A DNA stretch of 64,000 nucleotides from the NCBI GenBank assembly GCA_949519155.1, contig CATIQU010000035.1:124001-188000 (forward strand). The letters are read 5' to 3'. Both the position numbers and the translations under genes were made by a program. The DNA comes from Polaribacter sp. SA4-10 (GTDB lineage: Bacteria; Bacteroidota; Bacteroidia; Flavobacteriales; Flavobacteriaceae). Each line of letters starts with the position of its first letter. Position 1 is the stretch's first letter. The notes beneath the pieces were generated by a model, which saw only the letters and a program-made list of their open reading frames with translations, made no database searches and was not told the origin of the DNA. Positions 1 through 64,000 of this stretch are shown here, piece after piece.

Positions 1-431
1 ACTTGAGTGGTATTCAAACCTTCTGATAAAATCAACTTATTCAGTGTTTTAGGTGTGGTAACAAGAATATCAACTCCTTCAAAAATTTCTGATTTCAACA
101 AATCAACATGCGCTTTCTCATCTCCAAAATAGACCCGTAAAGAAGTGGGTCTTGTATATTTTAGAAAGAGTTCATACAATTGTAGTGCTTTTTCATTGTT
201 TTCAACGACTACAATTGCTCTTGGGGCAGTTCCAATCTCTTCACATTTCAATTTCTGCATTGTTGTTAAAATCAATGCAATCGTTTTTCCACTTGCTTCT
301 GGAGCAGTACAAAAAATATTTGCACCACTTTTTATAACTGGTATGCTTGCTTTTTGAAAAGGTGTTGGAATTGTGACCTCTTGATCTTCTAAGAATTCTT
401 TGATCGTTACATGTAATTTTTTAAAAGGCAT
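1..431 (-). CDS. DEAD-box helicase-like protein, N-terminal part (runs off the window)
   Basis: Not in the ORF track because it is cut by the window edge. Reading the minus strand from the ATG at 431 gives 143 open codons (MPFKKLHVTIKEFLEDQEV...). A Q-motif-like PTPFQKASIP is followed by a degenerate Walker A, APEASGKT, in place of AxTGxGKT. Then come PRAIVVVENNEKA, where motif Ia (PTRELA) is expected, and TTPKT, where motif Ib (TPGR) is expected. The fold is therefore that of a SF2 DEAD-box ATPase, but several motifs have drifted, so RNA unwinding is not assured. The C-terminal RecA domain lies outside the window. A -7 type box sits about 40 nt upstream. Family assignment is fairly sure; activity is inference. 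Confidence 0.75.
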   Translation of the reverse strand, partial: MPFKKLHVTIKEFLEDQEVTIPTPFQKASIPVIKSGANIFCTAPEASGKTIALILTTMQKLKCEEIGTAPRAIVVVENNEKALQLYELFLKYTRPTSLRVYFGDEKAHVDLLKSEIFEGVDILVTTPKTLNKLILSEGLNTTQ

Positions 432-468
432 AGGAATTTTAATCTGGTTGTTATTTGAAATAGCACTG

Positions 469-476
469 CAAATATA
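469..476 (-). promoter_or_regulatory. -7 promoter box for the DEAD-box-like gene
   Basis: Minus-strand TATATTTG matches the Bacteroidota TAnnTTTG -7 element exactly, 37 nt before the ATG at 431. I see no good TTG at the -33 spacing. Confidence 0.4.
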
Positions 477-662
477 CAACTAAATTGAGGTAGTAATTTA
501 GAAATCATCCAAAGGATAATCCTTAATTAAAAATGTACTATAATTTACATTATGTTAAATAGAGTATTTTGAAACAATTAATAAACATTTTGATTTATAA
601 ATAGCGATTCTATCATCCCTCTTTGAAATTATTATATAATTTAGCCAAAAACATCAGACAAA

Positions 663-1367
663 ATGGAATTAGAGGTTATTTATAAAGACGAATATTGCAT
701 CTGTGTGAACAAACCCAATAATGTGGTGGTGCACCATTCCTTTCTTTCAAGAAATGTTGCTGATGAAAAATCCTTATTACAATTACTAGAAGCACAAATT
801 GGGGAAAAATTCCATCCTGTACATCGATTGGATCGAAAAACATCTGGAATTATGTTGCTAACAAACAATTCAGAAAATGTTTCTAAGTTTCAAGTACTTT
901 TTACAAACAAAGAAATCCAGAAAACTTATTACGGAGTTGTTCGTGGCCATGCTCCAGCATCAAAAAAGATAGACTCTCCAGTAAAAGGAAAAGACGGAAA
1001 ATCCTACAAAGAAGCATTGACTCACTTGAAAACATTGGCAACTATTGTCTTAGATATCCCCGTAAAGCCTTATGATTCATCCCGCTATAGTTTGGTGGAA
1101 ATGGAGCCGAAAACTGGTAGAATGCATCAATTACGTGCCCATACGCTTAAAATTAGTCACCCATTAATTGGCGATGCAAAATACGGTGATAAAAATCATG
1201 ACCTCATGTTTGAAACAAACTTTGGATGGAAAAACTTCTTTTTACACGCAGGTAGTTTGACATTCAAACACCCGTTTACAAATGAAAAATTAAACTTAAA
1301 AAGCGAATTCCCAGAAGATTGGAATTCGCTTTTTAAAGAGTTTAACTGGAAGAATCCAATGATATAA
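663..1367 (+). CDS. RluA-family pseudouridine synthase (TruC-like)
   Basis: A 234-residue protein isomerising uridine to pseudouridine in RNA. The RluA catalytic motif HRLDRKTSG is at residues 54-62, with the nucleophilic Asp at 57. The RluA-type PKTGRMHQLRAH and HPLIGDAKYG blocks follow in the expected order. There is no N-terminal S4 domain, and the length (234 aa) fits the short single-domain TruC group, which modifies tRNA position 65, better than the RluC/RluD group; the exact RNA target is inference. It stands alone, with 231 bp of AT-rich sequence upstream and the convergent oxidoreductase stop 4 bp downstream. The ATG is the first in frame and gives a full-length family member. Confidence 0.85.
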   Translation: MELEVIYKDEYCICVNKPNNVVVHHSFLSRNVADEKSLLQLLEAQIGEKFHPVHRLDRKTSGIMLLTNNSENVSKFQVLFTNKEIQKTYYGVVRGHAPASKKIDSPVKGKDGKSYKEALTHLKTLATIVLDIPVKPYDSSRYSLVEMEPKTGRMHQLRAHTLKISHPLIGDAKYGDKNHDLMFETNFGWKNFFLHAGSLTFKHPFTNEKLNLKSEFPEDWNSLFKEFNWKNPMI

Positions 1368-1371
1368 GCTA

Positions 1372-2379
1372 CTAGTCTTCAATTACTTTCAGTACTAATT
1401 TTCCGTTTTTATCACCAGAAAAAAGTCTTTCATAGGTTTCTTTAAAATTTTCAATACCTTCATAAACATCTTCTCGCGACTTTAGTTTCCCTTCTTTCAT
1501 CCAAGTACCCATTTCTTTTGCAGCAATGGCAAAGTCTTTGGTATAATCCATTACAACCATTCCTTGCATGGTAGAACGCGTTACTAATAGCGATAAATAA
1601 TTACTAGGACCATCAATTTTATGTTTGTTATTGTATTGTGAAATTGCTCCACAAATAACAACTCGTGCATGCATTCTTAGTTTGCTTAATGCAGCGTCTA
1701 ATAAAATACCACCAACATTATCAAAATAAACATCGATGCCTTTTGGGCACTTTCTCTTCAATGCAGTATAAATGTTTTCTGATTTGTAATCAATAGCGTC
1801 ATCAAAACCTAACTCGTTTTTTAGATAATCACATTTTTCTTGTCCGCCAGCAATCCCAATTACAGTACACCCTTTGATTTTTGCAATTTGACCAACAATA
1901 CTTCCAACAGCACCTGCAGCACCAGAAACCAACACAATATCTCCTTCTTTGATCTTACCAACTTGTGTAATTCCAAAATAAGCTGTCATTCCTGGCATCC
2001 CCAACGTACCTAAATACATTGGCATTGGCGCCAATCGTTCATCTACTTTATACCAACCATCACCATTTCCGATGGCATATTGTTGAACGCCTCCCCAACT
2101 GGTAACACAATCACCAATTTCAAATTTAGGGTTATTATTTGCGTCAATTACTTTACCAATAGAACCCGCACGCATTACATCGTCCAAAGCAACTGGAGGA
2201 ATGTATGACTTGGTATCATTCATCCAACCACGCATTGCAGGATCTAATGAAATATAATGATGTTGCACTAATATTTCTCCATCCTGTAATTCAGGAACTT
2301 CATTTTCTTGAAATTCCCACGTAGTTTCATCGGGTGCTCCTACTGGTCTGTTCTTTAATATAAACTGCTTGTTGTTCAT
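1372..2379 (-). CDS. NADP-dependent MDR oxidoreductase (PTGR/CurA-like)
   Basis: 335 aa, the normal length for zinc-free medium-chain dehydrogenases of the prostaglandin reductase / leukotriene B4 dehydrogenase / CurA / YncB group, which reduce the double bond of enones with NADPH. An N-terminal GroES-like domain with the HHYISLDPAMRGWM signature is followed by a Rossmann domain with SGAAGAVGSIVGQIAK near residues 151-166. No zinc ligands are seen, as expected for the group. It lies 33 bp downstream of the fused E1 gene on the same strand and may be co-transcribed with it. A detoxification role for lipid-derived enals is family knowledge; the substrate is unknown. Confidence 0.85.
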   Translation of the reverse strand: MNNKQFILKNRPVGAPDETTWEFQENEVPELQDGEILVQHHYISLDPAMRGWMNDTKSYIPPVALDDVMRAGSIGKVIDANNNPKFEIGDCVTSWGGVQQYAIGNGDGWYKVDERLAPMPMYLGTLGMPGMTAYFGITQVGKIKEGDIVLVSGAAGAVGSIVGQIAKIKGCTVIGIAGGQEKCDYLKNELGFDDAIDYKSENIYTALKRKCPKGIDVYFDNVGGILLDAALSKLRMHARVVICGAISQYNNKHKIDGPSNYLSLLVTRSTMQGMVVMDYTKDFAIAAKEMGTWMKEGKLKSREDVYEGIENFKETYERLFSGDKNGKLVLKVIED

Positions 2380-2412
2380 TGCTTCTAATTTGTGCTTAAA
2401 TATATACTTTTT

Positions 2413-4401
2413 TTAATAATTTAAGAGCTCTTTTAAATGATTTTCAAAACTATTTTTTGATAAGTATTGATTTTCTAATCCTCCTTGAAATGGAATTGGT
2501 GTTTCTAAACTTCCCACTCGCTTAACTGGGGCATCTAAATAGTGAAAACAATTTTCAGTAATTAATGCAGAAACATCACTAGCAATACCCCCAAAAAGAG
2601 AATCCTCTTGTAAAATAATGGCTTTCCCACTTTTTTGAACAGAACGGTATATTGTTTCCACATCTAAGGGTTGTAAGGTTCTTAAATCAATTAAATCGGC
2701 AGCAATTGTAGGATTGTTCGCTAAGGTCTCTAAAGCCCAATGTACTCCTGCACCATAAGTAATAATAGAAATTTGCTCCCCTGTTTTTAATTGATTTGCT
2801 TTTCCGATTTCAATCGTAAAATGATTTTCACTTACTTCCTGATAAACTGAGCGATATAAAGCTTTGTGTTCAAAAAATAATACCGGATTTGGATCGTCAA
2901 TTGCTGAAGCTAACAAACCTTTTGCATCTTGGGGAAATGCTGGATAAACGACTTTTAAACCCGGAGTTTTTGTAAACCAGGCTTCATTAGTTTGACTGTG
3001 AAATGGACCCGCACCTACTCCTGCACCACAGGGCATTCTTACCACTACATCTGCTTTTTCGCCCCAACGGTAATGCGATTTTGCCAATAAATTCACAATC
3101 GGATTAAATCCTGAAGAAACAAAATCTGCAAACTGCATTTCCATCACTGCTTTCATCCCTTTTACAGACAGGCCATAAGCAGCTGCTACAATTGCAGATT
3201 CGCAAATGGGTGTATTTCGTACTCTCTCTTTACCAAACTGTGCTACAAATCCATCTGTGATTTTAAAAACACCCCCATATTCTGCAACATCTTGCCCCAT
3301 AATAACCAAGTCATCATGTTTTTCCATAGACTGACGTAGTCCTTCCGAAATAGCGTCTACTAAACGAATCTTGTTCTTTTTCTGGGAGGGTTCAGTTTCC
3401 TGAAAATCAAACATTTTATATACATCACTTAATTCAGTTTCTAAATTTGGAGTAATTTTTTCTTCTTCAAAAGCAATCTTTAAATGTGTATCTATTTCTT
3501 GTTTTATTTCTATAGTATAGCTATCTATCATTTCCTTCGTTAAAACAGCTTCTTTTAATAAATAGTTTTCAAAATTTGAAATTGGGTTTTTAGCTTCCCA
3601 TTCCTCTATTAGTTCTTTTGGAACGTATTTGGTGCCACTAGCCTCTTCATGTCCGCGAAGACGAAAAGTTTTAAATTCTATTAAAATGGGTCTTGGATTC
3701 TTTCGAACACTTTCTGCAATTTCAGTAACTTTTTGATAAACCTCTAGAATGTTATTTCCTTCTATAATATGGCTTTCCATGCCATAACCAATACCTTTAT
3801 CTGCAAGATTTTCACAATTGAATTGCTCCGCTATTGGAGTTGAAAGCCCGTAGCCGTTATTTTCAATACAGAACAAGACAGGTAAACTCCAAACAGAAGC
3901 CACATTTAACGCCTCATGAAAATCACCCTCGCTGGTACCTCCATCTCCTGTAAAAACAGCACAAACTTCTTTTACTTCTTTTATTTTGTTGGCCAACGCA
4001 ATACCATCTGCAACTCCAAATTGAGGTCCTAAATGAGAAATCATTCCAACAATTTTATACGCTTGAGTACCAAAATGAAAACTACGATCTCTTCCTTTTG
4101 TAAATCCATTCATCTTTCCTTGCCATTGAGAGAAAAGGCGTGAAAGCGGAATTTCTCTGGTCGTAAAGACACCTAAGTTTCGGTGCATTGGCAAAATATA
4201 TTCCTCCTTTTTCAAGGCCATCGTTACACCCACTGAAATCGCCTCTTGTCCAATACCAGAAAACCATTTTGAAATTTTGCCTTGTCGTAATAGAATCAAC
4301 ATTTTTTCCTCAATTAAACGAGGCTTTAGCATGTTCCGATACAACTTAAGTAAAATATCTTTGGATAAGTTATTTTGATTGTAGGTAATATTCTGTGGCA
4401 T
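2413..4401 (-). CDS. 2-oxoacid dehydrogenase E1, fused alpha and beta subunits
   Basis: 662 aa carrying both halves of the thiamine-diphosphate E1 of a 2-oxoacid (most likely branched-chain 2-oxoacid) dehydrogenase complex. The alpha half (about 1-340) has the TPP motif from GDGGTSEGDFHEA to IENNGYG (residues 152-184). The beta half starts near 343 (IRLVDAISEGLRQSM) and includes GQDVAEYGGVFK and the PCGAGVGAGPFHSQ loop. E1 decarboxylates the 2-oxoacid and acylates lipoyl-E2; E2 and E3 are not in the window. Fused E1 genes of this length are common in Bacteroidota. An Lrp-type regulator gene is immediately upstream, a context that suggests amino-acid-responsive control. Branched-chain specificity is inferred, not shown. 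Confidence 0.9.
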   Translation of the reverse strand: MPQNITYNQNNLSKDILLKLYRNMLKPRLIEEKMLILLRQGKISKWFSGIGQEAISVGVTMALKKEEYILPMHRNLGVFTTREIPLSRLFSQWQGKMNGFTKGRDRSFHFGTQAYKIVGMISHLGPQFGVADGIALANKIKEVKEVCAVFTGDGGTSEGDFHEALNVASVWSLPVLFCIENNGYGLSTPIAEQFNCENLADKGIGYGMESHIIEGNNILEVYQKVTEIAESVRKNPRPILIEFKTFRLRGHEEASGTKYVPKELIEEWEAKNPISNFENYLLKEAVLTKEMIDSYTIEIKQEIDTHLKIAFEEEKITPNLETELSDVYKMFDFQETEPSQKKNKIRLVDAISEGLRQSMEKHDDLVIMGQDVAEYGGVFKITDGFVAQFGKERVRNTPICESAIVAAAYGLSVKGMKAVMEMQFADFVSSGFNPIVNLLAKSHYRWGEKADVVVRMPCGAGVGAGPFHSQTNEAWFTKTPGLKVVYPAFPQDAKGLLASAIDDPNPVLFFEHKALYRSVYQEVSENHFTIEIGKANQLKTGEQISIITYGAGVHWALETLANNPTIAADLIDLRTLQPLDVETIYRSVQKSGKAIILQEDSLFGGIASDVSALITENCFHYLDAPVKRVGSLETPIPFQGGLENQYLSKNSFENHLKELLNY

Positions 4402-4425
4402 ATGTTCTATTCAGTTTGTTTTATA

Positions 4426-4433
4426 CAAACATA
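4426..4433 (-). promoter_or_regulatory. -7 promoter box for the fused E1 gene
   Basis: Minus-strand TATGTTTG fits TAnnTTTG, 25 nt before the ATG at 4401. It shares bases with the T-tract of the upstream lrp terminator. No clear -33 TTG. Confidence 0.4.
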
Positions 4434-4461
4434 AAAAATCCCCATCAAAAGATGAGGATTT
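4431..4461 (-). terminator. Rho-independent terminator of the lrp gene
   Basis: Read on the minus strand: AAATCCTCATC, TTTT loop, GATGGGGATTT, then a run of T. The stem contains one mismatch. It is about 23 nt after the lrp stop. Confidence 0.75.
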
Positions 4462-4483
4462 AATAAAAAATATGTCAGTTATT

Positions 4484-4963
4484 TTATAATTCTTTAAAAA
4501 TTGCGTGCATCATTCGTTTTTTATCGTTGATACTTTCTTCTAATGCAATCATGGTTTCGGTTCTATTTACGCCAGGAATTTCATCGATCGCATAAATAAT
4601 ATCTTTTGCATCAGTAGTTCCTTTCGCTCTTACTTTACAGAAAATATTATACATACCAGCAACAACATAAGCTACTGTTACATTTGGAATTTTTCGTAAA
4701 TCCTCAATCACGTTTTGCGTCATCGAAGTTTTATCTAAAAAAATACCTACATGTGCTATAAAAGAATAACCCATTTTTTTGTAGTTAAGTGTTAGTGTAG
4801 AACCTTGAATGATTCCCTCATCTTCCATCTTTTTAACACGCACGTGAATTGTTCCAGCGGAAACTAAAAGTTTTTTTGCAATGTCTGTAAATGGAGTCCT
4901 TGCGTTTTCGATTAAGATGTCTAAAATTTGATGATCAATTTCATCTAACATGTATTTTTTCAT
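4484..4963 (-). CDS. Lrp/AsnC-family transcriptional regulator
   Basis: 159 aa with the two-domain Lrp/AsnC layout: a winged HTH at about residues 5-60 (LDEIDHQILDILIENARTPF, then the recognition segment around LLVSAGTIHVRVKKMED), and a ligand-binding RAM domain at about 70-150. Such proteins form octamers and sense amino acids. It sits directly upstream of the fused 2-oxoacid dehydrogenase E1 on the same strand, but a terminator separates them, so it is a separate transcript that may control its neighbour; that link is inference. Confidence 0.9.
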   Translation of the reverse strand: MKKYMLDEIDHQILDILIENARTPFTDIAKKLLVSAGTIHVRVKKMEDEGIIQGSTLTLNYKKMGYSFIAHVGIFLDKTSMTQNVIEDLRKIPNVTVAYVVAGMYNIFCKVRAKGTTDAKDIIYAIDEIPGVNRTETMIALEESINDKKRMMHAIFKEL

Positions 4964-4989
4964 AATTGCGTAAAATTCAGCATTAACAA

Positions 4990-4997
4990 CAAAAATA
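4990..4997 (-). promoter_or_regulatory. -7 promoter box for the lrp gene
   Basis: Minus-strand TATTTTTG fits TAnnTTTG, 27 nt before the ATG at 4963. The nearest upstream TTTG motifs are at spacings of 13 and 23, so the -33 element is unclear. Confidence 0.45.
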
Positions 4998-5047
4998 TTA
5001 ATTTAATTTACAAAAGCATTCAAAATAATGATAAATATTTAATAAAA

Positions 5048-6100
5048 TTATGAATCGAAAACGATTTCGTTATGTGAAAGTGAGTTTTTTAACTCCATTT
5101 GCGCCACTTTTTGAAGATCGAAGACCAATTTATTATCAATAATTTTCTCTTCATATTGATACGCAACCGTTTCTTTTTGATGATTTGCATGTCTGTGAAC
5201 TACATCGTAGAAGTTTTTAACATTATTTGGAATGTCAAAATAGGTTTCATAAGTCGTGAAATCCTCATTGATTGCTATGTGATAAATACCCTGTAAGAGT
5301 CCAAAAAAATGGTACTTTCTAGTAATTTCTCGTTCATAATCATTTGGATAATGCCCTGCTTCAATTAAAACAGTATTATATCCTAATTTTTGAAAATTAT
5401 CGCCAGTTGCAGTTGGATAAAACTCGTCTGTATATCGACCTACAGCATTGGGAATTACCTGTTGTAACAAATTGTTCATGGCAACAATAACATTCATTGT
5501 CTGTATTCTACCCGCTGTTAATGTTCTGTCTTTATCTTCAGAGGGTGCCAAAAATGAAATTGTAGCAGGTTTCGTAGTTCCTTCTACTCCAAAAATTGTT
5601 CGTTGATCATGTAAATTAAAACAAAAATTAGGCTGAAATGTGTCTAAAGCCTTTCTTAATACTTTGCTTTCAGTAGCACTACGATTAACAGCGTCTCTAT
5701 TTAGATCTACTTTGTTGGAGTTTACTCTCGTGTATTCTTCAGCCCCATCAGGATTTAACATCGGTATGATTTGCAAGGTACAGGCTTTTAAAATTTGCTC
5801 AATGCAAGGTTCTTTAGATTGTGTCAAGGTGTTTAACAAATCGAAAACAACCTTGGTACCCGTACTTTCATTTCCATGCATTTGGCTCCAAATAAGTATT
5901 TTCTTTTTTCCCGTTCCTAATTGAATACTATAAATAGGTCTTTTTTGTTCCGAATAACCGATTTGTTTTACAGAAGTATTTTTTTCGTGTTTAAAAATAA
6001 TGGAAGCAATGTCCTCGAATCGAATCCATCTCCCAAATAAAGAGGTCTCTTTTTCTTTTTTGAAAAATGCATCTAATAAAGAGATTGATAATAGTGACAT
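5048..6100 (-). CDS. M14-family zinc carboxypeptidase
   Basis: 350 aa, a metallocarboxypeptidase of family M14. The zinc ligands are visible: HGNE (His75, Glu78) and the third ligand His164 in FNLHDQ. The general-base Glu is probably Glu247 in LIEAGHY. MLNPDGAEEYTR (about residues 114-125) is the usual substrate-binding stretch. There is no evident signal peptide, so a cytoplasmic role in peptide turnover is more likely than secretion. It is monocistronic with a consensus flavobacterial promoter 23-53 bp upstream. The natural substrate is not predictable from sequence. Confidence 0.88.
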   Translation of the reverse strand: MSLLSISLLDAFFKKEKETSLFGRWIRFEDIASIIFKHEKNTSVKQIGYSEQKRPIYSIQLGTGKKKILIWSQMHGNESTGTKVVFDLLNTLTQSKEPCIEQILKACTLQIIPMLNPDGAEEYTRVNSNKVDLNRDAVNRSATESKVLRKALDTFQPNFCFNLHDQRTIFGVEGTTKPATISFLAPSEDKDRTLTAGRIQTMNVIVAMNNLLQQVIPNAVGRYTDEFYPTATGDNFQKLGYNTVLIEAGHYPNDYEREITRKYHFFGLLQGIYHIAINEDFTTYETYFDIPNNVKNFYDVVHRHANHQKETVAYQYEEKIIDNKLVFDLQKVAQMELKNSLSHNEIVFDS

Positions 6101-6122
6101 AAATTGGATTCTATATTTACCT

Positions 6123-6153
6123 CAAAAATACTCAATTCAGTTTTATTGGCAAA
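6123..6153 (-). promoter_or_regulatory. Consensus flavobacterial promoter of the M14 peptidase
   Basis: On the minus strand TTTG (6153-6150), 19 nt, TATTTTTG (6130-6123). Both elements and spacing match the -33/-7 consensus exactly. The predicted start of transcription is near 6118, giving a leader of about 18 nt before the ATG. Confidence 0.7.
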
Positions 6154-6394
6154 TCATTTTTTCACAAATGTAAAACCGAGACACATTACAATTGTAAATT
6201 GCATTTCACCAGGAAAAGGACATTTATGTAAACAATTATTCCGCTGTTTAACTTTGTAATCACCTATAAATCGTATTGTATAATTATTTCTTATTAAATA
6301 GCAGTAAAATCTTAAATACTAGTTGATTAAATCACTTATGAAATGTTATGGTTTAAGCTTTAATGTTTTTTAAATGTTAAAAAATAACTTCCTG

Positions 6395-6425
6395 TTGTTT
6401 CCTAATTAAAGTTGAGTTACTTTTG
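6395..6425 (+). promoter_or_regulatory. Promoter of the XRE regulator
   Basis: TTG (6395-6397), 20 nt, TACTTTTG (6418-6425). Transcription would start near 6430, about 16 nt before the TTG codon chosen as the start, which supports that start over the later ATG. Confidence 0.6.
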
Positions 6426-6445
6426 TAACACTTAAGATAATTACA

Positions 6446-6805
6446 TTGGTAAACATTGTTGATTTTACAGAACGGTTAAAAAAAGTGATGGAAACGCATC
6501 AACTTACTGCATCTTTGTTTGCAGATAAGATTGGTGTACAACGCTCTAGCATCTCCCATATATTGTCTGGCAGAAACAAACCTAGTCTTGATTTCATTTT
6601 AAAAGTAACAGGTGTTTTTTTGGATGTTGATATCCATTGGCTATTAAATGGGATTGGAGAGTTCCCAAAAAAAACGCTACACACTCCTACTCTTCCATTA
6701 GAAAGTCATACAACTACGCTACCGCTAATTGATAATAGTGGCAAAAAAATTAAAAGGATCGTGGTTTTTTATGAAGATGGTACTTTTGATGAATATCAGA
6801 AATAA
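6446..6805 (+). CDS. XRE-family helix-turn-helix regulator
   Basis: 119 aa. The N-terminal two-thirds is a Cro/CI-type HTH: FADKIGVQRSSISHILSGRN (about residues 25-44) is a clear recognition segment, followed by KPSLDFILKVTGVF and WLLNGIGEFP, a signature of a common small Bacteroidota family. The C-terminal 40 residues end in a short beta-like stretch (KRIVVFYEDGTFDEY). The start is TTG: the next in-frame ATG (codon 15) would remove conserved N-terminal residues, and the promoter position fits a short leader. It is monocistronic and shares a palindromic terminator with the convergent M1 peptidase. Target genes unknown. Confidence 0.85.
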   Translation: MVNIVDFTERLKKVMETHQLTASLFADKIGVQRSSISHILSGRNKPSLDFILKVTGVFLDVDIHWLLNGIGEFPKKTLHTPTLPLESHTTTLPLIDNSGKKIKRIVVFYEDGTFDEYQK

Positions 6806-6835
6806 AAAAAAGTGATGGAATTCCATCACTTTTAA
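6803..6835. terminator. Bidirectional terminator between xre and the M1 peptidase
   Basis: Perfect 24-bp palindrome AAAGTGATGGAATTCCATCACTTT (6809-6832), with an A-run on the left and a T-run on the right, between convergent genes; works for both strands. Confidence 0.8.
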
Positions 6836-6858
6836 AACTTCAAAAAAACTATTTAGAT

Positions 6859-9300
6859 TTAAATAAGCTCTGCCATTGCTGTTTTAATAATCTTAATGTT
6901 TAGTTTTTTATTCGACTTATTTTGTTTTTTTTGGGTCTGGATCATTCTTCGCATTTGGTTGATCATTACTTTATCAAAATTAAAACTCTTGTATTGATTC
7001 CCTTTCACAATCATGTCCTCAACTAGGTTCTTAATTGCTTTCTCGTTATTGCTCTCAGAAATCTGTTGAAATGCTTTTTGATAGATTGCTTTGGTTTTGT
7101 CATCACCCGTTAAATACATACCAGAGAGTACGTTTTGTGCTATAAATGGAAGTTCCTCTTCATCTTTTTCTTCAATAAAAATTCGTGTCAATGGTGTTGC
7201 CAATATTTTACGAATTTCATTGGGTAGTGATTTAGACTTCTCAACAGCCATTTTTGGATCTACATAGTATAAAGCAACCAAACTCTTGCCAACAACAGCA
7301 TACGAATTGCTCTCTAAATTTTCAATAAAAACCAACTTCAATTCTGGATCCAATAACTTCCCTAAGGTTTCAATTGCAGCCGATTTTACCAAGGTTTTTT
7401 TATCTGAAGTTGCAATTTTAGTGATTTTTCGAATTGCTTCTTTTTTAGAAAACTTATTGATTAGATCAATATTTTCTAATGCAAGAATTCGAATCTTGAA
7501 ATAAGAATCATTCAATGCGTCTACGACTGCATTAAATGCTACTTTATCATCTTGTTTTTTAAGTACCGATAATAAGGCTTTTCTTCTATCTCCGTAATTT
7601 TCTGCGTTTCTTAGTTGAAAAATATAATCGCTTAAAACTTTGTTCTCAGTAATTTCACACAACAAGACACCATCTGCATTTACTTGAATAAAATCGGGTT
7701 GATTTCGGTATGAAAATGTAAACGAAGCATCATTTCCGTCTACAAAAACGTGTTCTCTTCTTGGGATGCCATTTTCGTAAATATCAATCGCAAAAGGAAA
7801 TTTAAATTTCTCAGATTGCAACTGAATAATATTGACAGTTACTTTATCCTGAATAATATTATAATCGTAAGAAACTTCTATTTGTGGGTGGCTTGCTCCA
7901 AAAAACCACTGATTAAAAAACCAATTTAAATCTTTTCCAGTCAATTTCTCAAAAGCCAATCGAAGTTGGTGTACTTCTGCCGTTTTAAATTTATTTTCTG
8001 TTAAATATAGATTTAATCCTTTAAAAAACGCAGCGTCTCCCAAATAGTTTCGTAGCATATGCAATACTGTGCCTCCTTTGTTGTAACTCACCAAATCAAA
8101 TAAGTCCTCCTTATTGGAGTAGTTAAAACGGACTAAATTTTTATCAGAATTCTGGCCATCTAAATAGGCTGAATTATTTTCAAATAAATGTGCATTTGCT
8201 TCTTGTTTACCGTATTTATGTTCTCTCCACAAGTATTTACTATAATTTGCAAAAGATTCATTCAAGGATAAGTTTGCCCAACTTTCTGCTGTAACGTAAT
8301 TGCCAAACCAATGATGAAAAATTTCATGTGCTATGGTATTTTCATGCTTATTTTCATCAATTAATTGCCCCGGCTTTTGATAGGCCTGTTCACCATGAAC
8401 AACCGCAGTCGTATTTTCCATTGCACCATTTACATAATCTCTAACAACAATTTGACTGTATTTGTTCCATGGATACTCTACACCTAAAAGCGTTGAAAAG
8501 AAGTCTAACATTTCCGGGGTATCTCCAAAAATATCTTTTGCATACGGTGCGTATTCTTTTTCAACATAATATTCAATTGGGATATTTTTATAGGAATCTT
8601 TTATCACTTCAAACTCACCTACCCCCATGAAAAATAAATAGGGTGCGTGTTTCTGATCAAATTTCCAGTAATCTGTTCGGTTGGAACCTTCTTTTTTTTG
8701 ACTCACTAATTTGCCATTAGAAAGCGTTTTGTATTTGTTTGGAACTGTAATATAAATTTCCTGTGAAGATTTCTGATTTGGGCTGTCTATTGTTGGAAAC
8801 CAACAACTACTTGCTTCGGTCTCCCCTTGTGTCCAAATTTGTGTAGGTTTGTTTTTATCGCTACCATCCGCATTTATAAAATACAATCCTTTGGCGCCAC
8901 TTATTGCTGCACTTCCTTTTTGCTTGACTTTTTCGGGTCTTGCCGTATATTTAATATAGAGTGTATAAGACTCATCTTTCGTATGTTTTTTTGGTAAATC
9001 GATACGCAATTTAAAATTATCATAATTAAAATCTAATTTTTCACCCTTTAGTGCGACTTGATGTATAATCATCCCTTTTGCATCTAAAATAAGTTTGTCT
9101 GTTGGATAGAAATAAGGCTTTACAGTAATCCAAGCCTCTCCATTAAGTTGCTTATCTTTAAAGTTAAAATCAACTTTTAATTTTGTGTGTTCTAAAACAT
9201 GTAGTTTCTCTCTCTCTCCTTTGTAGTCAGTTGATTGCTGTGCAAAAACTGATGCAACTGTAAGATGTATAAAAAGAAATATTATTTTTTTAAATTTCAT
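6859..9300 (-). CDS. M1-family aminopeptidase with HEAT-like C-terminal region
   Basis: 813 aa from the ATG at 9300. The tracked start at 9315 is a TTG lying immediately after the -7 box, so the ATG is preferred. A signal peptide (MKFKKIIFLFIHLTVASVFAQ) indicates export. The N-terminal beta domain is followed by the catalytic domain with the GAMEN exopeptidase motif (292-296), the zinc site HEIFHH with His325, Glu326 and His329, and the distal ligand Glu348 in NESFANY. The last 250 residues look like helical HEAT-type repeats, as in other long flavobacterial M1 enzymes. It would remove N-terminal residues from peptides in the periplasm or at the surface. Confidence 0.92.
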   Translation of the reverse strand: MKFKKIIFLFIHLTVASVFAQQSTDYKGEREKLHVLEHTKLKVDFNFKDKQLNGEAWITVKPYFYPTDKLILDAKGMIIHQVALKGEKLDFNYDNFKLRIDLPKKHTKDESYTLYIKYTARPEKVKQKGSAAISGAKGLYFINADGSDKNKPTQIWTQGETEASSCWFPTIDSPNQKSSQEIYITVPNKYKTLSNGKLVSQKKEGSNRTDYWKFDQKHAPYLFFMGVGEFEVIKDSYKNIPIEYYVEKEYAPYAKDIFGDTPEMLDFFSTLLGVEYPWNKYSQIVVRDYVNGAMENTTAVVHGEQAYQKPGQLIDENKHENTIAHEIFHHWFGNYVTAESWANLSLNESFANYSKYLWREHKYGKQEANAHLFENNSAYLDGQNSDKNLVRFNYSNKEDLFDLVSYNKGGTVLHMLRNYLGDAAFFKGLNLYLTENKFKTAEVHQLRLAFEKLTGKDLNWFFNQWFFGASHPQIEVSYDYNIIQDKVTVNIIQLQSEKFKFPFAIDIYENGIPRREHVFVDGNDASFTFSYRNQPDFIQVNADGVLLCEITENKVLSDYIFQLRNAENYGDRRKALLSVLKKQDDKVAFNAVVDALNDSYFKIRILALENIDLINKFSKKEAIRKITKIATSDKKTLVKSAAIETLGKLLDPELKLVFIENLESNSYAVVGKSLVALYYVDPKMAVEKSKSLPNEIRKILATPLTRIFIEEKDEEELPFIAQNVLSGMYLTGDDKTKAIYQKAFQQISESNNEKAIKNLVEDMIVKGNQYKSFNFDKVMINQMRRMIQTQKKQNKSNKKLNIKIIKTAMAELI

Positions 9301-9320
9301 AGTGCTATTCTTCAAGATTT

Positions 9321-9328
9321 CAAAAATA
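9321..9328 (-). promoter_or_regulatory. -7 promoter box for the M1 aminopeptidase
   Basis: Minus-strand TATTTTTG. Transcription would begin near 9316, leaving about 16 nt to the ATG at 9300 and excluding the TTG at 9315 as a practical start. Confidence 0.5.
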
Positions 9329-9365
9329 AGAAATTAATGTTTTGAACGTGTTAACTACTCGTTAA

Positions 9366-9405
9366 AAAGAAAAACTGTAATCTCTTTCGAAATTACAGTT
9401 TTTAT
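9366..9405 (-). terminator. Terminator of the sigma/DUF4252 operon
   Basis: Minus-strand hairpin AAAAACTGTAAT / ATTACAGTTTTT with a short loop, then further T residues, about 20 nt after the last gene of the operon. Confidence 0.75.
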
Positions 9406-9423
9406 AATTGAAGTAATTAACTT

Positions 9424-9969
9424 TTACTTTTTATTGAAAACATTATTTAATTGACTAAAATCGAACATATCAGTGTCAACTTGGATATTGTTCATCATTT
9501 CCATGATTCTTGCTGGGTTCATGTTTTTACCCAATAACCTGGCAATACCTACTCCAACCTCTTTACTATATCCAAAAGCGATTACTTCGTTTATATGATC
9601 CGTTTCTCCAGTATAATATAACTTCATATTCATTCCTTTTGCTTTGAAGCTACCTAAGGTTTTATATGTTTTGTTGGTGAAAATATTTTTTAGTTTTGAT
9701 TTTTCTACTTCATAAGCGGTATCATTCTCATTTGTTTTTTTTAAAAATACAGCATTTATTTTTTTAATACTTTTTACCGTTTCTTTTACTTCTTCAGAAG
9801 CATTTTCCTTTGGCGTAAGCATCAATCCAACAGGGATATCACCATACATAAAGGCCTCCTTTTCACTACTGTTTATAATATATGCTTGTAGTGATTTTTC
9901 ATTATTACAGGCACTTAATAAAAGAAGTAAAGAAAAAAAGAATAGTATAAGGGTTGACTTTTTTTTCAT
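9424..9969 (-). CDS. DUF4252 lipoprotein
   Basis: 181 aa. The N-terminus is a lipoprotein signal (MKKKSTLILFFFSLLLLLSAC) with lipobox LSAC and lipidated Cys21. The rest matches the DUF4252 pattern: a central segment on a short loop (ASEEVKETVKSIKKINAVFL), then TYKTLGSFKAKGMNMKLYYT. Function is not known for the family. It is the last gene of a four-gene operon (ECF sigma factor, probable anti-sigma-like membrane protein, DUF4252, DUF4252), so a sigma-controlled envelope role is likely but inferred. Confidence 0.8.
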   Translation of the reverse strand: MKKKSTLILFFFSLLLLLSACNNEKSLQAYIINSSEKEAFMYGDIPVGLMLTPKENASEEVKETVKSIKKINAVFLKKTNENDTAYEVEKSKLKNIFTNKTYKTLGSFKAKGMNMKLYYTGETDHINEVIAFGYSKEVGVGIARLLGKNMNPARIMEMMNNIQVDTDMFDFSQLNNVFNKK

Positions 9970-10008
9970 GTTTTTTATAAATTTAAAACTTAGCTTTTTT
10001 TTGAGTAA

Positions 10009-10530
10009 CTACTTCCTGTTAGATTCTTTTACAAGTGTGTCTGTGATCTCAGAGATTTTTTGGACATCAATATTTCCAGTCAAAGAGATAATTATAGATT
10101 CTATATTTTTATTTGTTTTTTTTCCAACTCCTTTAATAAACATTAAAACTTCGCTCACGTAAGACTTGTTTTTCGTAGTTTTTACATAAATTTTCATGCG
10201 AGTATCCTCCTCTTTTACACGCATCAGTTCTGTTAATTTTTGCACTTTGATTGCCTTACTAACCATCTTGTCCATTTTATTGGCATTATTAGCATCATTT
10301 GTCGTGAAAATCTTCAATTCTTGTAAGTCATTTATCAAGCTAAAGACTTTCATGGTTTGATTGCCATCAATTTTAATGTCTTGAAATTTAGAGAGCATTT
10401 CAAAAGCATCTTTGGTTACTACAACCACGTCTACTCCTTCCATGTCTTCTAATGTATCAAAAAATGACTGTGCATAACTTGCTGATGATGCAATTAAAAA
10501 AGCAACTACTATTATTATTATTTTTTTCAT
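10009..10530 (-). CDS. DUF4252 protein with signal peptide
   Basis: 173 aa with a Sec signal (MKKIIIIVVAFLIASSASYAQ), cleaved after the Ala-Gln type site and without a lipobox Cys. The mature part is a DUF4252 paralogue of the next gene: ALEMLSKF-like and INDLQELKIFTTND segments, then a KIYVKTTKNKSYVSEVLMFI strand region. The two paralogues are 39 bp apart. Pairing of a lipidated and a soluble DUF4252 protein behind an ECF sigma gene is recurrent in flavobacteria, from family knowledge. No catalytic residues can be named. Confidence 0.8.
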   Translation of the reverse strand: MKKIIIIVVAFLIASSASYAQSFFDTLEDMEGVDVVVVTKDAFEMLSKFQDIKIDGNQTMKVFSLINDLQELKIFTTNDANNANKMDKMVSKAIKVQKLTELMRVKEEDTRMKIYVKTTKNKSYVSEVLMFIKGVGKKTNKNIESIIISLTGNIDVQKISEITDTLVKESNRK

Positions 10531-10570
10531 AATTTCTAACTTTACTTGGTTTTACTAATTTACTTGGTTT

Positions 10571-10993
10571 TTATTTTAAAATCGTATTGATGGTGTTTTC
10601 ATAAGTTTGCACTTTTTGAATGGCTCTCTCTCCTTTTTTAAGGTTAAGAGACAACATATTTAGCGCATAACTTACCTGAGTAAATGTTTTTTCTTGTTGA
10701 TATTTCTCATATTCTTGGCTACCAATAAAAACACTTACCAATAAAGCAAAAGAGGCTGCCACAGATAGCCATTTCAAGTTTTTACCTGATGGTTTCTTTG
10801 TTTCTAACTGAATGGTTTTTGTAAAAGTTTCTTGTTTGCTTATAGTAAAATAACAAAACATAGATTCGTATTCTTGCAAATGAGGAGCTATCGTACCTTC
10901 GGTGAAATAGTTTTTCAAGGTTGCCTCTTCCTGCAAAGATGTTTCTGCATTTAAGTATTTTTCTACTAATTTTTCTATGTTAGCTAACTCCAT
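10571..10993 (-). CDS. Membrane protein of the sigma operon (possible anti-sigma factor)
   Basis: 140 aa. A cytoplasmic-looking N-terminal half (IEKLVEKYLNAETSLQEEATLKNYF) is followed by one transmembrane segment near residues 74-92 (LKWLSVAASFALLVSVFIGS) and a short external tail with repeated Leu/Lys. The N-terminal pattern resembles the small zinc-less anti-sigma domains of Bacteroidota. It overlaps the sigma gene by 14 nt, which implies translational coupling and supports an anti-sigma role; this is inference from position and topology. Confidence 0.7.
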   Translation of the reverse strand: MELANIEKLVEKYLNAETSLQEEATLKNYFTEGTIAPHLQEYESMFCYFTISKQETFTKTIQLETKKPSGKNLKWLSVAASFALLVSVFIGSQEYEKYQQEKTFTQVSYALNMLSLNLKKGERAIQKVQTYENTINTILK

Positions 10994-11489
10994 AGTTGTG
11001 TGTTTTTGTAAGTTCTTGTCTAATTTTTTTTCTTGCTCTACTCAAAGCAACTCTTACAGCAGTTGGTTGCATGTCAACCATTTTTGAAATTTCATCAAAA
11101 TCATACTGTTCAATATCTCTAAGTTGAATAATAATTTTCTGTTGCTCAGGTAAATTTTGAATCAATCTGTGTACTTGGTTTACACTATCTCTATATTCAA
11201 TTTTTTTATCTAAACTGGTGTCTTTTTCTTTATAATTACTATGTATTAAGGTTAAGTTACTTGCTTGCTTCGATTTTAATCGATCATAACAATAATTCTT
11301 TGTCATGGTCATTGCAAAAGCCTCCACATTTTTATACTCGGCAATCTTTTCTTTGTTTTTCCACAATTTTAAAAATAGTTCCTGAGTTGCATCTTCGGCT
11401 TCTTCCGAAGAAACTAAAAGTCTTTTTGCAAATCTAAAGACCTTATCTTTAAAAGGAAAAACAATTTTTAAAAAATCGGATTGCTTCAT
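10980..11489 (-). CDS. ECF-type RNA polymerase sigma factor
   Basis: 169 aa, the usual ECF length. Region 2 is at about residues 10-80 (DATQELFLKLWKNKEKI, FAMTMTKNYCYDRLK). Region 4 is at about 105-160 (LPEQQKIIIQLRDIEQYDFDEIS then TAVRVALSRARKKIRQEL, the HTH that reads the -35). It heads a four-gene operon with a membrane protein and two DUF4252 proteins. No TAnnTTTG box is evident upstream, which would fit autoregulation from a sigma-specific promoter, though this is only suggestive. Confidence 0.92.
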   Translation of the reverse strand: MKQSDFLKIVFPFKDKVFRFAKRLLVSSEEAEDATQELFLKLWKNKEKIAEYKNVEAFAMTMTKNYCYDRLKSKQASNLTLIHSNYKEKDTSLDKKIEYRDSVNQVHRLIQNLPEQQKIIIQLRDIEQYDFDEISKMVDMQPTAVRVALSRARKKIRQELTKTHNYGVS

Positions 11490-11647
11490 TATTGCGTTGA
11501 TTCTACTTGTGCTCTTATTTTGATAAAAACCCTATTTAAATATCTGGTTTATATAATTACGACGAGCTAAATTTAAATTTGTTACAAATAGTTAAGTTTT
11601 AAATACGAATACGTTTTAAAATTCGTTGTTAAAAAAAACAAGGTACT

Positions 11648-13091
11648 ATGAAATCTGCTATTTCTTACAAAATTTTACTGTTTTTATTAATATCACTACT
11701 TTTTTCTAATTGCGCTTCTAAAATGGAGGTGATTCCAGAAGAAATTGAAATAAACGATTTTGTATGGAAGGGCTTAAACGCCTACTATTTTTTGGCAAAG
11801 TTCAAAGCCAGACTTAGCAGATACCCGTTTTAACTCTCAAGCAACACTAAACAATTACTTGGCGGGATTTTCTAATTCAGAAAATATTTTTGAAAGCCTG
11901 CTTTTAAGACCAACAGACCGATTTTCTTGGATTGTTGATGATTATACGGTGCTAGAAAATGCTTTTCTGGGCGTTACGCTAAACAACGGAATGGAGTTTG
12001 GTTTGGTTCGTTATAAAACGACAACTAGTAATGTTTTTGGTTATGTGAGGTATGTAATTCCAGCATCGGATGCAGCTACAAAGGGAATTATAAGAGGTAT
12101 GGTTTTTAGTCAGATCGATGGTATTCAAATTACAGACACCAACTATTCTTCTTTATTAAACAACAATTCTTACACCATAGGACTTGCAGATTTTAATGAT
12201 GGAGATCCAATTTCTACAGCGACAACAATTAACCTTATTAAATCTCAATTAGAAGAAAATCCTGTTAAAATCACCAAGGTTTTTGATGAAGTAATGGGAA
12301 ATAAAATAGGGTACCTCATTTATAATCAGTTTTCTGCTTCTTTTGATGCAGAATTGAACAATGCCTTTTTAACCTTTAAAAATTAAAATATCACAGACTT
12401 AATTGTCGATTTACGCTATAATGGTGGCGGTTCTGTTCGTGCAGCAACCTATTTAGGCGCCATGATTACTGAACAATTTAACGAACAAGTATTTTCGAAA
12501 CAAGTTTGGAATGAAAAGGTTTTGGCTTCTGTGACTCCAGAATATTTTATTAATAGATTTCCAAATCAAATTAATAACGGAATGATTACAGAGAACATCA
12601 ACTCCGTAAATTTATCTACGATCTATTTTATTGTTTCTGGAAGTTCTGCATCAGCCTCCGAACTAGTGATTAACAGCTTACGTTCTTATATCGATGTAAA
12701 ACTTGTAGGCATAAAAACTGTTGGTAAACAAGAAGGGTCAATTACATTATATGATGCAGATAATTTAAGAAAAAATGGCCCCAATTTTAATACAAATCAC
12801 AGGTATGCACTACAACCTATTGTACTTGAGATTACAAACAAAGACAATCAAAATGAAATCAATGGATATCTTCCTGGAGTTACATTGCCTGGAATTGAAT
12901 TAGGAGAAGATTATGGAAATTTAGGCGTTTTAGGTGAACGAACAGACCCACTTGTTGAGCGTACAATTAATTATATTTTAACAGGTGCTAAAGGTGGATT
13001 TAATTCTCAAAAAAAGGAGCATATAAAAGAAATATCAAATTCAAAATTAACGACACCAATTGGAAACAATATGTACCTTGAACTCAAATAA
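11648..13091 (+). pseudogene. S41-family (C-terminal processing) peptidase, disrupted
   Basis: Three tracked ORFs are one gene. The first part is a lipoprotein signal (MKSAISYKILLFLL...SNC). At a run of six T (11788-11793) the frame slips: removing one T turns YYFLAK into YYFWQSSKPDLADTRFNSQ, which runs straight into the second ORF. The second ORF ends at an in-frame TAA (12384-12386). Past it, the same frame continues NITDLIVDLRYNGGGS, the S41 core, into the third ORF with GSSASASELV (catalytic Ser region) and KTVGK (Lys). A PDZ-like region lies in the middle. Two independent lesions argue for real inactivation, although sequence error could explain the T-run slip. Family knowledge: these secreted Ser/Lys proteases trim exported proteins. 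Confidence 0.88.
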
Positions 13092-13092
13092 A

Positions 13093-14013
13093 TTAATCTA
13101 AAATGTCTGGTCTAAATTCACTCATATCTTCTTCTCGCTTTGTTTTCGCATACATAAAGCCAGATTCCCACCATTTTCGCATCAATTTTTTATCAAAAAC
13201 TAATGAATTTGTTGTTAAAACAGTTGGAGTATAGTATAAATTTAAAGTTACATTTTTGTTGTTTGCAGCTAATTTTCCAATGGTAATATTGTGTTTTTCA
13301 ACATGCGTCAGCATAAAGTCGAATACATCAAACAGTAGTGAGAACGGGTTTTTAGAAGGCATTCGATTCATTTGGGTTACTTCTGTATCTAGAATAATTG
13401 CATCAATCTCTGTAGCGCCTCTTAAAATGGCTTCTCGAATTGGAATTAAAGATCCAAAACCACCATCTCCGTATTGGCAATGGTTTTTTTCTAACAAACT
13501 CATAAAAGGCACATAGTTGCAAGAACCCCAAATCCAATCGCAAAAATCTTCATACGAACAATCGTTTATCGATTTGTACTCAATCTTATTTGCTGTCAAA
13601 TTAGAAACCGTTACCACCACTTCTTTTTGATGAGCTCTAATTGAATTGTACATTTCTTTAGTGATATTTTTTTTGATGAGTTTTCGTAAATTTTTACTCT
13701 CACCAAATGTTTTTCTTCCTTTAATAAAGTTCCAAAGTGTGTTTAAGTGATTAATGCTAATGACTTTTTCGCCAGCAACTTTTCGAATTATAAAGGGACT
13801 ATTACTGAATATTGATTTTTGATCAACACTGGTATACAATTTTTTTAATGCATCTAATTTACCTAATGCCAAATGCGACACCATTAAACTTCCTGTAGAA
13901 GTGCCTAAAAATAAATCGTACTCTTTTCCTTCCTCCTTCATTAAATACTGTGCAACACCTCCAGCAAATGCTCCTTTGCTACCACCACCAGAAATTACCA
14001 ATGCTTTTTTCAT
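13093..14013 (-). CDS. Patatin-like phospholipase
   Basis: 306 aa from the ATG at 14013. The tracked start 63 nt upstream adds a non-conserved leader and would overlap the divergent gene, so it is rejected. The patatin set is intact: oxyanion loop SGGGSKGAF (8-16), nucleophile elbow GTSTG with Ser39, and the catalytic Asp in YGDGGFG near residue 185. It would hydrolyse acyl esters of lipids with a Ser-Asp dyad. No signal peptide, so cytoplasmic or membrane-associated. It is convergent with the broken S41 gene and divergent from the BNR-type lipoprotein gene. Confidence 0.9.
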   Translation of the reverse strand: MKKALVISGGGSKGAFAGGVAQYLMKEEGKEYDLFLGTSTGSLMVSHLALGKLDALKKLYTSVDQKSIFSNSPFIIRKVAGEKVISINHLNTLWNFIKGRKTFGESKNLRKLIKKNITKEMYNSIRAHQKEVVVTVSNLTANKIEYKSINDCSYEDFCDWIWGSCNYVPFMSLLEKNHCQYGDGGFGSLIPIREAILRGATEIDAIILDTEVTQMNRMPSKNPFSLLFDVFDFMLTHVEKHNITIGKLAANNKNVTLNLYYTPTVLTTNSLVFDKKLMRKWWESGFMYAKTKREEDMSEFRPDILD

Positions 14014-14060
14014 AAAACTCAATTTGTATTCATTAAATTCGTTGTGTAAAAATATTAAAA

Positions 14061-15107
14061 ATGAAGAGACTATCAATCCTTATTTCAGCACTAATTATTT
14101 TAATTTCTTGCCAACCACCATATCAACCTAGAACGATTGAATCCGTTGTAATAAAAAGCTTTACCATAGCGAATACAAGCATTCGAGCAATTCAAGTTAT
14201 TGATTCAAATAGTGTTGCTTTCGCAGGCTCAAACGGTGTGATTGGCATCTTCTCAGAAGAAGAAAAATTTCCACAAGCGCATTTCCCGATATATCAAGAT
14301 TCAATAACACCAAATTTTAGAAGTATCGCTTTTAATGGAAAGGACTACTTTGCACTTTCTATTGGAAATCCAGCCTTGTTATATAGATTATCAGAAGGAG
14401 AAACAAGTTTAGTCTATTCAGAAAATCATAAAAAAGTATTTTATGACTCCATGCATTTCTTTGAAGATAACGTCCACGCAATCGCAGTGGGAGATCCAAC
14501 AGAAAATTGTGCTTCTATTATAGTTACCGAAGACCGAGGGAAATCTTGGCGCAAGTTGCCCTGTACCTCTTTACCAGTTTTTGAAGAAGGAGAAGCTTTT
14601 TTTGCTGCTAGTAATACCAATATAAAAATAAAAGGAAGTACTGTTTGGATTGTTTCTGGAGGGAAAAAAGCACGAATCTTAAAATCTAATGACTACGGAA
14701 AAACATGGAAAATTTACAATACCCCTATTGTTCAAGGAAAAGGACCGCAAGGAATTTATTCTATTGATTTTTATGACATGAATCAAGGTATTATAATCGG
14801 TGGAGATTACTCAAAACCCCTAGAAAACACCTCAAACAAAGCGATAACTACAGACGGAGGTCAAACATGGACTTTGGTTGCAGACGCTCAAAACCCCAAT
14901 TATAAAAGTTGTGTACAATATGTTCCAGGAACTCAAGGTCAAGAAATTTTTGCAGTTGGAAAAACAGGTGTTTCTTTTTCAAATGATGCAGGAAAAACAT
15001 GGAAAGAGGTATCAAAAGAAGGACACTATGCTATTCAGTTTGTAGATAAAAATACTGCATGGTTATCTGGCAACAATAGAATAGGCAAACTTACATTGAA
15101 ACAATAA
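14061..15107 (+). CDS. BNR/Ycf48-like beta-propeller lipoprotein
   Basis: 348 aa. The signal ends in a lipobox (ALIILISC), so it should be anchored to the outer or inner membrane. Repeated motifs DRGKSWRKL, NDYGKTWKIY, TDGGQTWTLV and NDAGKTWKEV are BNR/Asp-box type and mark a beta-propeller like Ycf48/HCF136. Flavobacterial homologues are labelled oxidoreductase or photosystem assembly-like, but no redox site is visible. The role is probably binding or assembly; not known. Four to five Asp-boxes can be seen. Confidence 0.75.
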   Translation: MKRLSILISALIILISCQPPYQPRTIESVVIKSFTIANTSIRAIQVIDSNSVAFAGSNGVIGIFSEEEKFPQAHFPIYQDSITPNFRSIAFNGKDYFALSIGNPALLYRLSEGETSLVYSENHKKVFYDSMHFFEDNVHAIAVGDPTENCASIIVTEDRGKSWRKLPCTSLPVFEEGEAFFAASNTNIKIKGSTVWIVSGGKKARILKSNDYGKTWKIYNTPIVQGKGPQGIYSIDFYDMNQGIIIGGDYSKPLENTSNKAITTDGGQTWTLVADAQNPNYKSCVQYVPGTQGQEIFAVGKTGVSFSNDAGKTWKEVSKEGHYAIQFVDKNTAWLSGNNRIGKLTLKQ

Positions 15108-15154
15108 GTTCTTAGCAACACAAACTTTCTGCCAAGCCTAAGAGATTCCTTGAA

Positions 15155-16423
15155 ATGAAAAAAGAAAACGCAAAAATGATTATCAAGAAGGAAAACATTA
15201 TTAAAAGATTTGTAAGTTACGTCACTATTGATACTGAATCAGATCCAAACAATTCCGCTTTTCCATCTACAGAGAAACAGTGGAATTTAGCAAAGATGTT
15301 AGAAAAAGAACTCAACGCTATTGGTTTGCAAGAGGTAGATTTGGATGATAATTGTTACCTAATGGCCACATTACCAAGTAATATTGACTATGAAGTGCCT
15401 ACCATTGGTTTTATTTCTCATATCGATACGAGTCCCGATTTTACTGGTAAGCATGTAAAACCACAAATTCATGAAAATTATGACGGTAAAGACATTGTCT
15501 TAAATAAAGCAGAAAACATTGTATTGTCTCCCAATTATTTTGAAGATTTATTGCAATACAAAGGGCAAACAATAATTACAACAGATGGTACAACGCTATT
15601 GGGAGCCGACGACAAAGCAGGAATTACCGAAATTATATCAGCAATGGAATATTTGGTTCAAAATCCTCAAATAAAGCACGGCATCATTCGAATTTGTTTT
15701 ACTCCCGATGAAGAAGTTGGCAAAGGAGCACACTTATTTGATGTCGAAAAATTCAATACAGATTGGGCATATACCATGGATGGAAGTCAGATTGGAGAAT
15801 TAGAATATGAAAATTTTAATGCAGCCGCTGCTAAAATAACCATTGAAGGAAAAATTGTACACCCAGGGTATGCAAAAGGAAAAATGATTAATTCGATAAC
15901 TATCGCAAACGCATTCACAAGGGCATTACCAGAGAATGAAGTTCCAGAAAAAACAACTGGTTACGAAGGCTTTTTTCACTTACATGACATGGTGGGAACG
16001 GTAGAAAAAACAGAGTTAGAATACATCATTAGAGACCACGATTTTGATTTGTTTGAAAGCCGGAAACGTTTTATTGAACAGATTGGAATAGATTTTAATA
16101 ACAAATACGGTGAAAAAACAGTCAATATAGAAATCAAAGACCAGTATTTTAACATGAAGGAGAAAATTGTACCTGTTATGCACATTGTTACCATAGCCAA
16201 AGAAGCCATGGAAGAAATAGGAATCAAACCCTTAATAAAAGCAATTAGGGGCGGTACGGACGGATCGCAACTTTCTTTTAAAGGATTGCCGTGTCCAAAT
16301 ATTTTTGCTGGAGGGCATAATTTTCATGGAAAATACGAATATGTTCCGGTTGAGTCAATGGTAAAAGCAACAGAAGTAATTGTTCGGATTGCTGAGAAAG
16401 TATCTGAAGAATTCGCAGAATAA
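15155..16423 (+). CDS. pepT: Peptidase T (tripeptide aminopeptidase)
   Basis: 422 aa, an M20B zinc peptidase that removes the N-terminal residue of tripeptides in the cytoplasm. The metal-binding blocks are in order: SHIDTSPD (His ligand), [13 protein letters not shown] (bridging Asp), [10 protein letters not shown] (catalytic Glu pair) and the C-terminal [10 protein letters not shown] (His ligand). [17 protein letters not shown] is the PepT-type dimerisation start. The ATG at 15155 gives seven extra residues; the ATG at 15176 ([12 protein letters not shown]) is an equally good start matching typical PepT N-termini. With the M14 and M1 enzymes it points to peptide use. Confidence 0.93.
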
Positions 16424-16462
16424 AAGAGGCCCTTTTTTAGAAATGCCAGCGCTGTTTCGTTC

Positions 16463-17002
16463 TTAAAACTGATCCGGGTTTTTTCCTTGAACATTACTAA
16501 AAAAAGCATGGAAGTGTTTAAAATCTACTTCAATATCATTGGTAGTCGTATAAGCTTTCGATATTTTTATTTTCTTTTTACCAAAATCTAAGGTTGCCAT
16601 TACAATAGGCACATTGGCACCTTTGGCGATATAGTAAAAACCTGTTTTCCATTTCGCTACTTTTTTTCGAGTTCCTTCTGGTGACAGACCTAATCGAAAT
16701 TCTTCTTTAGTATTAAATAATTGCACAATAGAATCTACTAAATTGTTATTCTGACTTCGATCCACTGGGGTTCCACCTAAAAGCCGGAAGATAAAACCAA
16801 ATGGCCCTTTAAATAAGGAATCCTTACCAATAAAATTCACCATTGTTCCAGAAGACATCCTTGCCAAAATTGCAATCGGGAAATCCACCCAACTTGTGTG
16901 AGGTGCCGCTATGACTACATATTTTTTAATGTCTTGAGGGAAATCATTAATTAGTTTCCAACCTAAAAGTCTAAATAATATAAAACTTGAAAATGCTTTC
17001 AT
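16463..17002 (-). CDS. PlsC-like lysophospholipid acyltransferase
   Basis: 179 aa. The acyltransferase HX4D motif is HTSWVDFPI near residue 35 and the second block is SPEGTRKKVAKWKTGFYYIA near 105. Together they mark the glycerol-3-phosphate/lysophosphatidate acyltransferase superfamily. It is shorter than canonical PlsC but normal for the compact Bacteroidota form, which lacks a transmembrane helix. The acyl acceptor is uncertain; it could be a lysophospholipid or an ornithine-type lipid. Convergent with pepT, divergent from rmuC with 40 bp between. Confidence 0.82.
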   Translation of the reverse strand: MKAFSSFILFRLLGWKLINDFPQDIKKYVVIAAPHTSWVDFPIAILARMSSGTMVNFIGKDSLFKGPFGFIFRLLGGTPVDRSQNNNLVDSIVQLFNTKEEFRLGLSPEGTRKKVAKWKTGFYYIAKGANVPIVMATLDFGKKKIKISKAYTTTNDIEVDFKHFHAFFSNVQGKNPDQF

Positions 17003-17042
17003 TGTATATTTTAAAGTTCTAAATTTAAGGACTTAATTTGAT

Positions 17043-18368
17043 ATGATGAATAATTTAGGAATTAACTTTTTAATAATTGTTTTTGGAATTTCAATAGGCT
17101 TATTTATAGGTAGATTACTAGGGAAATTAAAAGGAGAAAAAGAAAAATCTGTTTTAGAAGGACAAAACTCTATACTACAATCTTCTAAAGAAAATGCAGA
17201 AAATGCAACAATAACAATTCAAAAAGAACTTCGCTTTTTACAACATGAAAAAGAACAGCTTCTAACAATCAATTCTGGTCAAGTTGCAGATTTAAGAAAT
17301 TTGCAACAAAATCTGGATGATAACAAAGAAGAAGTATCGAAGCTTCAAGAAAAATTCACCAAAGAATTTGAAAACTTAGCGAATAAAATCTTTGAAGATA
17401 AATCAACAAAATTTACAGCACAAAATAAAGAGAATATACAAACCATTTTAAACCCTTTGCAAGAGAAAATTAAAGGTTTTGAAGATAAAGTTGACAAAAC
17501 ACATAAAGAAAGTATTGATTACCATGCCGCTTTACGTCAGCAAATAGTTGGATTGAAAGAAATGAACTTGCAAATGAGTAAGGAAACCATCAATTTAACA
17601 AAGGCTTTAAAAGGAGATAACAAAACCCAAGGAAACTGGGGAGAATTGGTCTTAGAGCGTGTTTTAGAAAAATCTGGATTGGAAAAAGATCGCGAATATT
17701 TTGTGCAGCAAAGTTTTACCAATGATGACGGCAAAAGAGTCTTGCCCGATGTGGTGATTCATTTACCAGATAATAAAAAGATGATTGTTGATTCTAAAGT
17801 TTCGCTAACAGCTTATGAACAATTTGTAAACTCAGATGACGAACATGATAAGGCTCAATTTCTAAAGGAGCACATTAATTCTTTAAAACGCCATATCGAA
17901 CAGTTGAGTGAGAAGAAGTATGAAGATATATATAAGATTGAATCTCCAGATTTCGTGTTGCTATTCATTCCAATAGAACCTGCTTTTGCAGTTGCAATAA
18001 ATTCGGACAATTTTCTATACAACAAGGCTTTCGAGAAAAATATTGTTATTGTAACGCCTTCTACATTATTGGCAACATTACGCACCATAGACACCATGTG
18101 GAATAATGAAAAGCAACAAAAAAATGCCCTCGAAATTGCAAGACAAGCAGGGAGTTTGTATGATAAGTTTCATGGTCTTTTAACAGATTTAATAGGTATT
18201 GGAAAGAAAATAGACGCTTCCAAAACAGATTACAATGCTGCTATGAATAAGCTTGTGGAAGGAAATGGAAATTTGATAATCAGTGTCGAGAAATTGAAGA
18301 AAATGGGCGCAAAAGCAAAAAAGGCACTTCCTGAAAACATTATAGAGCGCGCTGGTGATCCCTTATAA
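17043..18368 (+). CDS. rmuC: DNA recombination protein RmuC
   Basis: 441 aa. One N-terminal transmembrane helix (NFLIIVFGISIGLFIGRLLG, 5-24) is followed by a long coiled coil to about 170. The RmuC core begins with LKGDNKTQGNWGELVLERVLEKSGL and includes DSKVSLTAYEQFV, FIPIEPAFAVAI and TPSTLLATLRTID, a PD-(D/E)XK-like fold. RmuC limits inversions at short repeats and is membrane-tethered. Full length. Its stop overlaps the convergent FG-GAP protein gene by 6 bp. Confidence 0.93.
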   Translation: MMNNLGINFLIIVFGISIGLFIGRLLGKLKGEKEKSVLEGQNSILQSSKENAENATITIQKELRFLQHEKEQLLTINSGQVADLRNLQQNLDDNKEEVSKLQEKFTKEFENLANKIFEDKSTKFTAQNKENIQTILNPLQEKIKGFEDKVDKTHKESIDYHAALRQQIVGLKEMNLQMSKETINLTKALKGDNKTQGNWGELVLERVLEKSGLEKDREYFVQQSFTNDDGKRVLPDVVIHLPDNKKMIVDSKVSLTAYEQFVNSDDEHDKAQFLKEHINSLKRHIEQLSEKKYEDIYKIESPDFVLLFIPIEPAFAVAINSDNFLYNKAFEKNIVIVTPSTLLATLRTIDTMWNNEKQQKNALEIARQAGSLYDKFHGLLTDLIGIGKKIDASKTDYNAAMNKLVEGNGNLIISVEKLKKMGAKAKKALPENIIERAGDPL

Positions 18369-20084
18369 ATGAAATATCTTTTGCGTCATAGAACCATTAT
18401 CAGTTATAACTTTAACAATATAAATTCCTTTTTCATAGGATGATAGATTGAAAGAACCTTCATTGGTCTTAGAAAACAATAATTGTCCTGTAATAGTGTA
18501 GACTGCAATTTTTATATTTTCGTTATTAGTATTTTTTCTTATATAAAAAACACCATCATCACTTGGATTAGGGTAAATTTTCATGCTTTCAAAAGAAAAA
18601 ATAGCATTTCCTAAAACCCCATTATTTTCTTGAATTGTTATCGATTGATTTATGGCTACTTGCTCGATTATTTCTACCACACCACTATGATTCCAAGTAA
18701 CTTTAATATAATCGATACTCGTTGCAGTACCTAAACCAATAAATTCTTTGGAAGAATTCTGACTTAAATACCCTTCGCCACAAAAGGTATAGCGGTATTG
18801 AGACGTACCGCCTGCAAAAACTTCTATCCGATTGCCAATACCATCTTTGTTTCCGATGATTCCTTCAAGTTGAATTTTAATCCAATTGTTGGTGTTTGTA
18901 CTATTATTATTGAATAGAAAGTTTGTTTCTGAATCATTGGAAACAACAACATCAGGTTTTCCATCATTATCAATATCTCCTATTGCATTCGAATAACTCT
19001 TTCTTGTATCGTTTTCGAAACCGATATCACTGGGGATTTGAAAGGTGTCATCTCCTTGGTTGTGGTAAAATGCTGAAGGTAATAAGTTAGAATTTGTACC
19101 ATCAAACTCACCGCTAACGTATAAATCAAGATGCGCATCATTGTCTGCATCTAAGAAGACAGCACCCCACCCTACACTATTGAATTCTGTACCAGTATCC
19201 CTTGCTTTATCTGTAAAAGTTCCATCACCATTATTTTTTAACAATTGATTCCCATCAGGCGTATTGGTCACGTAAATATCAAACCAACCATCGTTGTTAT
19301 AATCTCCAATAGTTGTTGTCATTGCATTTACAAAAACACCTGCACCACTACTTTCAGAGGTGTCTTCGAAAGTATTATCTCCGTTATTTTTATACAATCT
19401 ATTTCGATAGGTAGGTTTGTCATTGGAAACATAAATATCTTGAAAACCATCATTGTTATAATCAAAAAAAACTGCACAAAAAGAGATTTCACTCGTTAGC
19501 AAAATACCTGCTTCGCTAGAAATATCTGTATAAACCCCATTGTTATTTTGGTATAAGTAATTTCTTTCCGCTTCATTGTCATCGTCTCGATTACAAATAA
19601 AAGCATCTAAATCACCGTCGTTATCGATATCTCCAAAAGATGCACCCGTAGTATGTTTATTATCGGTAAAAAAACCAATCGTGCTAGAAATATCGGTAAA
19701 TACCATATTTCCATTGTTTTGATAAAATCGATTGCTACCGTTTAGTGCCGTAACAAAAAGATCTTTATCCCCGTCATTATCGTAATCTACCCAAATGATT
19801 TGTTTTGTTTTTAGGGTATTAGAAATCCCAGTGAAGTACACCTGTGTTAAAATCCCATTTGTGTTTTTTAGAAAACAAATTTCTTCGGTATCCTCGGTTG
19901 CAAAAGTAATGTCATCCCATCCATCATTATTAAAATCAATAAAAGAAACACCGCCACCTAAATCGCTTTCACCATAAGAAATATTCATTCCAAGCGCAGC
20001 GCTGCTTTCTGAAAAAGAAGTTTGGCTTACAAATGGAATTGCATAAAAGAGGAAAGAAAAAAGAAGGCAATTAAATTTCTTCAT
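18363..20084 (-). CDS. FG-GAP/VCBS and ASPIC-UnbV repeat protein with T9SS type-A sorting tail
   Basis: 573 aa from the ATG at 20084 (MKKFNCLLFSFLFYAIPFVSQ, a clear signal peptide). The tracked start 51 nt upstream is rejected. At least eight DxDNDGxxD calcium-binding loops (VDYDNDGDKDLFV, GDIDNDGDLDAFI, GDIDNDGKPDVVV) form an integrin-like propeller at about 35-400. An ASPIC/UnbV domain follows (GNRIEVFAGG...), and then a type IX secretion C-terminal domain (KIYPNPSDDGVFYI ... GSMTQKIFHL). It is predicted to be exported through the outer membrane and anchored. Ligand unknown. Lies just after glyA on the same strand (55 bp). Confidence 0.88.
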   Translation of the reverse strand: MKKFNCLLFSFLFYAIPFVSQTSFSESSAALGMNISYGESDLGGGVSFIDFNNDGWDDITFATEDTEEICFLKNTNGILTQVYFTGISNTLKTKQIIWVDYDNDGDKDLFVTALNGSNRFYQNNGNMVFTDISSTIGFFTDNKHTTGASFGDIDNDGDLDAFICNRDDDNEAERNYLYQNNNGVYTDISSEAGILLTSEISFCAVFFDYNNDGFQDIYVSNDKPTYRNRLYKNNGDNTFEDTSESSGAGVFVNAMTTTIGDYNNDGWFDIYVTNTPDGNQLLKNNGDGTFTDKARDTGTEFNSVGWGAVFLDADNDAHLDLYVSGEFDGTNSNLLPSAFYHNQGDDTFQIPSDIGFENDTRKSYSNAIGDIDNDGKPDVVVSNDSETNFLFNNNSTNTNNWIKIQLEGIIGNKDGIGNRIEVFAGGTSQYRYTFCGEGYLSQNSSKEFIGLGTATSIDYIKVTWNHSGVVEIIEQVAINQSITIQENNGVLGNAIFSFESMKIYPNPSDDGVFYIRKNTNNENIKIAVYTITGQLLFSKTNEGSFNLSSYEKGIYIVKVITDNGSMTQKIFHL

Positions 20085-20139
20085 AAACAAAGTATTCAGT
20101 TGTAAATGTAGGAAGAAATTTAATTGCCAAGTCATATTA

Positions 20140-21414
20140 TTACATCACAAACAATCTTCTGTGTGACATCATATCAGAAACACGGTCTCCAATTTCATGC
20201 AACGCTTCGTCATTCTCTGCATTTTGTATCGCTTCATCGATAAAACCAACTACAGCAGCCATGTCAGAAGCTAAAAGTCCACGGGTTGTAATTGCAGGAG
20301 TTCCAACACGGATTCCTGAGGTTACAAAGGGGCTTTTATCATCAAAAGGAACCATATTCTTATTTACAGTGATGTCTGCCTTTCCAAGTGCTATTTCAGC
20401 ATCTTTTCCAGAAATATTTTTATTCCTTAAATCAATCAGCATCATGTGATTGTCTGTACCTCCAGAAATTAAATCATATCCTTTGGCTACAAATGCTTTT
20501 GCCATTGCAGCTGCATTTTCTTTTACTTGAATTTGGTATTCTAAAAACTCATCAGTTAATGCTTCTCCAAAAGCGATTGCTTTTGCTGCAATTACATGCT
20601 CTAAAGGACCTCCTTGATTTCCAGGAAAAACCGCAGATTGTAATAATGATGACATTTTTTTTACTTTTCCACTCTTCAATGTTTCTCCAAAAGGATTGTC
20701 GAAATCTTGCCCCATCATAATCATTCCACCTCTTGGACCTCGCAATGTTTTGTGAGTAGTCGTTGTCACGATATGACAATGTGGTAAAGGGTCATTTAAA
20801 ATTCCTTTCGCAATCATTCCAGAAGGATGTGAAATATCTGCTAGTAAGATAGCACCAACACTGTCTGCTATGACTCTAAAACGCTTAAAATCGATATCTC
20901 TTGAATAAGCAGATGCCCCAGCAATAATTAAATTGGGTTTTTCTTTCGTAGCCGTTTCTTGAATTTTATCATAATCTAAAATACCTGTTTCTTTCTCAAC
21001 TCCGTAAAAAGAGGTTTTGTATAATTTACCAGAAAAATTAACAGGAGAACCATGTGTTAAGTGTCCTCCATGTGATAAATCAAAGCCTAAAATTTTATCT
21101 CCTGGTTTTAAACAAACCGAAAAAACAGCGGTATTTGCTTGAGAACCTGAATGTGGTTGTACGTTTACATAAGCAGCACCAAACAATTCTTTGGCTCTAT
21201 CTATGGCAATTTGTTCAACAACGTCAACAATTTCACAACCTCCATAATACCGTTTTCCAGGATATCCTTCGGCATATTTATTGGTTAAAACAGAACCCTG
21301 CGCTCGCATCACTTGATCACTTACAAAGTTTTCTGAAGCAATGAGCTCTAGTCCGTTTAATTGTCTTTCTTTCTCCTCTTCAATAAGGTCGAAAATTAAA
21401 TTATCTTGTTGCAT
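20140..21414 (-). CDS. glyA: Serine hydroxymethyltransferase
   Basis: 424 aa from the ATG at 21414; the tracked N-terminal 15 residues lie upstream of the family start and overlap the promoter. A PLP enzyme that converts serine and tetrahydrofolate to glycine and methylene-THF. The signature [16 protein letters not shown] contains the Schiff-base Lys, and [12 protein letters not shown] near the N-terminus and YYGGCEIVD are typical. Length is normal. A -7 box 22 nt upstream of the ATG gives it its own promoter. Confidence 0.96.
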
Positions 21415-21436
21415 TGTTGTGTGTTGTTTAAGTTTA

Positions 21437-21444
21437 CAAAAATA
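21437..21444 (-). promoter_or_regulatory. -7 promoter box for glyA
   Basis: Minus-strand TATTTTTG, followed by an A/C-rich leader (AACAACACACAACA) before the ATG at 21414. No good -33 TTG. It lies inside the tracked ORF start, so it favours the shorter GlyA. Confidence 0.45.
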
Positions 21445-21580
21445 ATAAAAAGGAAGCATCCATTGAATACGTTTTGTTGATATTTTGCATATTTATATTA
21501 ACAATTATAAGATCCTAAAAAAAGGGGGCATCAAAATATGTTATTGATGGTTTTTCAAGAGTAAAATGAAAAAAAATGCA

Positions 21581-21588
21581 TAAATTTG
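21581..21588 (+). promoter_or_regulatory. -7 promoter box for fahA
   Basis: TAAATTTG fits TAnnTTTG, 22 nt before the fahA ATG at 21611. No clear -33 TTG. Confidence 0.4.
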
Positions 21589-21610
21589 ATTAAAATATAA
21601 AAATCAAAAA

Positions 21611-22888
21611 ATGATTATAACTGCAAACAATCCAAACAGAAAATCTTGGTTGAATGTCAAGAAAAATTCCGATTTTCCAATCCAAAATATTCCATTTGGT
21701 GTTTTTATCACCAAAGAGGATATTATAACAATTGGAAGTAGAATTGGTGATTTTGCCATCGATTTAGGCGCATTGCATCAATTGGGTTATTTTGATGGAA
21801 TTCCGTTGACAGACGATATTTTTTTGCAAGACAATTTAAACGATTTTATTGCAGACGGTAGAAAGACATGGCGCTTGGTTCGAAATAGAATTGCTGATAT
21901 TTTTGATGTAACAAAAGGGAAACTTCGAGACAATGCTACTCATAAAGAGCATATTATATTTAGAATGGACGAAGTAGAAATGTTATTACCGGTTACGGTT
22001 GGAGATTATACCGATTTTTATGCCAGTAAAGAACATGCAACAAACGTGGGGTCCTTATTTAGAGATCCAGACAATGCATTGTTGCCAAATTGGCTTCACA
22101 TCCCTATTGGATATCACGGAAGAAGTTCTTCAATCATTCCTTCTGGAACTCCAGTGAGAAGACCATATGGACAAACCAAACCTGTAGAAGGGAGCAATAC
22201 GCCCGGTTTTGGTCCCACAAAACTATTAGATTTCGAATTGGAAATGGCTTTTATAACTACAGATGCAAACGTATTAGGTGATCGCATTCCAATTGAGGAA
22301 GCAGAAGAACATATCTTTGGTTTGGTACAATTTAATGATTGGTCGGCAAGAGATATTCAAGCTTGGGAGTATGTCCCTTTAGGCCCCTTCTTAGGGAAAA
22401 GTTTTGCTTCTACCATTTCACCTTGGATAGTTACATTAGACGCATTAGAGCCTTTTAGAACTGATAACCCGAAGCAAGTACACGCTCCATTACCTTATTT
22501 GAAGCAAAGAGGAAAAGGAAGTTATGACATTCATTTACAAGTTGGTATTCAACCAGAAAATGGTGAAGAAACTATTCTTGCAAATTCAAACTTTAAATAC
22601 ATGTATTGGACAATGGCACAGCAATTAGCACATCATACTGTGAATGGTTGTCCTGTAGAAGCAGGTGACATGATGGGTTCTGGAACAATTTCTGGACCAA
22701 CAAAAGACAGTTATGGATCCATGCTAGAATTGACTTGGCGTGGTCAAAACCCAATCACATTAAAAGATGGAACGACGCGTAAATTCATCAATGATAATGA
22801 TACCGTAATCATGCGGGCACATTGTGAAAATGAGAAAGTACGAATTGGTTTTGGAGAATGTGTAGGAAAGGTATTGCCTGCTAAATAA
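21611..22888 (+). CDS. fahA: Fumarylacetoacetase
   Basis: 425 aa, last step of tyrosine and homogentisate breakdown, splitting fumarylacetoacetate into fumarate and acetoacetate. The N-terminal SH3-like domain (IPFGVFITKEDIITIGSRIG) is followed by the FAH catalytic domain with YHGRSSSIIPSGTPVRRP, LDFELEMAFI (metal ligands), FNDWSARDIQAWEYVPLGPF and GSGTISGP. The length matches the family. Single gene with its own -7 box and a strong bidirectional terminator. Other tyrosine-pathway genes are not in the window. Confidence 0.95.
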   Translation: MIITANNPNRKSWLNVKKNSDFPIQNIPFGVFITKEDIITIGSRIGDFAIDLGALHQLGYFDGIPLTDDIFLQDNLNDFIADGRKTWRLVRNRIADIFDVTKGKLRDNATHKEHIIFRMDEVEMLLPVTVGDYTDFYASKEHATNVGSLFRDPDNALLPNWLHIPIGYHGRSSSIIPSGTPVRRPYGQTKPVEGSNTPGFGPTKLLDFELEMAFITTDANVLGDRIPIEEAEEHIFGLVQFNDWSARDIQAWEYVPLGPFLGKSFASTISPWIVTLDALEPFRTDNPKQVHAPLPYLKQRGKGSYDIHLQVGIQPENGEETILANSNFKYMYWTMAQQLAHHTVNGCPVEAGDMMGSGTISGPTKDSYGSMLELTWRGQNPITLKDGTTRKFINDNDTVIMRAHCENEKVRIGFGECVGKVLPAK

Positions 22889-22908
22889 ATTTTTTGAAAC
22901 CTCTCCAT

Positions 22909-22942
22909 AAAAAAAAGCGCTGAATATTCAGCGCTTTTTTTT
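22909..22942. terminator. Bidirectional terminator after fahA and the SF2 helicase
   Basis: Perfect 20-bp palindrome AGCGCTGAATATTCAGCGCT (22916-22935) flanked by A- and T-runs, between convergent genes. Confidence 0.85.
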
Positions 22943-22950
22943 ATTCTATT

Positions 22951-24501
22951 TTATTCATCAATGGGTGGATGCCCATGAATCTGTTCAAAATCTCTATCAA
23001 AGTTTTCGCGTAAGTAGGTATTTAACTTTTTACGATAATCGTCTTTCAGCCAAGTGACAAAGTTATGAGTGCTTTTTGAAATACATTTTGCATATCTGTT
23101 GATACGGTCATCTATCTCTTCACCTATTTTCTTTGCGAGTATTAAGGCATCAAAAACATCTTCACTGTTTTCAATACACATTTTCGCATGGTGTACGATC
23201 GATTTTTCTAGAACTCTTTTTGATGATTCACCATTTCGGATCGTATCTATATACACATACTTTACATCAAAGTAAATATCAGTAGATTTTCCGAAATCTT
23301 TTTTTATGTTGGTGGGCAATTCGTATCTAAAAGTACTTTCAATATCTTCATCAGAAAGAATGGCATCAAGGTAATAATCTGGCGACTTGAACATTTTTTG
23401 CCAGTCTAAATCTGCTCCCCAGGCTCCAAAACGATGAAAATTATTTCCTAAGTCGACTACATTAAACGTGTTTTTGTTGTCTAAAATTCGGGATCCACGA
23501 CCAATCATTTGATAATATAAAGTCAATGATTTAGTAGCTCTGTTTAGAATAATTGATTCTATTGTAGGCTCATCAAAACCGGTGGTTAAAATACTTACAG
23601 AAGTGATTATCGCATTGGGTGTTTTCTTAAACCAAGTTAGAATAAAATCACGCTCTTTTCTTGTATTTGTGTTGTCTAAGTGTGCAATTGGATATCCAGA
23701 CTTTTTAAAAGCTTCGTATACTTGAATGGAAGTATTAATACCGTTATTAAAGATCAGTGTTTTTTTTCCCTTAGAAGTTGCCTCATACGCTTCAACAAGT
23801 TTACTCAACATGTCTGAATTGGTATACAAGTCTTCCGAAGATTTTACGGTATAATCTCCATTTGCTCCTACCTCTAGTGATGTTAAACCTACATTAAAGG
23901 AATGCAAATCTGCACTTGCCAGATAATGGTTATCAATTAAATGCTGAATGGTTTCACCAACAAATAATTCCTGATAATTCTCATACATTGGTAACTTAAT
24001 GTTAGAACTCAGAGGGGTAGCGGTAACTCCCAATACAATCGAATTGTCAAAAAACTTAAAAATCTTTGTAAATGAATTGTAGTGCGCCTCATCTACAATG
24101 ACCAAACCAATATCGGAAATATCAAGTTTTTCATCATTCAATCTGTTTTTCAAAGTTTCTACCATTGCAACAAAACAATCATATTTGTCTTGATCGTCTA
24201 ATTGAGCGGTGCTATTTATGATTTTATTTTCAACTCCAAATTCGCTAAGCATGTTTGAGGTTTGCTTACTCAATTCAATTCGGTGTGTTAAGACTAAAAC
24301 TTTCTTTTTGTACTTAGAAATATAGCGTCTTACAATTTCAGAGAAAATAACCGTTTTACCACCCCCAGTTGGAAGTTGATACAATAAGTGGTAATCATCA
24401 CCAGCATTATCAAATCGTTGAAAGATTTCCGTGATGGCATCTTCCTGATAATTATATAATTCTTTTCCTGAGGTATTCTTTAACGTGCTAATTTCTGCCA
24501 A
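22951..24501 (-). CDS. SF2 DEAD/DEAH-type helicase (type III restriction Res-like)
   Basis: 516 aa from the TTG at 24501. The tracked TTG at 24525 lies inside the -7 box and cannot be the start. The Walker A is LPTGGGKTVIF, the DEAH box VDEAHYNSF, motif III-like GVTATPLS and motif VI QMIGRGSRI. This RAD3/Res-type pair of RecA domains translocates on nucleic acid with ATP. A C-terminal extension of about 140 residues has no domain I recognise. There is no restriction or methylase partner beside it, so a general DNA/RNA helicase role is more likely than defence. Confidence 0.87.
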   Translation of the reverse strand: MAEISTLKNTSGKELYNYQEDAITEIFQRFDNAGDDYHLLYQLPTGGGKTVIFSEIVRRYISKYKKKVLVLTHRIELSKQTSNMLSEFGVENKIINSTAQLDDQDKYDCFVAMVETLKNRLNDEKLDISDIGLVIVDEAHYNSFTKIFKFFDNSIVLGVTATPLSSNIKLPMYENYQELFVGETIQHLIDNHYLASADLHSFNVGLTSLEVGANGDYTVKSSEDLYTNSDMLSKLVEAYEATSKGKKTLIFNNGINTSIQVYEAFKKSGYPIAHLDNTNTRKERDFILTWFKKTPNAIITSVSILTTGFDEPTIESIILNRATKSLTLYYQMIGRGSRILDNKNTFNVVDLGNNFHRFGAWGADLDWQKMFKSPDYYLDAILSDEDIESTFRYELPTNIKKDFGKSTDIYFDVKYVYIDTIRNGESSKRVLEKSIVHHAKMCIENSEDVFDALILAKKIGEEIDDRINRYAKCISKSTHNFVTWLKDDYRKKLNTYLRENFDRDFEQIHGHPPIDE

Positions 24502-24522
24502 GATTTTGAAAATTTTGAAATA

Positions 24523-24530
24523 CAAAAATA
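24523..24530 (-). promoter_or_regulatory. -7 promoter box overlapping the tracked helicase start
   Basis: Minus-strand TATTTTTG. Its last three bases are the tracked TTG codon. Transcription would start near 24518, about 17 nt before the TTG at 24501. Confidence 0.45.
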
Positions 24531-24561
24531 GGACTTAAAATAGGTTTTTCACTACTTTACC

Positions 24562-24957
24562 CTATTGAAATTTCGATAAATTTGTTTCTGCGATCTCATT
24601 ATGTGAAGTATGAGCAACGGTAACCCCATTTCTAACGACTATTAATTGAGGAGATTGATGCACAACTTGAAAAGAATATCCTACTTCATCCGAAATATTT
24701 CTATAGTTTAAAAGATCTAAGTAGTACACTTTTATTTTTTTAGTTTCAGATGTAAACAGTTTTTCGAATTGTTTGATAACCATTCTACTAATTCCACAAC
24801 GTGTTGAATGCTTAAAAATAAGAACAAATTCAGTTTCAGACTCCGCTTTAATAGTGGCTAATTGATCTAATGTTGTTAATGGAATCCAATTTATAAATGT
24901 TTCTGCAACTACTTTTTCTTTTTTATTACTATTAAAAACTCCGTCAAACAATCCCAT
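24562..24957 (-). CDS. ytxJ: Bacillithiol-system redox protein YtxJ
   Basis: 131 aa, a single thioredoxin-like domain. The active-site region is HSTRCGISRMVI, a monothiol Cys near residue 54 as in YtxJ-type monothiol proteins, and SPQLIVVRNG is the cis-Pro loop. The family is tied to bacillithiol use, so it hints that this organism makes bacillithiol. Next to a helicase gene, on the same strand, with its own -7 box. Confidence 0.85.
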   Translation of the reverse strand: MGLFDGVFNSNKKEKVVAETFINWIPLTTLDQLATIKAESETEFVLIFKHSTRCGISRMVIKQFEKLFTSETKKIKVYYLDLLNYRNISDEVGYSFQVVHQSPQLIVVRNGVTVAHTSHNEIAETNLSKFQ

Positions 24958-24985
24958 AATTCGTTATTAATTTTCAAATTCACTG

Positions 24986-24993
24986 CAAATGTA
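24986..24993 (-). promoter_or_regulatory. -7 promoter box for ytxJ
   Basis: Minus-strand TACATTTG fits TAnnTTTG, 29 nt before the ATG. No clear -33 TTG. Confidence 0.4.
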
Positions 24994-25135
24994 GGTAACT
25001 TTTACACATAGAATTGTGTGATAAACTAAATATTTTCAAGTAAAAATGGGTGTTTAGAGTTCGCTGTTGAATGTGGAAGAACTGATATCCTTCTATCTCT
25101 TTTTTAACTATATTCGTTGCATAAAATAATCACTC

Positions 25136-25633
25136 ATGAAAAAACACACACTCCTTCTTATCTTTGCTCTTACCACTATACTTTCTTGTACAACTGAAGA
25201 AACAACTACCTACTATTTAATACGTCATGCAGAAAAAGTAAGAACAGATGCAACAAATCGAAATCCTAATTTAAACGAAGCAGGAAAAGAAAGAGCTACA
25301 AATTGGGGGACCTATTTTAAAAATATAGATTTGAATGCGGTATATACTACCGATTATAATAGAACTCAACAAACTGCAAGTCCAACAGCAAAAAATAAAA
25401 ATTTACCTATTCAGAAGTACGATCCAAGAAAGATGTATACAGAAGACTTTGCTGTTGCTACAAAAGGTAAAACAGTATTGATTGTTGGACATAGCAATAC
25501 AACACCAGTTTTTGTAAATAAAATTTTAGGAGAACAAAAATACAAAAACATGGATGATCGCGACAATGCTAGCCTTTATATTGTTACAATAGTAGGCACA
25601 AAAAAAACAAGTCAGATCGAAATTCTAGAGTAA
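25136..25633 (+). CDS. Histidine-phosphatase-family lipoprotein
   Basis: 165 aa. A lipoprotein signal (LLLIFALTTILSC) is followed by the phosphoglycerate-mutase-like catalytic motif RHAEK near residue 30 and the second catalytic His in LIVGHSNTTPVFV. The size and motifs match SixA/PhoE-like members. Being lipidated, it probably acts in the periplasm on a small phosphorylated molecule; substrate unknown. It converges with a methyltransferase gene 3 bp away. Confidence 0.87.
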   Translation: MKKHTLLLIFALTTILSCTTEETTTYYLIRHAEKVRTDATNRNPNLNEAGKERATNWGTYFKNIDLNAVYTTDYNRTQQTASPTAKNKNLPIQKYDPRKMYTEDFAVATKGKTVLIVGHSNTTPVFVNKILGEQKYKNMDDRDNASLYIVTIVGTKKTSQIEILE

Positions 25634-25635
25634 AT

Positions 25636-26457
25636 CTACTTTTTTGCAACCAACATCATGTGTGGGCTAAATGATAAAACAGATTCGTCCTTTTCGGTGA
25701 CTTCTAAGAGTGCTAATAATGTTTTTTTCTTTTGAGGATTTAACATGTTTGCAAAGTATTCACTGTCTAACCAAATCATTCCTTCGACCGCAAATAAATT
25801 AACAATTTCTAGTCCCTTGGAAGTAAATTCTTTTTTTAATTGTTTTGGTTTGTGGTAAAATCCATCGGCCAATAACCAAGGAAATTCCTTTGGTGGATTG
25901 TGAACTCCAGACGTTAATTCTGTCTTACACATTTCAAAAAAAGGTTTTTTATGTACCAGTCCTTGCATTAAGCCTGCTACCGTTGATGCAGATGAATTGA
26001 TAGCAAAACCTAAAATAAGTCCTCCTTTTTTCAACACTCTTTTTGCTTCCTGAATGGTTTGCAATCGATCTTCTTTCTTCTGAAGATGATATAAAGGTCC
26101 GTGTAAAATGACCAAATCTGCCACTTCATTTTTAAGTTCGAGATTTCGCGATTCACCCAAAGTCACTGAAAACGGATTCGTTAATTGCTGCGCACGTTTT
26201 TGTGCCAATTTAATGTGTTTTTCTACAGGCTCTATCAAATGAACATCGTGTCCTTTTTGAGCCAACCACTCACTATACTTACCTGTACCACCTCCAACAT
26301 CAATAATGGTTGCGTTGGTTTTGGAAAGATGTCTTTCAATAAGCGACTTGATGCGTTCAAACTCAAAAAAACCCATACCACTATCTAAGCGTGTTTCTTC
26401 GGAAGCTTTGGTATAAAAATCGTTTAATGCTGTGCTGATGAGGTTTTTTTTGCTCAT
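25636..26457 (-). CDS. Class I SAM-dependent methyltransferase
   Basis: 273 aa. The SAM motif I is IIDVGGGTGKYSEWLA at about residues 40-55, motif post-I HLIEPVEKHIKLA, and motif II region VADLVILHGPLYHL. This is the classic Rossmann methyltransferase fold; the acceptor is not predictable. Two nucleotides separate it from the upstream DUF6503-like lipoprotein gene, so they form an operon. Confidence 0.85.
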   Translation of the reverse strand: MSKKNLISTALNDFYTKASEETRLDSGMGFFEFERIKSLIERHLSKTNATIIDVGGGTGKYSEWLAQKGHDVHLIEPVEKHIKLAQKRAQQLTNPFSVTLGESRNLELKNEVADLVILHGPLYHLQKKEDRLQTIQEAKRVLKKGGLILGFAINSSASTVAGLMQGLVHKKPFFEMCKTELTSGVHNPPKEFPWLLADGFYHKPKQLKKEFTSKGLEIVNLFAVEGMIWLDSEYFANMLNPQKKKTLLALLEVTEKDESVLSFSPHMMLVAKK

Positions 26458-26458
26458 T

Positions 26459-27208
26459 TTAATCTTTTAAAAGAGTTACTTCAATATTTTTTAAAATAAT
26501 TTCAGATACTTTTTTCAATTGCTTTTTTTCAAAAGAAATATCCAAATCTATCAATGCTATATCTGTTTTCAGAGGTTTGTAGTTGTGATAATCAACAAAT
26601 CGAATCCCGTTTTTATTATATTGTTCCTTTAAAACTCTGAAACGTTTACCCCCCCCATTGGTATGAAAGGAATACGCCAAATAATCAATTAAAAAATTTT
26701 CTTTTCCAATCCAATAGATGAACACATCTTCAAAATCCTCTCCTCCTCCATTCTCAGAGAAAGAAATTTCAACTTTATAATATGCGATACCATTTATAGT
26801 AGATGATGGCAATATTTTTTTTTGCACCGCCTTGTCATTCAATCCAAAGGGCAGCACAGAAAAATAGTGTACAGAATTAACAGAATTGCGATATTTTACT
26901 GCCATAGAATCTACCACTACAAAAGGAAGACTGTCTACAAAACGGTTAAAACCATTATTAGAGATTACGTCTTTTATTATTGAAGTTGCTTTATTAAATG
27001 TTCTTTCTAAACGAAAGTCTCCATTTTTACGAATGGCAATATATTTTTTGTCTCTAAATTGAAACCTTATTTGAGAATTCTCCACTTTATCTGCACCAGA
27101 GCGAAGGATGGTTTTGTCAATAATTTGTTGTGCGGTAAGTGGAGTTTCCTTTGTTGCACAAGAAATAAAAAGCGTGAATGTAATTAGAAAAAAAGAGCGC
27201 ACGATCAT
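26459..27208 (-). CDS. DUF6503-like lipoprotein
   Basis: 249 aa. Lipoprotein signal MIVRSFFLITFTLFISCATK, lipobox ISC. The following LTAQQIIDKTILRSGADKV and FRDKKYIAIRKNGDFRLERTF stretch matches the DUF6503 family common in Flavobacteriaceae; some databases call these deoxyribose-phosphate aldolase, for which I see no active site. The beta-rich shape resembles LolA-type lipid carriers, which is a guess. First gene of an operon with a methyltransferase. Confidence 0.65.
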   Translation of the reverse strand: MIVRSFFLITFTLFISCATKETPLTAQQIIDKTILRSGADKVENSQIRFQFRDKKYIAIRKNGDFRLERTFNKATSIIKDVISNNGFNRFVDSLPFVVVDSMAVKYRNSVNSVHYFSVLPFGLNDKAVQKKILPSSTINGIAYYKVEISFSENGGGEDFEDVFIYWIGKENFLIDYLAYSFHTNGGGKRFRVLKEQYNKNGIRFVDYHNYKPLKTDIALIDLDISFEKKQLKKVSEIILKNIEVTLLKD

Positions 27209-27268
27209 TATTGTATTTTAAGCATAAATTGGCTGCTAAATTACACTTCTTAATCTTAATCAAAACTG

Positions 27269-27276
27269 TATATTTG
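27269..27276 (+). promoter_or_regulatory. -7 promoter box for smpB
   Basis: TATATTTG fits TAnnTTTG, about 77 nt before the chosen smpB ATG. No clear -33 TTG. Confidence 0.4.
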
Positions 27277-27352
27277 TTAAAAATTGGTTCTTGTTTTTTA
27301 TCCAAATAGGGAAAGGACACTTACGAACAATAATGATTTTAAAATCCAGTCA

Positions 27353-27817
27353 ATGACTGTTCAGAAAAACATCAACATACAAAATAAAAAGGCCCGTTTC
27401 GAATATGAAATTCTCGACAAATTAGTGGCTGGAATTCAATTAACAGGTACCGAAATTAAATCAATCCGACTCAGCAAAGCTCGAATTACAGAGAGTTTTT
27501 GCGAGTTTAATGAACGAGGAGAATTGTTTGTTGTCAACATGTATATTGAAGAATATATTTTTGGACATCAATTCAATCACATGCCAAAAAGTGAGCGCAA
27601 ACTACTTTTAAATAAGCGTGAACTTAAAAACCTTAGAAAAGATGTGGAAGCAAAAGGAAACACGATTGTTCCGATGCGTTTGTTTATTAATGAGCGTGGT
27701 TTTGCAAAACTTGAAATTGCATTGGCAAAGGGAAAACAAACGCATGATAAGCGTGAAGTTTTAAAGGATCGAGATAACAAACGTGATTTGGCCAGAATTA
27801 AAAAGAACTTCAATTAG
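27353..27817 (+). CDS. smpB: SsrA-binding protein SmpB
   Basis: 154 aa from the ATG at 27353. The tracked start 69 nt upstream adds a non-family leader. SmpB delivers tmRNA to stalled ribosomes. NKKARFEYEILDKLVAGIQLTGTEIKSIR is the family signature, and the C-terminal KGKQTHDKREVLKDRDNKRDLAR is the basic tail used in the A site. No tmRNA is visible in the window. It is followed after 27 bp by a Maf gene on the same strand, probably one operon. Confidence 0.95.
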   Translation: MTVQKNINIQNKKARFEYEILDKLVAGIQLTGTEIKSIRLSKARITESFCEFNERGELFVVNMYIEEYIFGHQFNHMPKSERKLLLNKRELKNLRKDVEAKGNTIVPMRLFINERGFAKLEIALAKGKQTHDKREVLKDRDNKRDLARIKKNFN

Positions 27818-27844
27818 GAATTTATTGCGCTTAAACGTCTGTAC

Positions 27845-28423
27845 ATGTTACGAGAAAAATTAAAAAACCACCATATTATTTTGGCTTCAGGGTCTCCAAG
27901 AAGGCATCAATTCTTCAAAGATTTAGACATTGCTTTTACCATTCAATTAAAGGAAGTGGAAGAAATATATCCAGCTTCACTTAAAGGGCTAGAAATTACT
28001 GATTTCTTAGCCGATTTAAAATCGAAAGCCTTTACCAACTTAGAAGAAAAAGATGTATTAATAACCTCGGATACCATTGTGTGGCTAGACGGTAAAGCTT
28101 TGGGAAAACCTAAAGACAAACCAGCTGCTTTTGAGATGTTGAGAGCGCTCTCTGGAAAAAAGCATGAGGTGATGACTTCAATTTCAATAAAAAGCAACTA
28201 TTTTCAGAAGATTGTAAATGATACTACCGTGGTTTATTTCAAAGAAATTTCTGACGAAGAAATCAATTATTACATCGACAATTACAAACCTTTTGACAAG
28301 GCTGGCGCCTATGGAATCCAGGAATGGATCGGTTTTATTGCCATTGATAAAATAGAAGGTAGTTTTTTTAATGTAGTAGGTTTGCCAATTCATAAACTCT
28401 ATGATGAATTGATGAACTTATAA
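27845..28423 (+). CDS. maf: Maf-family nucleoside triphosphate pyrophosphatase
   Basis: 192 aa. The N-terminal ILASGSPRRHQFFKDL and the central TSDTIVWLDGKALGKPKD are Maf signatures; KAGAYGIQEWIGF is the third block. Maf proteins hydrolyse modified or canonical nucleoside triphosphates (dTTP, UTP) to clean the pool. Full length, 27 bp after smpB, no separate promoter seen. Confidence 0.93.
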   Translation: MLREKLKNHHIILASGSPRRHQFFKDLDIAFTIQLKEVEEIYPASLKGLEITDFLADLKSKAFTNLEEKDVLITSDTIVWLDGKALGKPKDKPAAFEMLRALSGKKHEVMTSISIKSNYFQKIVNDTTVVYFKEISDEEINYYIDNYKPFDKAGAYGIQEWIGFIAIDKIEGSFFNVVGLPIHKLYDELMNL

Positions 28424-28572
28424 GTTCTATCGATGCTATTTTAACTTCCGAAAAATTCTTGAAGACTTTTTAACATAATGTGTGAAAGTCTTGGCTGTAT
28501 TCTCTCTTTTCTTTTCTTTAAAGAGAAATAAAAGTTTATTTTTACGCAAAATAAACAACACACACTATTACA

Positions 28573-29529
28573 ATGAAAAAATACACCTACACAGAAAAAA
28601 AAGACACTCGATCTGGTTTTGGAGATGGTTTAACAGAATTAGGTAGAACAAATCCTAATGTAGTTGCACTATGTGCCGATTTAATTGGTTCTTTAAAAAT
28701 GGACCAGTTTATCAAAGAAAATCCAGAAAGATTTTTTCAAATTGGGATAGCAGAAGCAAATATGATTGGTATTGCAGCGGGCTTAACGATTGGTGGTAAA
28801 ATACCTTTTACGGGAACTTTTGCAAATTTCACTACAGGACGTGTGTATGATCAAATTCGTCAATCAGTCGCTTATTCAGATAAAAACGTAAAAATTTGTG
28901 CATCTCATGCAGGTTTAACTTTAGGAGAAGACGGTGCTACACATCAAATTTTAGAGGACATTGGATTGATGAAAATGTTGCCAGGAATGACGGTAATTAA
29001 TACCTGTGATTACAATCAAACAAAAGCAGCTACCATTGCAATTGCAGACCATGATGGGCCTGTTTATCTGCGTTTTGGAAGACCAAAAGTACCTGTTTTT
29101 ATGCCAGCTGATGAAAAGTTTGTTGTTGGAAAAGGAATTCAATTAACAGAAGGAACAGATGTAACCATCGTTGCAACTGGGCATTTAGTTTGGGAATCTT
29201 TACAAGCAGCGGAAAGATTAGAAGCAGAAGGGATTTCTGTTGAAGTGATCAATATTCACACGATTAAACCTTTAGACGAAGATATTATTTTAAACTCTGT
29301 TGCTAAAACGGGGTGTATCGTAACTGCAGAAGAACATAATAAACTAGGTGGTTTAGGAGAAAGTGTTGCGAGAACATTGGCCCTAAACACCCCTACTCCT
29401 CAAGAATTTATTGCAACCAATGATACTTTTGGTGAATCTGGAACTCCAGAGCAATTGATGAAAAAGTATGGATTGGATGCAGATGCTGTTGTTGCAGCTG
29501 TTAAAAAAGTAATTTCAAGAAAAAAATAA
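28573..29529 (+). CDS. Transketolase C-terminal half (split transketolase subunit)
   Basis: 318 aa. The pyrimidine-binding domain of transketolase begins SGFGDGLTELGRTNPNVVALCADL, with GIAEANMIGIAAGL (catalytic Glu pair region), and the C-terminal domain ends YGLDADAVVAAVKKVI. The N-terminal TPP/metal domain is missing, as expected for the two-subunit form; the partner gene is not adjacent (upstream is maf). A near-consensus -7 (TATTTTTA) lies 33 nt upstream of the ATG. The pentose phosphate role depends on an unlinked partner. Confidence 0.88.
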   Translation: MKKYTYTEKKDTRSGFGDGLTELGRTNPNVVALCADLIGSLKMDQFIKENPERFFQIGIAEANMIGIAAGLTIGGKIPFTGTFANFTTGRVYDQIRQSVAYSDKNVKICASHAGLTLGEDGATHQILEDIGLMKMLPGMTVINTCDYNQTKAATIAIADHDGPVYLRFGRPKVPVFMPADEKFVVGKGIQLTEGTDVTIVATGHLVWESLQAAERLEAEGISVEVINIHTIKPLDEDIILNSVAKTGCIVTAEEHNKLGGLGESVARTLALNTPTPQEFIATNDTFGESGTPEQLMKKYGLDADAVVAAVKKVISRKK

Positions 29530-29558
29530 AGCGATTTAGAAACAATAAATTAAAAATT

Positions 29559-30173
29559 ATGAAAAAAGGAATTTTACTCGTTTGTTTGGCATTTTCTTTT
29601 AGTCAAACAGCCAATGCTCAACTCCATTTTGGATTTAAAGGAGGTGTAAATTACAATTCGGAATCTATTATTGAGGTTACTGAAAATTTTTTTAAAGGCG
29701 CAGAAAGTAAAACTGGATACCATGCTGGTATTTGGTTGCGTGCAAAGATTCCCATATTGGGGCTTTATATTAGACCAGAGTTGGTTTATACCAACTTGGA
29801 AAGTACCATTACCTATTCCCCAGCAAGATTAGGTGCAGATGCAGTGCAAACCGATTTTAGCTTTCAGAAAATTGATATTCCAGTATTGTTTGGGAAAAAG
29901 TTTTTAGGTGTTGGAAATGTATTTATAGGGCCTAGTTTTCAATATATTTTAACACAAGGTTTTGATGTGAATGATATTCAGGAGGTAACTGGAGACGGTT
30001 TTACAGTAGGGCTGCAAATTGGTGCAGGAATTGAATTGGGGAAATTAGGGATTGATCTGCGTTTGGAAAGAGGCTTCAACGATATTGAATCTAGTTTTTT
30101 AGACGATACGACCACTATTGAATTTGATACGAGAGTGAATCAAGTAATTTTTGGATTGTCTTATCGATTCTAA
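29559..30173 (+). CDS. Outer-membrane beta-barrel protein (PorT-like fold)
   Basis: 204 aa. Signal peptide MKKGILLVCLAFSFSQTANAQ. The mature part (LHFGFKGGVNYNSES...) is an outer-membrane beta-barrel with alternating strands and a typical ending aromatic, VNQVIFGLSYRF. It matches the porin-family/OmpW-like group widely found in Bacteroidota. It follows the transketolase subunit by 29 bp and may be co-transcribed. A strong terminator follows. Function unknown. Confidence 0.82.
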   Translation: MKKGILLVCLAFSFSQTANAQLHFGFKGGVNYNSESIIEVTENFFKGAESKTGYHAGIWLRAKIPILGLYIRPELVYTNLESTITYSPARLGADAVQTDFSFQKIDIPVLFGKKFLGVGNVFIGPSFQYILTQGFDVNDIQEVTGDGFTVGLQIGAGIELGKLGIDLRLERGFNDIESSFLDDTTTIEFDTRVNQVIFGLSYRF

Positions 30174-30190
30174 AAGGAAACTTCAGACAT

Positions 30191-30227
30191 AAAAAAAGCG
30201 CTTGAAATTTTCAATCGCTTTTTTTTA
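30191..30227. terminator. Terminator between the barrel protein and FKBP-like genes
   Basis: AAAAAAAGCGCTTGAAA / TTTCAATCGCTTTTTTT hairpin with a single bulge, between convergent genes. Confidence 0.8.
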
Positions 30228-30250
30228 TGTTGTAGAAATAATGATTTTTG

Positions 30251-31138
30251 TTACTTAATTTCGGGATTTAGGTAATCAGCTAGTGTAGGGTTTTCAGGAT
30301 CACTAAAATCATTTGCAGGGTTTCCATCACCGTTAGCATCTTCATCTTTCGTTGCTACGCCGTCACCGTCATCGTCACCGTCTAAATAGTTGACAAAAAA
30401 GTCACCATTGGTATCATCATTTCTTGGATCACCATCTCCGTCAGGATCTTCTAACCAAGAAGGAATTCCATCATTATCATGATCTGTATCTTTTATAAAA
30501 TCAAATAAACGGATGTAGAAGATTAAGTTTTCATTGGAACGGATTGAGCCGCTAGTCCCTGAATTTCCATACGCCAAACCTGAAGGAATGAATAAAATAC
30601 CCTTTCCACCATTATCAAAAGTAATGGGGCCATTGTCAGTCACATTGTCACCATTTTTAAAATTGGTAAACCCATAAGACCATCCTCTAATTACAGAGTT
30701 TAATGTAAACCAAATTGGAGTTTCCCTAATTTCAAACCTTGGTGTAATACTATCGGTGTCATTAATTCGAAACCCTTCGTACTTTACAAAAATAGAATCT
30801 AAGGAGGTTGGTGAACCTTTGTCTATCATTGGAGTACCATAGTCTTCCTCAGAAGCTACATAGTAATATAGCTCATAGTCAATTTCATTTTCAGTCACAT
30901 TCATGGTCATCAGATTTTCATCTTCAGAAAGTGGTGTTGCGCCAGCCACTAAGGCTTTTACAGAATCAACCGCAGTGTCATAATAATGTTTTGTAAAGAA
31001 AGTCGATAACGAGTCTTTGTCGATGAGTGCTTGTGCTTCATTGTCAAAAACATCAGCAGCGGTTGAATCAGAACCGCCACAGGCGTATGCTATAGCACTT
31101 AAAATACAAAATGCAACAATATTTTTTAATTTATTCAT
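30251..31138 (-). CDS. FKBP-type isomerase-like lipoprotein with calcium-binding tail
   Basis: 295 aa. Lipoprotein signal (CILSAIAYAC). The central part is FKBP-like: LNSVIRGWSYGFTNF, GGKGILFIPSGLAYGNSG and NLIFYIRLFDF match the PPIase core order. The last 80 residues are Asp-rich loops (DHDNDGIPSWLEDPDGDGD, DGDDDGDGVATKDEDANGDG) of the thrombospondin type-3 kind, which bind calcium. Such fusions occur in gliding and secretion-related flavobacterial lipoproteins. It probably folds exported proteins in the periplasm; whether the catalytic residues are complete I cannot tell. Confidence 0.82.
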   Translation of the reverse strand: MNKLKNIVAFCILSAIAYACGGSDSTAADVFDNEAQALIDKDSLSTFFTKHYYDTAVDSVKALVAGATPLSEDENLMTMNVTENEIDYELYYYVASEEDYGTPMIDKGSPTSLDSIFVKYEGFRINDTDSITPRFEIRETPIWFTLNSVIRGWSYGFTNFKNGDNVTDNGPITFDNGGKGILFIPSGLAYGNSGTSGSIRSNENLIFYIRLFDFIKDTDHDNDGIPSWLEDPDGDGDPRNDDTNGDFFVNYLDGDDDGDGVATKDEDANGDGNPANDFSDPENPTLADYLNPEIK

Positions 31139-31177
31139 TTATTCGTCTTAATTTGGTGTTGCAATTTAGCAATTTAA

Positions 31178-31185
31178 TACCTTTG
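31178..31185 (+). promoter_or_regulatory. -7 promoter box for the S4 protein gene
   Basis: TACCTTTG fits TAnnTTTG; TTTG lies at 31152-31155, a 22-nt spacing, slightly long. Divergent from the FKBP promoter only 8 bp away. Confidence 0.45.
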
Positions 31186-31193
31186 TAAAAAGG

Positions 31194-31201
31194 CAAAAGT
31201 A
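31194..31201 (-). promoter_or_regulatory. -7 promoter box for the FKBP-like gene
   Basis: Minus-strand TACTTTTG fits TAnnTTTG, 56 nt before the ATG. No clear -33. Confidence 0.4.
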
Positions 31202-31218
31202 CTTTTTTAACATTTTTT

Positions 31219-31617
31219 ATGAGAATAGACAAATATCTATGGTGCATTCGGGTATACAAAACCCGTAATATTGCAACCATAGCCTGTAAAAAAGGCCATG
31301 TAAAGATGAACGACACCAATATTAAACCGTCTAAAGAAGTCTTTGGAAACGAGCTTCTTTTGGTGCGAAAAAATCAAATTAATTATCAATTTAAAGTTTT
31401 AGATTTACCAGAAAGTCGCGTTGGTGCGAAAATCGTGGACCTTTATCGAAAAAATGTCACTCCAAAAGAAGCTTTTGAGAAAAACGAAATGCTTAAATTT
31501 GCGAAAGACCATTACCGAAAACAAGGTACCGGGCGTCCTACCAAAAAAGACCGACGAGATATAGAAGATTATAGAGACATTGATGATATAGAAGATATAG
31601 AAAACCAAAATGACTGA
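31219..31617 (+). CDS. S4-domain RNA-binding protein (Hsp15/HslR-like)
   Basis: 132 aa. The S4 domain occupies the first 60 residues (MRIDKYLWCIRVYKTRNIATIACKKGHVKMN...). The C-terminus is basic then strongly acidic (DYRDIDDIEDIENQND). Hsp15 binds stalled 50S-tRNA complexes. The length fits. Its stop overlaps the next gene start by 8 nt, so translation is coupled to the phosphoribosyltransferase. Stop codon is TGA. Confidence 0.88.
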   Translation: MRIDKYLWCIRVYKTRNIATIACKKGHVKMNDTNIKPSKEVFGNELLLVRKNQINYQFKVLDLPESRVGAKIVDLYRKNVTPKEAFEKNEMLKFAKDHYRKQGTGRPTKKDRRDIEDYRDIDDIEDIENQND

Positions 31618-32113
31618 TACTAAAAACATTATTTTAAATACCTTAGAGGTAGCACAAAAAATACGGAGAATTGCTTTTCAAATTTTAGAGAGTAATTCTA
31701 ACGAGAAAGAAGTTATTATTGTTGGTATTGTTGGAAATGGTTCTCTTTTTGCTGAAAAACTAATGGTGGATCTTAATAAGATATCGGACATTAAAACAAC
31801 TCTTTGTGAAATTGCTATCAATAAAAAGAACCCCTTAGACACCATTACTACTTCTTTAAAAGAGGAAGAGTATAAAAACAAATCGATTGTTTTGGTGGAT
31901 GATGTACTTGATTCAGGAGCTACTTTAATCTATGGAGTAAAACACTTTTTAAACGTTCCTTTAAAAAGATTTAAAACGGCGGTTTTAGTGAATCGGAATC
32001 ACAAAAAATATCCTGTAAAAGCAGATTTTAAAGGGATTTCATTATCCACATCTATAAAAGAACATGTGGTGGTCGAGTTTAACAAAAAAGAAACCATTGC
32101 GTATTTAATGTAA
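31610..32113 (+). CDS. Phosphoribosyltransferase (PyrR-like)
   Basis: 167 aa type-I phosphoribosyltransferase. The PRPP motif is SIVLVDDVLDSGATLIYGV near residues 92-110, and EVIIVGIVGNGSLFAEKLM is the PPi loop. The closest family I recognise is PyrR-like uracil phosphoribosyltransferase and regulator; without the pyrimidine operon the regulatory role is doubtful. Coupled to the S4 gene upstream; convergent with aroK, overlapping by 9 bp. Confidence 0.85.
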   Translation: MTDTKNIILNTLEVAQKIRRIAFQILESNSNEKEVIIVGIVGNGSLFAEKLMVDLNKISDIKTTLCEIAINKKNPLDTITTSLKEEEYKNKSIVLVDDVLDSGATLIYGVKHFLNVPLKRFKTAVLVNRNHKKYPVKADFKGISLSTSIKEHVVVEFNKKETIAYLM

Positions 32114-32623
32114 TTGATTTTTTATTGCTGTTACAATTTCTAGCGTTTCTTTTTGATCTATTGCAATTTTGTGATGGGCTTGTTCATAAAAGAAGCGTCT
32201 TTCAAATAGATGTTTCGCAACGTATTCTACTAACTTTTCATCTCCTATTTCTTTAACCAAAGGCCTGTTTTCTTTCCCTTTAATCAATCTTTCCACCAAA
32301 AGTGCAATACTCGCTTGTAGATAAAAAGAAATCGTGGTATATGCTTTTAAAATACATTCTATATTGTTGGCGTAGCAAGGTGTCCCTCCTCCTAAAGAAA
32401 GTACAAATTCCTCCTCAGAATTCAAAAGTTCAGTTAAATAGAGATGCTCTATTCTTCGAAAATAAATTTCTCCTTTCTCTTTAAAGATAGCGTTGATCGT
32501 ATTTTTTTCTTTGGATTCGATATAGGCATCTAGATCTATAAAAGGCAACGAAAGTTGTTTGGAAAGAAGTGCGCCTATGGTAGATTTCCCTGAAGCCATA
32601 TAGCCTAATAAAACGATTTTCAT
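32105..32623 (-). CDS. aroK: Shikimate kinase
   Basis: 172 aa, phosphorylates shikimate in aromatic amino acid synthesis. Walker A GYMASGKSTIGALLS (7-21), the shikimate-binding IDLDAYIE with its Asp, the GEIYFRRIE block with the Arg, and SLGGGTPC are all present. Length normal. Own -7 box upstream. Other aro genes are not in the window. Confidence 0.95.
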   Translation of the reverse strand: MKIVLLGYMASGKSTIGALLSKQLSLPFIDLDAYIESKEKNTINAIFKEKGEIYFRRIEHLYLTELLNSEEEFVLSLGGGTPCYANNIECILKAYTTISFYLQASIALLVERLIKGKENRPLVKEIGDEKLVEYVAKHLFERRFFYEQAHHKIAIDQKETLEIVTAIKNQLH

Positions 32624-32660
32624 TATTTTGAAGTTTCTGCAAATATCGATAAAAAAAAGA

Positions 32661-32668
32661 CAAATTTA
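32661..32668 (-). promoter_or_regulatory. -7 promoter box for aroK
   Basis: Minus-strand TAAATTTG fits TAnnTTTG, 38 nt before the ATG. Back to back with the tRNA promoter. Confidence 0.4.
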
Positions 32669-32693
32669 TAGCGTTAAGTTTTAAGAATGATAT

Positions 32694-32701
32694 TATATTT
32701 G
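32694..32701 (+). promoter_or_regulatory. -7 promoter box for tRNA-Lys
   Basis: TATATTTG fits TAnnTTTG, 22 nt before the tRNA 5' end. No good -33 TTG seen. Confidence 0.5.
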
Positions 32702-32722
32702 CACTCGATTTAATTAGGTCAT

Positions 32723-32798
32723 GACCTGGTAGCTCAGTTGGTAGAGCATCTCCCTTTTAAGGAGAGGGTCCTGGGTTCGAGCCCCAGCCCGGTCACCA
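32723..32798 (+). tRNA. tRNA-Lys, anticodon TTT, CCA encoded
   Basis: Folds as a cloverleaf: acceptor GACCTGG / CCCGGTC (one G-T pair), D-loop AGCTCAGTTGGTAGAGC, anticodon stem TCTCC-CTTTTAA-GGAGA with TTT at 34-36, and T arm CTGGG-TTCGAGC-CCCAG. The discriminator A is followed by a genome-encoded CCA (32796-32798). A hairpin terminator follows at once. Confidence 0.97.
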
Positions 32799-32840
32799 TG
32801 AAAAAGTTAAGCGTCTTGCTTAACTTTTTCATTTTTTTTA
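32799..32840 (+). terminator. Terminator between the two tRNA genes
   Basis: GAAAAAGTTAAGC (32800-32812), loop, GCTTAACTTTTTC (32818-32830), then CATTTTTTTT. Perfect 13-bp stem with a T-tract. Confidence 0.85.
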
Positions 32841-32845
32841 TAAAA

Positions 32846-32929
32846 GCGCACGTGGCGAAATTGGTAGACGCGCAGCCTTGAGGGGGCTGTGTTCGCAAGA
32901 ACGTGGAAGTTCGAATCTTCTCGTGCGCA
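32846..32929 (+). tRNA. tRNA-Leu, anticodon GAG, no encoded CCA
   Basis: 84 nt class-II tRNA. Acceptor GCGCACG / CGTGCGC, anticodon stem CAGCC-TTGAGGG-GGCTG giving GAG, a long variable arm (TGTTCGCAAGAACGTGGAA region) and T arm with GTTCGAATC. After the discriminator A the sequence is CTTTT, so CCA must be added afterwards, unlike the tRNA-Lys. Confidence 0.96.
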
Positions 32930-33131
32930 CTTTTATAATAAACGGTTACTACTCATTTCTCCTTATTCTTTAGGACTCCTTTTTAATGCTGTCTTTTACC
33001 CTAGTTTTTTATAAACGCCATTTTAGGACACTACTCGGAGTAATCAACATAAATAAGGGTTTTATAAAAAAAAATAGCGTTGTTTTTTTCATTTTTCACA
33101 AATAATTAACCAATCTATAGGTGAATATTAT

Positions 33132-33139
33132 TAAATTTG
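33132..33139 (+). promoter_or_regulatory. -7 promoter box abutting the carboxypeptidase-regulatory-like gene
   Basis: TAAATTTG fits TAnnTTTG and ends 5 nt before the ATG at 33145, so the transcript would have almost no leader. No -33 TTG; tentative. Confidence 0.3.
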
Positions 33140-33144
33140 CTGCT

Positions 33145-33954
33145 ATGAAAAAAATATTATTCGCTTTCCTTTTCCTTTTTACAATCAATAGTTTTTCTCA
33201 AACAGATTCGCTTAAAGTAACCACTTTAAAAGGTCAAATTGTTCACGGTCAGAGTAAACGTTCTTTAAGTGCCGCACATATTCTAAACTTAAATACTGTA
33301 GAAGGAACCATTACCAATGACAAAGGTTTTTTTGAACTTCCAACAAGAGCAAATGATACCATTCTGGTTTCCTATTTGGGCTTTGCTTCTATCAAGCTAA
33401 AAATTACAAACGATTTATTAAAAGGAAATGAATTGGTGATTGCCCTCTATGAAAAACCTGAAGAGGTTCGTGAAGTTATTATCAACTCCATGAAACTTAT
33501 TGGGGTTTTAGAAATAGACATCAAACAAGTGCCGAAGGATAAATTTACACGGATACATATCAATGGACTACCGCAAACTTATGAGGTTGGGAAACCAAAA
33601 GAAAAAGATTTCTCTTCACCGTTAGCAGCCCTTTTTCAACCTGTAGATTTCTTATACAATCTTTTTGGGAAGAAACCGAAACAATTAAAGAAACTTCAAA
33701 AACTAAAGAAACAAGACGATTTACGTAAAATGTTGGCGGGTAAATTTGATCGTGAAGTAATGATGGAATATTTAGAAATGGACAGTCAAGAACTCTCTGA
33801 GTTACTTTCTGATTGTAATTATTCTGAATATTTTATTAAAAAAGCTTCTGACCTACAAATGATTGAAGCTGTATTGGATTGTTACGAGAGCTATAAGGCG
33901 CTTAAAAAAGGAAAGATTGAACGCAATAACATTCCAGAAAGAAAGCAAAATTAA
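33145..33954 (+). CDS. Secreted protein with a carboxypeptidase-regulatory-like domain
   Basis: 269 aa from the ATG at 33145 (MKKILFAFLFLFTINSFSQ signal); the tracked GTG start is upstream of it. A CarboxypepD_reg-like beta-sandwich covers about 25-110 (LKGQIVHGQSKRSLSAAHI..., EGTITNDKGFFELPTRANDTILVSYLG), the domain often found at the N-terminus of outer-membrane proteins. The C-terminal half is Lys-rich and helical with no domain I know. Function unknown; probably periplasmic or outer-membrane associated. Confidence 0.75.
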   Translation: MKKILFAFLFLFTINSFSQTDSLKVTTLKGQIVHGQSKRSLSAAHILNLNTVEGTITNDKGFFELPTRANDTILVSYLGFASIKLKITNDLLKGNELVIALYEKPEEVREVIINSMKLIGVLEIDIKQVPKDKFTRIHINGLPQTYEVGKPKEKDFSSPLAALFQPVDFLYNLFGKKPKQLKKLQKLKKQDDLRKMLAGKFDREVMMEYLEMDSQELSELLSDCNYSEYFIKKASDLQMIEAVLDCYESYKALKKGKIERNNIPERKQN

Positions 33955-33968
33955 GCACTAAAAAAAGG

Positions 33969-34164
33969 TTAGAAACAATGTTTCTGACCCAACCCTCTAT
34001 TATTAATAACTAACCAATAAATATCGAGCTCTTTTTTAAAATACGGTTGTAATGTATTTGTAATTGTATTTTCTTCTAGCATTCCAAAACCCTCTTTTCG
34101 AATGGATGGTTTCTAATGATTGGTTTTTTTTACTTTCTTGTTGGTCTTTTTTTTCAGTTTTCAT
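33969..34164 (-). pseudogene. Possible decayed small gene
   Basis: Minus strand from ATG 34164: MKTEKK, then, if one A in an A8 run is dropped, TNKKVKKTNH, stop TAG, KPSIRKEGFGMLEENTITNTLQPYFKKELDIYWLVINN. Without the frame change the first ORF is 42 aa and stops at 34036. An intact inner ORF starts at 34082 (37 aa, to 33969). The second part has protein-like composition, but I recognise no family. Could be chance. Confidence 0.25.
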
Positions 34165-34282
34165 TTTTATAGCATTTAATTACACCAATAGGACGTCTCT
34201 GTATTAGATTCGTTACATCTTACCATGTATTTAACACAACTTTAAGAAATGACCGATAGTATTTCTTTGAAAACATAGGAAA

Positions 34283-34315
34283 CAAAAAAAATCCAGCGAT
34301 TAGCTGGATTTTTTT
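34283..34315 (-). terminator. Terminator of the prohibitin-like gene
   Basis: Hairpin AATCCAGC-gatta-GCTGGATT with T-run on the minus strand, about 22 nt after the stop. Confidence 0.8.
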
Positions 34316-34337
34316 ATGGTAAAGAAAGCGGTCTTTC

Positions 34338-35168
34338 TTATTGATTTCCTAAGATAATTGGCATTCCAGATTTCCCAGAACCAATAACAACTACTTTACT
34401 ATTTGGAGATTTTGCTAACTCTAAAGTAGCTTCAATTCCTTTTTCTTGTAAAATTTTATCGGTCAATGAAGCACTTAAAATTTTATTTGCAATGGCTTTC
34501 CCTTCTGCATCAATTTTTTGTCTTTTTGCTTCTTTTTGAGCTTTCGAAATTCGAAACTCATATTCTAAAGATTCTTGCTCTTGTTTTAACTTTGTTTCAA
34601 TAGCTGTTCTTATGGTTGCTGGTAATTTTACATCTTCTACCAGAACTCTCGTTACCAATAAAAATTGGTCTTTTAAAACTTTTTGAACTTCGTCTAAAAT
34701 TTCTTGTTCAATTACATCTCTTTTACTAGAGTACAATTGTTCTGGAGTATAACGACCTACTACGCTTCTTGCTGCTGCATTGATTGCTGGATCTAGCAAT
34801 TCACGCTCGTAATCTTCTCCTTTGGTCTTAATTAATTTTCCTAAGTTACTAAATTCAGGTTCATACCAGATGGTTCCATTTACTTTTACTTCTAATCCGT
34901 TCACAGAAAGCACATTCATTTCATCGGAAATGGATTGCTGACGTACTTTTCTTACAATCATTTTATTCCATGGCAACATAATATGAAACCCTTCGCCATA
35001 GGTTTTCTCAGTATCAATACCACTTCCTAAACTTTCGAAAATAACCCCCCCTTCTCCGGGACCGATAGTAATGGTTGATTTAGAAAATAAAAAAATTCCG
35101 ATTACGGCAATAATTATTAAGACAACTCCACCTTTTGGGAAGTTAAGATCTACTTGATTCTTTGTCAT
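34338..35168 (-). CDS. Prohibitin-family SPFH/Band 7 membrane protein
   Basis: 276 aa. One N-terminal transmembrane helix (GGVVLIIIAVIGIFLFS, about 13-29) is followed by an SPFH domain (TITIGPGEGGVIFESLGSGI, TYGEGFHIMLPWNKMIV, RYTPEQLYSSKRDVIE), and a helical coiled region (LEYEFRISKAQKEAKRQKIDAEGKA). Such proteins form large membrane rings that protect or organise proteases such as FtsH. Single gene with a near-consensus promoter (TTCG-N19-TAAATTTG). Confidence 0.9.
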   Translation of the reverse strand: MTKNQVDLNFPKGGVVLIIIAVIGIFLFSKSTITIGPGEGGVIFESLGSGIDTEKTYGEGFHIMLPWNKMIVRKVRQQSISDEMNVLSVNGLEVKVNGTIWYEPEFSNLGKLIKTKGEDYERELLDPAINAAARSVVGRYTPEQLYSSKRDVIEQEILDEVQKVLKDQFLLVTRVLVEDVKLPATIRTAIETKLKQEQESLEYEFRISKAQKEAKRQKIDAEGKAIANKILSASLTDKILQEKGIEATLELAKSPNSKVVVIGSGKSGMPIILGNQ

Positions 35169-35190
35169 TATATTTGTTTTTAAGATTACT

Positions 35191-35221
35191 CAAATTTACA
35201 AAATTAATCTTCATTCACGAA
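35191..35221 (-). promoter_or_regulatory. Promoter of the prohibitin-like gene
   Basis: Minus-strand TTCG (35221-35218), 19 nt, TAAATTTG (35198-35191): one mismatch from the -33 TTTG, correct spacing. Confidence 0.5.
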
Positions 35222-35273
35222 AAGAAAACGGTTTATATAGCATGAAACACATTTAAATCTGTTCTTCACTATT

Positions 35274-35642
35274 TTACGAATTCAACTTTTGCTTCCCATG
35301 GCTTTTAGATTTTCCTTGTTCATCCAAAGCAACCATTACAATGGAATCAATATCAATAATTGTTTTGTGTGTTATTGTATTTCTTACCTTACATTTAAGT
35401 GTTACCGAGGTAGTTCCAAACTGTTGCACTTCCATGCCAATTTCTATAATATCGCCCAAACTTACAGGACTAACAAAATCTATTGCTGCCATGTGCTTAA
35501 CGGCTGTTCTTTTTGTTTCTAATTGGAGAATCGCATAAATACCTATTTCTTCATCGATCCATTCTAATATTCTACCTCCGAATAAAGTTCCATTCGGGTT
35601 TAAATCTTGTGGTTTTACCCATCGCCTTGTGTCAAATGTCAT
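35274..35642 (-). CDS. Hotdog-fold acyl-CoA thioesterase (YciA-like)
   Basis: 122 aa, a single hotdog domain. The active-site stretch LNPNGTLFGGRILEWIDEEIGI (about 14-35) has the Asn and Asp/Glu pattern of YciA/BACH-type acyl-CoA hydrolases, followed by VSPVSLGDIIEIG. It would release free fatty acid from acyl-CoA. Short but complete. Two bases after the CPXCG gene on the same strand: an operon. Confidence 0.85.
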   Translation of the reverse strand: MTFDTRRWVKPQDLNPNGTLFGGRILEWIDEEIGIYAILQLETKRTAVKHMAAIDFVSPVSLGDIIEIGMEVQQFGTTSVTLKCKVRNTITHKTIIDIDSIVMVALDEQGKSKSHGKQKLNS

Positions 35643-35644
35643 CT

Positions 35645-35827
35645 TTATTGTTCTAAATTTATTGCATTAAAAGCGGTTAACGTTCCTTGATCAAACTGGG
35701 TGTCCAGTTGTATCGGATTGCAACATGTTTCGCAGTCTTCTACATAATTTTGATGTGATACACTGACATCTAATAGCATCGAAATTTCTTCCCAACAGTA
35801 CGGGCATTGAAAAAAGTGTTCTAACAT
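35645..35827 (-). CDS. Small CPXCG-motif cysteine-rich protein
   Basis: 60 aa. The first zinc knuckle is CPYCWEE (8-14) and the second is DCETCCNP (31-38); the Cys spacing suits one structural zinc. The family is widespread, small and of unknown function. It lies 3 bp after the 675-aa membrane protein gene and 2 bp before the thioesterase gene. Confidence 0.85.
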   Translation of the reverse strand: MLEHFFQCPYCWEEISMLLDVSVSHQNYVEDCETCCNPIQLDTQFDQGTLTAFNAINLEQ

Positions 35828-35830
35828 CGT

Positions 35831-37858
35831 TTAAATTTTTCCATAATATTTTCTTGTAAACCATTCGATTGCTAATAATATAAGAATAAGAAATAGCATC
35901 CATTTCCAATCGATTAAAGCCTGATTTTTTAGTGTTGATTTCTGTAATGTTGTATAGTCGGCATTCCCAACAAAATCTTCAATCAATCCTGAAATTTCAA
36001 TTGGATAATATAGCTTCCCTCCTGTGCTATTTGCCAATCGATTTAATTTAGTAGTATTTGCATTGGTAAATTGTTCTTCTATACGCGCTTCTGAAGTTAA
36101 AAAAACACCGCTGCGCACACTTTTATGTCCTGCTACCGAAACGGTATAGGTATAACTTCCTGGTGATAGCCCTTCTACAACCACCTGAAACGAATTAAGC
36201 GCTAAAGAAAACGGAAACTTCCGTTGCTCTTTAGTAATGGTGTTGGTAACGGAAAGTAGCAACGAAGCCCTAGGATCAAATTGATAATTTTTATCGGTAT
36301 AAAAAGCGGAAATGCGTATCGGTGCATTTGATAAATATAAACCTTCTACGCCCACTTCCAGCTGTTTACGATTGCTATTTGAAACTAAATACTGAATTAA
36401 ATTCCCCGTAAATTCATCGAAATCTTGAAATGAATTACTTTGTATAAAATTAGCAGCACGCCATTTCCAAATTCCTTCTCCCAAAATAACAGCTGATTTT
36501 TGGTCATTCTGCTCGAAAGTTGCCAATAGCGGTTGTTCAGATGCAATTCCAAAAACACGCTGTTGCAGTAAAACGTGATTTTCCTTGGATAGAAATACTT
36601 CACCAAATTGGTCTTTTAGTGGTGGAAAATTATTAAAACCAATATCTTTTTGTAAGAAAGGTTGAAAAGAAGATTGATAATTGGCACTGTAACTTTCTGT
36701 TTGATCAATCGCTTTTTTAGTGAAACCAAGTTGCTGTTTATTGAGAAAACCCCAATCTGTATTCGCTCCTGAAATTACTAAATAGTTGGACTTGACTGCT
36801 CGTACTTTTTTTAATAAATCATTAAACTTATTGTTTGGCTGATACATTATAAGTAATTGATAATCATTTAATTGTATATCTATGTTATTAATATAAAACA
36901 CATCAACCTTACGTTGTTTGTTTCTTTCTATAGATCTCTTTAACGCCCCCAAATCGGGATGTAATACGGAAGAAACAAGTGCTATTTTTGTTTGCTCATC
37001 AATCACCTCAACGGAGAAATCTTTGGTATTATTCTTCGTGTTTTTTTCTACTCCGAAGGCCTCTATAGATGCTTTGTAAAAATTGATTCCTTCAGAGGTC
37101 GATGTTAGTTGAGTCCGAATTATTTTTGACTTTTCTGATGCTGAAAAACGAATCCGTTGTTTGAATATCGCTTTTCCTTTCTTCTCAATCCGAAATTCGG
37201 TACTAATCGGAACAGATCCTTCATAAAAGAGATGTACTTCTACTGGAAATTGATGGTTTAAGTAACTGTATTTATTGACATTTAATTGACGAATGCGAAG
37301 ATCTCTATAATTTACCGTATCTCCCAGTACAATTGTAGCAATGGGCATTTTAGAAGAAACAAATTCATAGTCATTCCCAGTGGTTTGATTGCCATCTGAA
37401 AGCAAGACAATGGCACCTTTTTTATTCTTATAGAGCTTATTTATTGCTGTAATGCCTTTAGAGATCGCTGTTACTGGCGCATCGAAGGTTAAAGAATCTT
37501 TTACTTTCACCTCTTTACCGAATGTGAAATATGCCATCTCAAACTTGGCATTCAATTGAACGTCTGCCTCCAACTCCTGAAGAATTGATGCTACTTTTTC
37601 TTCTTCTTTAAAAAATGATGTTGAGGCTGAATCATCAATTAAAACAGCCATAACAGGTTTCGTATTTTCGATAACTGTTTTTCGAACTGCTGGGTTGATC
37701 AGTAGTAATAGCAACAGAAATACACTGAGTGTTCTTAATGAAGATAAAAATATTTTTCTGGAACCCGTGTCTTTTGATGCATAAAAGTATTGGTAATAGG
37801 CTATTGACAAACTCAATAAGAAAGCAAGCAATATAAAAAGTATAGTGGTTGTTTGCAA
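35831..37858 (-). CDS. Large VWA-like (BatA-type) membrane protein
   Basis: 675 aa from a TTG codon. Two N-terminal transmembrane segments (ILFILLAFLLSLSIAYYQYFY, about 7-27; SLRTLSVFLLLLLLINPAV, 40-58) precede a von Willebrand A-like domain (PVMAVLIDDSASTSFF, the Asp-x-Ser-x-Ser MIDAS-like start; KKGAIVLLSDGNQTTGND). A long extracytoplasmic region follows, then a final transmembrane helix (WKWMLFLILILLAIEWFTR). Membrane VWA proteins of the Bat type are stress-linked, but no ATPase partner is nearby. Function inferred only by fold. Confidence 0.75.
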   Translation of the reverse strand: MQTTTILFILLAFLLSLSIAYYQYFYASKDTGSRKIFLSSLRTLSVFLLLLLLINPAVRKTVIENTKPVMAVLIDDSASTSFFKEEEKVASILQELEADVQLNAKFEMAYFTFGKEVKVKDSLTFDAPVTAISKGITAINKLYKNKKGAIVLLSDGNQTTGNDYEFVSSKMPIATIVLGDTVNYRDLRIRQLNVNKYSYLNHQFPVEVHLFYEGSVPISTEFRIEKKGKAIFKQRIRFSASEKSKIIRTQLTSTSEGINFYKASIEAFGVEKNTKNNTKDFSVEVIDEQTKIALVSSVLHPDLGALKRSIERNKQRKVDVFYINNIDIQLNDYQLLIMYQPNNKFNDLLKKVRAVKSNYLVISGANTDWGFLNKQQLGFTKKAIDQTESYSANYQSSFQPFLQKDIGFNNFPPLKDQFGEVFLSKENHVLLQQRVFGIASEQPLLATFEQNDQKSAVILGEGIWKWRAANFIQSNSFQDFDEFTGNLIQYLVSNSNRKQLEVGVEGLYLSNAPIRISAFYTDKNYQFDPRASLLLSVTNTITKEQRKFPFSLALNSFQVVVEGLSPGSYTYTVSVAGHKSVRSGVFLTSEARIEEQFTNANTTKLNRLANSTGGKLYYPIEISGLIEDFVGNADYTTLQKSTLKNQALIDWKWMLFLILILLAIEWFTRKYYGKI

Positions 37859-37902
37859 TGTTTTTAATTTTTACGGAAAGATATAAAGAACTATCTATAA
37901 AA

Positions 37903-37940
37903 AGAAAACCTACAACGTTAAATTGTTGCAGGTTTTTATA
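37903..37940 (-). terminator. Terminator of fabG
   Basis: Minus-strand AAACCTGCAAC / GTTGTAGGTTTTC hairpin with T-tract, 20 nt after the fabG stop. Confidence 0.7.
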
Positions 37941-37958
37941 AGTTTAATACGAAAGTTA

Positions 37959-38705
37959 CTAGGTCATCATTCCTCCATCTACAGATAACGTTTGTCCTGT
38001 TATGTAAGCACTCATGTCTGATGCTAAAAATACACATGCATTTGCGATGTCTTGTGGCTTTCCTCCTCTTTTTAGTGGAATGGAGTCTCTCCAACCTTGC
38101 ACAACTGCCTCGTCTAGCTTGTCTGTCATTTCAGTTTCTATAAAACCAGGGGCAATCACATTGCTTCTCACATTTCTTGAACCTAACTCTAATGCTACCG
38201 ACTTTGATAAACCAATAATACCCGCTTTTGACGCTGCGTAGTTGGCTTGTCCTGCATTTCCTTTTAAACCAACTACAGAACTCATATTAATAATAGAACC
38301 TGCTCGTTGTTTCATCATTGGACGAATGACTGCTTTTGTAAGGTTAAAAACAGATTTTAAGTTGACTTCAATTACTTTGTCAAAATCATCTTCTGAAATA
38401 CGCATTAACAAATTGTCTTTGGTAATTCCTGCATTGTTTACTAAAATATCAATCGCACCAAATTCTTTTAAAACTTCTTTGGCCAACTCTTGTGCTGCAT
38501 CAAAATCTGCTGCATTCGATTGATACCCTTTTGCAGCTACACCAAACGCTTTCAATTCTGTTACTAAAGCTTCTGCAGCTTCTATAGACGAACTATATGT
38601 AAAAGCAATATTTGCACCTTGTTTTGCAAATTCAATTGCAATACCACGTCCAATACCTCTTGTGGCTCCAGTGATTATTGCTGACTTGTTTTCTAATAAT
38701 TTCAT
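37959..38705 (-). CDS. fabG: 3-oxoacyl-[acyl-carrier-protein] reductase
   Basis: 248 aa classical SDR of fatty acid synthesis. The NADPH motif is TGATRGIGRGIA (13-24), NNAGIT is present near 90, the catalytic triad shows in NMSSVVGLKGNAGQANYAASK (Ser, Tyr, Lys), and the C-terminus is GQTLSVDGGMMT. Length and motifs are those of FabG. It lies 38 bp after a terminator downstream of sucD, so it is its own transcription unit. Confidence 0.95.
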   Translation of the reverse strand: MKLLENKSAIITGATRGIGRGIAIEFAKQGANIAFTYSSSIEAAEALVTELKAFGVAAKGYQSNAADFDAAQELAKEVLKEFGAIDILVNNAGITKDNLLMRISEDDFDKVIEVNLKSVFNLTKAVIRPMMKQRAGSIINMSSVVGLKGNAGQANYAASKAGIIGLSKSVALELGSRNVRSNVIAPGFIETEMTDKLDEAVVQGWRDSIPLKRGGKPQDIANACVFLASDMSAYITGQTLSVDGGMMT

Positions 38706-38738
38706 ATCAATAAAATTTAAGTAGTTGATAGTTAAATG

Positions 38739-38764
38739 AAAATTCCCGCTAACTAAGCGAGAAT
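38739..38764 (-). terminator. Terminator of sucD
   Basis: Minus-strand TTCTCGCT / AGCGGGAA hairpin followed by TTTT, between sucD and fabG. Confidence 0.6.
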
Positions 38765-38817
38765 CTACTATTTATTTTAGAGTAGTTCTTGACGCTACTC
38801 TAACTTACATTGAATTT

Positions 38818-39690
38818 TTATTTTAAAACTTTTGCAACCATTTCTCCAATTTTTGCAGGAGAGCTAACTACATGTACTCCGTTTTCTGCCAAAATTTTCA
38901 TTTTCGCTTGTGCGGTATCATCTGCACCTCCTACGATTGCACCAGCATGTCCCATTGTTCTACCAGCAGGGGCAGTTTGCCCAGCGATAAAACCAACAAC
39001 AGGCTTTCTGTTTCCATCTGCTTTGATCCATTGTGCTGCTTCTGCTTCTAGGTTTCCACCAATTTCACCGATCATTACAATGGCTTCAGTTTCGTCATCA
39101 TTCATCAACATTTCAACAGCTTCTTTGGTGGTAGTTCCAATAATTGGGTCTCCTCCAATACCAATTGCAGTCGTAATTCCAAAACCTTGTTTTACAACTT
39201 GGTCGGCAGCTTCATACGTTAATGTTCCCGATTTAGAAACAATACCTACTTTTCCTTTTTTGAAGATAAAACCTGGCATAATACCTACTTTTGCTTCTCC
39301 TGGAGTAATAACTCCCGGACAGTTAGGACCAATTAAAGTACAGTCTTTTGCATCAATGTATGCTTTTACTTTTACCATATCAGCAGTAGGAATTCCTTCT
39401 GTAATACAAATAATTACTTTGATTCCTGCATCAGCAGATTCCATAATAGCATCTGCAGCAAATGCTGGCGGTACAAATATAATTGACGTATCTGCTCCTA
39501 CGTTTTCTACAGCTTCTACAACCGTATTAAAAACGGGTTTATCTAAATGTTTTTGACCTCCTTTACCTGGAGTTACACCACCAACAACGTTGGTTCCGTA
39601 GTCAATCATTTGACCGGCATGAAAAGTTCCTTCACTACCTGTAAAACCTTGAACAATAATTTTTGAATTCTTATTTACTAAAACACTCAT
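38818..39690 (-). CDS. sucD: Succinate-CoA ligase, alpha subunit
   Basis: 290 aa. The CoA-binding Rossmann part starts [39 protein letters not shown] and [10 protein letters not shown] are signatures; the phosphohistidine is in [16 protein letters not shown] near residue 246. It makes succinyl-CoA to succinate with GTP/ATP in the TCA cycle. The beta subunit sucC is not adjacent, so it must be elsewhere. Own -7 box upstream. Confidence 0.96.
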
Positions 39691-39717
39691 TGGTTTGTTT
39701 TTTAATTTTTACTGCTG

Positions 39718-39725
39718 CAAAAATA
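39718..39725 (-). promoter_or_regulatory. -7 promoter box for sucD
   Basis: Minus-strand TATTTTTG fits TAnnTTTG, 28 nt before the ATG. No -33 TTG. Confidence 0.4.
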
Positions 39726-39753
39726 GTTTATTGTACGTTTTAAAAAAAGAATT

Positions 39754-40680
39754 TTAAGAATTCTTTCGACCTTTTAAAAAACGTTTCATTTCTGCCATTT
39801 CTTTTAGTTTTTCTCTTGATTCGGCTACGGGAGTTCCAAAGTAAGATTTTCCTCCTTCTACAGATTTTGTAACACCTGTTTGCCCTTGTATTACTGCTCC
39901 TTTACCAATTGTAATTCCGCTATTTGTTCCTACTTGACCCCAGATTGTTACTTCATCTTCGATGATTACACAACCTGCAATTCCTGTTTGTGACGCTATC
40001 AGACACTTTTTACCAATAACAGTGTCATGGCCAATATGAACTTGGTTGTCTATTTTTGTTCCACGACCAATAGTCGTCGCTCCAGTAACTCCTTTATCAA
40101 CGGTACAAGAGGCTCCTAAATCTACGTGATCTTCTAAAACAACACTTCCTCCAGAAAGTAACTTGTCAAATCCTTCAGGTCTATTTTTGTAATAAAAAGC
40201 ATCTGCTCCTAAAACAGTATTTGCATGTATCGTTACATGATTTCCAATGATCGTATTGTCATATATAGAAACATTTGGATGAATGACACAATGGCTTCCA
40301 ATGGAAACATTATTTCCAATAAAAACATTGGGCTGAATAACGGTTTCGATTCCAATACTTGCACTTTCTGCAATACTTACTTTTGATGCAATGAATGGAT
40401 TGAAATGTTTGGTAAGCTTATTGAAATCTCTAAAAGGATCTTCGGAAATTAGTAGCGCCTTTCCTGGTGGACACGCTACTTTTTTATTTATTAAAATAGT
40501 TGTTGCAGCAGAATTTAGTGCTTTGTCATAATATTTTGGGTGATCTACAAAAACAAGATCTCCTTTTTTAACAACATGAATTTCGTTGACACCTATTATT
40601 GAAAAGTTTTCATCTCCAATAAAATCAATATTTAAAAGCGTGGCAATTTGTTTTAATGTTTGTGGATCCTTAAATTTCAT
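39754..40680 (-). CDS. LpxD paralogue (UDP-3-O-acylglucosamine N-acyltransferase-like)
   Basis: 308 aa. A short N-terminal domain with KKGDLVFVDHPKYYDKALNS leads to a left-handed beta-helix of hexapeptide repeats (about 100-270: SIGIETVIQPNVFIGNNVSIG..., TIGNHVTIHANTVLG). The lipid A acyltransferase signature is weaker than in the full LpxD at 43540, and the C-terminal cap differs (MAEMKRFLKGRKNS). Such second copies accompany lpxD in many Bacteroidota; the precise acyl target is not known. It is in the same operon run as efp and lpxA. Confidence 0.8.
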   Translation of the reverse strand: MKFKDPQTLKQIATLLNIDFIGDENFSIIGVNEIHVVKKGDLVFVDHPKYYDKALNSAATTILINKKVACPPGKALLISEDPFRDFNKLTKHFNPFIASKVSIAESASIGIETVIQPNVFIGNNVSIGSHCVIHPNVSIYDNTIIGNHVTIHANTVLGADAFYYKNRPEGFDKLLSGGSVVLEDHVDLGASCTVDKGVTGATTIGRGTKIDNQVHIGHDTVIGKKCLIASQTGIAGCVIIEDEVTIWGQVGTNSGITIGKGAVIQGQTGVTKSVEGGKSYFGTPVAESREKLKEMAEMKRFLKGRKNS

Positions 40681-40733
40681 TTTTTGTTAACAGTATTCAG
40701 TAAGCATTAGAACTGGATTCTAGAAACTTAAAA

Positions 40734-41300
40734 TTATTCTTTTATTCTTTCTTGATAGGTTCCTTTTGTTGTTTCAACTTTAATTTTATCGCCTTCATTA
40801 ATAAATAACGGTACATTTACTATTGCACCACTTTCTACTGTTGCAGGTTTTGTTGCATTGGTTGCTGTATTTCCTTTTACACCTGGTTCTGTGTGTGTTA
40901 CTTCTAGAACAACACTTGCTGGTAGATCTACAGATAATGGCATATCGTCTTCAGCATTAATAATAATGGTTACAATTTGGCCTTCTTTCATTAAATCTGG
41001 AGAATCTAATACCGATTTTTCCAATTGAATTTGAGAATAATCTTTTTCATCCATAAAATGGTAGGTATCCCCTTCATTATATAAATATTGAAATTTATGA
41101 GTTTCTACTCGAATGTCTTCAATTTTTCTTCCTGCAGGAAATGTATTGTCGACAACTTTTCCATTGGTCACACTTTTTAACTTGGTTCTTACAAATGCAG
41201 GTCCTTTTCCAGGCTTTACGTGTAAAAATTCGATTACTTTATAAATATCATTATTGTATTTAATACACAATCCGTTTCTAATGTCTGATGTTGTTGCCAT
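40734..41300 (-). CDS. efp: Elongation factor P
   Basis: 188 aa, three beta-barrel domains. The KOW-like N-terminal domain has LHVKPGKGPAFVRTKLK, in which the Lys after KPG is the modified position; IQLEKSVLDSPDLMKEGQIV and the C-terminal TNATKPATVESGAIVNVPLFINEGDKIKVET are family marks. EF-P relieves stalling at proline runs. Sits among lipid A genes in an apparent operon, a common flavobacterial arrangement. Confidence 0.95.
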   Translation of the reverse strand: MATTSDIRNGLCIKYNNDIYKVIEFLHVKPGKGPAFVRTKLKSVTNGKVVDNTFPAGRKIEDIRVETHKFQYLYNEGDTYHFMDEKDYSQIQLEKSVLDSPDLMKEGQIVTIIINAEDDMPLSVDLPASVVLEVTHTEPGVKGNTATNATKPATVESGAIVNVPLFINEGDKIKVETTKGTYQERIKE

Positions 41301-41369
41301 GTTGTTGTTTATTTTTTAAACCACGAGGGTTTATTGATTTAATTATAAGCTAGAGAATCTTTTTATTTT

Positions 41370-42152
41370 TTAACTTCCTGAATATCCTTTCATAATTCCT
41401 CGTTGAGAATTACGGATGAATAAGATGATTTCATCTCTTTCTGTAGTTGCTTCCATTTCTGCTTCAATTTTCTCTAAAGCCTGGGTATTATTGTAATTAC
41501 TTTGATATAAAATTCTGTAAATATTCTGAATTTCTCTAATTTTTTCGGTACTAAAACCTCTTCTTCTTAATCCAATTGAATTAATTCCTACATATGACAG
41601 TGGTTCTTTTCCTGCTTTCGTAAATGGAGGTACATCTTTTCTAACTAAAGAACCTCCAGAAACCATTGCATGATCTCCAATGTGTATAAATTGATGTACT
41701 GCTGCCAATCCACCAATAATTGCATGTTTGCCAATAATAACATGACCCCCTAAAGCCACTCCGTTTACAACAATCGAATTATCACCTAACACACAATCAT
41801 GTGCAATATGGGCGGTTGCCATAATCAAACAGTTTTTACCAATTTCTGTTTTACCAGACGCATTGGTTCCTCTGTTAATCGTTACACATTCTCTAATGGT
41901 TGTATTGTCGCCAATAACCGTTAAAGAGTCTTCTCCTTCAAATTTTAAATCTTGTGGAATAGCGGAAATAACAGCTCCTGGAAAAATTCTACAATCTTTT
42001 CCAATTCTTGCACCTTCCATAATAGTAACATTAGAGCCGATCCAAGTTCCAGAACCAATGATTACATTGTTATGAATTGTGGTAAAAGGTTCAATAACTA
42101 CATTTCTGGCTATTTTTGCTTGCGGATGTACGTAGGCTAGTGGTTGATTCAT
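41370..42152 (-). CDS. lpxA: Acyl-ACP--UDP-N-acetylglucosamine O-acyltransferase
   Basis: 260 aa. The beta-helix starts VHPQAKIARNVVIEPFTTIH, and the active-site His lies in MATAHIAHDCVLGDN. The NRGTNASGKTEIG stretch and C-terminal RGFSTEKIREIQNIYRILY cap identify LpxA, first step of lipid A synthesis. The 3-bp gap to lpxC-fabZ shows one operon. Confidence 0.95.
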   Translation of the reverse strand: MNQPLAYVHPQAKIARNVVIEPFTTIHNNVIIGSGTWIGSNVTIMEGARIGKDCRIFPGAVISAIPQDLKFEGEDSLTVIGDNTTIRECVTINRGTNASGKTEIGKNCLIMATAHIAHDCVLGDNSIVVNGVALGGHVIIGKHAIIGGLAAVHQFIHIGDHAMVSGGSLVRKDVPPFTKAGKEPLSYVGINSIGLRRRGFSTEKIREIQNIYRILYQSNYNNTQALEKIEAEMEATTERDEIILFIRNSQRGIMKGYSGS

Positions 42153-42155
42153 GTA

Positions 42156-43547
42156 TTATTTAATTTTAGAAATTTGCGCCATTAATTCTGCTTCAGCAAC
42201 AACCTTCCCGTTTGCATATGCATAGGCTTGCATGTGACAGATCCCTCTTCTAATAGGCGTTATTAAGTCGCATTTAAAAATTAGTGTATCTCCTGGCAAT
42301 ACTTTCTGTTTAAACTTAACATTGTTCATTTTCATGAAAAAAGTTAAATAATTTTCTGGATCTGATACGGTACTCAACACTAAAATACCTCCACATTGCG
42401 CCATTGCTTCTACTTGTAATACACCAGGCATTACTGGTGATCCTGGAAAATGCCCAACAAAAAAATCCTCATTCATTGTTACATTTTTCATTCCAACAAC
42501 ATGGGTTGGTGAAAGTTCTAAAACACGATCCACCAATAAAAAGGGAGGCCTGTGTGGTAAAACTTCCATTATTTGATGAATGTCTAACAATGGTGGTAGA
42601 CTTAAATCGTATTGTGGCACCTTATTTCTTTTCTCTAGTTTTATAATCTGAGCTAATTTTTTTGCAAACTGAGTGTTCACTTGATGCCCCGGTTTGTTTG
42701 CGATGATTTTCCCTCTAATTCTTGTACCAACTAGAGCCAAATCACCAATTACATCCAAAAGCTTATGTCTTGCCGCTTCATTTGCCCAATGCAATTCTAG
42801 GTTGTCTAGAATCCCGTTAGATTGGACTGAGATTTCTTCTTTATTAAATGCTTTTTTTAATTTCAGCATTGTGCTTTCTGACAATTCTTTATCAACATAT
42901 ACAATGGCATTGTTTAAATCGCCTCCTTTAATAAGGTCGTTTTCTAAAAGCATTTCTATTTCATGCAAAAAACTAAATGTTCTTGCTGCAGCAATTTCTT
43001 CTTTAAAATCTGAAAGTTTCTCTAATGTCGCATTTTGAGTTCCTAATATTTTAGTACCAAAATCTACCATCGTAGTTACTTGATACTCGTCTGATGGCAT
43101 TAGCATAATCTCACTCCCAGTTACTTCATCTTTATAGGAGATAATTTCTTTTACAATATATTCTTCAATATCCTCTTCGAGTTCTATAATACCTGCTTCT
43201 TCTAGTGCTGCTACAAAAAACTTAGACGAACCATCCATAATTGGTGGCTCTGAAGCGTCTATTTCAATCAAAAGATTTTCGATGTCTAAACCAACTGCTG
43301 CTGCTAAGACATGTTCTGATGTTTGTATTTGAACACCATTCTTATCTAAATTTGTTCCTCGTTGGGTATTGACAACATATTCTGCTTTTGCTTCCACCGT
43401 GGGAGTGCCCTCTAGATCCATACGAACAAATGCAAACCCATGATTTGCAGGTGCTGGTTTAAATGTCATGTTCACATTAACTCCTGTGTGTAAGCCTACT
43501 CCTGAAAGAGAAATTTCTTTTTGAATTGTTTTTTGTTTTTTACCCAT
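42156..43547 (-). CDS. lpxC-fabZ: Bifunctional LpxC deacetylase / FabZ dehydratase
   Basis: 463 aa fusion. LpxC (1 to about 305) starts KKQKTIQKEISLSGVGLHTG; zinc ligands are in QTSEHVLAAAVG (His) and HWANEAARHKLLDVIGDLAL (His, Asp). FabZ (about 315-463) has the PHRPPFLLVDRV and VGHFPGSPVMPGVLQVEAMAQ signatures with the catalytic His and Glu. The fused form couples the committed step of lipid A to 3-hydroxyacyl-ACP dehydration and is typical of Bacteroidota. Overlaps lpxD by 8 nt. Confidence 0.96.
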   Translation of the reverse strand: MGKKQKTIQKEISLSGVGLHTGVNVNMTFKPAPANHGFAFVRMDLEGTPTVEAKAEYVVNTQRGTNLDKNGVQIQTSEHVLAAAVGLDIENLLIEIDASEPPIMDGSSKFFVAALEEAGIIELEEDIEEYIVKEIISYKDEVTGSEIMLMPSDEYQVTTMVDFGTKILGTQNATLEKLSDFKEEIAAARTFSFLHEIEMLLENDLIKGGDLNNAIVYVDKELSESTMLKLKKAFNKEEISVQSNGILDNLELHWANEAARHKLLDVIGDLALVGTRIRGKIIANKPGHQVNTQFAKKLAQIIKLEKRNKVPQYDLSLPPLLDIHQIMEVLPHRPPFLLVDRVLELSPTHVVGMKNVTMNEDFFVGHFPGSPVMPGVLQVEAMAQCGGILVLSTVSDPENYLTFFMKMNNVKFKQKVLPGDTLIFKCDLITPIRRGICHMQAYAYANGKVVAEAELMAQISKIK

Positions 43548-44583
43548 TTGTTTTTATTTTTTGAGCTTTAAACTCTTTTTCGATCGTATTTATTTGTGTT
43601 GCTAGTTGGGGTAAATTTTTGAAATAAACATAACTTTTATTATAATCCTTCGCATTAAAAGCGGGAATTCCGTTCACAATTTGATTCTCTTTTATACTTT
43701 TTGTAATACCTGCCTTTGCCAATATTTTTACATTGTTTCCAATAGACAAATGACCAGAAATACCTACCTGTCCACCAATCATACAATTCTCGCCAATTTT
43801 GGTAGAACCTGCAATCCCTGTTTGCGATGCAATTACCGTGTTTTTTCCAATTGTTACATTGTGTGCAACTTGAACTAGATTGTCTATCTTAACTCCTTTT
43901 CTAATAATTGTTGATCCAAGTGTTGCTCTGTCTATGGTTGCACCTGCACCGATATCTACTTGATCTTCGATAATTACATTTCCAATTTGAGGAACTGCTT
44001 GGTATTCGCCATTTTCATCTGGCGTAAAACCAAAACCATCAGCACCTATAATGGCTCCTGAGTGAATTTTACACTCTTTTCCAATGATGGTATCGGAGTA
44101 TATTTTAACGCCTGCAAATAAGATACTATTATCACCTATAATTGTATTGTCGCCAATATAAACATTGGGATAAACCTTTACATTATCACCTAATTTTACG
44201 TGATTTCCTATATAAGAAAATGCTCCAATGTATTCATCAGATCCAATCGTTGCTGAATCTGAAATATAATGTGGCGTCTCTCTGCCTGTCTTATTATTTT
44301 TTACAGTGTTGTAAAACGTTAATAATTTTGAAAATGATTCATACGCATTTTCTACTTTTATCAAAGTAATACTTACTTTTTTTTCTGGAATGAAACTCTT
44401 ATTAACAATAGCAATAGAGGCATTTGTCTCATATAAATAGGAGTTGTATTTTGGATTTGATAAAAAAGTCAATGACCCTTTTTCTCCTTCTTCTATTTTA
44501 GATAATTTTGAAACTTCTGCTGCCGGGTTCCCAACAACTTCTCCTTCTAATATCTCTGCTATTTGTTCGGCTGTAAATTTCAT
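43540..44583 (-). CDS. lpxD: UDP-3-O-(3-hydroxyacyl)glucosamine N-acyltransferase
   Basis: 347 aa from the ATG at 44583; the tracked start 60 nt upstream reaches into the HD gene. LpxD: MKFTAEQIAEILEGEVVGN N-terminal, GSLTFLSNPKYNSYLYETNAS uridine domain, and a hexapeptide beta-helix from about 110. IGADGFGFTPDENGEY is the diagnostic active-site stretch, and QVAHNVTIGKN includes the catalytic His. Third step of lipid A synthesis, in operon with lpxC-fabZ and lpxA. Confidence 0.95.
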   Translation of the reverse strand: MKFTAEQIAEILEGEVVGNPAAEVSKLSKIEEGEKGSLTFLSNPKYNSYLYETNASIAIVNKSFIPEKKVSITLIKVENAYESFSKLLTFYNTVKNNKTGRETPHYISDSATIGSDEYIGAFSYIGNHVKLGDNVKVYPNVYIGDNTIIGDNSILFAGVKIYSDTIIGKECKIHSGAIIGADGFGFTPDENGEYQAVPQIGNVIIEDQVDIGAGATIDRATLGSTIIRKGVKIDNLVQVAHNVTIGKNTVIASQTGIAGSTKIGENCMIGGQVGISGHLSIGNNVKILAKAGITKSIKENQIVNGIPAFNAKDYNKSYVYFKNLPQLATQINTIEKEFKAQKIKTNG

Positions 44584-44606
44584 AAGGTGCAAAAATATAA
44601 AATTTC

Positions 44607-45842
44607 TTAGGATTGCACTAATTTCATTTGCTTTGGATAACAAACAAAATGTTTAATGACGGGTTTGGTTAGTGCTTGTAAATTTAATTGGTCAGAAGCT
44701 TTTGCAATATCTTTTAATTCTCCATTTTTATTTAAAATCTTAATTGGCATTGACGGGTTGTATGCCTGATTTTGAATTTGCTTTTGAAATACAAAATAAC
44801 GGGCTTCAGTTTCTGATAAATGCATCGTCGATTTTAATTCAGAAATCTTATCGTCAATATCCGTCTCAGAAAAACGCTTTTGTTGGATTTCAACTTTCAA
44901 TAAATTCCGATCAACAATCATTTTCGATAATAAAGACAGAACTCTATCTGAGCTATCAGTCCATTCTTTAATGGCAGACAGAATGTCGTAATCATCTAAC
45001 TTCGAAAATATTTCTAAAGTTTCATCTGTGAAATTTTCTTCTGTAATCTTCGTCGTTAAAAAATAAGTCAATGCTTTGCTTGCAAACAATCGTTCGCCTA
45101 TTTGAGATAATTCTTTTGCTCTTCTTAATACATTTACCAACATGTTCTCAGCTGATAAACCAGTTTTATGCAAATATACTTGCCAATACATTAACCTGCG
45201 TGCAATTAGAAATTTCTCTACAGAGTAAATTCCTTTTTGTTCGATAACCAACTCATCATTTACAACATGAATCATTGCAATTAACCTTTCTGAGGAAATG
45301 TTTCCTTCGGCAACACCTGTATAAAAACTGTCTCTTTTTAAATAGTCCAACCGATCAATATCTAATTGGCTTGAAATTAATTGATTTAAAAATTTTCGTG
45401 GATACTTCCCTTCGAAAACATTGATTGCCATTGTAAGCTGACCGTTGAATTCTGCATTCAATTTTTTCATAAATTTCAAAGATATTTCCTCATGAGAAAT
45501 ACCATCAACAATGCTATGCTCTAATGCATGAGAGAAAGCACCATGACCTATATCATGTAATAATATAGCAATATATAAAGCGTTTGCTTCGTCATTAGAA
45601 ATTTTAACTTCTTTGAAACGCAATACCTGCAATGCTTTTTGCATTAAATGTAAGCAACCAATTGCATGATGAAAACGGGTGTGATTTGCTCCTGGATACA
45701 CTAAGTTAGAAAAGCCCATTTGAGAAACTCTTCGCAATCTTTGAAAATAGGGATGCTCTATAATATCGAATAATAATGAATTCGGAATATTCGTGAATCC
45801 ATAAATAGGATCGTTTAAAATTTTTAATTTATTTGATTTCAA
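44607..45842 (-). CDS. HD-domain phosphohydrolase (dGTPase-like)
   Basis: 411 aa from the TTG at 45842 (MKSNKLKILNDPIYGF), the usual family N-terminus; the tracked ATG at 45908 adds 22 basic residues unlike the family. HD motif: RFHHAIGCLHLM, ALYIAILLHDIGHGAFSHALEHS (His-Asp metal pair), and QLDIDRLDYLKRDSFYTGV, the metal and substrate block of the SAMHD1/dGTP triphosphohydrolase-related group. Nucleotide hydrolysis is probable; the substrate is unknown. It leads the lpx operon, 24 bp before lpxD. Confidence 0.88.
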   Translation of the reverse strand: MKSNKLKILNDPIYGFTNIPNSLLFDIIEHPYFQRLRRVSQMGFSNLVYPGANHTRFHHAIGCLHLMQKALQVLRFKEVKISNDEANALYIAILLHDIGHGAFSHALEHSIVDGISHEEISLKFMKKLNAEFNGQLTMAINVFEGKYPRKFLNQLISSQLDIDRLDYLKRDSFYTGVAEGNISSERLIAMIHVVNDELVIEQKGIYSVEKFLIARRLMYWQVYLHKTGLSAENMLVNVLRRAKELSQIGERLFASKALTYFLTTKITEENFTDETLEIFSKLDDYDILSAIKEWTDSSDRVLSLLSKMIVDRNLLKVEIQQKRFSETDIDDKISELKSTMHLSETEARYFVFQKQIQNQAYNPSMPIKILNKNGELKDIAKASDQLNLQALTKPVIKHFVCYPKQMKLVQS

Positions 45843-45983
45843 TTTTCTCTTTCTGTTGATTCTACGGCAAAATACAAACAATAGTTTAGAACTTAATTTT
45901 ATTGGCAATATTTTATCATTTTAAAGCAGAGAAACCTATAACAATTGAATACTTTTATCGTTAGAGTTTAAAATTGATACAAT

Positions 45984-47531
45984 ATGACAACGATACAGAT
46001 ATTATGGGTAGATGATGAAATCGATTTATTGAAACCACATATTTTATTTTTAGAACGAAAAAATTACGAAGTTACCCGGTGCACAAACGGTGCAGATGCA
46101 ATAGATTTAGTTGACGAAAAGAATTTTGATGTTGTTTTTTTGGATGAAAACATGCCTGGCCTTTCTGGTTTAGCAACACTTTCTGAAATTAAACAAAAAC
46201 AGCCGAATTTACCGATTGTAATGATTACAAAAAGTGAAGAAGAATATATAATGGAAGAGGCAATTGGCTCTAAAATTGCAGACTATTTAATTAAACCAGT
46301 CAATCCCAACCAAATCTTACTTACCTTAAAGAAAAACCTAGACCATTCTCGGCTAGTTTCTGAAAAAACAACTTCCAACTATCAACAAGAGTTTCGAAAA
46401 ATTGCAATGGATTTGGCAATGGTCAATTCGTATGAAGATTGGATTGAATTATATAAAAAACTAATTCACTGGGAATTAGAATTAGAAAACATCAGTGACT
46501 CTGGAATGTTGGGTATTTTAGAAAGTCAGAAACAAGAAGCCAATACGCAATTCTTTAAATTCATTAAAAAAAATTATGAAGATTTTCTTACTGCTCATGA
46601 CAAACCAACTTTTTCACATACCTTATTTAAAGATTATGTAGCGCCCGAATTAATTAAAGAGCAAGGTGTCTTGTGGGTTATTGTTGACAATCTTCGCTAT
46701 GATCAATATCGAATTTTAGAACCAATAATTAATAATCATTACAAAAAAGAAGAAGAACATTCCTATTTTTCCATCCTACCAACAGCAACTCAATATGCGA
46801 GAAATGCTATTTTCTCTGGATTGATGCCTTCAGAAATGGAAAAAAAACATCCCAATTTTTGGAAAAATGATACTGATGAAGGCGGAATGAACCTCTTTGA
46901 AAATGAATTTTTAACAGCACAAATAAAACGCTTAGGATTAGACATTAAACACGAATACTATAAGATTACCTCTTTAAAAAACGGAAAAGAATTGGCAGAC
47001 AATTATAACGGCACCAAGCAAAACGACTTAACTGCTGTGGTTTATAATTTTGTTGACATGCTCTCTCATTCTAAAACAGAAATGGAAGTGATTAAAGAAT
47101 TGGCTGGAGATGACAAAGCATACCGGTCTTTAACACTCAGTTGGTTTAAAAATTCTCCTTTGTTTGAAATCATACAAAAAGCACAATTATTAGGGCAGAA
47201 ATTGATTATCACTACAGATCACGGAACCATTAATTGTAAAAACCCGACCAAAGTAATTGGTGATAAAAACATCAGTGCGAACCTACGTTACAAAACAGGA
47301 AGGAGTCTTTCTTATGAAGAAAAAGACGTGTATGCCGTTCGAAATCCAAAAGATATTTTCTTACCAACTATTGCAATGAACAGCCCCTTTATTTTTGCAA
47401 AAGAGGATTTGTTTTTTGCGTATCCAAACAACTTCAATCATTTTGTAAAATATTATAAAAACTCATATCAACATGGTGGAGTTTCTTTGGAAGAAGTTAT
47501 TATTCCATGTGCTATTTATAGCCCAAAATAG
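45984..47531 (+). CDS. porX: PorX, response regulator of the type IX secretion system
   Basis: 515 aa. The N-terminal receiver (1 to about 120) has VDDE acidic residues and the phospho-acceptor Asp54 in VVFLDENMPG, then MITKSEEEYIMEEAIGSKIADYLIKPVNP. A helical linker leads to a PglZ/alkaline-phosphatase-like domain (about 220-510; IVDNLRYDQYRILEPII, ITTDHGTINCKNPTKVIG). PorX with its sensor PorY and an ECF sigma controls T9SS genes in related species. The T9SS cargo in this window fits. PorY is not here. Confidence 0.94.
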   Translation: MTTIQILWVDDEIDLLKPHILFLERKNYEVTRCTNGADAIDLVDEKNFDVVFLDENMPGLSGLATLSEIKQKQPNLPIVMITKSEEEYIMEEAIGSKIADYLIKPVNPNQILLTLKKNLDHSRLVSEKTTSNYQQEFRKIAMDLAMVNSYEDWIELYKKLIHWELELENISDSGMLGILESQKQEANTQFFKFIKKNYEDFLTAHDKPTFSHTLFKDYVAPELIKEQGVLWVIVDNLRYDQYRILEPIINNHYKKEEEHSYFSILPTATQYARNAIFSGLMPSEMEKKHPNFWKNDTDEGGMNLFENEFLTAQIKRLGLDIKHEYYKITSLKNGKELADNYNGTKQNDLTAVVYNFVDMLSHSKTEMEVIKELAGDDKAYRSLTLSWFKNSPLFEIIQKAQLLGQKLIITTDHGTINCKNPTKVIGDKNISANLRYKTGRSLSYEEKDVYAVRNPKDIFLPTIAMNSPFIFAKEDLFFAYPNNFNHFVKYYKNSYQHGGVSLEEVIIPCAIYSPK

Positions 47532-47535
47532 GTTC

Positions 47536-47784
47536 TTATTTTCTTGATTTTATATCTACTAATGTTATCACGATAAACCCTATTGAAAAATCAAGGGCAG
47601 TTTGCAAAAAGAAATAACCAAGAAGTATAACTACAGATGCGCAAGCATAACTATTTTCAACAATGACATAGAATAATGTTAGTCAAAAAAGTAAACTATA
47701 GATAACAGTACTTTTTATAAGAAAGTAGGTTTTGGTGTATTTTTTAGAATGTAAAAAAAAATCAGTAACTTTAACAGGATGCAT
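47536..47784 (-). pseudogene. Small membrane protein gene interrupted by one in-frame TGA
   Basis: Absent from the ORF track. From ATG 47784 one frame reads MHPVKVTDFFLHSKKYTKTYFLIKSTVIYSLLF, TGA (47685-47683), then LTLFYVIVENSYACASVVIL...GYFFLQTALDFSIGFIVITLVDIKSRK and a TAA. The two sides make two or three hydrophobic segments across the stop, and a TGG (Trp) there would give an 82-aa protein. The frame is kept throughout, so a nonsense mutation in a small integral membrane protein is the simplest reading. Family not recognised. It fills most of the 305-bp gap between porX and the DUF1287 gene. Confidence 0.5.
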
Positions 47785-47836
47785 TCAATTCATTGAAAGC
47801 ATGGTTTTTAAGAACTAATTTTTTAAACAATCTGAC

Positions 47837-48409
47837 ATGAAAAAAATTACTATATTCTTACTTCTTCTGTTTTTTGTAAATATCAATTTTTCACAAACGA
47901 GACAAGAAAAGCTATCAAAGGCTGCTTTAATGCTCACAAATGATAGTGTTGTCTACGATCCTAGTTATCTTCCTATTGATTATCCCAACGGAGATGTGCC
48001 AAAAGAAATAGGTGTTTGTACCGACGTTGTCATAAGGACTTTTAGAAAAATTGGGATTGATTTACAAAAAGAGGTTCATGAAGACATGAAACAACATTTT
48101 GAACTCTACCCTAAATTATGGGGCTTAAAGAGGCCCGACACAAATATTGACCATCGAAGAGTTCGCAATCTGATGACTTTTTTCTCAAGAAAAGGAATCG
48201 TAAAAGCCATTACTAAAAACCCAAAGGATTATGTACCTGGAGAAGTTATTTGCTGGAGCTTAGGAGGAGGCATTACACACACAGGTATGGTTGTCAATAA
48301 GAAATCGAAAGATGGCAAACGTTTTTTAATCGTTCATAATATCGGTTCTGGCCAAATTATACAAGACTGTTTGTTTGATTATAAGATCATCGGACACTAT
48401 CAATTTTAA
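47837..48409 (+). CDS. DUF1287 (NlpC/P60-like) secreted protein
   Basis: 190 aa with a signal peptide (MKKITIFLLLLFFVNINFSQ). Conserved DUF1287 blocks: MLTNDSVVYDPSYLPIDYPNGDVP, GVCTDVVIRTFRKIGIDLQ (Cys in the NlpC/P60-like active-site position), NIDHRRVRNLMTFF, and HTGMVVNKKS (catalytic His). The fold suggests a papain-like amidase acting on peptidoglycan or amide bonds; substrate unproved. A possible transcription unit of its own. Confidence 0.87.
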   Translation: MKKITIFLLLLFFVNINFSQTRQEKLSKAALMLTNDSVVYDPSYLPIDYPNGDVPKEIGVCTDVVIRTFRKIGIDLQKEVHEDMKQHFELYPKLWGLKRPDTNIDHRRVRNLMTFFSRKGIVKAITKNPKDYVPGEVICWSLGGGITHTGMVVNKKSKDGKRFLIVHNIGSGQIIQDCLFDYKIIGHYQF

Positions 48410-48460
48410 AAATAGTTACAAAAATTCAATTGTCAGGTATTAAAACCCTGTTAGGTTTCT

Positions 48461-48468
48461 TATTTTTG
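48461..48468 (+). promoter_or_regulatory. -7 promoter box abutting tsaE
   Basis: TATTTTTG ends 4 nt before the tsaE ATG at 48473, implying an almost leaderless transcript if used. No -33 TTG at the usual spacing. Confidence 0.3.
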
Positions 48469-48472
48469 CGCT

Positions 48473-48880
48473 ATGAACAAGAAGTATTCTTTAAACGATT
48501 TAGCTGCCATTGCAAAAGAAGTGATTGCAATAGCACAACATAAGACTCTATTATTTCGTGGAGAAATGGGGGTCGGAAAAACAACATTGATTAAAGAAAT
48601 TTGCAATGTTTTAGGAATTCAAGATAGGGTTTCCTCCCCTACATTTTCTTTGGTAAACGAATATCATACATCGACAAACGAAGTTGTCTTTCATTTTGAC
48701 TTTTATAGAATCACAAATGAAGAAGAAGCCCTAGATATGGGTATTGAAGAGTATTTGTATCAAAAAAATTGGTGTTTGATTGAATGGCCAGAAAACATTG
48801 AAAATTTACTACCTTTAGATGCTGTTCAAATTCATCTATCTGTTCTAGACGATGGGCAGCGTAACATTCAATTAAACTAA
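48473..48880 (+). CDS. tsaE: tRNA threonylcarbamoyladenosine ATPase TsaE
   Basis: 135 aa P-loop ATPase. Walker A is FRGEMGVGKTTLIKEIC, switch region SSPTFSLVNEYHT, and NWCLIEWPENI is the typical Trp-containing block. It drives the t6A synthesis complex with TsaB/TsaD. Followed 5 bp later by alanine dehydrogenase, a conserved flavobacterial pair. Confidence 0.94.
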   Translation: MNKKYSLNDLAAIAKEVIAIAQHKTLLFRGEMGVGKTTLIKEICNVLGIQDRVSSPTFSLVNEYHTSTNEVVFHFDFYRITNEEEALDMGIEEYLYQKNWCLIEWPENIENLLPLDAVQIHLSVLDDGQRNIQLN

Positions 48881-48885
48881 ATTAT

Positions 48886-50082
48886 ATGAGTTCATTTTCT
48901 CCCTTCAGTAAAGAAGAATTGTTACCCCAGACAGAAATGCTTGAAATTAAAAAACGAAAAGGAACTTTGTTTATTGGATTACCAAAAGAATCTCACCTAG
49001 GCGAAAAAAGGGTTTGCCTAACACCTGATGCCGTTGGTGCGTTTACGATTCACGGGCATCGAATTGTTGTAGAAACTGGTGCTGGAGATGGCGCAAACTA
49101 TACCGACAAAGAATATGCAGATGCGGGAGCAAAAATCTCTTACAATACAGAAGAAGCATTTAAATGTAACATTATTCTAAAAGTAGCACCACCAACAGAA
49201 GAAGAAATTGGATATATAAATCCACAAGCAATTTTAATTTCTTCTTTACAATTAAAGACACAAAACAAACAATATTTCGAAAGTTTAGTAAAAAAAAGGA
49301 TTACTGCAATTGCTTTTGACTACATTAAAGATGAAGAAGGAGCCTATCCAATTGTAAAATCACTGAGTGAAATTGCAGGAACAGCTTCTGTTTTAATTGC
49401 TGGTGAGTTGATGAGTGGAGTGAATAAAGGAAATGGATTGCTTTTTGGGAATATTGGAGGCGTACCCCCAACGGGTGTTGTTATTTTAGGCGCCGGCACC
49501 GTCGGAGAATTTGCAGCCAGAACCGCTATTGGACTTGGCGCAAGAGTAAAAGTTTTTGACAATTCGATTACTAAATTACGAAGATTACAACAGTGTTTAA
49601 ATACACCCATATATACATCTACTGTACAACCGAAATCACTCGCCAAAGCATTAATGCGATGCGATGTTGCCATTGGTGCAATTCGAGGAAAAAACAGATC
49701 CCCTATTATTGCTACAGAATCAATGATTGAAAACATGAAAGAAGGTGCTGTCATTGTTGATGTGAGTATTGACAGAGGTGGTTGTTTTGAAACATCAAAC
49801 ATTACAACACATAAAACGCCAACATTTATCAAACATGGCGTTGTGCATTATTGCGTACCAAATATTCCTGCACGCTATGCAAGAACCGCATCGGTGTCGA
49901 TTAGTAATATTTTTACTCCTTATTTATTGAATATAGCAGATGAAGGTGGATTTGAAAATACTGCTCGGTTTGACAAAAGTTTAAGAAATGGCATGTACTT
50001 TTATCACGGTGTTCTTACCAATAGAACAGTCGCAGATTGGTTTGATCTTCCTTTTAGAGATATTAACTTATTGATATCATAA
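48886..50082 (+). CDS. ald: Alanine dehydrogenase
   Basis: 398 aa. The NAD motif is VVILGAGTVGEFAARTAIGLGA. GLPKESHLGEKRVCLTPDAV at the N-terminus holds the substrate-binding Arg/Lys, and HYCVPNIPARYARTASVSISN the C-terminal signature. It reversibly makes pyruvate, ammonium and NADH from alanine. The first 20 residues exceed the family start, which is normal in flavobacteria. Coupled to tsaE. Confidence 0.94.
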   Translation: MSSFSPFSKEELLPQTEMLEIKKRKGTLFIGLPKESHLGEKRVCLTPDAVGAFTIHGHRIVVETGAGDGANYTDKEYADAGAKISYNTEEAFKCNIILKVAPPTEEEIGYINPQAILISSLQLKTQNKQYFESLVKKRITAIAFDYIKDEEGAYPIVKSLSEIAGTASVLIAGELMSGVNKGNGLLFGNIGGVPPTGVVILGAGTVGEFAARTAIGLGARVKVFDNSITKLRRLQQCLNTPIYTSTVQPKSLAKALMRCDVAIGAIRGKNRSPIIATESMIENMKEGAVIVDVSIDRGGCFETSNITTHKTPTFIKHGVVHYCVPNIPARYARTASVSISNIFTPYLLNIADEGGFENTARFDKSLRNGMYFYHGVLTNRTVADWFDLPFRDINLLIS

Positions 50083-50377
50083 ATAAAAATCAACCTTTTT
50101 TTTGGACGTCCTATTTTACTTTAATTTAAATAGCTGCTGTTTTACTATAAGCAAATACACTCGTAGTAACATTTTTTGACGAACTACTTTATACAAATTT
50201 TAATTCTCTTCTAAAAAAGAAACAACCCGTTCTATTTAAGACAAATTCAGTTTCTCTAAAATGAATTATATTTTTAATGAATAATAATATATATTAATAA
50301 ATTACAGTCCCCTATTATTCGTTTAAATAATGCTTTAAAAGCATAAAGAAAAATTCTTATTTAAAAGTAGTAGTCAA

Positions 50378-53300
50378 ATGATCAGTAAAAAAAACATGTG
50401 GAACCCAAGAATACTCATAAGTATTTTGTTTTTAATATTCCATATTCAATTGTTTAGTCAAACAATAACAGTGAATGACTCAGGGAATACGCCAGAAGAA
50501 CTTGTTGATATATTAATTGGAAATAGCTGTATTTCAAAATCAAACTTTAATATATCTTCAAACAAATCTGTTGCGTATTTCAACAACAATTCGGGTAGTT
50601 TTCCTATTTCTGTAGGAGCAATAATACGAAATGGAATTGCTGAATATTCTGGTGGTCTCTACACAAATGAGAATATGAGTAGCCAAATTTCAATGAATGG
50701 AGATGTAGATCTACAAAATATCAGCGATTAATCTGGGCAGAGTTCAACGATAACAGATGTCGCTTTTTTGGAGTTTGACTTTATACCTTTAGCTAATACT
50801 ATAAATTTTAATTATTTATTAGCTTCCAACGAATATGGAGAGTATCAATGTAGTTTTAGTGATGTTTTTGCCATTATTTTGACAAATATGAATACTGGTG
50901 AATCTGTAAATTTAGCTGTATTACCAAATACAGATACACCCATTTCTGTTAAAAATATTAGAGACAAAACCTATAATGGTAGTTGTACCTCAATTAACCC
51001 AAGTTTTTTTAGCACTTATAATGTAGACTCTCCATTGAATTCTTCTTTAAATATGCGAGGTCATACTAAAGTAATGAATGCAAGTGCCAGTGTTATTATT
51101 GAAACTCCTTATCGAATAAAGTTTGCCATTGGTGATCCTAATGATAGTAGTTTTGATTCCGCAGTTTTTATTGAAACAGGTAGTTTTGAAGCCAGTTTTA
51201 GTTTGGGTGAAGATCAAGAAATTTGTGAAGGCAATGAAGTTACTTTAACATCAAATTATACAAATACGACTGATTTTAATTATGTATGGTATAAAGATGG
51301 AGTGCTTATTCCTGGAGCATCAGACCCCTTTTTAAAAACATCATTAACAGGTACTTATAAATTAATTATAACTAACTCAACTGCTAGTTGTAGCCTAGAA
51401 GATCAAGTTATAGTAAAAAGACTAGAGGTAAATCAACCGAATTCTATAACTGAATGCGCAACAAACAATTCCGTTGCATTTAACTTGACAATTAATGACC
51501 ACTCAGTTTTAGGTGTAGACAACAATTTCTATGATATAGTGTATTATAATACATTAAACAATGCTACTAATAATATTCCAATAAATATTAATGACATAGA
51601 AAACTACCTTAGTATAGGTAATGAAACAATTTATTTGAAGTTAAAAAATAAAATAACGGAGGATTTTTGTAATGAAATCCTGTCTTTTAATTTAATGACT
51701 GTTAGTGTAGCAGCAACGACACCAGAATCTATTTTAGTTTGTGCATCCTCTGACACAGTCAATATCCCTTTAGAAGCTGAATCACAAATTTTAACGAATT
51801 TAAATCCATTAAATTATGTAGTAAGTTATTTTACATCACAAAATGATGCCAATAATAATGAAAATGAGATTACAACTCCTACAGATTTTCAATTATCAAC
51901 GGTAAACACAGACCCTGTTGATATATGGGCTAGAGTCGAAAATCTTTTCAATAGCAATTGTTTCAGTACCATAAATTTTACGATAAGTATTAGTCAGTTA
52001 CCATTGGTTGACGCATTTCCAACCCAATACGCTTGTTTAGATTATATATTACCATCTTTAGTTAATGGAAATTACTATACAGAACCTGGAGGCAATGGAA
52101 CACAATTGTTTCCAGGAGATATTATTACCGAGAATACATTACTATATATTTATAATATAAACAGTGATGGCTGTGAAAATGAAACTAGTTTTTATATAGA
52201 TATCGCAGACGAATTCACCATCGAAACTGAGTATTGTGAACAGTTTGTAATTCCAGATTATCAAAATGCATTTTTTTATACTGCACCACTTGGTCCTAAT
52301 GGTACTGGAGAAATAATACCCGTAGAAACTATTTTAACAGAGAGTCAATCTATTTATTTTTACGTAGAAAATGAGGATGGAAGTTTTTGCTTAGAAAAAG
52401 AGTTTCCGATTATTATAAATATACTTCCGCCTGTGGACACTCTTGATGAAGTGATTACTTGTAATTCATATGTTTTACCATCCATTACAAATGAAAACTA
52501 TTATGCGGGTCCAAATGGGAGTGGAAACTCCTTTAATGCTGGTGATATAATTACAACAAGCAAATATTTCTAGATTTATAACCTTGACCCTGTTACAAAC
52601 TGTGAGAGTCAAAGTTTGTTCAGAATAACGATTATAGATACAAATCAATTTGAAGATTTAAGTGTGTGTGCAAATTATACAATTCCAAACTCAATACTTG
52701 GAAATTACTATACACAACCCAATGGTGAAGGAAATATATTTCCTAGTGGATTAGCAATAACATCCTCTCAAACTATTTATTTCTATGCACCAGAAGTAAC
52801 TACAACTCCAAATTGCACCTTTAATATACCTATAAACATAACAATTAATACACCACCTCTTGTAGATGAGTTGGAAGATATTTTGATTTGCGAAAATGAT
52901 TTATTTATCTTGCCTTCATTAACAAATGGAAATTATTACACAGCGTCAAACAAAGAAGGTACACCACTATTTGAAGGTGATATTATAAATACAACACAAA
53001 CAATATACATCTATAATGAGAATGCTTTATGTGAAGCCGAAACAAGCTTTTTAATTGAGATAAGAACAAAGCCTTTGGTAGATAATTTTACAGATATACT
53101 TAGCTGTGATCCATATATTTTACCCACACTTACCAATGGAACATATTTCACAGAATCCAATGGACAAGGAACACAATTAAACCCGGGAGATATTATAGAA
53201 AATACACAATTAATATACATTTACAATAGCCATGATGATCTTGTATCTTGTGCGAACGAAAATGTATTTCAAGTAAATATTCTTGGTATTGAAGTAGACA

Positions 53301-54496
53301 AACCTGATGATAAAATAGCTTGTGAAACATACGAACTACCCGTTTTGACTGTTGGGGAATACTTTACAAAACCAAATGGATTAGGGACGCAATTAAACCC
53401 AGGAACGATTATTAATGAAACACAAACAATATACATTTATGCTGAAAACGGAAACCGTTTTTTATGCAAAGATGAGCACCAATTCACAATTACAGTGTTT
53501 AACAAACCAATCCTAGAAAATTTTCCAGATATAGTCGCTTGTGAAAGCATTACATTGCCAACTCTAGCTATAGAAAACACAACCATAGAATAATATAATA
53601 GCCCCAATCGTGTTGGACTTATTGATCCTTCTGAATATACGATTTCGGAAATTGGAACAAAAGAAATATATGTCTATGCATACCCTACAGGAAATGCTAA
53701 TTGTTTTGCTGAAGATCAGTTTCAAATAACAGTGAATCCATTGCTGAATTTAGTGATAAAGGGCGGTGTTATTTGTGTAGATCAAGATACTGGATTGACA
53801 ACAAACCCTTTTTTATTAGAATCTAAATTAGAAGAAAGTAAATTTACTGTCCATTGGTATTTAAATAATGAACTCGTAGGAACAGGGCCAAATCACAATG
53901 CAACTAAAGCAGGTGACTATAGAGTAGAGACTGTAAAGTTAACAGTAGATAATGGTGTAGATTGTAATTATGCACCTACAATTGTTGTCGTAGAAGCTTC
54001 CATCCCAAAATTTGAAGTTCGGTTTCTAACAGAAGAATTTGTTGATGTATACGCTATAGAAGTACATACAATAGAACAAGGGCTCGGGGAATATCTATAC
54101 GCGATAGATAGTGGCCCATTTCAATCTTCAAATCAATTTGAAAATGTGATTCCTGGTGAATACACGATCACCATAAGAGATGTTTCAGAAATTTGCAATG
54201 ATTTTAGATTAAATTTTGTTGCGATAAAGTATCCTAAATTTTTCACTCCAAATAATGATGGAAAAAATGATACTTGGAACATTACAGATCTAAAGAATGA
54301 TTCAAATGCAGTTATAAAAATATTTACTCGGTTTGGAAAATTAATCACAATCATAAAGCCAAACGGAATCGGCTGGGATGGAGTAAACAAGAATGGTCTT
54401 ACAGGACACTCAAATGATTATTGGTTTTTGTTATCATACACTAAAAATGGTGACATAAAAACCTATAGAAATCATTTTTCATTACTAAGAAAATAA
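50378..54496 (+). pseudogene. T9SS type-B surface protein with choice-of-anchor L domain, three in-frame stops
   Basis: The three tracked ORFs plus the piece from 53594 to 54496 are one reading frame of 1,372 codons: TAA at 50729-50731, TAG at 52571-52573 and TAA at 53591-53593, no frameshift. Signal peptide (ILISILFLIFHIQLFSQ). A choice-of-anchor L domain (NTPEELVDILIGNSC..., EFDFIPLANTINFNYLLASNEYGEY) spans the first stop. An Ig-like stretch, then eight repeats (about 70 residues each) follow. The C-terminus is the type-B sorting/gliding-associated domain (KFFTPNNDGKNDTWNI ... NHFSLLRK). As sequenced, no full protein is made; without the C-terminus no T9SS sorting. Confidence 0.9.
52020..53720 (+). 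repeat. Eight tandem ~70-residue protein repeats
   Basis: Repeated unit: Cys, then LPxLxNGNYYT, NGxGTQLxPGDII, then YIYN or YFYA. Eight copies, near 52030, 52235, 52455, 52660, 52885, 53100, 53320 and 53535. Stop codons fall in copies 3 and 8. DNA is diverged, so copies are old. Confidence 0.8.
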
Positions 54497-54531
54497 TCTT
54501 TTTTTATGCATTCATAGTTTATCAATTTGCA

Positions 54532-54539
54532 TAAATTTG
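54532..54539 (+). promoter_or_regulatory. -7 promoter box for the DUF4258 gene
   Basis: TAAATTTG fits TAnnTTTG, 17 nt before the ATG at 54557, supporting that start instead of the tracked ATG at 54527. Confidence 0.45.
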
Positions 54540-54556
54540 CAATTCAATATTCAACA

Positions 54557-54925
54557 ATGCTGGTAAAAAGGATTTTTTATTATTTAGTGGGATTATCTTT
54601 GGGTTCTGTTGCCGTTTATTTTTTTTGGCAAAAGAAAAATGCTTCATTTGACTATGGAATGGATGCAAGAACACTTAAAACGCTTCGTATTAGAGAGCGT
54701 TTGTTTTCTGAACAAGCAAAACTTTCTATGCGACAACATCGTATTGACACGACAATGATTTCTAATATTTTATATTTAGGAGATGTTGATTTTGGTAAAA
54801 GCGACCAACGAAAAAAACCTTGTGGAGAATACTATATTACTGGAACCGATGCATTAAAAAGCATTCACTTATTAGTAAAACGTTGCGATTCTACTGCTAC
54901 TATAGAAGAAATAACGATACACTAA
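54557..54925 (+). CDS. DUF4258 small membrane-anchored protein
   Basis: 122 aa from the ATG at 54557. One N-terminal transmembrane helix (IFYYLVGLSLGSVAVYFFW), then DARTLKTLRIRERLFS, SMRQHRIDTTMISNILYLGDVDF, and a strand region ending IHLLVKRCDSTATIEEITI, the DUF4258 pattern. Function unknown. Its tracked start overlaps the -7 box. Between it and the convergent TrmH gene are 118 bp with only a weak CCGATA / TATCGG inverted repeat. Confidence 0.75.
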   Translation: MLVKRIFYYLVGLSLGSVAVYFFWQKKNASFDYGMDARTLKTLRIRERLFSEQAKLSMRQHRIDTTMISNILYLGDVDFGKSDQRKKPCGEYYITGTDALKSIHLLVKRCDSTATIEEITIH

Positions 54926-55043
54926 CCATTCTTGTTCCGATAGTTTAACCCTTCACCAGAAAGAATTATCGGAGTAATTATCTCATGCCTTTTTACTTAT
55001 GTTTCCGCTCTTTTTGCCTGAGAAGCATAAACTTCAATAAGAG

Positions 55044-55724
55044 TCAATTACCATTCGTTGCATTTTGATGATAATGGGCTTCAATTTTATCAACATTTTT
55101 AATCGTCGTTTTCAGCCAGTCGAAGTATAAAAATTCCTTTTCTTCGTCGGACAACTTCCAATCAACATTCGAATTTCTCAATTTTGAGGTTACCTCCTGC
55201 AAAATAATTGCAGCAGCTACAGAGATGTTTAAACTCTCTGTAAAACCTACCATTGGTATTTTTAAAAAACCATCTGCATTTTCCATTACTGTATCTGAAA
55301 CACCCTCTGCTTCTACTCCAAAGACAAAAGCCGACTTTTTGGTAACATCAAAATCTTGCAATACACAAGAATCGTTGTGCGGTGTGGTCGCTATAATTTG
55401 ATACCCTTTTTCCTTTAAAGAAGCTAAGCAACTTGCTGTATTATCTCCATCATTCCGATATCGATTGTAGCTAAGCCATTTTTGAGAACCCTTTGCAACA
55501 TGTCTCGATATTTTATTATTGTATTTATTCTCAATTGCATGTACATCTTGAATCCCAAAAATATCGCAAGTTCTTACAACAGCACTTGCATTGTGAGGTT
55601 GAAAAATATCCTCCAAAACAACAGTAAAATGTCGGGTTCTATCCTCTAAAACTTTCTTAAATAACGATTTTCTCTTCTCTGTTAGATACCCTTCAAAATA
55701 AGCAAGTAGTTTTTGATCCATCAT
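55044..55724 (-). CDS. SpoU/TrmH-family RNA 2'-O-methyltransferase
   Basis: 226 aa. The SPOUT knot is shown by FQPHNASAVVRTCDIFGIQDVHAIE (motif 1), FVFGVEAEGVSD (motif 2) and IPMVGFTESLNISVAAAIILQEV (motif 3 with the SAM knot). The order and length fit TrmH (tRNA Gm18). N- and C-terminal helices are present, as in TrmH. Monocistronic. Confidence 0.9.
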   Translation of the reverse strand: MMDQKLLAYFEGYLTEKRKSLFKKVLEDRTRHFTVVLEDIFQPHNASAVVRTCDIFGIQDVHAIENKYNNKISRHVAKGSQKWLSYNRYRNDGDNTASCLASLKEKGYQIIATTPHNDSCVLQDFDVTKKSAFVFGVEAEGVSDTVMENADGFLKIPMVGFTESLNISVAAAIILQEVTSKLRNSNVDWKLSDEEKEFLYFDWLKTTIKNVDKIEAHYHQNATNGN

Positions 55725-55854
55725 AAAACAAACTTAAATATAAATATGCGTACTTTCAATTAAAACACACCATTTTAACAATCGATATCTATAAATGTCA
55801 TTATCCTTGAAATAAATAATCGAGTGAGTACCCTTATAAATCATGTCATGAAAA

Positions 55855-55890
55855 TAAAAATGACCGCATCAAAAATTAAGCGGTCACTTA
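55855..55890 (-). terminator. Terminator of the DbpA-like helicase gene
   Basis: Minus-strand TGACCGC, long loop, GCGGTCA, then TTTTTA, about 28 nt after the stop. Confidence 0.65.
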
Positions 55891-55913
55891 TATGAAATCG
55901 ACTGAAAAATAGA

Positions 55914-57227
55914 TTATGTCAAAGTTACACGTACTTTCTTCTTTTTCAGGCGAGTATTGTTTAGTTTTTCAATCAAATCATTGGCAATTGTTAAAGGAAC
56001 TGCGACAAATGCACAATCTTGTTTTAGCTCGATGTTTCCTAATTGAACTTTCGTAATATTTCCTTTTTTAAAAAAGAGTCCAGCAATATCTCCTTTCGAT
56101 ATTTTATCTTTCCTACCCCCTGAGATAAATAACGTTTCCCAATACTGAGGTTTGCGAGGCGCTCTTTTTGAAATATCTTCAATTTTAGATTTTTTAATAA
56201 AATCAGGTAAGTTTTCTTTTTCCCATTTCAACACGTAGGCGGTTCCTTTTGCATCAACTCTAGCGGTTCTACCATTTCTATGGGTAAATTCCTCTGCGGC
56301 TTTAGGAAGCTCGTAATGGATAATGAATTTTAATTCAGGAATGTCAATTCCTCTTGCCGCTAAATCGGTTGCAATTAAAATTTGACTGGTTCCATTTCTG
56401 AATTTAATCAAAGAACGTTCTCGATCTCTTTGTTCCATTCCACCAGAAAAACAACTGTGTGATATTTTGTTTTTATCTAAAAACTCACTTACTTTATTTA
56501 TGCTATCTTTTAAATTACAAAAGATAATACCAGGCTGATTTCCTAAATGTAAAATTAAATCTACCAAGGTTTCAGATTTGTTTTTTGCAGAAGCCACTAC
56601 TGTTTTAACTTCGAGTTTAGAAACTACTTTTTTCTTTAAATAGTTAATGGTTTTTGCTTGATCTAATCGAACAAAATCTGGAATCTCAACTCCCTGTGTT
56701 GCAGAGGTTAATATTCGCTTATTTAAAGTAGTAAGTTGATTTATGATTCCTCTCATTTCATATTCAAAACCAACTTCTAATGACTTGTCAAATTCATCTA
56801 AAACTAATGTTTTAATATGCGCTTTAGAGAAACGTTCATTTGCAAAATGATCTGCAATTCTACCAGGTGTACCAATTAAAATAGCAGGTACATGTTTCAA
56901 CTCAATTTTATCTTTAGACATTGGTCGGCCACCATACACAGCATTTACCTTAAAGCCAGATCCCATATTACGAACAACTTGTTCAATCTGTATTGCCAAC
57001 TCCCGTGAGGGTACTAAAATTAAAACCTGTACCTCGCTAGAATTCGGGTCTAATGTTTGAATCACTGGCAATAAAAAAGCCAATGTCTTTCCAGTTCCCG
57101 TTGGAGAAAGTAATATCGTATTGGTATTTGATTCTATTACAGAAATTGCTTCCTCTTGCATCGGATTCAATGCATGAATGTTTAATTTTGCTAAAATATC
57201 TTGTTGATCTTTTATTGTATTTGCCAT
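55914..57227 (-). CDS. DbpA-like DEAD-box RNA helicase
   Basis: 437 aa. Q motif (LNIHALNPMQEEAISVI), Walker A LLSPTGTGKTLAF, motif II DEFD instead of DEAD (LVLDEFDKSLEVG), SAT, IATDLAARGIDIPE and HRNGRTAR. The C-terminal RNA-binding domain (KDKISKGDIAGLFFKKGNITKVQLGNIEL) matches DbpA, which binds 23S rRNA hairpin 92 in ribosome assembly. The substitution Ala to Phe in motif II is tolerated in some relatives; activity unknown. 60 bp after the SDR gene. Confidence 0.88.
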   Translation of the reverse strand: MANTIKDQQDILAKLNIHALNPMQEEAISVIESNTNTILLSPTGTGKTLAFLLPVIQTLDPNSSEVQVLILVPSRELAIQIEQVVRNMGSGFKVNAVYGGRPMSKDKIELKHVPAILIGTPGRIADHFANERFSKAHIKTLVLDEFDKSLEVGFEYEMRGIINQLTTLNKRILTSATQGVEIPDFVRLDQAKTINYLKKKVVSKLEVKTVVASAKNKSETLVDLILHLGNQPGIIFCNLKDSINKVSEFLDKNKISHSCFSGGMEQRDRERSLIKFRNGTSQILIATDLAARGIDIPELKFIIHYELPKAAEEFTHRNGRTARVDAKGTAYVLKWEKENLPDFIKKSKIEDISKRAPRKPQYWETLFISGGRKDKISKGDIAGLFFKKGNITKVQLGNIELKQDCAFVAVPLTIANDLIEKLNNTRLKKKKVRVTLT

Positions 57228-57286
57228 ATATGTTACTATTATCCTGTTGCTACTTTTTTCGACTCACTACTCACTGCAAATTTTCA

Positions 57287-58822
57287 CTACCAATCTATCG
57301 GAAAGTAATCTTTTAAGAACTTGCCAGACCAGTGTTTACCTGTATTAATACCATCAATTAACGGATCCATTACCCTTGCTGCACCATCTACAATATCTAA
57401 AGGAGGCTGAAAATCATGAACTTCTACTTTCTTTTTGGACAGTTCTGCAGGATCTTCATCCGTTACCCATCCCGTATCAACAGCATTCATATAAATCCCT
57501 TTTTTTGCAAAGGTTGCTGATGACGTGTGCGTTAGCATATTTAAAGCCGCTTTTGCCATGTTTGTATGCGGATGACGGTCTACTTTTTTAAAGCGATGAA
57601 ACTTGCCCTCCATAGCAGAAACATTGATAATGTGTTTCTTCCCTGTGTTTTCTTTCATCATCAAGTTTGACAAACGATTACACAACACAAAGGGAGCAAC
57701 TGCATTGACCAATTGTACTTCCACCATTTCTGTAGTTTCAATTTCGCCTAACTTTAAACGCCAACTATTGGTTTTTCTTAAATCTACTTGCTGTAAATCA
57801 GCATCCAACTTTCCTTCCGGAAATACTTCTTCAGTCTGTAATGAATTGTCAAAACTATAAGGAATCTGAGACAATGCTGCAGAATTTCTCAAGCCGATAC
57901 CAGGTTCAGGACCATGCCAGGTAACTGGCAAGACATTATTTTCATTTGTTTTTGAAGTACCAATACTCAAATCAGCAATTTCCTGCAAACATTCTGAATG
58001 ATTGACAAGTAATGTTTGTGCTAATTTTGGTAATTCTGATATTGCTAATTTCTCATTTCCCATTAAATGGAAATAAAAACCAGAAGGTCTTCTTACTGTT
58101 TGAGCTGCGTTATTAATTAATATATCTAAACGATCATACTTCTGTTCTATGTAATTACAAAAAATCTCTACACTAGGAATATGACGTAAATCCAACCCAT
58201 GAATGTGTAAACGATCACTCCAATCCTTATAGTCTTCTTCTTTCGAAAAACGAATGGCAGAATCTGCAGGAAAACGAGTAGTAGCAACAACAGTTGCCCC
58301 AGAACGCAACAACATTAATGTAATATGATACCCTATTTTTAATCGAGAGCCAGTAATCACGGCAACCTGATCTTGTAAATCGGTCGTTTGAAAACGTTTT
58401 GCATAATTTAAATCACCACATGAAGTGCACATGGTATCATAAAAATGGTGCAATTTGGTAAATACTGTTTTACAAACATAACAATTTCTTGGTGATTCTA
58501 ATTCGGGAGTATCTTCTGAAAGACTTGCAGCTGCCAATAATTTTGGTGCCACAAATAAAGCTGCTTCTCGAGCAGATCGAATTCCTGTTGACTTTCTTGC
58601 ATGAATATCCTTAGCAATCATTTTGCGTTTTGCCGCTTTCTTGGCATCTTTTCTACGACGCTGAAACTCATCACGATTTGGTCTTGACAATTCACCCGCT
58701 ACTTTAAACAGCGCGACTCTTTGTGCTTCAGGCAATTCAAATAGCTGATTGGTATCCGCTAATAATTGCTGTATCGTATTGATACATTGTGTTATGTGCA
58801 GATTATTAATTTTATCACTCAT
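57287..58822 (-). CDS. Long SDR-family protein with N-terminal zinc-finger-like region
   Basis: 511 aa from the ATG at 58822. The first 115 residues ([20 protein letters not shown]) are basic and helical. A CxxC pair follows ([22 protein letters not shown]), suggesting one zinc. The SDR part starts [16 protein letters not shown] (TGxxxxxG), keeps NNAAQT, and has the active-site segment INVSAMEGK...[10 protein letters not shown], where the expected Tyr is Thr, so classical catalysis is doubtful. It lies between two DEAD-box helicase genes on one strand, which hints at RNA-related or cold-stress work. Homologues exist in other flavobacteria; function unknown. Confidence 0.72.
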
Positions 58823-58834
58823 ATACAATAGAAA

Positions 58835-60175
58835 CTAGTGCTTCTTTTTCTTTTTAGTGTCTACAGTTTTAGGTGCACTTATTGTTGTTTGTATTAGATA
58901 ATTTGCCAATACTTTCTCAATCAACTCTTCTTTTGTTAAATGATGAAAGACCGTTCTCACTTTTTTTCTAAATTCTTCAGAGACGGTTTTGTTTGGTTTC
59001 GTCTTAAATATTTTTTTTGCCCATAACAATCCATTATTTTCTTCAATACTTTTTGCATCTGCTTTTTGAAATGAATTGAATACAATGCCTAATTCTTTTT
59101 CAAAATCGGCAATATCTGGAGTTTCTTCTTGCTGGATAATTGTTAAAGAAAGCCCCTTTGCTCCTGCTCTTGCAGTACGACCACTTCTGTGCACATAAGC
59201 GCCATATGTATCTGGCAAGTGATAATTAACTACATAAGCGATTTCTTTCACATCAATTCCACGAGCCGCCAAGTCAGTAGCCACAAGAATATCGATATGT
59301 CCCTCTCTAAATTGCCCCATGATACGATCACGAATTCCTTGCGTCAAACTCCCATGAATCGCTCCGGAAGAGAATTTATTAATTGCTAGATTTTTCGCCA
59401 ACTTATTTACAGCAGCTTTTGTTTTACAAAAAATAATTCCTCTTTGTCCTTCTTTCGAATTTAGAAAATGTAATAAAACCTCTAATTTCTCAATAGGTTC
59501 CACCACTACATATTGATGATCGATACCTTGATGTCCAGCCGTATCAATGTCTGCCGAGATCTCAAGAACTTTATCGGACATGTAATTATTGATCAGCTGC
59601 TTAATAGCACCTGGCATTGTCGCTGTAAATAAAAGTGTTCTTCTTTTTTTTGGAATTTCCTTGATAATACTATCCAGTCCTTCCTTCAAAGCACTCACCA
59701 TCTCATCTGCTTCATCTAAAATAAAATGAGAAATGTCTTTAATATTAATGGCGTCTCGTTTTACTAAATCGGCTAAACGACCGGGGGTTGCAACAACTAT
59801 ATGAGTGGTTTTTTTTAAACGATCTATTTGAGGTTTAATCGGGATTCCACCACAAATTACAGCAATAGAAATCTCTGGACTGTTTGCAGCAAAAGATTCT
59901 AAATTACTATGAATTTGCTGCCCTAGCTCTCTTGTTGGTGCCAAAACAATTGCTTGAATGGCATCTTTTGTTGTATCTATTAATTGTATTAATGGCAAAC
60001 CAAAAGCAGCAGTTTTCCCAGTTCCTGTTTTTGCCAATGCAACAACGTCTTCTGTTTGAGATAAGATTACTGGAATTACTTTTTCTTGAATATCTGTAGG
60101 TACGGATATCTGAAGCGCTGATAGGCTTTGTTGAATTTCTGAGTTAATTCCTAAATCGGAAAAACGATTTGACAT
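58835..60175 (-). CDS. DEAD-box RNA helicase
   Basis: 446 aa from the ATG at 60175. All classic motifs: FSDLGINSEIQQSLSALQI (Q motif region), ALAKTGTGKTAAFGLPL, APTRELGQQIH, TPGRLADL, LDEADEMVSAL, FTATMP, VATDLAARGIDVKEI, HRSGRTARAG. The C-terminal tail is short and Lys-rich (APKTVDTKKKKKH), suited to RNA binding. RhlE/CsdA-type general helicase for ribosome assembly or cold. Its promoter region carries a perfect 9-bp inverted repeat. Confidence 0.93.
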   Translation of the reverse strand: MSNRFSDLGINSEIQQSLSALQISVPTDIQEKVIPVILSQTEDVVALAKTGTGKTAAFGLPLIQLIDTTKDAIQAIVLAPTRELGQQIHSNLESFAANSPEISIAVICGGIPIKPQIDRLKKTTHIVVATPGRLADLVKRDAINIKDISHFILDEADEMVSALKEGLDSIIKEIPKKRRTLLFTATMPGAIKQLINNYMSDKVLEISADIDTAGHQGIDHQYVVVEPIEKLEVLLHFLNSKEGQRGIIFCKTKAAVNKLAKNLAINKFSSGAIHGSLTQGIRDRIMGQFREGHIDILVATDLAARGIDVKEIAYVVNYHLPDTYGAYVHRSGRTARAGAKGLSLTIIQQEETPDIADFEKELGIVFNSFQKADAKSIEENNGLLWAKKIFKTKPNKTVSEEFRKKVRTVFHHLTKEELIEKVLANYLIQTTISAPKTVDTKKKKKH

Positions 60176-60190
60176 AAAAAGTGTTTTAAG

Positions 60191-60198
60191 CAAAGATA
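60191..60198 (-). promoter_or_regulatory. -7 promoter box for the DEAD-box helicase
   Basis: Minus-strand TATCTTTG fits TAnnTTTG, 15 nt before the ATG at 60175. Confidence 0.5.
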
Positions 60199-60200
60199 GT

Positions 60201-60224
60201 CACACTTTTAAAGAGAAAAGTGTG
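60201..60224. promoter_or_regulatory. Perfect 9-bp inverted repeat at the helicase promoter (possible operator)
   Basis: CACACTTTT-aaagag-AAAAGTGTG lies 2 bp upstream of the -7 box, where the -33 element would be. It lacks a terminator T-tract and the position suits a repressor or activator site. Confidence 0.45.
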
Positions 60225-60255
60225 CGGAATGATATATTATTCTAAAATAGCGGAA

Positions 60256-60290
60256 ATAAAAAAGACCCATCAATAATGATGGGTCTTCTT
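60256..60290 (-). terminator. Terminator of the cspA-like gene
   Basis: AAGACCCATCA-ataa-TGATGGGTCTT hairpin with T-run on the minus strand, about 20 nt after the csp stop. Confidence 0.85.
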
Positions 60291-60309
60291 AAAAACTTTA
60301 AGTATATAT

Positions 60310-60501
60310 TTAGATAACTTTTACGTTAACTGCATTTAATCCTTTGTTTCCTTCTTGTAAATCAAATTCTACTTGGTCTCCTTCATTAATCTCATCGATT
60401 AATCCAGAAATGTGTACGAAATGATCTTTTTCAACTCCTTCTTCAGTGATAAATCCAAATCCTTTAGATTCATTGAAAAACTTTACGGTTCCTTTATTCA
60501 T
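60310..60501 (-). CDS. Cold-shock protein (CspA family)
   Basis: 63 aa from the ATG at 60501 (tracked start 30 nt upstream is not family-like). RNP1 ESKGFGFIT and RNP2 DHFVHISGL are present, the CSD RNA-binding strands. It melts or protects mRNA structures. Slightly short, with a conserved acidic C-terminal half. Own -7 box, strong terminator. Confidence 0.95.
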   Translation of the reverse strand: MNKGTVKFFNESKGFGFITEEGVEKDHFVHISGLIDEINEGDQVEFDLQEGNKGLNAVNVKVI

Positions 60502-60528
60502 TATATTATAATTAAGTTTATTAAGCGT

Positions 60529-60536
60529 CAAATGTA
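60529..60536 (-). promoter_or_regulatory. -7 promoter box for the cspA-like gene
   Basis: Minus-strand TACATTTG fits TAnnTTTG, 28 nt before the ATG at 60501. The tracked 10-codon extension would begin close to it. Confidence 0.45.
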
Positions 60537-60706
60537 ATATATATTTTTATACTAAAGCCTTGTTTATCTGTTTATTTTTATTTTTTTTATATAAAACTCT
60601 TTACGGGGTTTTGGAAATAAGATAAAACCACCAAATTTTGAAACAAAATAGAGACTCTCATAACTTAAAATCTGGTTGTATAAACTAAAATAATAAGGTC
60701 TTAGCT

Positions 60707-61600
60707 TTATAAACGTTTGCGTGAAGTTATAAAGTACACACCTGTCAATAGTACAACAGATGCGATAATTGATTGTGTTGACAACTTCTCATCTAAAACA
60801 TACCAGCCTAAAACCATTGCTACAATTGGATTTACATATGCAGAAGTGGCTACTTTTTCTGGGGAAACATTTTTTAAAAGAAAATTAAAAGAAGTAAAAG
60901 CGACAATTCCTCCAAAAAGAATTAATCCAACAACAGATAACTGCGCATTAAAACTCCAATTCACTGAAGAAATCCACGTTTCTTGTAAGCAAAAACTGAT
61001 TGCTAGTAAAAACACCCCCGCAGAAATCATTTGATATCCTGTACTCACAAAAAAATTTTTGGGTAAATCGGCTTTTGACACAAAAATACTCCCATAACTC
61101 CAACTAAGAACACAGGTAAAAGTAACTAGTATGGCTATAAGACTGCCTTCTTTTGCAGATACTCCTTGTTGACTGACCAATAAATACATTCCTATCATTC
61201 CTAAAACAACCCCAATAATTGACTTTACTTGCAATCTTTTACCATCTATCAAACGCATTAAAATTAAGACAAATAAGGGTTGCGTAGAAGCCAAAAGTGC
61301 CGCAAAACTACTGTCGATATAATTTAATGCCCATACGAAAACGCCATTTCCGTAAACTAAAAAAAGAAATCCAGCAATCACTGCATTTATAAATTGTTTT
61401 TTCGAAATTTGTAAAGGCTTTTTTAAAATTTTTGCAATTACCAAAATTAAAACTCCAGCTGTTAAAAAACGTAATGCTGCTAATGAAAAGGCAGGTATTT
61501 CAGTGACCGCTATTTTGTTTAGCAAATAAGTAGAACCCCAGATTGCATAAATTGAGAAAAACGAGAGGATTATTAAAATTTTATTTTTGTTGAGTTTCAA
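60707..61600 (-). CDS. EamA-family (DMT) transporter
   Basis: 297 aa from a TTG codon, with ten predicted transmembrane helices as two EamA repeats. FFSIYAIWGSTYLLNKIAV and AALRFLTAGVLILVIA at the start, VSPEKVATSAYVNPIVAMVLGWYVLDEKLS near the end are the family signature. Probably exports a metabolite or amino acid; substrate unknown. The -7 box places the transcription start about 16 nt upstream of the TTG. Confidence 0.9.
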   Translation of the reverse strand: MKLNKNKILIILSFFSIYAIWGSTYLLNKIAVTEIPAFSLAALRFLTAGVLILVIAKILKKPLQISKKQFINAVIAGFLFLVYGNGVFVWALNYIDSSFAALLASTQPLFVLILMRLIDGKRLQVKSIIGVVLGMIGMYLLVSQQGVSAKEGSLIAILVTFTCVLSWSYGSIFVSKADLPKNFFVSTGYQMISAGVFLLAISFCLQETWISSVNWSFNAQLSVVGLILFGGIVAFTSFNFLLKNVSPEKVATSAYVNPIVAMVLGWYVLDEKLSTQSIIASVVLLTGVYFITSRKRL

Positions 61601-61620
61601 AAGTGTTATTTTTAAGCGGG

Positions 61621-61628
61621 CAAAATTA
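61621..61628 (-). promoter_or_regulatory. -7 promoter box for the EamA transporter
   Basis: Minus-strand TAATTTTG fits TAnnTTTG, 20 nt before the TTG codon at 61600. Confidence 0.45.
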
Positions 61629-61689
61629 AACTTTTAATTTTACTTAACGTGAGGAGTCTTCCTATTTCAAGTAGGATGAAAAAAAGACA

Positions 61690-61720
61690 CAAAAAAACTC
61701 TGCTAAAAGCAGAGTTTTAT
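61690..61720 (-). terminator. Terminator of the long cold-shock-domain gene
   Basis: AAAACTCTGC-taaaa-GCAGAGTTTT hairpin; on the minus strand followed by T residues. Confidence 0.8.
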
Positions 61721-61738
61721 ATCTTAATGTACCGAAAA

Positions 61739-62191
61739 TTATATTTTAGCAACTTTAACAGCGTTCATTCCTCGCATTCCTCTTTCTAATTCGAAAGATA
61801 CTTTGTCGTTTTCTACAATGGTATCTATTAAACCACTTACGTGTGTAAAATATTTCTCATTATTCATGGAATCAATGATAAAACCGAAACCTTTTGATGA
61901 ATCAAAGAAAGAAACTTTTCCTTTTCTAACTGGATCTTCTTCGGGTAAGTCTTCTTTTTTAGGAACAGAAACAGCAATGTCTTCTAATTCTATTTCTACT
62001 TTTAAATCTGGATCTGGTGGTGTATCTGTTAAGTTACCATCATGATCTACATATGCAAACTGGATACCAGTAGTTCCATTTTCTTCTCTGTCCGCTTTTC
62101 TTGCGTCCATTTTCTTTTGCTTATCCTGACGTTTTTTTAAACGTTTCTTTTCTTTTTCACTTTTACTAAATGTCTGTTGCGATTTTGCCAT
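61739..62191 (-). CDS. Cold-shock-domain protein with basic N-terminal extension
   Basis: 150 aa. The first 40 residues are very Lys/Arg rich (KEKKRLKKRQDKQKKMDARK), followed by an acidic linker and a C-terminal cold-shock domain at about 88-150 (GKVSFFDSSKGFGFIID and YFTHVSGLID as RNP1 and RNP2). The basic arm suggests stronger RNA or ribosome binding than in plain CspA. A common flavobacterial form, second cold-shock gene in 1.5 kb. Confidence 0.92.
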   Translation of the reverse strand: MAKSQQTFSKSEKEKKRLKKRQDKQKKMDARKADREENGTTGIQFAYVDHDGNLTDTPPDPDLKVEIELEDIAVSVPKKEDLPEEDPVRKGKVSFFDSSKGFGFIIDSMNNEKYFTHVSGLIDTIVENDKVSFELERGMRGMNAVKVAKI

Positions 62192-62494
62192 TAACTAAAT
62201 AAATATTTTTTAAAAATTATTATATAAGAGATAAAATACCTTACTTAAAATTAAATATCGAACAAATTTAATGGAGTTGTGTATTCTGTCTTAACTGCAA
62301 AGATAATATTTTTAACTGATTTATCGAACTACATCACAAAAAAACAATTGAGAACAACTTTTCTGATTTATAAAACTACCTGAAGCAATTGAACTTTCTT
62401 ATCCGCAGTAGTTTCTGATAATTAAAATGAAAGTATTAATAGTTCTTCTTTGATTGTTCAGTTATTTTAATAGTTTTACAACAGATTTAAAAAA
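62192..62494. other. 303-bp divergent intergenic region
   Basis: AT-rich region between the cold-shock-domain gene and the haloperoxidase-like gene. No TAnnTTTG box, hairpin or coding signal that I can support on either strand. Confidence 0.5.
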
Positions 62495-64000
62495 ATGATT
62501 AAAAAGTACCTTTTTATATTTTTCTTCTTAATCATCGCGATTATTCCAACAACACTAAATGGCCAGCATTCTATTGCTAGGGAATGGAATGAACAATTAT
62601 TAGAAGCAATAAGAAAAGATTTTGCCCGTCCTACAGTACATGCTAGAAACCTGTTTCATTCCTCTGCGTTAATGTATGATGCCTGGGCGATTTTTAACAA
62701 TGCAGCACAACCTGTTTTTTTAGGGACTACTTTTGGTGATTATTTCACAGACTACGCTCCTATTGCAATTCCGATTAATAAAAAAGAAGCCAGCAAAGAA
62801 ATAATGAGTTACGCTGTTTTTAGACTGTTAATTCATCGGTTTGAAAATTCTCCAAATGCGTTGGAAACATTGGCTTCCTTAGAAGAATTTTTCACCTCTT
62901 TGGGATATGATAAAAGTAATACCTCTTTGGATTATAGTAACGGTTCTTATGCAGCACTTGGAAATTATATGGCAAGTAAAATGATCGATTTTGGTTTGCA
63001 AGATGGCGCGAATGAAGATAATGCCTATGAAAATCAGTTTTACGAAACTATCAACAATCCCTTAGCGTTGGAACTGTATGAAAACAATGATGAAATTGAC
63101 CCAAACAGATGGCAACCCTTGGCTTTTGACGTGTTTATCGATCAATCTGGAAACCCTTTTCCTTTAAATACACCCGCTTTTTTAAGTCCAGAATGGGGAG
63201 AAGTAACCCCTTTTTCGTTACAAAATACAGATTTAGAAATTCTAGACAATGGTTTTGATTCGTATGTATATAATAATCCCGAAGCCCCCGTATATATACA
63301 AAACTCTAATGAAAACGGCATTGAAGACCCTTATAAATGGCATTTTTCATTGGTAATTTCTTGGTCTGCACAATTAGACCCAACCGATGATGTACTCATT
63401 AACATCTCTCCAAATACGATTGGGAATGTTGCTTTGAGTGATTTTCCAGCAACCTTTAATGAATACAAGAACTTTTATAATTTTGAAAATGGAGGCGACA
63501 TTGGCGAAGGACATCAAGAAAACCCTACTACCAGCGAAGCTTATGAGGACAATTTTGTAAAAAGAGCTGATTATGCGAGAGTTCTAGCAGAGTTTTGGGC
63601 AGATGGCCCCGACTCCGAGACCCCTCCAGGACACTGGTTTACGATTTTAAATTACGTAAGTGACCATCCACTTTCCAAAAAAACTTTTGGAAATTCTTCC
63701 AGAGAACTTCATACACTAGAATGGGATGTGAAAAGTTATTTAACCCTAAGTGGTGCTATGCATGATGTTGCTATTAATATCTGGGGTATTAAAGGTTATT
63801 ACGACTATATACGCCCTATTTCTGCAATTAGATACATGGCATCTAAAGGACAAAGTACAAATATGAGCTTGCCAAATTACGATCCACATGGATTGCCTTT
63901 AATTGAAAATTTAATAGCAGTAATTGCCGAAGGAGATGCTTTAGCAGGCAGTAACAATCAACATCTTGGAAAAATAAAAATAAAATCATGGAAAGGGCCC
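62495..64000 (+). CDS. Vanadium-dependent haloperoxidase/PAP2-like secreted protein, N-terminal part
   Basis: Not in the ORF track because it runs off the end. 502 codons open from the ATG at 62495. A signal peptide (YLFIFFFLIIAIIPTTLNGQ) is followed by RNLFHSSALMYDAWAIFN, FWADGPDSETPPGHWF and IRPISAIRYMASKGQ, the conserved blocks of vanadium haloperoxidase-related PAP2 proteins (RPxSAIR contributes vanadate ligands in relatives). The final His-containing block lies outside the window, so completeness cannot be judged. Exported; the substrate is either halide or a phosphoester. Confidence 0.8.
   Translation, partial: MIKKYLFIFFFLIIAIIPTTLNGQHSIAREWNEQLLEAIRKDFARPTVHARNLFHSSALMYDAWAIFNNAAQPVFLGTTFGDYFTDYAPIAIPINKKEASKEIMSYAVFRLLIHRFENSPNALETLASLEEFFTSLGYDKSNTSLDYSNGSYAALGNYMASKMIDFGLQDGANEDNAYENQFYETINNPLALELYENNDEIDPNRWQPLAFDVFIDQSGNPFPLNTPAFLSPEWGEVTPFSLQNTDLEILDNGFDSYVYNNPEAPVYIQNSNENGIEDPYKWHFSLVISWSAQLDPTDDVLINISPNTIGNVALSDFPATFNEYKNFYNFENGGDIGEGHQENPTTSEAYEDNFVKRADYARVLAEFWADGPDSETPPGHWFTILNYVSDHPLSKKTFGNSSRELHTLEWDVKSYLTLSGAMHDVAINIWGIKGYYDYIRPISAIRYMASKGQSTNMSLPNYDPHGLPLIENLIAVIAEGDALAGSNNQHLGKIKIKSWKGP

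Follow-up and report, generated by a model that had tools for sequence, protein, structure and literature searches.

How does a gene for a large secreted surface protein come to hold three stop codons in a reading frame that never shifts? The question arises in the window analyzed here, a stretch of 64,000 nucleotides from Polaribacter sp. SA4-10, for which the original prediction had offered three explanations: very recent decay, stops that are read through, or erroneous bases. Translation of 50378-54496, a frame of 1373 codons including the terminal TAA, confirmed in-frame stops at 50729, 52571, and 53591:

50378..54496, plus strand: very probable pseudogene, its intact counterpart being a T9SS type-B sorted surface protein of ~1,370 aa with choice-of-anchor L; a single frame with three internal stops and 13 syntenic open orthologues
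50729..50731, plus strand: internal stop 1, TAA at codon 118, within the anchor-L region; a sense codon in 21/21 aligned homologues
52571..52573, plus strand: internal stop 2, TAG at codon 732, where the Y-I-Y motif has its Tyr (alignment and motif listing)
53591..53593, plus strand: internal stop 3, TAA at codon 1072 (translation and alignment)

The open stretches following stops 1, 2, and 3 span 613, 339, and 300 codons and are homologous throughout; three in-frame stops joined by homologous stretches of this length lie far beyond chance. The domains on both sides share the frame, as had been claimed, with NF038133 matched after stop 1, repeats flanking stop 2, and TIGR04131/PF13585 matched after stop 3. 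The alignment of the TAG with the Tyr of a YIYN motif likewise holds, both against the sibling repeats and in 16 of the 19 homologues that reach that column. The encoded protein has the following parts:

50378..50461, plus strand: probable Sec signal peptide (MISKKNMWNPRILISILFLIFHIQLFSQ), judged by eye from its hydrophobic core and position
50744..51187, plus strand: choice-of-anchor L domain, the part matched after stop 1 (NF038133, E 6e-34)
52049..53677, plus strand: array of ~70-aa repeats, each ending in Y-I-Y; the motif listing gives eight units with starts at codons 558-1060
54224..54490, plus strand: intact T9SS type-B C-terminal sorting domain (TIGR04131, E 8e-27; PF13585, E 4e-12)

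The sorting domain scores 93 bits against a cut-off of 35 for TIGR04131 (Bac_Flav_CTERM) and 47 bits against a cut-off of 27 for PF13585 (CHU_C), and it also exceeds the cut-off in a whole-genome profile search. T9SS sorting needs this C-terminal domain. It is located after the third stop, which makes it reasonable to expect that T9SS could sort no truncated product. Loss of the secretion system itself was rejected as the cause of inactivation: SprA (TIGR04189, 2393 bits), the component of the machinery that was searched for, is present in the genome and open over 2435 codons.

Comparison with related genomes indicates what the intact gene looks like. Most named relatives of the gene come from Flavobacterium, the genus in which the genome itself is placed by its relatives, and 13 Flavobacterium relatives carry an orthologue at the same chromosomal place, all of them open, with lengths of 1301-1388 codons. 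Two neighbors define this place:

48886..50082, plus strand: upstream syntenic gene, alanine-dehydrogenase-like by sequence; adjoins the orthologue in 13/13 relatives, at 77-87% identity
54527..54925, plus strand: downstream syntenic gene with a DUF4258 domain (PF14076); adjoins the orthologue in 13/13 relatives

The named collection adds 14 full-length homologues, likewise open, and all four of those checked lie at other loci. The homologues aligned are free of stops at all three columns. Identity between the window copy and its 13 intact syntenic orthologues is ~43-52%, and the nearest relative found stands at ~52% protein identity in collections that held no same-species strain. Against homologues of near-equal length, the window copy aligns end to end with no frame change; relative to the 13 orthologues, its private indels amount to a single 1-residue insertion, with no deletion among them, so the description of the gene as free of frameshifts was right. 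One intact syntenic orthologue, of 1301 codons, evolves much faster than the rest (changes at 54 of 243 invariant columns, plus many private indels), perhaps through diversifying selection or partial replacement. The gene is patchily distributed. Among the related genomes searched, those with matches at E ≤ 1e-20 are a minority, so the gene is accessory and dispensable. A redundant duplicate was considered and rejected, as the gene occupies its ancestral locus and everything else matched in the genome is either one of its own repeats or a distant paralogue on contig C31, at 27-29% identity.

We then asked whether the stops belong to the organism or to its assembly. The genome is a 2.13-Mb draft in 35 contigs with an estimated completeness of 93.6%, and low-quality reads are reported to produce false internal stops more than they do frameshifts (PMC11017572). 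Weak assemblies do acquire such stops, and base miscalls or a mixed-strain consensus might disguise a gene that is intact in the organism. The distribution of damage, however, argues against this. A coding-frame scan of sampled stretches totaling 688 kb (about a third of the genome), with candidates inspected, showed that most in-frame junctions are ordinary neighboring genes sharing a frame, and it yielded at least seven other genes broken by nonsense changes, frameshifts, or both:

window 11700-13091, plus strand: S41-family peptidase; frameshift near 11.8 kb and TAA at 12384
C35:203.2-204.7 kb, plus strand: PAS-domain histidine kinase; in-frame stops at 203293, 203890, and 204385
C33:33208-34798, minus strand: amidohydrolase (PF07969); in-frame TAG and TAA, frameshift absent
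C35:9.3-10.9 kb, minus strand: ATPase; frameshift and TGA at 9601 (named from translation alone)
C35:95.9-96.4 kb, plus strand: beta-barrel protein; looks frameshifted (named from translation alone)
C35:116.5-117.1 kb, plus strand: ECF-type sigma factor; looks frameshifted (named from translation alone)
C23:6.7-7.3 kb, plus strand: HsdR-like protein; looks frameshifted (named from translation alone)

Close homologues of the S41 peptidase are open in eight relatives (471-505 codons). The histidine kinase on C35 has a possible frameshift at its N-terminus, and a related kinase on C29 is apparently frameshifted near 8.0-8.4 kb. An open relative of the amidohydrolase, of 561 codons, lies at C33:17930-18877.

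In total, 15 disruptions fall in eight genes, five of which carry two or more, and when disruptions were placed at random 20,000 times over 555 coding segments, no placement clustered in this way. Neighboring genes at the locus are unbroken, as is SprA over its full length. In addition, miscalls would require that three errors in one 4.1-kb gene all made stops, although 3-5% of random substitutions in this gene do so. Random base errors are therefore unlikely, because the disruptions cluster in few genes. Decay in unselected genes yields clustering of this kind; regional assembly trouble or strain mixing could likewise cluster disruptions, and an assembly origin for the stops, taken as a whole, retains a small share of the probability.

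If the stops are real, they might be bypassed. Read-through or stop suppression would produce the full-length protein, with the stops lowering or regulating its output, and frequent read-through of internal stops has been proposed for prokaryotes (Belinky et al. 2021, PMC7918605). The window gene resembles those cases in its in-frame stops and constrained-looking frame, and it keeps conserved residues both before and after each stop. It departs from them in two respects: that study kept only stops common to orthologues of two or more species, whereas the stops here are private to one genome and conserved in no relative, and they number three. The decoding evidence also runs against read-through. 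No stop-reading anticodon, and hence no suppressor tRNA, was found among the 33 readable tRNAs of the genome (one contig-end fragment was unread). TAA (~77%) and TAG (~17%) together terminate ~94% of the long frames in the sample, so both are normal terminators, and two of the three internal stops are TAA, the main one. Their contexts (TAAT, TAGA, and TAAT) are common among normal terminators. An alternative genetic code was rejected, as TAA, TAG, and TGA each terminate long frames. All three codons also occur among the disruptions of the genome, which suits mutation and not recoding. Finally, losses at three stops in series would multiply, leaving very little protein. With private stops in the main terminator codon and no suppressor tRNA, the read-through proposed earlier found no support, and we regard it as very unlikely. 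The same low standing applies to its narrower form, in which low-level read-through of all three stops would supply a small amount of surface protein as a means of expression control. Were read-through shown, this would be a rarity: one gene in which three successive stops are bypassed.

The persistence of open stretches of 613, 339, and 300 codons might also suggest that internal re-initiation yields a separate functional protein from each fragment. The start codons required are scarce, however: ATG is absent for 52 codons after stop 1 and absent altogether after stops 2 and 3. The last fragment alone has the sorting domain and lacks a signal peptide, the others lack the sorting domain, and a split gene occurs in no relative. 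We consider this the least credible of the explanations weighed here.

The remaining option, very recent decay, fits the evidence. The constraint tests rest on invariant columns and branch lengths, which bound the event and give no date. Of 195 columns that do not vary among the 13 orthologues, 6 have changed in the window copy; intact copies taken in turn through the same test show 0-16 changes in twelve cases and 54 in the fast-evolving one. The terminal branch of the window copy is 3.9 times that in the tree of six neighboring control genes, within the range of most intact copies (1.6-5.9, with one at 11). Because few invariant columns are broken and the branch is not unusually long, inactivation was probably recent and confined to a small late part of the branch. 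Three stops imply ~64-100 neutral changes by computation, too few to show on a branch of ~0.5 changes/site. Accordingly, no excess change relative to intact copies is seen, and the excess expected from relaxed constraint falls below visibility on such a branch. That the rest of the sequence seems as constrained as intact copies would be predicted by recency and by read-through alike; the constraint tests fit a gene that is recent and dead and one that is still used equally, and cannot separate the two.

The original prediction also implied that neutral decay would by now have brought indels, and this expectation fails. If substitutions outnumber indels by 10:1 to 20:1 and the nonsense share is 6%, the probability of three nonsense changes free of any frameshift is 0.07-0.20, somewhat smaller with the gene-specific nonsense shares of 3-5%. 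As a yardstick, we prefer the empirical mix of disruptions in the genome itself over assumed ratios. With the target counted, this mix comprises about 10 nonsense changes and 5 frameshifts, and three of three nonsense would be expected at ~0.2-0.3, or about a quarter. On either estimate, the lack of a frameshift is unremarkable. The nonsense-only pattern is not exceptional, as the amidohydrolase of the same genome, a second nonsense-only pseudogene, repeats it.

Thus, of the three explanations offered at the outset, recent decay stands. We hold with considerable confidence that an accessory gene for a T9SS surface protein has here become a nonsense pseudogene, and recently so, within a gene-losing genome. 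The gene, for a large T9SS-secreted protein that runs from a signal peptide through a choice-of-anchor L domain and repeats to a type-B sorting domain, would have lost its function in this lineage. An initial stop, by severing the sorting domain, would have left the frame under little selection; a second and a third nonsense change would then have accrued ahead of any frameshift. The order of events, the absence of a full-length protein, and the loss of selection as cause are what we infer from these comparisons. As a pseudogene, the locus is minor on its own; it captures the loss of a large T9SS surface protein at an early stage, within a small Flavobacterium genome that has several other decayed genes.

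Two groups of known systems frame this conclusion. The window copy shares domain order, length, and locus with the T9SS type-B choice-of-anchor L proteins of Flavobacterium (NF038133 plus TIGR04131) but differs from them by its three in-frame stops, and a full-length product is not expected. With recent bacterial nonsense pseudogenes, it shares a recognizable ancestral frame, multiple disabling changes, and a genome that contains other decayed genes; it differs in having been disabled by substitutions only, a pattern found again in the amidohydrolase.
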